Assembly (NCBI GenBank): GCA_018647605.1
Contig: JABGSU010000052.1
Location: 1-32,082, forward strand
From: Flavobacteriaceae bacterium
Lineage (GTDB): Bacteria; Bacteroidota; Bacteroidia; Flavobacteriales; Flavobacteriaceae
Length of the DNA stretch: 32,082 nt
Direction of reading: 5' to 3'
This document shows, piece after piece, positions 1 to 32,082 of this stretch. Every line of letters begins with the position of its first letter. Position 1 is the stretch's first letter. The notes beneath the pieces were generated by a model. The model was not told the origin of the DNA. It saw nothing but the letters and a program-made list of their open reading frames with translations, and did not search any database. Position numbers and translations under genes: made by a program.

Positions 1-796
1 CATTAATCAAATCCTGAGGTAAGTCTACATGAAAACGATGGGGAATCATATTGAGTTGTTTGAGCGTGGCCAATGGTTTTAGGCCAGGTATAATTGGAAC
101 ATTAATTCCACCTTCTCTACATTTTTCTTCGAACTCAAAAAACTTTTGATTGTCAAAAAACATTTGGGTAATAATGTAATGGGAACCCGCTTCTATTTTT
201 TTCTTTAAAAATTGAATGTCACTGTCCAAGCTGGGAGCCTCTGCATGTTTTTCGGGATATCCAGCTACTCCAATACAAAAATCAGTAGGAGTTGAATTTA
301 AAATTTCCTCATCCAAATATTGGCCTCGATTCAGATTATTGATTTGCACCACCAGGTCTTTTGCATAGACGTGTCCTCCTTTGCTGGGTCTGAAATAGGT
401 CTCAGACTTTACAGCATCTCCCCTTAGAGCCACTACATTGTCAATTCCCAGAAAGTCAAGGTCAATAAGAAAGTTTTCAGTGTCTTCTTGGCTGAATCCT
501 CCACAGAGAATATGGGGGATCGCATCAACCTGATAGCGGTTTTGAATGGCTGCACAAATACCTACGGTCCCAGGTCGTTTACGAATGACCCTTTTTTCCA
601 ATAATCCGTTATCTTTTTCAACGTAATTGTACTCCTCTCGGTGATAGGTTACATCTATGAAAGGAGGTTTGAATTCCATCAAAGGGTCAATGGAATCAAA
701 GACCGATTTTATGTCCTGCCCTTTTAATGGCGGTAAAATCTCAAATGTAAATTGTGTACTTCCTTTAGCATTTTTAATGTGGTCGGTAACTTTCAT
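1..796 (-). CDS. metF: 5,10-methylenetetrahydrofolate reductase (3' end cut by window edge)
   Basis: Open minus-strand frame from ATG at 796. Translation begins MKVTDHIKNAKGSTQFTFEILPPLKGQDIKSVFDSIDPLMEFKPPFIDVTYHREE and continues with IGVAGYPEKHAEAP and IITQMFFDN, typical of MTHFR. It has no stop in the window, so it is absent from the ORF track. Confidence 0.93.
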   Translation of the reverse strand, partial: MKVTDHIKNAKGSTQFTFEILPPLKGQDIKSVFDSIDPLMEFKPPFIDVTYHREEYNYVEKDNGLLEKRVIRKRPGTVGICAAIQNRYQVDAIPHILCGGFSQEDTENFLIDLDFLGIDNVVALRGDAVKSETYFRPSKGGHVYAKDLVVQINNLNRGQYLDEEILNSTPTDFCIGVAGYPEKHAEAPSLDSDIQFLKKKIEAGSHYIITQMFFDNQKFFEFEEKCREGGINVPIIPGLKPLATLKQLNMIPHRFHVDLPQDLIN

Positions 797-800
797 GGGC

Positions 801-3479
801 TTATATTAAATTTGGATTGAGCCACTTTCGGGCTTCTTCTATGGGGATATTTCTTCTTTTACTATAGTCTATCAATTGATCTTCTTTGATTTTACCTAAG
901 CCAAAGTACTTGGCTTCGGGATGGGCAAAATAATACCCAGAGACGGAAGCGGCAGGCCACATAGCATAACTTTCGGTCAAGGTTACCCCAATGTTTTTTT
1001 CTACATCCATCAGATCCCAAAGGGTTTGTTTTTCCAAATGATCAGGACAAGCAGGATAGCCTGGTGCTGGCCGTATCCCTTTGTAACGCTCTTTGATCAA
1101 CTCTTCGTTTGTAAGACTTTCCTCTGGAGAAAACCCCCAGTAGCGTATTCTAATTTCTCGGTGAAGAAATTCGGCAAAAGCCTCTGCCAATCGATCGGCC
1201 AGAGCCTTGATCATAATGCTGTTATAATCGTCATTTTCCTTTTCAAAGCGTTCAGCAATTTCTTGAACACCAAATCCAGTTGAGACACAAAAAGTACCGA
1301 TATAGTCTTTTACGCCTTTTGCTTTTGGAGCTACAAAATCTGCTAGAGCTAAGTTGGGTTGACCCGCCCTTTTTTGAAGTTGTTGTCGTAAAGTAATCAA
1401 CCGAAACTTCTCTTGTTTGATGTTATCAGTATCATAAATCAGAATATCGTCTTCTTCACTATTGGCGGGAAAGAGACCAAAACAGGCTTTTGCAATCAAC
1501 CACTTTTCATCAAATATTTTTTGAAGCATATTTTGGGCGTCAATAAATAAAGAGGTCGCTTCCTGTCCTACGATTTCATCGTTTAAAATGTCTGGATATT
1601 TGCCATGTAAATCCCAGGAACGAAAAAAAGGACTCCAATCAATATAGGAGATCAATTGCTGTAAATCTTGATCTTCAATGGTTTTTAATCCTAATGATTT
1701 TGGAACAACAGGTCGAAATACTTCCCAGTCGATACTGTATTTTCTATTTCGAGCTGTTTTCAAATCAATATATGACTTGGAGGAAATACGGTCTAAAAAT
1801 TTCTCTCGAAATGATTGGTATTCAGCTGCAATTTCTGCGGTATAAATTTTATTTTTATTTTCACTCAATAATTTATTGACAATCGTAACTGCTCGAGAGG
1901 CATCGTTGACATGGATGATAGGCGAATTACCTTGAGGAGCAATTTTAACTGCAGTGTGAGCCTTTGATGTGGTCGCTCCACCGATCAAAAGTGGAATTTT
2001 AAGCCCGATACGGTTCATCTCTTTAGCCACATAAACCATTTCGTCTAGTGATGGTGTAATCAATCCTGATAGACCAATAACATCGACATTTTCTTCTTGT
2101 GCTTTCTGCAAAATCAATTCGGGAGGTACCATTACTCCGAGGTCAATGATTTCGAAATTATTACAAGCCAAAACCACACTGACAATGTTCTTTCCAATGT
2201 CGTGAACATCTCCCTTGACTGTTGCCATCAATACTTTTCCTGAATATTCCATCAAGCCTGTTTTTTCAGCTTCTATAAAAGGTTGTAAATGAGCCACCGC
2301 CTTTTTCATAACCCGTGCAGATTTGACTACTTGAGGCAAAAACATTTTTCCAGAGCCAAATAAATCTCCTACTACATTCATCCCTGCCATTAAGTTGTTT
2401 TCAATAACGTGAAGGGGACGAAGGGTCGCAAGTCTTGCTTCCTCAACATCTTCGATGATGTGCCGGTCTATACCTTTAACAAGGGCGTGGGTTATTCGGG
2501 TTTGTAAGTCTTCATTTCGCCAAGCTTGTTCTTGCTCCTTTGACTCTTTTTTATTCCCTTTGATACTTTCAGCATAATTCAACAAAGCCTCGGTTGCATC
2601 TTCTTTTCGATTAAGCAATACGTCTTCCACCCTTTCAAGCAATGGTTCTGGAATTTCGTCATAAACCTCGAGAAGAGTTGGGTTAACAATTCCCATGTTC
2701 ATACCATGTTGAATGGCATGGTATAAAAAGGAGGAATGCATTGCTTCTCTGACTGCATTATTTCCCCTAAAAGAAAAAGAGACGTTACTTACACCTCCAC
2801 TGACATTGGCATAAGGAAGATTTTCTCGAATCCATTTAGTGGCCAAAAAGAAATCCAGAGCATTTCTTTTATGTTCGTCCATTCCTGTCGCTACAGGAAA
2901 AATATTGGGATCAAAAATAATATCTTCTGGAGGGAAATTAACCTTATCAACCAAAATTCTGTAGGATCGTTCACAGATTTGAATTCTCCTTTCAAAATTA
3001 TCTGCTTGCCCGTCTTCATCAAAAGCCATGACAACAACTGCAGCTCCATATAATTTTACTTTCTGAGCCTGCTCAATAAAGGTGGATTCTCCTTCCTTTA
3101 AACTGATAGAATTGACGACACTTTTACCTTGTACGACCTTGAGTCCTGCCTCGATTATTTCCCATTTGGAGCTATCAATCATTACTGGTACACGAGCAAT
3201 ATCTGGTTCTGCACCAATCAGGTTCAAGAATTTAACCATGGCTGCTTTTCCATCGATCATCCCCTCGTCCATATTGACATCAATAATTTGTGCTCCCCCT
3301 TCTACTTGTTCTAAAGCTACTTCGACCGCTACCTCATAATTTCCTGATTCAATTAACCTCAAAAATTTTCTAGAACCCGTTACATTGGTACGTTCTCCAA
3401 TATTGATAAAGTTAGTTTCAGGTGAAACTACCAAAGACTCTTGACCAGAAAGCGTTAAGTATCGGTTGGAGTTATGCAT
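801..3479 (-). CDS. metH: Methionine synthase, C-terminal part (pterin-binding, B12-binding and activation domains)
   Basis: Motifs include [16 protein letters not shown] (pterin), [36 protein letters not shown] (B12 DxHxxG) and the activation domain ending YFGLGKI. The internal ATG at 3479 (MHNSNRYL) is preferred to the ORF-track start at 3530 because it gives an 8-nt overlap with the upstream gene. Confidence 0.92.
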
Positions 3480-4473
3480 GGTATGGAATTTGGGGCTTTC
3501 TGGGCTTTGCCTTGGAGGCGACTTCGGCAATTAGACGAATGTGATCTGGAGTGGTGCCACAACACCCTCCCACAATATTGATCAAGTTTTGATCCAGAAA
3601 TTGCTCAATCAATACAGCCATTTCTTGTGGGGTTTGATCATACTCACCAAAAGCATTGGGCAAACCAGCATTGGGGTGAATCGAGGTGTGAAAGGGTGTC
3701 AGCTTTGACAATCTCTTCAAATAGGGATGGAGTTGACTAGCACCCAAAGCACAGTTAAATCCCATACTAATAAGGGGAATATGGGAAACAGAAATGGCAA
3801 AGGCTTCTACGGTTTGACCCGACAAAGTCCTTCCACTTTTGTCTGTTATGGTTCCACTCACCATTATCGGTAAGTTTATTTTTTTCTCTTGATAATAGTC
3901 TTGAATCCCAAAAAGTGCGGCTTTGGCATTAAGAGTATCAAAAATGGTTTCAACCAAAAGTAAATCAGCACCTCCCTCAACCAATCCAGCTACTTGTTCT
4001 CGATAAGCATCAAAAAGTTCATCGAAGCTGACCGCACGAAAACCTGGATCATTCACATCTGGCGACATGCTGGCGGTCTTGTTGGTAGGTCCAATAGCAC
4101 CAGCAACAAATCTTGGTTTGTCTGGGTTTTGAGTCGTTATTTTTTGAGCAGTTTCCTTAGCTATTTTTGCTGACTCATAATTGAGCTCATAAGCCAAATC
4201 TTCCATTTGATAATCTGCCATAGCAATGGAAGTAGAAGAAAAAGTGTTGGTTTCGATGATATCAGCACCCGCCAGAAGATATTGTTCATGAATGTTTCTG
4301 ATGGCATTGGGTTGGGTAATGGATAATAGATCGTTATTGCCCCCCAAGGGGCAGGGATGATCTATGAACCGATCTCCTCTAAATTGTTCCTCAGAGAGTT
4401 CTAGTCTTTGGATCATCGTGCCCATGGCACCATCTAAAACTAAAATTCTTTCGTTTAAGATATCCTTTATCAT
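3472..4473 (-). CDS. metH: Methionine synthase, N-terminal homocysteine-binding domain (separate polypeptide)
   Basis: [24 protein letters not shown] and the zinc-ligand motif [14 protein letters not shown]. The protein ends where the pterin domain would begin. Confidence 0.9.
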
Positions 4474-4476
4474 CTG

Positions 4477-5646
4477 TTAAATTTTTTCCAAAGCCTGATC
4501 AATGTCTTGTTTGATATCTTCTATATTCTCCAAACCAACAGAAAGTCGTATTAAACCATCTGTGATGCCCACTAGGGCTCTTTCCTCTATAGAAAGTTTA
4601 CTGTGGGTAGAAGTTGCTGGATGAGTAACAATGGTTCTGGTGTCTCCTAAATTGGCACTAAGAGAGCACATCTGAATTTGATTTAGAAAAACTTGCGCTG
4701 CTTTAATGCCCTCTTTGAGTTCAAAAGTAACAATATTCCCGCCTTTAAGCATTTGCTTCTTAGCGATTTCGTATTGGGGGTGGGATGTTAAAAAGGGATA
4801 TTTTACTTTGCAGATTTTGGGCTGATTTTCCAAGTGTTTTGACAATGCCAATGCATTCTCACAGTGACGATCCAAACGAACGGCTAGTGTCTCTATACTT
4901 TTGGAAAGCACCCAAGCATTGAATGGAGATAATGCAGAACCTGAATTTCGAAAAAAGGGTCTTATCTCATTTATCAAATCTGACTCCCCTACAATCAATC
5001 CACCCAAAACCCTGCCTTGTCCATCGATAAGCTTGGTCGCTGAATGAATGACCAAATCGGCACCAAATACTATAGGTTTTTGTAGGTAGGGTGTTGCAAA
5101 ACAGTTGTCCACCACCAAAAGGATATTGTTGTTTTTGGCTACTTCTGATAGATACTCCATGTCAAGGACATCCAAACCCGGATTGGTAGGAGTTTCTATA
5201 TAAATGATCTTGGTATTTGGTTGAATTACTGTTTCAACTTCTTGGGGTGTATTGGCATTGAAATAAGTAGTTTCGATATTCCATTTGTTAAAATATTTTG
5301 TAAAAAGAGAATGAGTGGATCCAAAGATTGATCTTGCGGAAACAACATGATCTCCACTGCTAAGCAAAGCTGCAAAACTAGCGAATACAGCTGCCATTCC
5401 CGAGGCAAAAGCAATACCCTCCTCTGCCCCTTCGAGGGTACATATTTTGTCAACTAATTCCTCGGTGTTGGGATTGGTGAATCGGCTGTAAATATTACGA
5501 TCAAACTCATCGGCAAAAGCGGCTCTCAACTCCTCAGCATCCTCAAAAACAAAACTTGAGGTCAAATAGAGTGGAGCCGAATGTTCGGCATATTGAGATC
5601 GCTCCATTTGTGTTCTTATGGCTTCAGTTTCAAAGTGTTTTTTCAT
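4477..5646 (-). CDS. Cys/Met-metabolism PLP enzyme, O-succinylhomoserine sulfhydrylase (MetZ)-like
   Basis: YSRFTNPNTEELVDKICTLEGAEEGIAFASGMAA and the PLP lysine in DLVIHSATKLIDGQGRVLGG. ATGA overlap with the upstream osmC-like gene. Confidence 0.85.
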   Translation of the reverse strand: MKKHFETEAIRTQMERSQYAEHSAPLYLTSSFVFEDAEELRAAFADEFDRNIYSRFTNPNTEELVDKICTLEGAEEGIAFASGMAAVFASFAALLSSGDHVVSARSIFGSTHSLFTKYFNKWNIETTYFNANTPQEVETVIQPNTKIIYIETPTNPGLDVLDMEYLSEVAKNNNILLVVDNCFATPYLQKPIVFGADLVIHSATKLIDGQGRVLGGLIVGESDLINEIRPFFRNSGSALSPFNAWVLSKSIETLAVRLDRHCENALALSKHLENQPKICKVKYPFLTSHPQYEIAKKQMLKGGNIVTFELKEGIKAAQVFLNQIQMCSLSANLGDTRTIVTHPATSTHSKLSIEERALVGITDGLIRLSVGLENIEDIKQDIDQALEKI

Positions 5647-6068
5647 AATTTTTTCCCATTAAGAAAAATGGAGTATTTAATTGGAGTTGAAAAAGATAGG
5701 GTTTTGGCTACAGAGCAATATTTGTCAAAAGAGAGACTAACGGCTCTTTTGGCTTTTTCAGCAGCGATGTCGCCTTCGAGCTTAATATCAACCTGAATTT
5801 TATAAAACAATGAAGGAACTTGATCGGGCAATCGATATCCTTCAACATCCATTTTAAGATCAGTAGGATTAATCTTTTGTTTGTTGAGAATAGCAATAAT
5901 ATCTATACTACTGCAACCTGCAAGACCCATCAAAAGAAGTTCCATGGGACCAACGCCCTCCACTTTTCCTTCTTTTTTGGATTTGTTATCCAATAAAACT
6001 TTGTGACCGTTGTCGTTGTGTACTTCAAAAAGGTAGTCTTGATTAACTCTGTTAAGACTTACTTTCAT
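5643..6068 (-). CDS. OsmC/Ohr-family protein
   Basis: GVGPMELLLMGLAGCSSIDIIAIL and SFDKYCSVAKTL match the two-Cys OsmC pattern. Located inside the met operon. Confidence 0.87.
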   Translation of the reverse strand: MKVSLNRVNQDYLFEVHNDNGHKVLLDNKSKKEGKVEGVGPMELLLMGLAGCSSIDIIAILNKQKINPTDLKMDVEGYRLPDQVPSLFYKIQVDIKLEGDIAAEKAKRAVSLSFDKYCSVAKTLSFSTPIKYSIFLNGKKL

Positions 6069-6074
6069 TTGTTT

Positions 6075-7052
6075 TTAGATAAGTTGATTGGGGTTGAATA
6101 TGCCACTCAGAATTTGTGACACAGCATCATTTTCTATCAAAAAAGCATCGTGTCCATGAATGGATTTAATTTCATGATAAAAAATATTTTCTTTTACTTT
6201 TTTTCCTCTTCTATGGGTTTTTCGGTCTTCCTCTGCAGTGAAAAAGAGGTCGCTTTCAATGGCAATCAAATGAATATTAGAAGTAATGGATTCAATAATA
6301 TGTTCCAGCGTATCTCCTTTTCTGGTTATATCAACAGATGCCAATAAATGATTCATCGTTTTATAGGCTTGCAAGAGAAATCGACTTTGTAATTTGTCAC
6401 CATGGTGAATAAGCCAACTTTCAACATTGAATATGTTTTTGTCCTTGTTAAAAGTTCTGTCAAATCGTTCAGTAAAGGAGGAAGGAGTTCGATAGGTTAA
6501 CATCGCATGAATCCGCGCATCCCTCAAAGGTTGTTTTGAGTTTTCTAAAAGCCTTTTTTGGAGATAGGTGTTGGCAATGATCCAATCGGAAGCTTTCCAA
6601 TCGGCCGCAACAGGAATCAGATTTTTAGTCAAGGAGGGGTATAAAGCCGCCATCTCCCATGCAATGCCTCCCCCTATTGATCCTCCAATCAGTGCAAATA
6701 GTTTTTGTATTCCTAGTATTTGCAATCCCTCAAAGAAAATTTCTGCAATATCTCCAGTATGAAAACCATCATATTGATCAAGGGTGTAATCATTTACGCC
6801 ATTACCAGGAATATTAAATGCAAGGATTGCAAAATGATTGGTGTCAATGGTGAGGTTGGGGCCTACAACTTTAGTCCACCACCCCTTTGGACCGGCAACA
6901 TTGGCATCACCGGTCAAGGAATGATTGATGAGTACTACAGGTGCTTGATCAAATGCCTGACCAAAATGCTGATAGTGTATGTCTATCTGTTCATAGACAG
7001 CTCCTGAATCTGTAGTAAAATCCTTTACGGAAATTGTTTTAACCTCAGTCAT
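6075..7052 (-). CDS. metX: Homoserine O-acetyltransferase
   Basis: Alpha/beta hydrolase with LINHSLTGDANVAGPKGWW, nucleophile region LIGGSIGGGIAWEMA and C-terminal IKSIHGHDAFLIE. Confidence 0.9.
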   Translation of the reverse strand: MTEVKTISVKDFTTDSGAVYEQIDIHYQHFGQAFDQAPVVLINHSLTGDANVAGPKGWWTKVVGPNLTIDTNHFAILAFNIPGNGVNDYTLDQYDGFHTGDIAEIFFEGLQILGIQKLFALIGGSIGGGIAWEMAALYPSLTKNLIPVAADWKASDWIIANTYLQKRLLENSKQPLRDARIHAMLTYRTPSSFTERFDRTFNKDKNIFNVESWLIHHGDKLQSRFLLQAYKTMNHLLASVDITRKGDTLEHIIESITSNIHLIAIESDLFFTAEEDRKTHRRGKKVKENIFYHEIKSIHGHDAFLIENDAVSQILSGIFNPNQLI

Positions 7053-7061
7053 TGAGATGGA

Positions 7062-8333
7062 TTAAATTGCTTTTAGCGCTTTGTCCAAATCTTCTTTTAA
7101 ATCCTCTACATTTTCGATTCCCACTGAGATTCTAACCAAGTCAGAAGACACACCCGTACTGGCTTGTTCTTCCTCATTTAACTGAGAATGGGTTGTACTA
7201 GAAGGATGAATGATCAAAGATTTGGTATCACCAATGTTAGCCAAAAGCGAAAAAATCTCGGTGCTTTCGGTAACCTTCTTTGCTGCTTCAAATCCTTTTT
7301 TCAGACCAAAAGTTACAATACCACTTTTTCCGTTGGGTAAGTACTTTTGAGCCAAATCTGCATATTTAGAAGATTCTAGTCCAGGATAATTTACCCAACT
7401 AACTTCGTCTCTGGATTGCAACCATTGGGCAAGTTCCAAAGCATTGTCAGAATGTTTTTGCATTCTCACTTCTAAAGTTTCCAATCCTTGAATAACTTGG
7501 AAACTATTCAATGGACTGGGGGCACTCCCCAGGTCTCTGAGACCCTCAATTCTCACCCTTGCAATAAAGGCAATTGGACCCAACACATCATGATACTTCA
7601 ACCCATGGTAGGATGGAGAAGGCTCTGTAAACTCGGGGAAATTCCCGTTGGAATAGTCAAAAGTTCCTGCATCGATGATCACTCCACCAATGGTTGTTCC
7701 ATTTCCTGTGATGTATTTGGTCAAAGAGTGGATAACGATATTGGCACCGTGTTCGATAGGATTCAATAATGCTGGTGTAGCGATAGTATTGTCTACTATA
7801 AAAGGTACTTTAGCTGCTTTTGCATGTTCACTTATCGATTTCAAATCCAGCACATCCAATTTAGGATTTCCCAATGATTCAGCAAAAAATGCTCTGGTAT
7901 TGGGCTGAACAGCTTTGGTGAAATTCTCAACATCATCTGGATCAACAAATGTTGTCGTAATTCCAAAACGAGGTAAAGTATTGTTCAACATATTATAAGT
8001 TCCTCCATACAAACTGTTGGAGGCTACAATATGGTCCCCTGCTTTGAGCAACGTCATGAATGTTGTAGCAATTGCGGCTGTCCCGGATGCAGTGGCAACT
8101 GCAGCTACCCCCCCCTCAATGGCTGCCAATCGTTGTTCGAGGACATCGTTAGTAGGGTTGTTCAATCGAGTATATATGTATCCTGCCTCTGTCAATGCAA
8201 ATAGGTTGGCTGCATGATCAGAGTCATTAAACACATAGGAGGATGTTTGATAAATGGGAACGGCTCTCGTTCCTTGTGTTTTTGTCACGTCATGCCCAGC
8301 ATGAAGTGCATTGGTTGCTAATTTTAGGCTCAT
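7062..8333 (-). CDS. metY: O-acetylhomoserine sulfhydrylase
   Basis: [53 protein letters not shown] and the PLP lysine in [25 protein letters not shown] overlap with metK. Confidence 0.9.
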
Positions 8334-9586
8334 AATTTAAAGGTGTTTTTAATTGTATTCAAATAATCAAGTTTTTCCCAGGTGAAAAGTTCAACTGTTT
8401 TTTCTACCCTACCACTGTAGGGCGATTCAAAAACTTTAGTAATTACTTGGGGATGTCTTCCCATATGACCATAAGCAGCTGTTTCAAGATAAATGGGGTT
8501 TCGGAGTTTAAGTCTGTTTTCAATAGCATAAGGTCGGAGGTCAAAAATTTCACTAACCTTTTCTGCAATTTCAGGATCGGAAAGTGAAACTTTGGAAGTG
8601 TTGTAGGTGTTGATATTAATAGAAGTTGGTTCCACCACGCCAATGGCATAACTCAACTGAACTAAAATTTCCTTGGCTACGCCAGCTGCTACAAGATTTT
8701 TGGCAATATGCCTTGCTGCATATGCAGCACTACGGTCTACCTTACTGGGGTCTTTTCCACTGAAAGCACCTCCACCATGTGCTCCTTTTCCACCATAGGT
8801 GTCCACAATTATTTTTCTTCCTGTCAATCCAGTATCACCATGAGGCCCACCGATTACAAATTTTCCTGTAGGATTTATATGGTAGGTAATATCATTGTGG
8901 AATAATTTTTTGATGTGCGCAGGCTCTTGATCCATAACTTTTTGAATAACAATATTGATGATGTCACTTTTAATTTTTTCTAACATCTTTTTATCGTCAT
9001 CCAAAAACTGATCGTGTTGTGTTGATACCACTATAGTATCTATACGTAGGGGTTGACCATCATTGCTGTACTCAATGGTAACTTGAGATTTTGAATCGGG
9101 ACGTAAATAAGTAATTTCTCTGTTTTCCCTTCTGATATTGGCCAATTCAATCAAAATTTTGTGAGATAAATCTAGAGCCAATGGAATGTGGTTTTCGGTT
9201 TCATCGGTTGCATAACCAAACATGATTCCTTGATCACCAGCACCTTGATTTTCTTTTTCATCTCTGTCCACTCCGCGATTAATATCTTGAGACTGCTCAT
9301 GTATCAGTGATATTACTCCACATGAATTACCACTAAACTGATATTCGTCTTTAGTATAACCAATACGATTGATGGTTTCGCGAGCAATGGTTTGGACATC
9401 GAGATAAGTGTTACTTTTAACCTCTCCCGCCAGAATGGCCTGTCCTGTGGTGACAAGTGTTTCGCAAGCTACCTTGCTGTCAGAATCAAAGGCAATAAAA
9501 TTATCTAATAGGGCATCACTGATTTGATCCGATACCTTATCAGGATGGCCTTCGCTTACAGATTCTGAAGTAAAAAAATAAGACAT
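8330..9586 (-). CDS. metK: S-adenosylmethionine synthetase
   Basis: [42 protein letters not shown] and [29 protein letters not shown]. Confidence 0.97.
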
Positions 9587-9590
9587 AAAG

Positions 9591-9633
9591 TTGCTTTATT
9601 AGGGGATTTGACAAAGTACGTCTTAAAGCAACA
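9591..9633 (-). promoter_or_regulatory. Candidate riboswitch expression platform upstream of metK
   Basis: Minus-strand TTGCTTTA (9624-9631) can pair with aptamer TAAAGCA (9635-9641) or with TAAAGCAA (9591-9598) next to the ATG. GTCAAATCC (9604-9612) is complementary to aptamer GGATTTGAC (9667-9675). Confidence 0.6.
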
Positions 9634-9684
9634 CTGCTTTAGCATTTTTTTAAGAGGTTGCAATCAGTCAAATCCTTCCTCGAT
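9634..9684 (-). ncRNA. SAM-II (SAM-alpha) riboswitch aptamer
   Basis: Minus strand reads CGAGGAAGGATTTGACTGATTGCAACCTCTTAAAAAAATGCTAAAGCAG. It has the SAM-II core GATTTGA..GATTGCAACC..TTAAAAAAATGCTAAAGC, with a GAGG/CCTC P1 stem. It lies directly upstream of metK. Recognised by eye; no covariance search was run. Confidence 0.88.
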
Positions 9685-9691
9685 TATTTTA

Positions 9692-9699
9692 CAAATGTA
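9692..9699 (-). promoter_or_regulatory. Putative Bacteroidota -7 box (TACATTTG) for the met operon
   Basis: Matches TAnnTTTG. A start site ~6 nt downstream would place the 5' end of the transcript at the edge of the SAM-II aptamer. A TTGAC lies further upstream but with long spacing (28 nt). Confidence 0.5.
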
Positions 9700-9840
9700 T
9701 TACTAATTTTTAAATTATAAAAAAAAAGTCAATATTAATAGATGGAAATCAAGTTTGATTGATATCCAAAAAAAATCAGCTATTTAAAAAGTCTTCGAAA
9801 ACAAAAAAGTAATTATCTTAACCCCAGCAAAAAGTTAAAA

Positions 9841-10455
9841 ATGTATTTCGCAATTGCGGGTAATATTGGCGCAGGTAAAACCAGTTTAGCAGAACTGCTC
9901 TCTAAAAATTATGATTGGGAAGCTCACTACGAGGATGTGATTGATAATCCTTATCTGGATGACTTCTACAATCATATGGAACGGTGGTCTTTCAATCTTC
10001 AAGTCTATTTTTTGAACAGCAGATTTCGTCAATTGAAGAATTTTAGAAATTCTAATAAAAACTTTATTCAAGATCGTACTATCTACGAGGACGCTCACAT
10101 TTTTGCTCCCAACCTGCATGCAATGGGTCTGATGAATCAAAGAGACTTTAATAATTACCAGTCGTTATTTGAGCTGATGGAGTCTATGGTACAAGGCCCA
10201 GATATGCTCATTTATCTTAGAAGTAGTATCCCTAATTTAGTGAGTAAAATCCATAAAAGAGGCAGAGAATATGAAAATTCAATCAGCATAGAGTACTTAA
10301 GTCGTTTGAATGAAAGATACGAGGCTTGGGTTTCAACTTATCAAAAGGGAAAATTATTGATCGTTGACGTCGATAAAATAGATTTTGTCGAAAATAAGGA
10401 AGATTTAGGTCAGATCATTGAGAAAATCGACGCTGAATTAAACGGTCTGTTTTAA
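9841..10455 (+). CDS. Deoxynucleoside kinase family protein
   Basis: P-loop MYFAIAGNIGAGKTSLAELL, then QDRTIYEDAHIFAPNLHAMG and the lid-like KRGREYENSI. Confidence 0.92.
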   Translation: MYFAIAGNIGAGKTSLAELLSKNYDWEAHYEDVIDNPYLDDFYNHMERWSFNLQVYFLNSRFRQLKNFRNSNKNFIQDRTIYEDAHIFAPNLHAMGLMNQRDFNNYQSLFELMESMVQGPDMLIYLRSSIPNLVSKIHKRGREYENSISIEYLSRLNERYEAWVSTYQKGKLLIVDVDKIDFVENKEDLGQIIEKIDAELNGLF

Positions 10456-10538
10456 ACACTATCAATTATGTTTCCTTTGGTTAAAATTTGCCAGAATTTA
10501 TAGACTTTAGATTCCTTTTTTATTCTGAATGGTTTTCT

Positions 10539-10546
10539 TACTTTTG
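10539..10546 (+). promoter_or_regulatory. Putative -7 box (TACTTTTG) for hppA
   Basis: TAnnTTTG match 24 nt upstream of ATG 10571. It also argues against the upstream ORF start at 10529. Confidence 0.4.
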
Positions 10547-10570
10547 GGGCCATTAATAAACCAACATTAC

Positions 10571-12811
10571 ATGAAATTTATTATAGATTTTCTACCTGTA
10601 TTTGGACTTTTGGGTTTGGTATTTGTTTTTGTAAAAAACAATTGGATTGCCAAACAAGAAGTCGGAAACGAAAAAATGGCTAAAATTGCCGAAAACATTG
10701 CCAAAGGAGCAATGTCTTTCCTAAAGGCAGAATATAGAATTCTTTCCATCTTTGTGGTCTGTTTGGCCATATTACTATACTTTAAAGGAAGCAATGAAGA
10801 AGGATCCCATGGTATGGTAGCCCTGTCTTTTGTGGTGGGTGCGATATGTTCTGCACTAGCAGGCTTTATCGGTATGCGTGTAGCAACCAAAGCCAACGTT
10901 AGAACCACCAACGCTGCTAGAACATCCCTTGGTAAAGCCTTGGAAGTGGCTTTTACGGGAGGATCTGTAATGGGCCTTGGCGTAGTTGGTTTGGGTGTAT
11001 TGGGACTTAGCAGTCTTTTTGTATTGTACCAAAATATTTGGCCTGGTGCTGCTAATCTCCCCACTGTATTGAACGTATTAACAGGATTCTCAATGGGAGC
11101 ATCTTCCATTGCGTTGTTTGCCAGAGTTGGTGGAGGAATTTACACAAAAGCAGCTGATGTAGGAGCTGACTTAGTGGGAAAAGTTGAAGCAGGAATCCCC
11201 GAAGATCATCCCTTAAACCCAGCAACCATTGCAGATAATGTAGGAGATAATGTAGGAGATGTTGCTGGAATGGGTGCAGATTTATTTGAATCTTATGTGG
11301 GTTCTATTATTGGTACAATGGTATTAGGAGCCTTTGTAATCACCCCCAACCTTGAAGGTCTAGGCGCAGTCTATCTTCCCCTTGTCTTAGCGGCCTTGGG
11401 AATTATCATATCCATTATCGGAACTTTCTTTGTCAAAGTTAGAGAAGGAGGAAATCCTCAATCCGCTTTAAATATTGGCGAATTCGGTTCTGCTGGTCTT
11501 ATGGTAATCGTTTCCTATTTTGTCATTAACAGCATGATCCCTGAGTTAACTGAAGGTTTACCCTTTGGATCATTGGGTGTCTTTTTTGCCACCCTAGCTG
11601 GATTGGTCGCTGGTTTGGGAGTTGGAAAAATTACTGAATATTATACTGGAACAGGTACTAAACCTGTCTCTGCAATTGTTCGTCAATCAGAAACTGGAGC
11701 AGCGACCAACATTATCGCTGGTTTGGGGGTTGGAATGATGTCAACCATGATTCCTATTTTATTGATCGCAGCTGCCATTTTAGTCTCTCATCACTACGCA
11801 GGGCTCTATGGTATTGCCATAGCAGCTGTGGGAATGTTGGCCAATACGGGAATCCAATTGGCTGTTGACGCCTACGGACCTATCTCTGACAATGCAGGAG
11901 GTATTGCTGAAATGGCAGAATTACCTGCCGAAGTAAGAGAACGTACAGATAAATTAGATGCTGTTGGAAACACTACCGCTGCCATTGGAAAAGGTTTTGC
12001 TATTGCCTCTGCTGCTTTGACAGCCTTAGCCTTATTTTCTGCCTTCATGCAAGTAGCTAATGTTACTGCTATCGACGTTTCCAAGCCAAAAGTAATGGCT
12101 GGACTTTTGGTAGGAGGTATGTTGCCTTTCGTTTTTTCTGCACTCTCAATGAATGCTGTTGGACGAGCGGCCATGTCGATGATCGAAGAAGTTAGGAGAC
12201 AGTTTAAGGACATTCCTGAATTAAAAGCAGCTCTTGAAATCATGCGTAAGTATGACGCTGATATTTCTAAAGCAAACAAAAAGGATCGTGCCATTTTTGA
12301 TGCTGCCGACGGCAAAGCAGATTATGAAAAGTGTGTTGAAATCTCAACAAAAGCTTCCATCAAAGAAATGGTTATGCCTGGACTTCTGGCCATACTAGTT
12401 CCTGTAGCTGTTGGGTTATTAGGCGGGGCAGAAATGCTCGGAGGTTTATTGGCTGGTGTTACCACTTGTGGAATTTTAATGGCCATATTCCAATCCAACG
12501 CAGGAGGTGCATGGGACAATGCTAAAAAGATGATAGAAACCGACGGCAAAAAGGGATCTGAAGCCCACAAAGCTGCTGTTGTAGGAGATACCGTTGGAGA
12601 TCCATTTAAAGATACTTCCGGGCCTTCTCTTAATATTTTATTGAAATTAATGTCTGTGGTCGCCTTAGTAATTGCTCCTACTGTAGCACTTGAGGTAGAT
12701 TCAATGGGTGAGAAAGTTGAAAAAATAGAACACACCATCACTTTAGAAGAGGAAAAAGAGTCTGACATTGCAGACAATAGTATTCCTTATGAAGATGTCG
12801 TCAAAAAATAG
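10571..12811 (+). CDS. hppA: Membrane-bound proton/sodium-translocating pyrophosphatase, K+-dependent type
   Basis: [45 protein letters not shown], the K+-dependence signature [11 protein letters not shown], and [22 protein letters not shown]. Start moved to MKFIIDFLP at 10571. Confidence 0.95.
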
Positions 12812-12846
12812 TATTGACTACTAATACCCTCTTTTTAAAAATTTTT

Positions 12847-12879
12847 AAGCCCAACAACAAAAATTGTTGGGCTTTTTCT
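12847..12879 (+). terminator. Rho-independent terminator after hppA
   Basis: AAGCCCAACAA-caaaaa-TTGTTGGGCTT (11-bp stem), followed by TTTCTTT. Confidence 0.9.
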
Positions 12880-13037
12880 TTCTACATAGACGTTGCTAAA
12901 TTACGACTGTTGAACTGGAATAAAAATTTGGTTTAAAAAATCAATTTCTCTTCGATCTTTTGGGTATAAAGGGATTGAGTAGCTGTTGAAGTTTATTCAA
13001 GTAAGATTGAATCATTGAAGTTGTAAAATTTATAATC

Positions 13038-14018
13038 TTATTTTACATACATCACTTTATTTACCGCTTTGACTACATCATCACTGTTGGGAAGCCATTC
13101 AGCCAGTAAAACAGGGGAATAGGGTGCTGGAGTATCGGCAGTATTGATTTTTTCAACAGGAGCATCTAGATAATCAAATATTTGATTTTGAACCTGATAG
13201 GTGATTTCAGTAGAAATATTCCCAAAAGGCCAGGATTCTTCCAATATAACCAGTCGATTGGTCTTTTTAACCGAATTAAATATGGACTCATAATCCATGG
13301 GGCGGATTGTCCTTAAATCTATAATTTCACATTCAATTCCTTCTTTAGCAAGGGTATCAGCAGCAGCATAGGCCGCTTTAATGATTTTTCCAAAGGAAAC
13401 TATCGTTACATCTTTTCCTTCTCTTTTGATATCGGCGACACCGATGGGAAGGGTATATTCTCCTTCGGGAACTTCTCCCTTGTCACCATACATTTGCTCT
13501 GACTCCATAAATATCACAGGATCTTCATCTCTAATGGCTGATTTCAAAAGGCCTTTGGCGTCGTAAGGATTGGAAGGAACAATTACTTTAAGTCCAGGAC
13601 AGTTGGCATACCAACTTTCAAAAGCTTGGGAATGGGTAGCAGCCAATTGACCTGCAGAAGCTGTGGGACCCCTAAAAACAATAGGACAAGGAAATTGCCC
13701 TCCTGACATCTGACGAATTTTGGCAGCATTATTAATGATTTGATCAATACCCACCAAAGCAAAATTAAATGTCATAAATTCGATAATGGGACGGTTACCC
13801 GTCATTGTAGAGCCAACTCCTATACCGGAAAAACCTAACTCTGAGATGGGAGTGTCAATTACTCGTTTTTCTCCAAATTCGTCTAGCATTCCTTTTGAAG
13901 CCTTATAAGCGCCGTTATATTCAGCGACCTCTTCACCCATCAAATAGATAGTGTCATCTCTTCGCATTTCTTCAGACATGGCTTGGCAAATGGCTTCTCT
14001 AAACTGAATTGTTTTCAT
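13038..14018 (-). CDS. pdhB: Pyruvate dehydrogenase E1 component, beta subunit
   Basis: REAICQAMSEEMRRDDTIYLMGEEVAEYNGAYKASKGMLDEFGEKRVIDTPISELGFSGIGVGSTM and DLRTIRPMDYESI. Confidence 0.94.
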   Translation of the reverse strand: MKTIQFREAICQAMSEEMRRDDTIYLMGEEVAEYNGAYKASKGMLDEFGEKRVIDTPISELGFSGIGVGSTMTGNRPIIEFMTFNFALVGIDQIINNAAKIRQMSGGQFPCPIVFRGPTASAGQLAATHSQAFESWYANCPGLKVIVPSNPYDAKGLLKSAIRDEDPVIFMESEQMYGDKGEVPEGEYTLPIGVADIKREGKDVTIVSFGKIIKAAYAAADTLAKEGIECEIIDLRTIRPMDYESIFNSVKKTNRLVILEESWPFGNISTEITYQVQNQIFDYLDAPVEKINTADTPAPYSPVLLAEWLPNSDDVVKAVNKVMYVK

Positions 14019-14167
14019 TAAATTATTTTTGGAATTACAAATTTAATTAAATGCTGAATGATTAATTGGGTATTGTAGCAATAATTTTCACAAAATTTGA
14101 CTACAAAAAGCAATAATTTGTACTAAGAATACTTTATAAATTCATTAAATTGGCTTTACAGGATTTT

Positions 14168-14791
14168 ATGAAATTAATTCAATTAAAAATTAAAGGGATT
14201 TCCTATAGCGAAACGCAAACAGGTGCCTATGCACTAATTTTAAACGAAGTCGATGGAAACAGGAAATTACCAATCATCATTGGTGGTTTTGAAGCGCAAT
14301 CCATTGCAATAGCATTGGAAAAAGAGCTAAAGCCAAAACGTCCTTTGACCCATGACCTTTTTAAAAATTTTGCGGAAAGATTTAGTGTTTATGTCAAGCA
14401 GGTAATTATTCACAAATTGGTAGATGGTGTTTTTTACTCGAGCTTGATCTGTGAAAGGGATAAAATTGAAGAAATTATTGACGCCAGAACTTCTGATGCT
14501 ATTGCAATGGCCTTGAGATTTGGTGCCCCCATTTTTATATATGATTCCATTCTTAAACAAGCAGGATTTGACGAAAGTATTATGAAAGATGATAAAAAAA
14601 ATAAGGGAGGTGATAATTGGATACAAAATTTTGTAGAAGAACAAAGTAAACAAAAAGCTGTTCCAGACGATTTAAAAAAACTTTCTCTATCCAAACTCAA
14701 ATCGCTTTTGGATAAATTGGTAAACCTTGAAGATTACGAAAAAGCAGTGAAAATTAGAGATGAAATTTCAAAAAGAAAATCTAGCAAATAG
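14168..14791 (+). CDS. Bifunctional nuclease family (DUF151) protein with C-terminal UVR-like motif
   Basis: LPIIIGGFEAQSIAIALE and ARTSDAIAMALRFGAPIF (DUF151); C-terminal LKSLLDKLVNLEDYEKAVKIRDEISKRK (UVR motif). ATG 14168 is preferred over the TTG start at 14150. Confidence 0.88.
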   Translation: MKLIQLKIKGISYSETQTGAYALILNEVDGNRKLPIIIGGFEAQSIAIALEKELKPKRPLTHDLFKNFAERFSVYVKQVIIHKLVDGVFYSSLICERDKIEEIIDARTSDAIAMALRFGAPIFIYDSILKQAGFDESIMKDDKKNKGGDNWIQNFVEEQSKQKAVPDDLKKLSLSKLKSLLDKLVNLEDYEKAVKIRDEISKRKSSK

Positions 14792-14876
14792 CTGTTAATT
14801 TTTTTTTGAAAACTATTTCTATTTGCAAGCATGTGAGCCTTTCTATAACTTATTTTTAATCTTATTACATTAAGAC

Positions 14877-15701
14877 ATGCAACAATATTTAGATCTTGTT
14901 CGCCATATTCAAGAACAAGGAGTAGCCAAAACGGACCGGACGGGAACGGGAACTAAAAGTGTTTTCGGTTACCAAATGCGATTTGATTTAACAGAGGGAT
15001 TTCCATTAGTTACAACCAAAAAAATCCATGTTAAATCAGTTATTCACGAACTGCTATGGTTTCTCAAAGGTGATACCAACACTCAATACTTAACAGAAAA
15101 TGGTGTAAAAATATGGAATGAATGGGCAGATGAAAATGGAGATTTAGGCCCTGTCTATGGACACCAATGGCGGAATTGGAACGATGAGGGTATTGATCAG
15201 ATCAAATCAGTAATAGAAACTTTGAAAACTAATCCTGACAGTAGAAGAATGCTTGTTTCGGCTTGGAATCCTAGCGTGCTTCCCGACACCTCCGTATCTT
15301 TTTCTGAGAATGTTGCCAATTACAAAGCGGCTTTACCTCCTTGTCACGCCTTTTTCCAATTCTATGTAGCCGATGGAAAACTCTCTTGTCAACTCTACCA
15401 AAGAAGTGCAGATCTTTTCTTGGGAGTTCCTTTTAACATTGCATCCTATGCACTTTTGAATCTGATGGTAGCCCAAGTTTGTGATTTAAAACCAGGTAAC
15501 TTTATACATACCTTTGGGGATGTCCACATCTATTCCAACCATAAAGAACAACTAGAAGAACAACTCAGTAGGAGTCCAAAGCCACTTCCTGAAATGAAAT
15601 TGAATCCTGAAATCAAAGATATTTTTGATTTTAAATACGAGGATATTACACTCAACGGATATGATCCTCACCCTTTGATTAGGGGCAAGGTTGCCGTTTA
15701 A
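14877..15701 (+). CDS. thyA: Thymidylate synthase
   Basis: [56 protein letters not shown]. Confidence 0.97.
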
Positions 15702-15702
15702 A

Positions 15703-16743
15703 TCAAATTTGATTTACTTCTTTAAGAATATTAATCAGTTGATCGATTTCGTTTTTTGTATTGTAAAAATGTACAGAAAAACGCAGGTATCCCCCTCTGT
15801 AAGCCGCTCGCACATTAGAGGTTTCCAGGCTTTTCAAAACCTCCTCTTCCGATGCAATACTCAGAATGGAACTTTGACTTGAGCGCTGGTGAAATTTAGG
15901 AATCCAACCTATATTGAGCAGCTCTTTTCTTAATGTATTGCTGAGCATTTTGTTTCTTTCGACCAATTGCCCGAAATCATGAGCTGTCAAATAGTCCATC
16001 GCGAAAACCAATGATGCAGCCCCCAAAATATTAAAATGTCCCGTAAATACCTTTTGATGAAAGGTCTCTCCATTTGTATTTGTTAATTCAAAAAATCGAT
16101 CTGATAAGACTATAAAACCATTACCAAAACCCGCCAACAACCATTTATAACCGCTACATACAACTGCATCAAAGGGAGAATTAGAAAAATTAAAATGATC
16201 TGTACCTATAAATTGAGTAGCATCACCTATAATAAGCAATTGCGGGTATTGTTCACGAAGGTTGTCCAAAAAATCAAAATCAATTTTTAGCCCATTGGTA
16301 TACTGAACAATACTAATTACCAATGCATCATATTTGTTTTGAGCCAAAGCCTGATCAATTTTGTCTTCCAAGCGTTCCTCCATCGTCAGATAAAAATGAT
16401 TAAAATCTCTCTCCTCAATGGCATCAACAAGAGAATGGTAATCGTCTTTTATGCATAAAATATTACTTCCTTTTTGAATACTGTCCAAAACATATCTTAT
16501 ACCTACGGAAAAATTAGAAACAAAATAAGTCTGTTCTTTTTTAGACTCAACAAACTGGGCAATGGACGCGTGAGTATTATCCAATTGGTCGTAGGCCTCT
16601 ATTTTATATTGGTCTCCGTTGAGCAAATAATTCTGCTCATAATTGGTTCTAAAATCATACAAAGGCTGAGACATCAAGCCTACATAGGCCGTGTTGAAAT
16701 AAGTACATGATTTCAGGGCTGGGAAATCGTTATGAAAGGTCAT
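15703..16743 (-). CDS. Class V aminotransferase-like PLP protein
   Basis: YFNTAYVGLMSQPL at the N-terminus, DATQFIGTDHFNF and the PLP lysine context VVCSGYKWLLAGFGNGFIVL. Confidence 0.82.
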   Translation of the reverse strand: MTFHNDFPALKSCTYFNTAYVGLMSQPLYDFRTNYEQNYLLNGDQYKIEAYDQLDNTHASIAQFVESKKEQTYFVSNFSVGIRYVLDSIQKGSNILCIKDDYHSLVDAIEERDFNHFYLTMEERLEDKIDQALAQNKYDALVISIVQYTNGLKIDFDFLDNLREQYPQLLIIGDATQFIGTDHFNFSNSPFDAVVCSGYKWLLAGFGNGFIVLSDRFFELTNTNGETFHQKVFTGHFNILGAASLVFAMDYLTAHDFGQLVERNKMLSNTLRKELLNIGWIPKFHQRSSQSSILSIASEEEVLKSLETSNVRAAYRGGYLRFSVHFYNTKNEIDQLINILKEVNQI

Positions 16744-16851
16744 AAATAAATTAGAAAGCGTACATTTGATTCAAAATTAGTTTATTTCAGTATATTTTGA
16801 TGACTAATTTCTTATTATGTCTAAAAGCAAAATTCACCTCCCTTTAAACCT

Positions 16852-17421
16852 ATGAATTCAAAAGGAAAAATAGATACAGTAAAAGATGATTTTCCTGAAT
16901 CGAGTAGTTTGAATGAAAAAACAGAAGGTCCCAAAGTCCCCCATCAAAAAGTCACCCTTATTGCTGCCATTGATGAAAATCGTGTTTTGGGAAAAGACAA
17001 CCAATTGATTTGGCATTTACCTGAAGATTTAAAACGTTTCAAACGCTTGACCACCAACCACGCTATCATTATGGGAAGAAAAACATTCGAGTCCTTACCC
17101 AAAGCACTTCCCAACCGACATAATATCGTTGTAACTAGAAATAGAAACTATTCCAAAGAAGGTGTCACTATATGCCATAGACTAGAGGAAGCGATTTCCA
17201 GCGCAAGTGAAGACAAACAACCTTTTATTATTGGAGGAGGGCAGATATACGAACAAGCCATTGGATTGGCCTCAGTGATTGAATTAACAAAAATCCACGA
17301 TCAATTTGAAGGAGATGTTTTTTTTCCAGAAATAGACAATGACAAGTGGACCATTATAAATGAACAACCCATGGAACATCCAGAATTTGATTATTCTTTT
17401 GTAACCTACATTAAAAAATAA
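16852..17421 (+). CDS. folA: Dihydrofolate reductase with N-terminal extension
   Basis: VTLIAAIDENRVLGKDNQLIWHLPEDLKRFKRLTTNHAIIMGRKTFESLPKALPNRHNIVVTR and IIGGGQIYEQAI. Confidence 0.94.
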   Translation: MNSKGKIDTVKDDFPESSSLNEKTEGPKVPHQKVTLIAAIDENRVLGKDNQLIWHLPEDLKRFKRLTTNHAIIMGRKTFESLPKALPNRHNIVVTRNRNYSKEGVTICHRLEEAISSASEDKQPFIIGGGQIYEQAIGLASVIELTKIHDQFEGDVFFPEIDNDKWTIINEQPMEHPEFDYSFVTYIKK

Positions 17422-17428
17422 TTCCTTT

Positions 17429-18310
17429 ATGAAAGCATTTGTGTTTCCTGGACAAGGATCCCAGTATACTGGAATGGGAAAAGATCTGTTTGATCGATTC
17501 GAAAGGGCTAAAAAAATGTTTAAAGCCTCGGATGAAATTTTGGGATTTGAACTTTCCAAAATTCTACTAGAGGGCACCAAAGAGGAACTCCAGCAAACCA
17601 GAGTTACCCAACCTGCAATCTACTTGCATTCAGTCATTACCTCAGAGGTAATCGGAAATAATTTTCAACCAGATGCAGTGGCCGGTCACTCTTTGGGAGA
17701 ATTTTCAGCTTTAACTGCTACTGGAACTATTAATTTTGAATCGGGTCTAAAATTGGTTTCCCAAAGGGCGGAAGCCATGCAGAAAGCCTGCAACCTCAGT
17801 AAAGGGACTATGGCAGCAGTGCTGGGCTTAGAGGACAAAAAAGTAGAAGAAGTTTGTGATCAAATCAAAGGTATAGTAGTAGCTGCCAATTACAATTGTC
17901 CAGGTCAACTGGTAATTTCGGGAAGCGTCGAGGCCATCACTTTGGCCTGCGAAGCTTTAAAAGATGCTGGAGCCAGAAGAGCACTAGTATTACCTGTTGG
18001 AGGAGCTTTTCACTCTCCCTTGATGGAGCCTGCCAGAAGTGAACTTGCCAATGCTATTGACGATACTCAATTCTCCGCTCCAAAATGTCCTGTTTATCAA
18101 AATACCATAGCTAGGGCTGTTACAGATCCTATTGAGATTCAGAAAAACTTGATTGCCCAATTAACAGCTCCAGTAAAATGGACACAAAGTATAAATGCTA
18201 TGATTGAGGCAGGGATTTCTGAATTTGTCGAGGTAGGGCCAGGAAAAGTATTACAGGGATTGATCAAGAAAATTTCTCCCGATGTAACAACATCAGCAGC
18301 AGAGATCTAA
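17429..18310 (+). CDS. fabD: Malonyl-CoA:ACP S-malonyltransferase
   Basis: FVFPGQGSQYTGMGKDLF, the GHSLGEFSAL active-site motif and VGGAFHSPLMEPA. Confidence 0.96.
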   Translation: MKAFVFPGQGSQYTGMGKDLFDRFERAKKMFKASDEILGFELSKILLEGTKEELQQTRVTQPAIYLHSVITSEVIGNNFQPDAVAGHSLGEFSALTATGTINFESGLKLVSQRAEAMQKACNLSKGTMAAVLGLEDKKVEEVCDQIKGIVVAANYNCPGQLVISGSVEAITLACEALKDAGARRALVLPVGGAFHSPLMEPARSELANAIDDTQFSAPKCPVYQNTIARAVTDPIEIQKNLIAQLTAPVKWTQSINAMIEAGISEFVEVGPGKVLQGLIKKISPDVTTSAAEI

Positions 18311-18314
18311 TCGC

Positions 18315-19445
18315 TTATCCCAAAAATCGCTTGATTACAGTGGTCATAAAATCAATTTGATCATCGGTCAATTCTGTATGCATCGGTAAAGAAATTACTT
18401 CGTTGACAACTTGTAGTGTTACCTCAAAATCTTCTGCTTTATAACGTTCACTGGTGTAAGCTTTTTGTAAATGTAGCGGTATAGGATAGTAAACTCCACA
18501 AGGAATATTATTTTCATTAAGGTACTTTACTAGACCATCTCGGTCTCCATCAATAACCTTCAGGGTGTATTGGTGATATACATGAGAGTCGCAATCCCCT
18601 TTTCTAAAAGGGGTTATCAAATTGGGATGATCGGCCAACCGCTGGTTGTATTTGAGAGCAGCGGCTTTTCTGGACTCATTGTAAAAATCTAGGTATTTCA
18701 ATTTAATATCCAGTATGGCTGCTTGTATAGAATCTAAACGGGAATTTACACCTACCACATCGTGCTGATATCTAATATACATTCCGTGATTAACCATTCC
18801 ACGAATCGTGTGGGCGAGATCGTCATCATTGGTAAAAATAGCACCTCCATCTCCATAAGCTCCCAAATTCTTTGAAGGAAAAAAAGAGGTCGTTCCTACA
18901 TGCCCCAAAGCACCTGTTTTCTTTTTACTTCCGTCAGAAAAAGTATAATCCGCCCCTATTGATTGTGCGTTATCCTCTACGACAAACAAATCGTTGGCTT
19001 CTGCAAACGCTAAAATCTCCTCCATATCGGCAGCTTGGCCAAACAAGTGGACAGGAATAATAGCTTTGGTTTTGGGACCGATGGCTTTTTCTATGGCCGC
19101 CAAATCAATATTAAAAGTTTTAGGATCAACATCGACCAATACAGGAGTCAATCCCAACAAAGAAATGACTTCGACCGTAGCTGCAAAAGTAAAATCAGCA
19201 GTAATGACCTCGTCACCGGGTTTCAAACCCAGACCCATCAATGCAATTTGAAGTGCATCTGTTCCGTTGGCACAAGGAATGACATGATTGACACCTAAGT
19301 ACTGCTCCAAATGTGCTTGAAAACTTTTTACCTGGGGACCATTTATGAATTTTGTGGATTCAATAGTATTTAAAACAGATTGATTAACCTGATCCTTAAT
19401 TTGTTCATATTGACCCTTTAGGTCAACCATTTCGATTTTCTTCAT
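18315..19445 (-). CDS. DegT/DnrJ/EryC1/StrS-family sugar aminotransferase
   Basis: CANGTDALQIALMGLGLKPGDEVITADFTFAATVEVI, VVEDNAQSIGA, TTSFFPSKNLGAYGDGGAI. Start at MKKIEMVDLKGQY is preferred over 19457. Confidence 0.92.
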   Translation of the reverse strand: MKKIEMVDLKGQYEQIKDQVNQSVLNTIESTKFINGPQVKSFQAHLEQYLGVNHVIPCANGTDALQIALMGLGLKPGDEVITADFTFAATVEVISLLGLTPVLVDVDPKTFNIDLAAIEKAIGPKTKAIIPVHLFGQAADMEEILAFAEANDLFVVEDNAQSIGADYTFSDGSKKKTGALGHVGTTSFFPSKNLGAYGDGGAIFTNDDDLAHTIRGMVNHGMYIRYQHDVVGVNSRLDSIQAAILDIKLKYLDFYNESRKAAALKYNQRLADHPNLITPFRKGDCDSHVYHQYTLKVIDGDRDGLVKYLNENNIPCGVYYPIPLHLQKAYTSERYKAEDFEVTLQVVNEVISLPMHTELTDDQIDFMTTVIKRFLG

Positions 19446-19779
19446 AAATTTTATCACAATACAAAATTAAAAAAAGAGAATCGCTTTTGAACTATCATAT
19501 CATAAAGTATTTAAAAAGAAAAAAATTGTGATAACATAAATTTAATGGTTAGAAAAAAACTTTATTAGAAATTGATTTAGCTGCCCGTTTAAAATCAAAT
19601 CAAGAATCTATTAGGATTTAAAAATGAGTAGTCCAGAAAAAAACTAAATTTTAAAATAGCTTGAAACCAATTTTATAATTTTGTTATCAAAGCGAGAATA
19701 ATCAATATTTTATTAGATCTCTAAATCTTAAAAAGATATATTCTCATTAAAATAAAATAAGTAATTAAAATGTTAGCGC

Positions 19780-20772
19780 ATGGAAATAGATTTTGTTGTA
19801 ACATGGGTTGACATGGATGACCCAAAATGGAAAGAGCAGTTTTATCAGTATTCTGACAAAATTGACAACTCCGTAAATGAAAAATCTGAAGCTCGTTTTA
19901 GAGATTATGGTTTTTTAAAATACTGGTTCCGTGGTGTAGATGCTTTTGCCCCTTGGGTTAGAAAAATTCATTTTGTAACCTCTGGTCAAAAACCAGACTG
20001 GCTTAACATTGATCACCCAAAGCTAAATATGGTAAGTCATAAAGATTACATCCCAGCAGAATACCTACCTGTTTTTAATTCTAATTTAATTGAAATATAC
20101 ATGCATAAAATCCCTGATTTAACGGAGCAGTTTGTGTATTTCAATGACGATTTTTTCATCACCAATCACCTTAGTCCAAATCGTTTTTTTGAAAATGGAC
20201 TCCCCAAAGACATCGCTGCTTTTCGTAAAAATACAGGTATATCTCAGTTCGAGAAAATGCTTAAGAACAACATCAGATTAATCAACAAGCACTTTGATAA
20301 AAAAGAAGTTTTTAAACGGGACGCATGGAAGTGGTATGACTCTTCTTATGGAAGTAGAGGTAGATTAAACCATTTATTAAAGTTCTACAATAAGTTTATT
20401 ACCCTACGAACACCTCACAATGCGCAGCCTTTTTTAAAAAGTACTTTTGAAGAGGTTTGGAGAAATTGTGGGAAAGAACTAACAGAAATGTCTCATCATC
20501 GATTTCGCAGTAATAAAGACCTAACGCCAGAACTATTTAGAACATGGCAAATCTGTAGCTCAAACTTCATCCCTTACAACACATATAAGGACACCAAAAT
20601 GTTTCCGCTAATGATAAAGTCTAAAAAAGCGGTCAAAGCTGTTCGTGAACAAACCTACTCCCTAGTTTGCTTAAACGACAATGTACACATTAGAGACTAT
20701 GAGCGAACGATGGAAAATATAAAAGGTTCCTTTGATGCAATACTGCCGGACAAATCCTCTTTTGAACTCTAA
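19780..20772 (+). CDS. Stealth-family (capsular polysaccharide phosphotransferase-like) protein
   Basis: CR1-like IDFVVTWVDMDDPKW; CR2-like YWFRGVDAFAPWVRKIHFVTSGQKPDWLN...IPAEYLPVFNSNLIEIYMHKIPDLTEQFVYFNDDFFI; CR3-like PHNAQPFLKSTFEEVW; CR4-like SLVCLND. Confidence 0.88.
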   Translation: MEIDFVVTWVDMDDPKWKEQFYQYSDKIDNSVNEKSEARFRDYGFLKYWFRGVDAFAPWVRKIHFVTSGQKPDWLNIDHPKLNMVSHKDYIPAEYLPVFNSNLIEIYMHKIPDLTEQFVYFNDDFFITNHLSPNRFFENGLPKDIAAFRKNTGISQFEKMLKNNIRLINKHFDKKEVFKRDAWKWYDSSYGSRGRLNHLLKFYNKFITLRTPHNAQPFLKSTFEEVWRNCGKELTEMSHHRFRSNKDLTPELFRTWQICSSNFIPYNTYKDTKMFPLMIKSKKAVKAVREQTYSLVCLNDNVHIRDYERTMENIKGSFDAILPDKSSFEL

Positions 20773-20782
20773 AAAGAGGATT
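20753..20782. terminator. Hairpin between convergent Stealth genes, possible bidirectional terminator
   Basis: AATCCTCTTTT-gaactcta-AAAAGAGGATT, an 11-bp perfect inverted repeat overlapping the stop codon of the plus-strand gene. Confidence 0.6.
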
Positions 20783-20793
20783 CAACTTTTATC

Positions 20794-21723
20794 TTATTTT
20801 TCAAATTTAGACTTCAGAGGATACATTTTTTTCAAGAAAGGTTCAACCTGTGCACGATGTTCATCGGTTGCGTGTTCAGAATCGTTAATGCAGAATAATT
20901 GAGGATTGTATTTGGTAATATATTTCTGATAATTAGTTCGATGAACTCTTATTCTACAAGATTCTTTTCGATCGGCATAAGTTAAAATCCCTCTGTTATT
21001 CGCCAGTGCATAATAATTGATTAAAATTCTATGTATGTCTGTCTTGTCCCTAAAACGATTACCAAAGACAGCCTCTAATTCTTTATTAAAAACATTTTCG
21101 ACTACTGCTTTGAAATCACTTTTTAAAAAAGCATCTATATTGTGATGTTGACTAATGGGATAGAAAATATTAAATCTTTTCTTAAACAATATAAAAGCAT
21201 TTTCAATAGCCAATCTGTAGGTGTTTACATTAATATTCAACGCTTTTTTAAGTTTGAGTTTATACTTAATCAATGGATTGTATAGCATTCTCATTATGGG
21301 AAGCCCATCTTTAAAAAAGAATGAAGGTTTTAAATCATCATTGACAAACGTATCGTCATTTGCAAAAAGAAAATGTTCAGATAAGTCTGGGATTTTATAA
21401 ATAAAGTGTTCTATTAAACTGGAATTAAACAGTGGGAGAATCTCATTGGGAATAATCTGAGAATGATGAACGATTTCAATTTTTGGATGACTTGTATCCA
21501 AAAAAACAGGGATTTGATCGTCTGTAAAAATAAATATTTTTCGAATCCATGGAAGGTGTTTTTCAACAGAACGCAAAGAATATTTAAGCTCTTGATTATC
21601 AACATAACGTCCTACTGTATTAATTTTCTTATCCATGTATCGTTGTTTTTTCTCTAACCATTTAGGATCATTACCATCGACCCACATATAAACCAAATCG
21701 ATACTTATATTCTTACTACTCAT
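20794..21723 (-). CDS. Stealth-family protein, second copy
   Basis: IDLVYMWVDGNDPKWLEKKQRY; ELKYSLRSVEKHLPWIRKIFIFTDDQIPVFLD...IIPNEILPLFNSSLIEHFIYKIPDLSEHFLFANDDTFV; HHNIDAFLKSDFKAVVENVF; LFCINDSEHAT. Confidence 0.88.
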   Translation of the reverse strand: MSSKNISIDLVYMWVDGNDPKWLEKKQRYMDKKINTVGRYVDNQELKYSLRSVEKHLPWIRKIFIFTDDQIPVFLDTSHPKIEIVHHSQIIPNEILPLFNSSLIEHFIYKIPDLSEHFLFANDDTFVNDDLKPSFFFKDGLPIMRMLYNPLIKYKLKLKKALNINVNTYRLAIENAFILFKKRFNIFYPISQHHNIDAFLKSDFKAVVENVFNKELEAVFGNRFRDKTDIHRILINYYALANNRGILTYADRKESCRIRVHRTNYQKYITKYNPQLFCINDSEHATDEHRAQVEPFLKKMYPLKSKFEK

Positions 21724-21940
21724 AAAAATAATTTTGATAAAGCAACAATGACTTATCTATTCTAATTTGTTAATTTCTTAAATAATACGATTACCGACAA
21801 TCTTTCTACCCAAAAGGATTTTAAAGTAAAAAACATCTTAAATTCAAACAACATTCAAGGCAAGCAAAACTTGTAAATTCATCCATTAAACTAATTCATA
21901 AATTAGCATTAAATTGTAATGTTAAAAATAAATCAATTTT

Positions 21941-22993
21941 ATGAAATTAAGCTTATTTTATTTTGTTGTCCTTGGAGGATTTTTTTTTAGTAAAGCGCAG
22001 GACAATTCCCCAAATATTATTTTAATGATTGGTGACGGAATGGGTTTAAGTCAAATATCGGCAGGAATGTATGCCAATAACAACCAAACGGTCTTGGAAG
22101 ATTTCCCCGTCATTGGGCTTTCTAAAACTCAGGCACTAAGGAATCTCGTTACCGATTCTGCTGCAAGTGGAACAGCAATGGCCTGTGGAGAAAAAACCTA
22201 TAACGGTGTCATTGGGATTAATCAATATAACAAAGAACTAAAATCCATCCTCGAGATTTGTGAGGAAAACGGATACAAGACTGGACTCATTGCCACCTCC
22301 ACTATTGTACACGCTACTCCAGCCTCTTTCTACGCCAATGTTGTGTCTCGAAAAAAATATGAGGAAATTGCTTTACAGATGAGTATGAGTGAAGTAGATT
22401 ATTTTATTGGAGGTGGTAAAAATTACTTCATAAATAGAACAGATAACAGGAATTTAATCAAGGAAATGGAAACGGTGGACGTGGTAAAAAACCTAAGAGC
22501 GTTCAAAAAATCTTCTGCTGACAAAATTGGCTTGTTTACATATGATAACGATCCTCCATCACTCAATGAAGGAAGGGATCCAATATTGGCAGAATATCTC
22601 GCTGCTACTTTAGAAAAATTAGACAACCGTAAAAAACCTTTTTTTCTTATGGTAGAAGGTTCACAAATCGATTGGGGGGGACATGCTAATGATATTGATT
22701 ACATTACTTCAGAGTTTATAGAATTCAATAACACCGTAGGTGTTGCTCTCAATTATGCAAAAAACAACCCCAACACCCTAATTATAGTCACAGCCGATCA
22801 TGAAACGGGAGGACTAGCAATCATCAAAGGAAAAACACAAACCTTTGAAATGGAGGCCAGCTTTAACACATCAGGGCACACTGCTACAATGGTACCCGTA
22901 TTTAGCTATGGAAAATCATCTGGTCTTTTTGCAGGTATTTATCAAAATACCCAAATTTTTCACAAAATGAAAAAAGCCATAGGTGTGAATTGA
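21941..22993 (+). CDS. Secreted alkaline phosphatase
   Basis: N-terminal signal peptide (MKLSLFYFVVLGGFFFSKAQ); NIILMIGDGMGLSQISA; VTDSAASGTAMACGEKTYNGVIG (Ser nucleophile); VTADHETGGLAI. Confidence 0.93.
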   Translation: MKLSLFYFVVLGGFFFSKAQDNSPNIILMIGDGMGLSQISAGMYANNNQTVLEDFPVIGLSKTQALRNLVTDSAASGTAMACGEKTYNGVIGINQYNKELKSILEICEENGYKTGLIATSTIVHATPASFYANVVSRKKYEEIALQMSMSEVDYFIGGGKNYFINRTDNRNLIKEMETVDVVKNLRAFKKSSADKIGLFTYDNDPPSLNEGRDPILAEYLAATLEKLDNRKKPFFLMVEGSQIDWGGHANDIDYITSEFIEFNNTVGVALNYAKNNPNTLIIVTADHETGGLAIIKGKTQTFEMEASFNTSGHTATMVPVFSYGKSSGLFAGIYQNTQIFHKMKKAIGVN

Positions 22994-22994
22994 T

Positions 22995-24014
22995 TTATTT
23001 GGTTCTCATGTTTTGGATTACCTCTTTGTCAAAATCTTCGTCATCCTCTATAATTTCAAAAAAGCTCATCAGGTATTCTTTTGTGCTTTCAAATTCTGAA
23101 CTCAACTCGAATTGAGATTGTTGTCCATCAATGATTTCAAAAAATGCCGTCTTATTGTCTATTAATTGTTCCCTCACCTCTTCGACGATAGATTCATCTC
23201 TTTTAAAGCCTCGATATTTTCTGTCTTTAACAGAATTGATTCCCAACCTGCTATTTACAATGGCATAGCTTGCATCAACCAAACCGCACAAATCAAAATC
23301 GTAGGGCAATGGATAGATTTTTTTATCTGCATAAAGTAATTTTCCATTGTGTTGATAGGCCACAGAAAAATCGGTATTACCAATCATAAATTGGAACATA
23401 GTATTACGTATCGAAGTCATATCATCCATGGCCTTGGGATGAATATACCTCTCAAAAGACTTGCCTTCGAACCGATCTGCAACGCGCTTGTCATCTTCAA
23501 TTAAGAATCCTTTAAGTTGATGCACGACTGTTTTCTTTTTTTTGATTTCCAAAAATTCAATATCAACCATTCTGGTTTTAAAATGATACGGTGATATTTT
23601 TTCATAGAGTTTATAAGCAATAAATTCCTGAACAATATTGTCGTTTTTTTCTTTTTGCAACAAACAAGGAACAACCAATTTTAAGTTTTTGTTTCCCTCA
23701 AACAAAGATCCCTCAGCTTTTGATTTTTTTATTTTCATCTTAATGGGAGGAAAATAGCACTTGGATCTTCTAAAATTACCTCTGGCCCTTAGAGAAACTT
23801 CAAGGTCGTTCCATTTGTTTTCGTTCCAAAAAGACATATTTGTTTTGACATAAGTAGTATCGTCTGTTTCAAGTCTAATTACATCATTGGAGTAACTCAA
23901 CTTAATTTTTAAAGGAGTCTGATCTTGGAAGAGTTTATCTGATTTCTGATCAACCTGAGCACAAAGGGCAGTTGTCATAAAAAGCCCAAGCCAAAAAAAC
24001 ATTTGTTTATTCAT
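22995..24014 (-). CDS. Secreted CotH-like protein of unknown function
   Basis: Signal peptide MNKQMFFWLGLFMTTALCAQ. LRARGNFRRSKCYFPPIKMKI, FMIGNTDFSVAYQHN and PLPYDFDLCGLVDASYAI are reminiscent of CotH kinase-like domains. ATG 24014 gives a clean signal peptide and removes the overlap with the divergent gene. Confidence 0.65.
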   Translation of the reverse strand: MNKQMFFWLGLFMTTALCAQVDQKSDKLFQDQTPLKIKLSYSNDVIRLETDDTTYVKTNMSFWNENKWNDLEVSLRARGNFRRSKCYFPPIKMKIKKSKAEGSLFEGNKNLKLVVPCLLQKEKNDNIVQEFIAYKLYEKISPYHFKTRMVDIEFLEIKKKKTVVHQLKGFLIEDDKRVADRFEGKSFERYIHPKAMDDMTSIRNTMFQFMIGNTDFSVAYQHNGKLLYADKKIYPLPYDFDLCGLVDASYAIVNSRLGINSVKDRKYRGFKRDESIVEEVREQLIDNKTAFFEIIDGQQSQFELSSEFESTKEYLMSFFEIIEDDEDFDKEVIQNMRTK

Positions 24015-24055
24015 AATATAGTTAATAGTTTTATGAATCCAAAATACTAAAATTT

Positions 24056-24802
24056 GTGATAAAATACCTCTCCATACTGAATCATCGTACTGTAATAACA
24101 TTATTGCTTTCCCTATTGATTCCTTTTTCGGCCTATCATTTCGAAATTATTTATAATATTGACCTAACATTGATCAGCATTGCAATAATATTTCCTTTAG
24201 TTTTTGCGATACGCGGGGCTTTTAAAAGAAGAGAAAAAGCTCTAGAGTTTTTGAGCTTGCATAGAGGTGCCCTCAAAACAATTGGTTACTTTTTTATGAT
24301 TAGCCCCAAATTACCAGATAAAGCTAAAAATGAAATAATCAAAATACTAGAAGATTTATCCAATACATTTTTGGATCATCTCTCACAATCCAGCCACAAT
24401 ACGGATTTTGTGGATGCAAAAACAGCTTCAATTTTTGAATTTATCAAAAAACACGATGAAGAAATATCGGGAGGAGTAAAACAAAAGATCTTCAGATTTA
24501 TCAAAGACGTTCATGTTGCCCAAGAAAATTTGATTGCCGTTCACACCCATAGAACACCCATCAGTTTAAAAGCTTATTGTTTGATATTTATCTATATGTT
24601 TCCTGTCATATACACTCCAACCATCATCAATAAAATAGGATTGGATAATCCATCAGGCTTGACCTATTTTGTTGTCATTCTGAGTGAGTTCATTCTTATT
24701 TCTCTCTATAACATCCAAGATCAAATGGAATACCCGTTTGACAAAGATGGCTTGGATGACATTAAACTGGATTACTTCAAAATCAACAGATCTATCAAAT
24801 AA
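24056..24802 (+). CDS. Integral membrane protein of unknown function (bestrophin-like architecture possible)
   Basis: 248 aa, GTG start, hydrophobic helix pair at the N-terminus (VITLLLSLLIPFSAYHF, LTLISIAIIFPLVFAIRGAFKRREKAL) and another pair near the C-terminus. Family not certain. Confidence 0.6.
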   Translation: MIKYLSILNHRTVITLLLSLLIPFSAYHFEIIYNIDLTLISIAIIFPLVFAIRGAFKRREKALEFLSLHRGALKTIGYFFMISPKLPDKAKNEIIKILEDLSNTFLDHLSQSSHNTDFVDAKTASIFEFIKKHDEEISGGVKQKIFRFIKDVHVAQENLIAVHTHRTPISLKAYCLIFIYMFPVIYTPTIINKIGLDNPSGLTYFVVILSEFILISLYNIQDQMEYPFDKDGLDDIKLDYFKINRSIK

Positions 24803-25100
24803 TTTCAGTCTATAAATCTCAATGCAGGATTCATTAAACCATTTTCAGGATTTTATTAAATCATACTTTATTTTCTTCACTTAGGGGTTTAAGATTGAAA
24901 TTTCATCTTATGGAATTTTTTATGTAAAATACCTCAAGTAGATCATGAAGAGTTATTTTCAAATTAGATTATCAATATCTAAGAATTTTCAATCAAATTT
25001 TACATAAACAATTATTTATTAAACCATAAAACAGCTTTTAATGAAAATTTTGGTAGTAACTTTGATATATAATTAATTTGTACCAATATAATTGTCTAAA

Positions 25101-25139
25101 ATTAACATTAAATAAACATTAGAAATATATAATGTTAAT
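25101..25139. repeat. Inverted repeat in the leader of the small ankyrin-like gene
   Basis: ATTAACATTA (25101-25110) and TAATGTTAAT (25130-25139), perfect 10-bp arms, 19-nt spacer. Confidence 0.7.
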
Positions 25140-25190
25140 TTTGTACATTACAAGGGTAATTAAATTGAATAATATTTATCGATTCGTAAA

Positions 25191-25198
25191 TATCTTTG
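25191..25198 (+). promoter_or_regulatory. Putative -7 box TATCTTTG
   Basis: TAnnTTTG match 23 nt upstream of ATG 25222; TTG at 25165-25167 is a possible -33 element. Confidence 0.35.
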
Positions 25199-25221
25199 AA
25201 CAAAAATAAATACTAATTGTA

Positions 25222-25638
25222 ATGAAAAAGTTTTTACTCGCAGCATTCTCAATCTCATTAACAACACTAGGCGCAGCCGAAGCGTTAATTCCAATGGACA
25301 GCTTGTCGATTCCCAAAGACAGCCTATCTATTCATATTGTTGAGGAGAAGTCCTCCGATATTGAAGAGAAAACCCTTATCGCAATTCAAACGGAAGATTA
25401 TGCCTACATGGAACGACTTCTGCAATTGGGAACTATTAATCCGAGAATGATGGTAGAGGGCAAGCCTCTGATTATTCACGCTGCTATTCATGATAAAGCA
25501 GAAATGATTTTACTATTGGCCACTTATGGCGCTATGCTGGTTAATCCCATTTGTGAAGAAGGAAAGGATATCATGGAATATGCAAAAGAATATAATGCCA
25601 TTCATGCCCAAGCTCAGATCATTATTATAAAATCTTAA
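25222..25638 (+). CDS. Small secreted protein with ankyrin-like repeats
   Basis: Signal peptide MKKFLLAAFSISLTTLGAAEA, then two helix-turn-helix units: EDYAYMERLLQLGTINPRMMVEGKPLIIHAAIHDKAEMILLLATYGAML. Confidence 0.65.
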   Translation: MKKFLLAAFSISLTTLGAAEALIPMDSLSIPKDSLSIHIVEEKSSDIEEKTLIAIQTEDYAYMERLLQLGTINPRMMVEGKPLIIHAAIHDKAEMILLLATYGAMLVNPICEEGKDIMEYAKEYNAIHAQAQIIIIKS

Positions 25639-25720
25639 TCAAAAAATTATTACTTAGCCTTGATTGGTTGCACTTCCAATCATTAATTCCATTTTAAAAA
25701 TAATCATCTAATAATATTAA

Positions 25721-25753
25721 AAAAACCTCTATGAAATCATAGAGGTTTTTTTT
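25721..25753. terminator. Hairpin terminator, likely bidirectional
   Basis: AAAAAACCTCTATGaaatCATAGAGGTTTTTTTT, with A- and T-tracts on both sides. Lies between the ankyrin-like gene (+) and the tRNA 3' end (-). Confidence 0.85.
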
Positions 25754-25754
25754 G

Positions 25755-25836
25755 TGCGGGTGAAGGGACTCGAACCCCCACGCCGTGAAGCACTAGATCC
25801 TAAATCTAGCGTGTCTACCAATTTCACCACACCCGC
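25755..25836 (-). tRNA. tRNA-Leu (anticodon UAG)
   Basis: Minus strand GCGGGTGTGGTGAAATTGGTAGACACGCTAGATTTAGGATCTAGTGCTTCACGGCGTGGGGGTTCGAGTCCCTTCACCCGCA: 7-bp acceptor, anticodon stem CTAGA/TCTAG with loop TTTAGGA, long variable arm, TTCGAGTCC T-loop. CCA not encoded. Confidence 0.96.
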
Positions 25837-25935
25837 ATTAGGGAGGACAAATATAGTCAAGTTTTCTTAAAATAATTTTCAGTAAAAAGAAAAAGAAAGA
25901 ATGTTTTGTACTTTTATACAGATGTTCAATAGCCC

Positions 25936-27327
25936 ATGAAAAAACTTATCCAAAATCAAAAAGAAGTTTTTATTAATCAACTTCTTGAATTACTCAAAAT
26001 TCCTTCCATTAGTGCTGACCCTCAATACAAAGATGAAGTCAAAAAAACGGCAGAGTGGATCAAAAATGCATTAAATGATATTGGTTGCACTACAGTAAAA
26101 ATATATGAAACAGAAGGACACCCAGTAGTATATGGAGAAATTTTAGTTTCGGAAAGTGCTCCCACTGTTTTGGTTTACGGTCATTATGATGTTCAACCTC
26201 CTGATCCATTGGAATTATGGGATAGCCCCCCTTTTGAACCCATCATTAAAAAGACTGACCTTCACCCAAACGGTGCCATCTTTGCTCGAGGCGCTTGTGA
26301 TGACAAAGGACAAATGTTTATGCATCTCAAAGCCATTGAACTTTTGGTGAAAAATAAATCCTTGAACAGCAATGTAAAATTTGTGATAGAAGGTGAGGAA
26401 GAAGTGGGCAGCGATCATCTAGAGAAATTCATCACCGATCACAAAAGCATGTTACAATCCGATATTATACTTATATCAGATACAGGCATCAATAGCATTC
26501 AAAACCCTGCCATTACTACTGGATTGAGAGGGCTGAGTTATATGGAAGTAACGGTTATTGGACCCAATAGAGATTTACATTCTGGATTGTACGGAGGAAC
26601 AGTTGCTAATCCCATCAATGTATTGTGCGATATGATTGCCTCCCTTCACGACCAAAATAGAAAAGTAAATATTTCTGGTTTTTATGATCAGGTAGTAGAA
26701 ATTTCTGAACAGGAACTTCAAAAAATGAATGAAAATGGGATTGATGAAAAAAGCTTTAAAGATTCCATTGGAATTGATGCTGTAATGGGGGAAAAAGGAT
26801 ACACCACACTTGATCGCAGATCAATCCGACCCACCCTCGATGTCAATGGAATTTGGGGTGGATATACTGGAGAAGGAGCTAAAACCGTCATTCCCAATAA
26901 AGCCCATGCAAAAATCTCCATGCGTTTGGTTCCCGATCAAAATTGGAAAGATATCAGTGTACTTTTTGAAAAACATTTTAAAGCAATAGCTCCTGCTGGG
27001 GTAAAAGTTGAGGTAACCACTCACCACGGTGGAGGCTCCTATGTAACACCTACAGATTCAGTGGCCTATAAAGCTGCTGAAAAAGCATATCAGCAGGTAT
27101 TTGGTGTCGTTCCCCATGCCAAAAGAGATGGAGGAAGTATTCCTATTGTTCCTATGTTCGAAAAAGTGCTGGGTAGCAAAACCCTACTGATGGGCTTTGG
27201 CTTCGATAGTGATGCCATCCACTCTCCAAACGAGCACTACGGAATTGATAATTTTCTAAAAGGGATAGAAACAATCGCTCTTTTTTATCCTCATTTCACA
27301 GCATTACAAAAGCAGTTGAAACCTTAA
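25936..27327 (+). CDS. M20-family dipeptidase/metallopeptidase
   Basis: VLVYGHYDVQPPDPLELWDSPPFEP, ARGACDDKGQMFMHLKA, FVIEGEEEVGSDHL, GGSIPIVP. Confidence 0.93.
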   Translation: MKKLIQNQKEVFINQLLELLKIPSISADPQYKDEVKKTAEWIKNALNDIGCTTVKIYETEGHPVVYGEILVSESAPTVLVYGHYDVQPPDPLELWDSPPFEPIIKKTDLHPNGAIFARGACDDKGQMFMHLKAIELLVKNKSLNSNVKFVIEGEEEVGSDHLEKFITDHKSMLQSDIILISDTGINSIQNPAITTGLRGLSYMEVTVIGPNRDLHSGLYGGTVANPINVLCDMIASLHDQNRKVNISGFYDQVVEISEQELQKMNENGIDEKSFKDSIGIDAVMGEKGYTTLDRRSIRPTLDVNGIWGGYTGEGAKTVIPNKAHAKISMRLVPDQNWKDISVLFEKHFKAIAPAGVKVEVTTHHGGGSYVTPTDSVAYKAAEKAYQQVFGVVPHAKRDGGSIPIVPMFEKVLGSKTLLMGFGFDSDAIHSPNEHYGIDNFLKGIETIALFYPHFTALQKQLKP

Positions 27328-28454
27328 TCCTTTAGCATAAAAAGATCAGAGGCAATACCATCCGAAAGAAATTTAGCACTTTTGGAGACTCTGAGTGTAT
27401 CTCCATCCCAATACAGTCTTTGTTCTGCAAGGTGATTTTCTACCTGTTTTTCAAGGTACTGGGAATAGTGGCGCCCAAAAGACTGGTTGATTTTTTCCAA
27501 TGAAACCCCCCAAGAAGTTCTTAAACCCGTCATCAAATACTCATTAAAAACCTCGTGTAATTTCAGGTTCTCGTAATGCGAAGGCAAAACACCCTCTTTT
27601 ATAGACTCCATATACTGGATATTATTGGACAAGTTCCAACTTCTTTTTCTTTTACCGTCAAAACTATGAGCAGCAGGACCTATTCCAACATAGGCCTTAC
27701 CCTTCCAATAATTTGAATTATTAATGGAATTGAATCCAGGCTTGCTGAAATTAGAAAATTCATAATTCTCATAATTTGCCTCCTCTAACCTTTTCACCAT
27801 CCAATCGTATTGAGATTTAACCAACTGCTCGTCTAACAGTTCAACCTCATTATTTTTGACTTGATGCGCCAACACCGTTTTGGCTTCAACCGTTAGTGCG
27901 TAGGTAGACAAATGAGGAGGGGTATACGTCAGCACCCGATTCAAATTGGTTTTCCAAGTCGAAAGATCACTAGAAGGGATTCCGTAAATCAAGTCAACAG
28001 AAAAATTATTAAAAAGCTGAGCCGTCCATTCGATAGAATCAATTCCTTGATCCACATTGTGAATTCTATTCATCAATTCTAATTCGGTATCAAAAAAAGA
28101 CTGTATACCAATACTCAATCGATTTACCCCTACAGACTTTAATCCTTTTAAATATTCATAGGAGACATCATCGGGGTTGACTTCAACAGTTATTTCAATC
28201 TTCTCCCCTAGCTTGACAGATGAATAGACTCCATTAATCAACCGTTCAATAGACTTTGGAGGCAATAAAGAGGGAGAGCCCCCACCAAAGTATATACTTT
28301 CCAAATTAGAAGGCAACTCCTCACTTCTGAGCTGAATCTCTCTTTCAAAAGCATACAACATTTCTTCCTGAAACTTTAATTGCGTAGAAAAGTGGAAATT
28401 ACAATAATGACAGGCTTGACGGCAAAAGGGAAAATGAAAATAGATACCCGCCAT
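27324..28454 (-). CDS. hemW: Radical SAM family heme chaperone
   Basis: AGIYFHFPFCRQACHYCNFHFST (CX3CX2C), SIYFGGGSPSLLPP, RLSIGIQSFFDTELELMNRIH. Confidence 0.93.
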   Translation of the reverse strand: MAGIYFHFPFCRQACHYCNFHFSTQLKFQEEMLYAFEREIQLRSEELPSNLESIYFGGGSPSLLPPKSIERLINGVYSSVKLGEKIEITVEVNPDDVSYEYLKGLKSVGVNRLSIGIQSFFDTELELMNRIHNVDQGIDSIEWTAQLFNNFSVDLIYGIPSSDLSTWKTNLNRVLTYTPPHLSTYALTVEAKTVLAHQVKNNEVELLDEQLVKSQYDWMVKRLEEANYENYEFSNFSKPGFNSINNSNYWKGKAYVGIGPAAHSFDGKRKRSWNLSNNIQYMESIKEGVLPSHYENLKLHEVFNEYLMTGLRTSWGVSLEKINQSFGRHYSQYLEKQVENHLAEQRLYWDGDTLRVSKSAKFLSDGIASDLFMLKD

Positions 28455-29014
28455 TAATCTGATTTAATTTTATTCGGATTTTGGCTGACATAGGCCTGCC
28501 ATCCCGAATATGAATTTGTTTTTTCGGGTCTCCCCTGATTGAAAAAATGACAGACAGCAGCCGCCAAACCGTCAGTAGCATCAAGATTTTTTGGTAACTC
28601 TTTAATTTTTAAAAGACTTTGAAGCATCTTTGCCACTTGTTCCTTAGAGGCATTACCACTACCCGTGATCGCCATTTTAATTTTTTTAGGGGAATATTCG
28701 GTTATGGGAACTTCTCGGTACAACCCAGCAGCCATGGCCACACCTTGGGCCCTCCCTAATTTCAACATGGACTGAACATTTTTACCAAAAAAAGGAGCCT
28801 CAATTGCAATTTGATCGGGATGGTATTCCTCTATTAATCCTAAAGTACGTGCAAATATCTGCTTAAGTTTTAAATAGTGATTATCGTATTTTTTAAGTTG
28901 TAACTCATGCATTTGGATGAGCTTCATTTCCCCTTTTTCAACTTTAATCAATCCAAAACCCATAATGGTGGTTCCAGGATCAATCCCCAAGATAATCTGA
29001 TCGTTTAAATTCAT
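28454..29014 (-). CDS. ruvC: Crossover junction endodeoxyribonuclease
   Basis: ILGIDPGTTIMGFGLI, IAIEAPFFGKNVQSMLKLGRAQGVAMAA, DATDGLAAAVCHF. Confidence 0.96.
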   Translation of the reverse strand: MNLNDQIILGIDPGTTIMGFGLIKVEKGEMKLIQMHELQLKKYDNHYLKLKQIFARTLGLIEEYHPDQIAIEAPFFGKNVQSMLKLGRAQGVAMAAGLYREVPITEYSPKKIKMAITGSGNASKEQVAKMLQSLLKIKELPKNLDATDGLAAAVCHFFNQGRPEKTNSYSGWQAYVSQNPNKIKSD

Positions 29015-29499
29015 TCAGCGGGTTGAGCACTGATGTTGACGGGCAAAGTAAACTCTGCATCAACATATACTCCTACGTTTGTTTTGGTTGCAGGAAGCGC
29101 TTTGGGTAAATTTACTACTGCATCTTCCAATACAGTCTCCAAATCGGGTAATGCTTCGAGAACATCATTTGAAATTTCAGCCTCTTCAAGACTAAATATT
29201 CCTTTTTTATCAACTTTAAGACGCAAAACAACAGACGCTTGGATAGGAGAACTGGCCACCAAATTAGCATCAGCTATAGAAGCCATAACGTATTCTGAAA
29301 TAAGATTCTGAAAACACTCCATTTGATCCTTTTTTTCCAAGGATTCGCATTCAGGAAAACTAGGAGCTTGATCCTTAGATGACCAAGCAGATGCTTTTTT
29401 TATCTCCTTACTCGAAACAGTTGTCGATTCAAATAATTCACAAGAAGAAATGAACACAAGCAAACAATATAATAGCAGAGACAATATTTTATTTTTCAT
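29011..29499 (-). CDS. Lipoprotein with TonB C-terminal-like domain
   Basis: Lipobox VFISSC; APSFPECESLEKKDQMECFQNLI resembles the PxFPxCE...CF segment of Bacteroidota TonB-like proteins. ATGA overlap with ruvC. Confidence 0.6.
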   Translation of the reverse strand: MKNKILSLLLYCLLVFISSCELFESTTVSSKEIKKASAWSSKDQAPSFPECESLEKKDQMECFQNLISEYVMASIADANLVASSPIQASVVLRLKVDKKGIFSLEEAEISNDVLEALPDLETVLEDAVVNLPKALPATKTNVGVYVDAEFTLPVNISAQPAE

Positions 29500-29608
29500 T
29501 TTATAATGGGTAGATTATTTGAACTTAAAATTACAAACTTTTGATCTATTTATTAATCAAACATTTTTATTTTTAAATTATCAAAATCTTAATGCTTTAT
29601 ACCTAAAT

Positions 29609-30106
29609 ATGGACTTAATATTAATTTTTACAGGCTTTTTGCTCATTCTACTCGGTCTTGTCGGCAGTTTTGTGCCAATCATACCAGGACCTATTACAGC
29701 CTGGTTGGGCCTTCTAATATTATATCAAACCTCATTTTTAGCTTCTGACTTCTACTTCTTAGCAATTACATTCTCTGTCGCTATTGGGGTGTTTATTTTA
29801 GATTATTTTATCCCCATGTTAGGTGCCAAAAAATTCGGCGGTACCAAAACAGGTATTATTGGTGCTACTTTAGGGCTAATCATTGGCTTATTATTTCTGG
29901 GGCCTCTAGGGATTTTCTTGGGTGCTTTTACAGGTGCTTTTATAGGGGAACTCATTCGTGAGTCTTCAGACAAACAAACTGCGCTTAGAGCTGCCACAGG
30001 ATCACTAATTGGCTTTTTAACAGGTGTTCTCCTAAAGTTTTCTGTGACCCTTATATATGCCTTTTACTTTGTGAAAATTATATGGACAAATCGCTCACTC
30101 CTATAA
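29609..30106 (+). CDS. DUF456 family membrane protein
   Basis: MDLILIFTGFLLILLGLVGSFVPIIPGPITAWLGLLIL and the glycine-rich GAKKFGGTKTGIIGATLGLIIGLLFLGPLGIFLGAFTGAFIGEL. ATG 29609 preferred over TTG 29519. Confidence 0.85.
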   Translation: MDLILIFTGFLLILLGLVGSFVPIIPGPITAWLGLLILYQTSFLASDFYFLAITFSVAIGVFILDYFIPMLGAKKFGGTKTGIIGATLGLIIGLLFLGPLGIFLGAFTGAFIGELIRESSDKQTALRAATGSLIGFLTGVLLKFSVTLIYAFYFVKIIWTNRSLL

Positions 30107-30364
30107 TTTATGAGTGCCCCCCTAACTTTAAAAATTCAATTAAACCACAACACTATATTTATTTAATGAAATTGTAATATTATTTGAGAAATAAGATTTC
30201 AGGTGGACGTAATATCTTGAATATATGAGGTTTTTTTTTTGGAACGATTAACATAATAATTGGTAAAACTCAAAAGTATTGAGTGTAAGATAATTCAGAC
30301 ATTCTGTTAACTTTACACAACTAAGTTAGGTAATAATAATTTTTGCTAATTTTACTACAACTTT

Positions 30365-30571
30365 ATGAAACTATTTATAATCACTTTTGTATTATTAGGC
30401 CTTGCTTTTGCTGGAATAGCAATTAAAATTTTGACCAAAAAAGGAGGAGAGTTCGCAGGTACTTGCGCCAGCCAGAGCCCCTTTCTCAACAAAGAGAATG
30501 AAACCTGCAGTTATTGTGGGAAACTACCCTCAGAACAAAACTGCCAAGCCCCCGATCCCCAGCACAACTAA
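30365..30571 (+). CDS. Small membrane-anchored Cys-rich protein
   Basis: 68 aa: one N-terminal TM helix, then CASQSPFLNKENETCSYCGKLPSEQNC with four cysteines. Confidence 0.65.
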   Translation: MKLFIITFVLLGLAFAGIAIKILTKKGGEFAGTCASQSPFLNKENETCSYCGKLPSEQNCQAPDPQHN

Positions 30572-30589
30572 TTTTTCTTCAATCCATTT

Positions 30590-31144
30590 ATGAAGAATAT
30601 TAAAATTATCATTAAAAAAGCAAAAAATCGGGATCAAAAAGCTTTTAATGAATTATTTGATCACCATTGGTCCTATCTCTATAATTTTCAGCTCAAAAAA
30701 ACTGGGAACACAGAATTGGCAGAGGAAATTTCAATCATAACATTTGCTAGAGCTTTTGATCGCATTGCTACCTTTAACGATCAATATGAATTCAAAACTT
30801 GGCTGCTCACCATTTCCAAAAACATTTACAATGATCTTTTGAGAAAGAAAAACAATAAGATTATCCTTAAAACAATATCCAACTCGAGTGACCTACAAGA
30901 GTTTTCATCCGAGGATCACCCCTCACCCGAAGAAATATTAATAACTAACGAAAATTTAGAATCTTTACTTAACAAAATTAAATCGCTCAATAAAGATTAC
31001 CGAAAGATCTTACAACTTCGCTTTTTCGAAGGACTAGCTTATAAAGAAATAAGTAAAAAAATGGATCAACCCATCAATACCATAAAAGTAAAGTTATTAA
31101 GAGCTAAAAATCTTTTAAATCAAAAAATTGAAAAGGATGCTTAG
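30590..31144 (+). CDS. ECF-type RNA polymerase sigma factor
   Basis: AFNELFDHHWSYLYNFQLKKTGNTELAEEISIITFARAFDRIATFNDQYEFKTWLLTISKNIYNDLLRKK (region 2) and LNKDYRKILQLRFFEGLAYKEISKKMDQPINTIKVKLLRAK (region 4). Confidence 0.92.
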   Translation: MKNIKIIIKKAKNRDQKAFNELFDHHWSYLYNFQLKKTGNTELAEEISIITFARAFDRIATFNDQYEFKTWLLTISKNIYNDLLRKKNNKIILKTISNSSDLQEFSSEDHPSPEEILITNENLESLLNKIKSLNKDYRKILQLRFFEGLAYKEISKKMDQPINTIKVKLLRAKNLLNQKIEKDA

Positions 31145-32082
31145 TAAAATTAAAAAACTAGGTCCTGGATTATTATTTGCTGGGGCAGCCATAGGAGTTT
31201 CTCACCTTGTACAATCCACCAGAGCTGGAGCAGATTATGGATGGGGACTGCTTTGGGCATTGCTATTAGTCAACTTATTCAAATACCCCTTTTTTCAGTT
31301 TGGACCCCGCTATGCTCTGGCTACCGGAGAAAGTTTACTAGACGGATATTTTAAACTGGGTAAAGGTTATTTGTGGATTTACTTTTTTCTAAACATTGCC
31401 ACCATGTTCACCATTCAAACTGCTGTAACCATTGTAACAGCAGGATTGGCCTCCAATCTTTTTGGAATTAGTTCCAATATGATTTATTGGAGTATCGCCG
31501 TTACGGCCATTTGTTACAGTATTCTTTTGATAGGTCGTTATCAACTTTTGGACAAAGTCATCAAAGTGATTATTATCACACTCACCATCAGTAGTATTCT
31601 GGCTGTATTGATTGCGTTTTCAAAAGAAGGAACGCCCATCGGTCTTACCCAAGTATTTCCTCAAGAAGCAGGTTTACTATTTGTAATTGCTTTTATGGGC
31701 TGGATGCCCGCTCCTATTGATATATCAATTTGGCACTCCATCTGGGTTTTAGAAAAAAAGAATGATCTTAAAAATAAATTTTCTCTCAAAGAAGGACTCT
31801 TCGATTTTAATGTCGGCTATTTGACCACTGTTTTTTTGGGAGTATGTTTTGTCGGATTGGGTGCTCTAGTTATGTTTGGTTCAGGCCTAGAATTTTCTAA
31901 TAAAGGAAATATTTTTGCAGGACAACTTATCGATTTATACACCTCAAACCTGGGAGATGCTGCCTATGGAATTATTGCAATTGCCGCATTGACAACAATG
32001 GTCAGCACTACCATCACCACTCTAGATGCTTCCCCTAGAGCCATGTCTAAAACGATTCAATTACTCTTCCATAAAAAAAACA
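31137..32082 (+). CDS. Nramp-related transporter (3' end cut by window edge)
   Basis: Open frame translating MLSKIKKLGPGLLFAGAAIGVSHLVQSTRAGADYGWGLLWALLLVNLFKYPFFQFGPRYALATGESLLDGY...FMGWMPAPIDISIWHSIW. Nramp-like fold pattern. ATG overlaps the sigma-factor stop by 8 nt. Not in the ORF track because there is no stop. Confidence 0.82.
   Translation, partial: MLSKIKKLGPGLLFAGAAIGVSHLVQSTRAGADYGWGLLWALLLVNLFKYPFFQFGPRYALATGESLLDGYFKLGKGYLWIYFFLNIATMFTIQTAVTIVTAGLASNLFGISSNMIYWSIAVTAICYSILLIGRYQLLDKVIKVIIITLTISSILAVLIAFSKEGTPIGLTQVFPQEAGLLFVIAFMGWMPAPIDISIWHSIWVLEKKNDLKNKFSLKEGLFDFNVGYLTTVFLGVCFVGLGALVMFGSGLEFSNKGNIFAGQLIDLYTSNLGDAAYGIIAIAALTTMVSTTITTLDASPRAMSKTIQLLFHKKN

Follow-up and report, generated by a model that had tools for sequence, protein, structure and literature searches.

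Little has been worked out about the way in which riboswitches govern translation in Bacteroidota, where ribosomes ignore Shine-Dalgarno (SD) sites. The question is raised by the metK leader in a 32,082-nt stretch of DNA (the window) from a member of the Flavobacteriaceae (assembly GCA_018647605.1, contig JABGSU010000052.1). Flavobacteria lack SD sites, and their initiation depends on structure near the start codon (PMC6847099); the suggestion of an initial annotation of this locus, that a SAM-II leader might act here without SD pairing, is in line with this. The features of the window that are relevant to the question are as follows.

9695-9702, minus strand: TACATTTG, fitting the TAnnTTTG consensus of the Bacteroidota -7 promoter box and placed 13 nt upstream of GAGG in P1
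9629-9687, minus strand: SAM-II aptamer of the long-loop type (RF01726, cmscan 74.4 bits, E 7.3e-13)
9667-9675, minus strand: GGATTTGAC, segment of the aptamer 5' strand and L1, 5' strand of anti-aptamer helix A (exact complement of 9604-9612)
9635-9641, minus strand: TAAAGCA, part of the aptamer tail and 5' strand of hairpin B (from the sequence)
9624-9631, minus strand: TTGCTTTA, switching strand complementary to the tail (anti-tail), which supplies the 5' strand of the start-sequestering helix C (from the sequence and the covariation of C)
9604-9612, minus strand: GTCAAATCC, anti-L1, 3' strand of helix A, inside the loop of helix C (from complementarity, folding and covariation)
9591-9598, minus strand: TAAAGCAA, copy of the tail element on the start side, forming the 3' strand of helix C and ending 4 nt short of the metK ATG (from the sequence)
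8330-9586, minus strand: metK, coding for a methionine adenosyltransferase of 418 aa (TIGR01034 at 503.5 bits, cut-off 309.4)
3472-8333, minus strand: rest of the methionine operon (from profile matches and gene order)
7062-8333, minus strand: O-acetylhomoserine sulfhydrylase of this operon
6075-7052, minus strand: MetX-like acyltransferase of this operon
5643-6068, minus strand: OsmC-like protein of this operon
4477-5646, minus strand: second sulfhydrylase of this operon
3472-4473, minus strand: homocysteine-methyltransferase half of MetH, in this operon

The SAM-II leader of metK proposed by the initial annotation was recovered by the Rfam search of the window. The score exceeds the gathering cut-off of 44 bits, the match is full-length (model positions 1-60, mean posterior 0.99), and P1 (GAGG 9681-9678 with CCTC 9657-9654, minus strand), the conserved L1 and the pseudoknot tail (GCTAAAGCAGT, 9643-9633, minus strand) are all present in the sequence and in the Rfam alignment. 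The aptamer lies 5' of metK, the first gene of a methionine operon (ATG at 9586-9584, minus strand), and nearly all family matches examined likewise precede metK. The RNA at 9629-9687 is a candidate sensor, expected from its sequence to bind SAM. The other SAM-II model, RF00521, was rejected as a model for these leaders, as it gave zero matches anywhere in the relatives searched; RF01726 is the right one. The consensus TAnnTTTG of the Bacteroidota -7 promoter box (PMC9723704) occurs within 75 nt of L1, upstream of the aptamer and mostly 9-16 nt before P1, in 214 of the 225 leaders analysed; because this box recurs so widely and lies 13 nt upstream of P1 in the window, the transcript probably starts just 5' of the aptamer.

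Read 5' to 3', the leader carries TAAAGCA (inside GCTAAAGCAG), TTGCTTTA, GTCAAATCC, TAAAGCAA, CTTT and the ATG. The coordinates given by the initial annotation for TAAAGCA, TTGCTTTA, TAAAGCAA and the start codon are all exact, and both pairings that it described exist: a 7-bp hairpin with a 4-nt loop (hairpin B, TAAAGCA 9641-9635 with TGCTTTA 9630-9624) and an 8-bp start-side helix, which G9632:C9590 lengthens to 9 bp (helix C, GTTGCTTTA 9632-9624 with TAAAGCAAC 9598-9590). A further exact complementarity had been overlooked, that of GGATTTGAC (9675-9667) with GTCAAATCC (9612-9604), which makes up the anti-aptamer helix A. Helices A and B nest, B and C share one 5' strand, and the 3' strand of A lies within the loop of C; A and C are therefore topologically crossed and compete. 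In the leaders L026, L029 and L030 the strands of A and C adjoin or overlap by one base, so that the two helices could hardly form there simultaneously. The bare 8-mer TAAAGCAA is not rare, with 6 occurrences in the window against 3 expected; the TTGCTTTA:TAAAGCAA duplex at the start codon outdoes all but 0.5% of shuffles of the window leader. Where 0.36 occurrences of the 9-mer GGATTTGAC/GTCAAATCC would be expected in the window, there are three, and the helix A pair itself accounts for two of them.

We consider it likely that the locus encodes a SAM-OFF translational riboswitch, in which a strand-exchange platform independent of SD sites is joined to a standard SAM-II aptamer. Computation gave the elements, the extent to which they are conserved and covary, and the predicted change of fold; that this RNA binds SAM, that translation is affected and in which direction, we infer. 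Without SAM, GTCAAATCC would pair with GGATTTGAC (helix A) and pull the aptamer apart, and TTGCTTTA would be held in an anti-aptamer fold; its main partner there would be the 3' strand of P1 with the A-rich linker (TCTTAAA:TTTAAGA), the aptamer tail (helix B) being a less frequent alternative. With the start region clear of TTGCTTTA, metK would be translated. With SAM, the aptamer would retain L1 and its tail and so block helix A, and TTGCTTTA would form helix C with TAAAGCAA by the start codon, keeping the 30S subunit from binding.

The distribution of these elements was followed in metK leaders collected from genome searches (242 leaders, 225 of them analysed). Matches to RF01726 were found in 376 of 400 genomes sampled from the family, in 19 of 22 genomes of the genus of the window and in 28 of 197 of the class. 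Of the 225 leaders, 47 clearly carry a start-side copy (TTGCTTT/AAAGCAA type), all of them from small marine Flavobacteriaceae; one more leader, L063, was added as the 48th in the comparison of shuffle z-scores, which leaves 177. All 19 RF01726 matches of the genus have the copy, among them two rows that contain Ns (L032, L041) and another truncated at a contig end (L044). Mapped on the MetK tree, the copy belongs to deep small-genome lineages; it is lacking in one small-genome clade (L001, L006) and in the crown, which includes Lacinutrix, Algibacter, Maribacter and Flagellimonas. The tree implies four label changes, two of which are the N-containing rows of the genus, scored as lacking the copy; since it is unrooted, gains and losses of the copy are not distinguishable on it. 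Helix C is absent elsewhere in the family among the 225 leaders and from the metY copies of SAM-II examined.

Where helix C is present, it is maintained by compensatory changes. In 44 distinct rows, 90.9% of its pairs are standard, and changes on both sides were seen at 5 of 10 pairs. Double-changed cells number 49 against 17.2 in shuffles, and the covariation score is 0.251 against 0.080 for shuffled and 0.005-0.052 for slid strands, the significance from shuffles being inflated by the phylogeny of the leaders. These counts come from a motif-anchored alignment, which leans slightly to pairing where more than one AAAGC is available; a whole-leader MAFFT alignment was avoided because spacer lengths differ. 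Variant pairs occur in L002 (UUGCUUUG/CAAAGCAA), L003 (UUGCUUUUA/UAAAAGCAA), L026 (UUGCUUUCA/UGAAAGCAA), L010 (UUUACUUUUUAG/CUAAAAAGUAAA) and L155 (UUGCUUUUG/CAAAAGCAA). Independent contrasts on the MetK tree run the same way on average in 5.4 of 6 cases at position -3 and in 3.2 of 4 and 2.9 of 3 at +5, with 0 opposite at either; with so few contrasts per position it is their consistency that counts, no single sign test being decisive. The mean z of the helix C duplex is -3.5 in the 48 leaders with L063 included and 0.02 in the rest of the family, where a start-side helix was sought and no general signal appeared. In 47 of 47 leaders the 3' end of the helix lies 1-10 nt before the ATG. The claim that TTGCTTTA can mask the start-side copy when the aptamer is occupied is supported by this conservation. 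The alignment of related leaders, proposed earlier as a check, thus cut both ways: helix C is conserved and covaries in 47 leaders, and the second copy is absent from 177 of the 225 that bear the aptamer, an outcome that the initial annotation had counted as a refutation. Because helix C covaries wherever it is present, we read this absence as limiting the generality of the device and not its function, the device being lineage-specific. A separate case is L150 (Euzebyella saccharophila), which has an unrelated 10-bp start-side helix, ACUUCUUUAG:CUAAAGAAGU (p 0.025 among the 225 leaders), within a crown lineage otherwise devoid of one; it may be due to chance or to an independent gain.

Helix A is family-wide, occurring in leaders with and without C, and the mean z of its duplex against shuffles is -2.6 where C is present and -2.0 in the other leaders. 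In its outer pair, the base immediately flanking the conserved GATTTGAC and the one that follows GTCRRATC covary over 89 leaders: G is matched by C in 27 of 37 and A by T in 35 of 48 (Fisher p 7e-11, with no correction for kinship), and independent contrasts on the MetK tree run the same way in 3.7 of 5 cases, with 0.1 opposite. The target of A moves along the aptamer between lineages, being GGAAGGATTTG, GGATTTGAC or GACTGATTGCA (the last in L155, L167 and L168). As different lineages aim the antisense strand at different parts of the aptamer, their sequences suggest selection for opposing the aptamer and not mere descent. Since 177 of the 225 leaders have A without C, helix C cannot be the way in which flavobacterial SAM-II leaders in general turn genes off. 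In L057, L061, L127 and many crown leaders we observed a second, CUUCUUUAGC-like anti-tail form, complementary to GCUAAAG of the tail and often placed after an extra variable stretch; the anti-L1 in these leaders is GCAATC-like instead of GTCAAATC.

Folding with and without the aptamer blocked, another check proposed earlier, gave the expected gain of C and a weak B. Over the 47 carriers, a free aptamer gives ensembles with 22 pairs of type A and 1.2 of type C, and a blocked one gives 10.3 of type C; a gain of at least 4 C pairs on blocking is predicted in 96% of the carriers against 38% of the rest. The leaders thus show what is expected of a strand-exchange platform, namely two mutually crossing helices, both conserved and covarying, with a predicted switch between them. 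Mean pairing of the region from -15 to +3 rises on blocking from 0.42 to 0.62 over the 47 leaders. In the free leader of the window, helix A has a probability of 0.99-1.0, B of 0.01 and C of 0, and blocking the aptamer (row L022) yields about 9 expected C pairs. Mean pairing of -15 to +3 in the window is not raised (0.59 free, 0.50 blocked), because the free fold has a local hairpin over the start; in this leader the predicted switch shows plainly in C itself but not in how accessible the start is overall. The free fold of the window has an energy of -25.7 kcal/mol, and that with C forced -20.4; SAM and the pseudoknot, both outside the energy model, could plausibly close this gap. In the free fold, TCTTAAA (9655-9649, the 3' strand of P1 and linker) pairs with TTTAAGA (9627-9621), so that it is P1 and the linker, and not the tail, that engage the 3' half of the switching strand.

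The exact model of the initial annotation, in which TTGCTTTA:TAAAGCA is the main SAM-free state and helix A is inessential, is improbable. It draws on B reaching 8-9 bp (G-U allowed) in 32 of the 47 C-bearing leaders, on adjacent strands that could let B form first during transcription, and on the strong B pairing of metY leaders such as GCUAAAGCAGAAGCUUU. Against this stand the near absence of B from the free ensemble of the window, where forcing it costs 4 kcal/mol, and the 8 of 47 carriers in which B falls to 5 bp or fewer while C has 9-10 bp; helix A, which dominates the free state, is present in all 8. Because A and C persist in these leaders, hairpin B is at best auxiliary for unmasking. 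Just as doubtful is transcription attenuation, in which SAM would cause termination, either intrinsic (helix C followed by a U-run in the first metK codons) or Rho-dependent (in a C-rich, G-poor leader). Proteobacterial SAM-II platforms are often terminators (PMC1273637, PMC2258182), a U-run of at least 6 near the start is found in 66% of leaders with C against 3% of those without, and the C/G ratio after the aptamer is 1.77 against about 0.77 in metK coding DNA. However, no terminator-like sites were found in 9300-9900 (0 sites), which leaves the terminator reading of this leader unsupported; the U7 of the window begins about 12 nt after helix C, and such a run is absent in a third of the C-bearing leaders. 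The C excess is equal with and without helix C and may merely reflect complementarity to the purine-rich aptamer. As for the U7 itself, it lies in Tyr-Phe-Phe codons (TAT TTT TTT, within 9585-9560, minus strand); its link to helix C is possibly one of shared ancestry only, and the run could pair with the A-rich linker of the aptamer.

Two other explanations dispense with strand exchange, and both are very unlikely. Direct occlusion, as in the metX SAM-II from the Sargasso Sea, is the established translational mode of the class (PMC10907184); the pseudoknot would hide the ribosome site, and the other elements would be incidental. Here, however, 46 nt separate the end of the aptamer tail from the ATG (41-62 nt among the carriers), there is no SD in the tail and no SD-like motif between tail and ATG, flavobacteria are not SD users (PMC6847099), and the compensatory changes conserving C and A argue against it. 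Alternatively, TAAAGCAA might be a single-stranded A-rich initiation enhancer (Kozak-like or an S1 site) and not a pairing partner, given that initiation in Flavobacterium johnsoniae benefits from A-rich sequence 5' of the start codon (PMC6847099). This hardly fits the covariation of TAAAGCAA with TTGCTTTA, which includes a G-C to A-U exchange and swaps at both ends of the helix, and the rest of the family starts metK without TAAAGCAA.

The proposed strand-exchange switch shares with the long-loop SAM-II described by Weinberg et al. (2010, PMC2864571; RF01726) the aptamer scoring above cut-off, the SAM-cycle gene and the occurrence in Bacteroidota. The Rfam model stops at the aptamer tail, and the paper itself, which leaves the details of this form to a supplement, gives no expression platform in its text, whereas a two-helix exchange platform is predicted here. 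With the Sargasso Sea metagenome metX and S. meliloti metA examples (PMC10907184, PMC9373788) the common feature would be SAM-OFF translational control; in those, an SD in or adjoining the pseudoknot is hidden directly, while here 46 nt lie between the aptamer and the start codon, SD sites are not used and the masking would fall to a separate helix. In terminator-type SAM-II (A. tumefaciens metA, S. meliloti metZ; PMC1273637, PMC9373788) the SAM-bound aptamer redirects a downstream strand, as it is predicted to do here, but the present leader has no terminator and its OFF hairpin ends by the start codon. The closest parallel in architecture is with strand-exchange translational riboswitches such as TPP (group 3 in PMC10907184), whose switching strand also alternates between aptamer and sequestering strand; these usually hide an SD, whereas the element masked here would be a copy of the aptamer tail by the ATG in SD-less bacteria. 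SAM-II is classed as direct occlusion in that review (PMC10907184), and its translational control in S. meliloti is SD-dependent (PMC9373788). Neither an anti-aptamer nor a start-side element for long-loop SAM-II was found in the open-access papers searched; the switching part has apparently not been described so far, and its novelty is provisional.

More broadly, and with somewhat less confidence than for the window itself, we favour a model of flavobacterial SAM-II in which the anti-aptamer is family-wide and the small-genome marine lineages add a tail copy by the metK start, to be closed by the strand that SAM releases, giving an SD-free strand exchange; leaders without the copy would need another OFF route. 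If true, part of the SAM-II class would shift from direct occlusion to strand exchange, and the motif would be lengthened by about 40 nt or more past the Rfam model. The model is backed by covariation and gives the exact bases for mutation. It also raises the question of how the majority with an anti-aptamer and no start-side copy is turned off; a Rho-dependent or mRNA-stability route is possible in the leaders without C (the 177 leaders and metY).

SAM-II leaders were also found before other genes. Eight of them (L019, L056, L090, L156, L174, L175, L181, L245) precede metY-like (O-acetylhomoserine sulfhydrylase-like) genes in related small genomes and combine a strong hairpin of the tail, GCTAAAGCAGAAGCTTT, with an anti-aptamer of the form GTCAAAT(C). 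As A and B are present in them and the start-side copy, and with it C, is not, the metK and metY copies of SAM-II appear from their sequences to use different platforms. In L008, L050, L064 and L086 the aptamer is located upstream of a gene for a QueF-like preQ1 synthase (TIGR03139 for L008). The ORFs downstream in L008 encode an unknown membrane-like protein and the start of MetH, and this queF thus appears to head a methionine operon.
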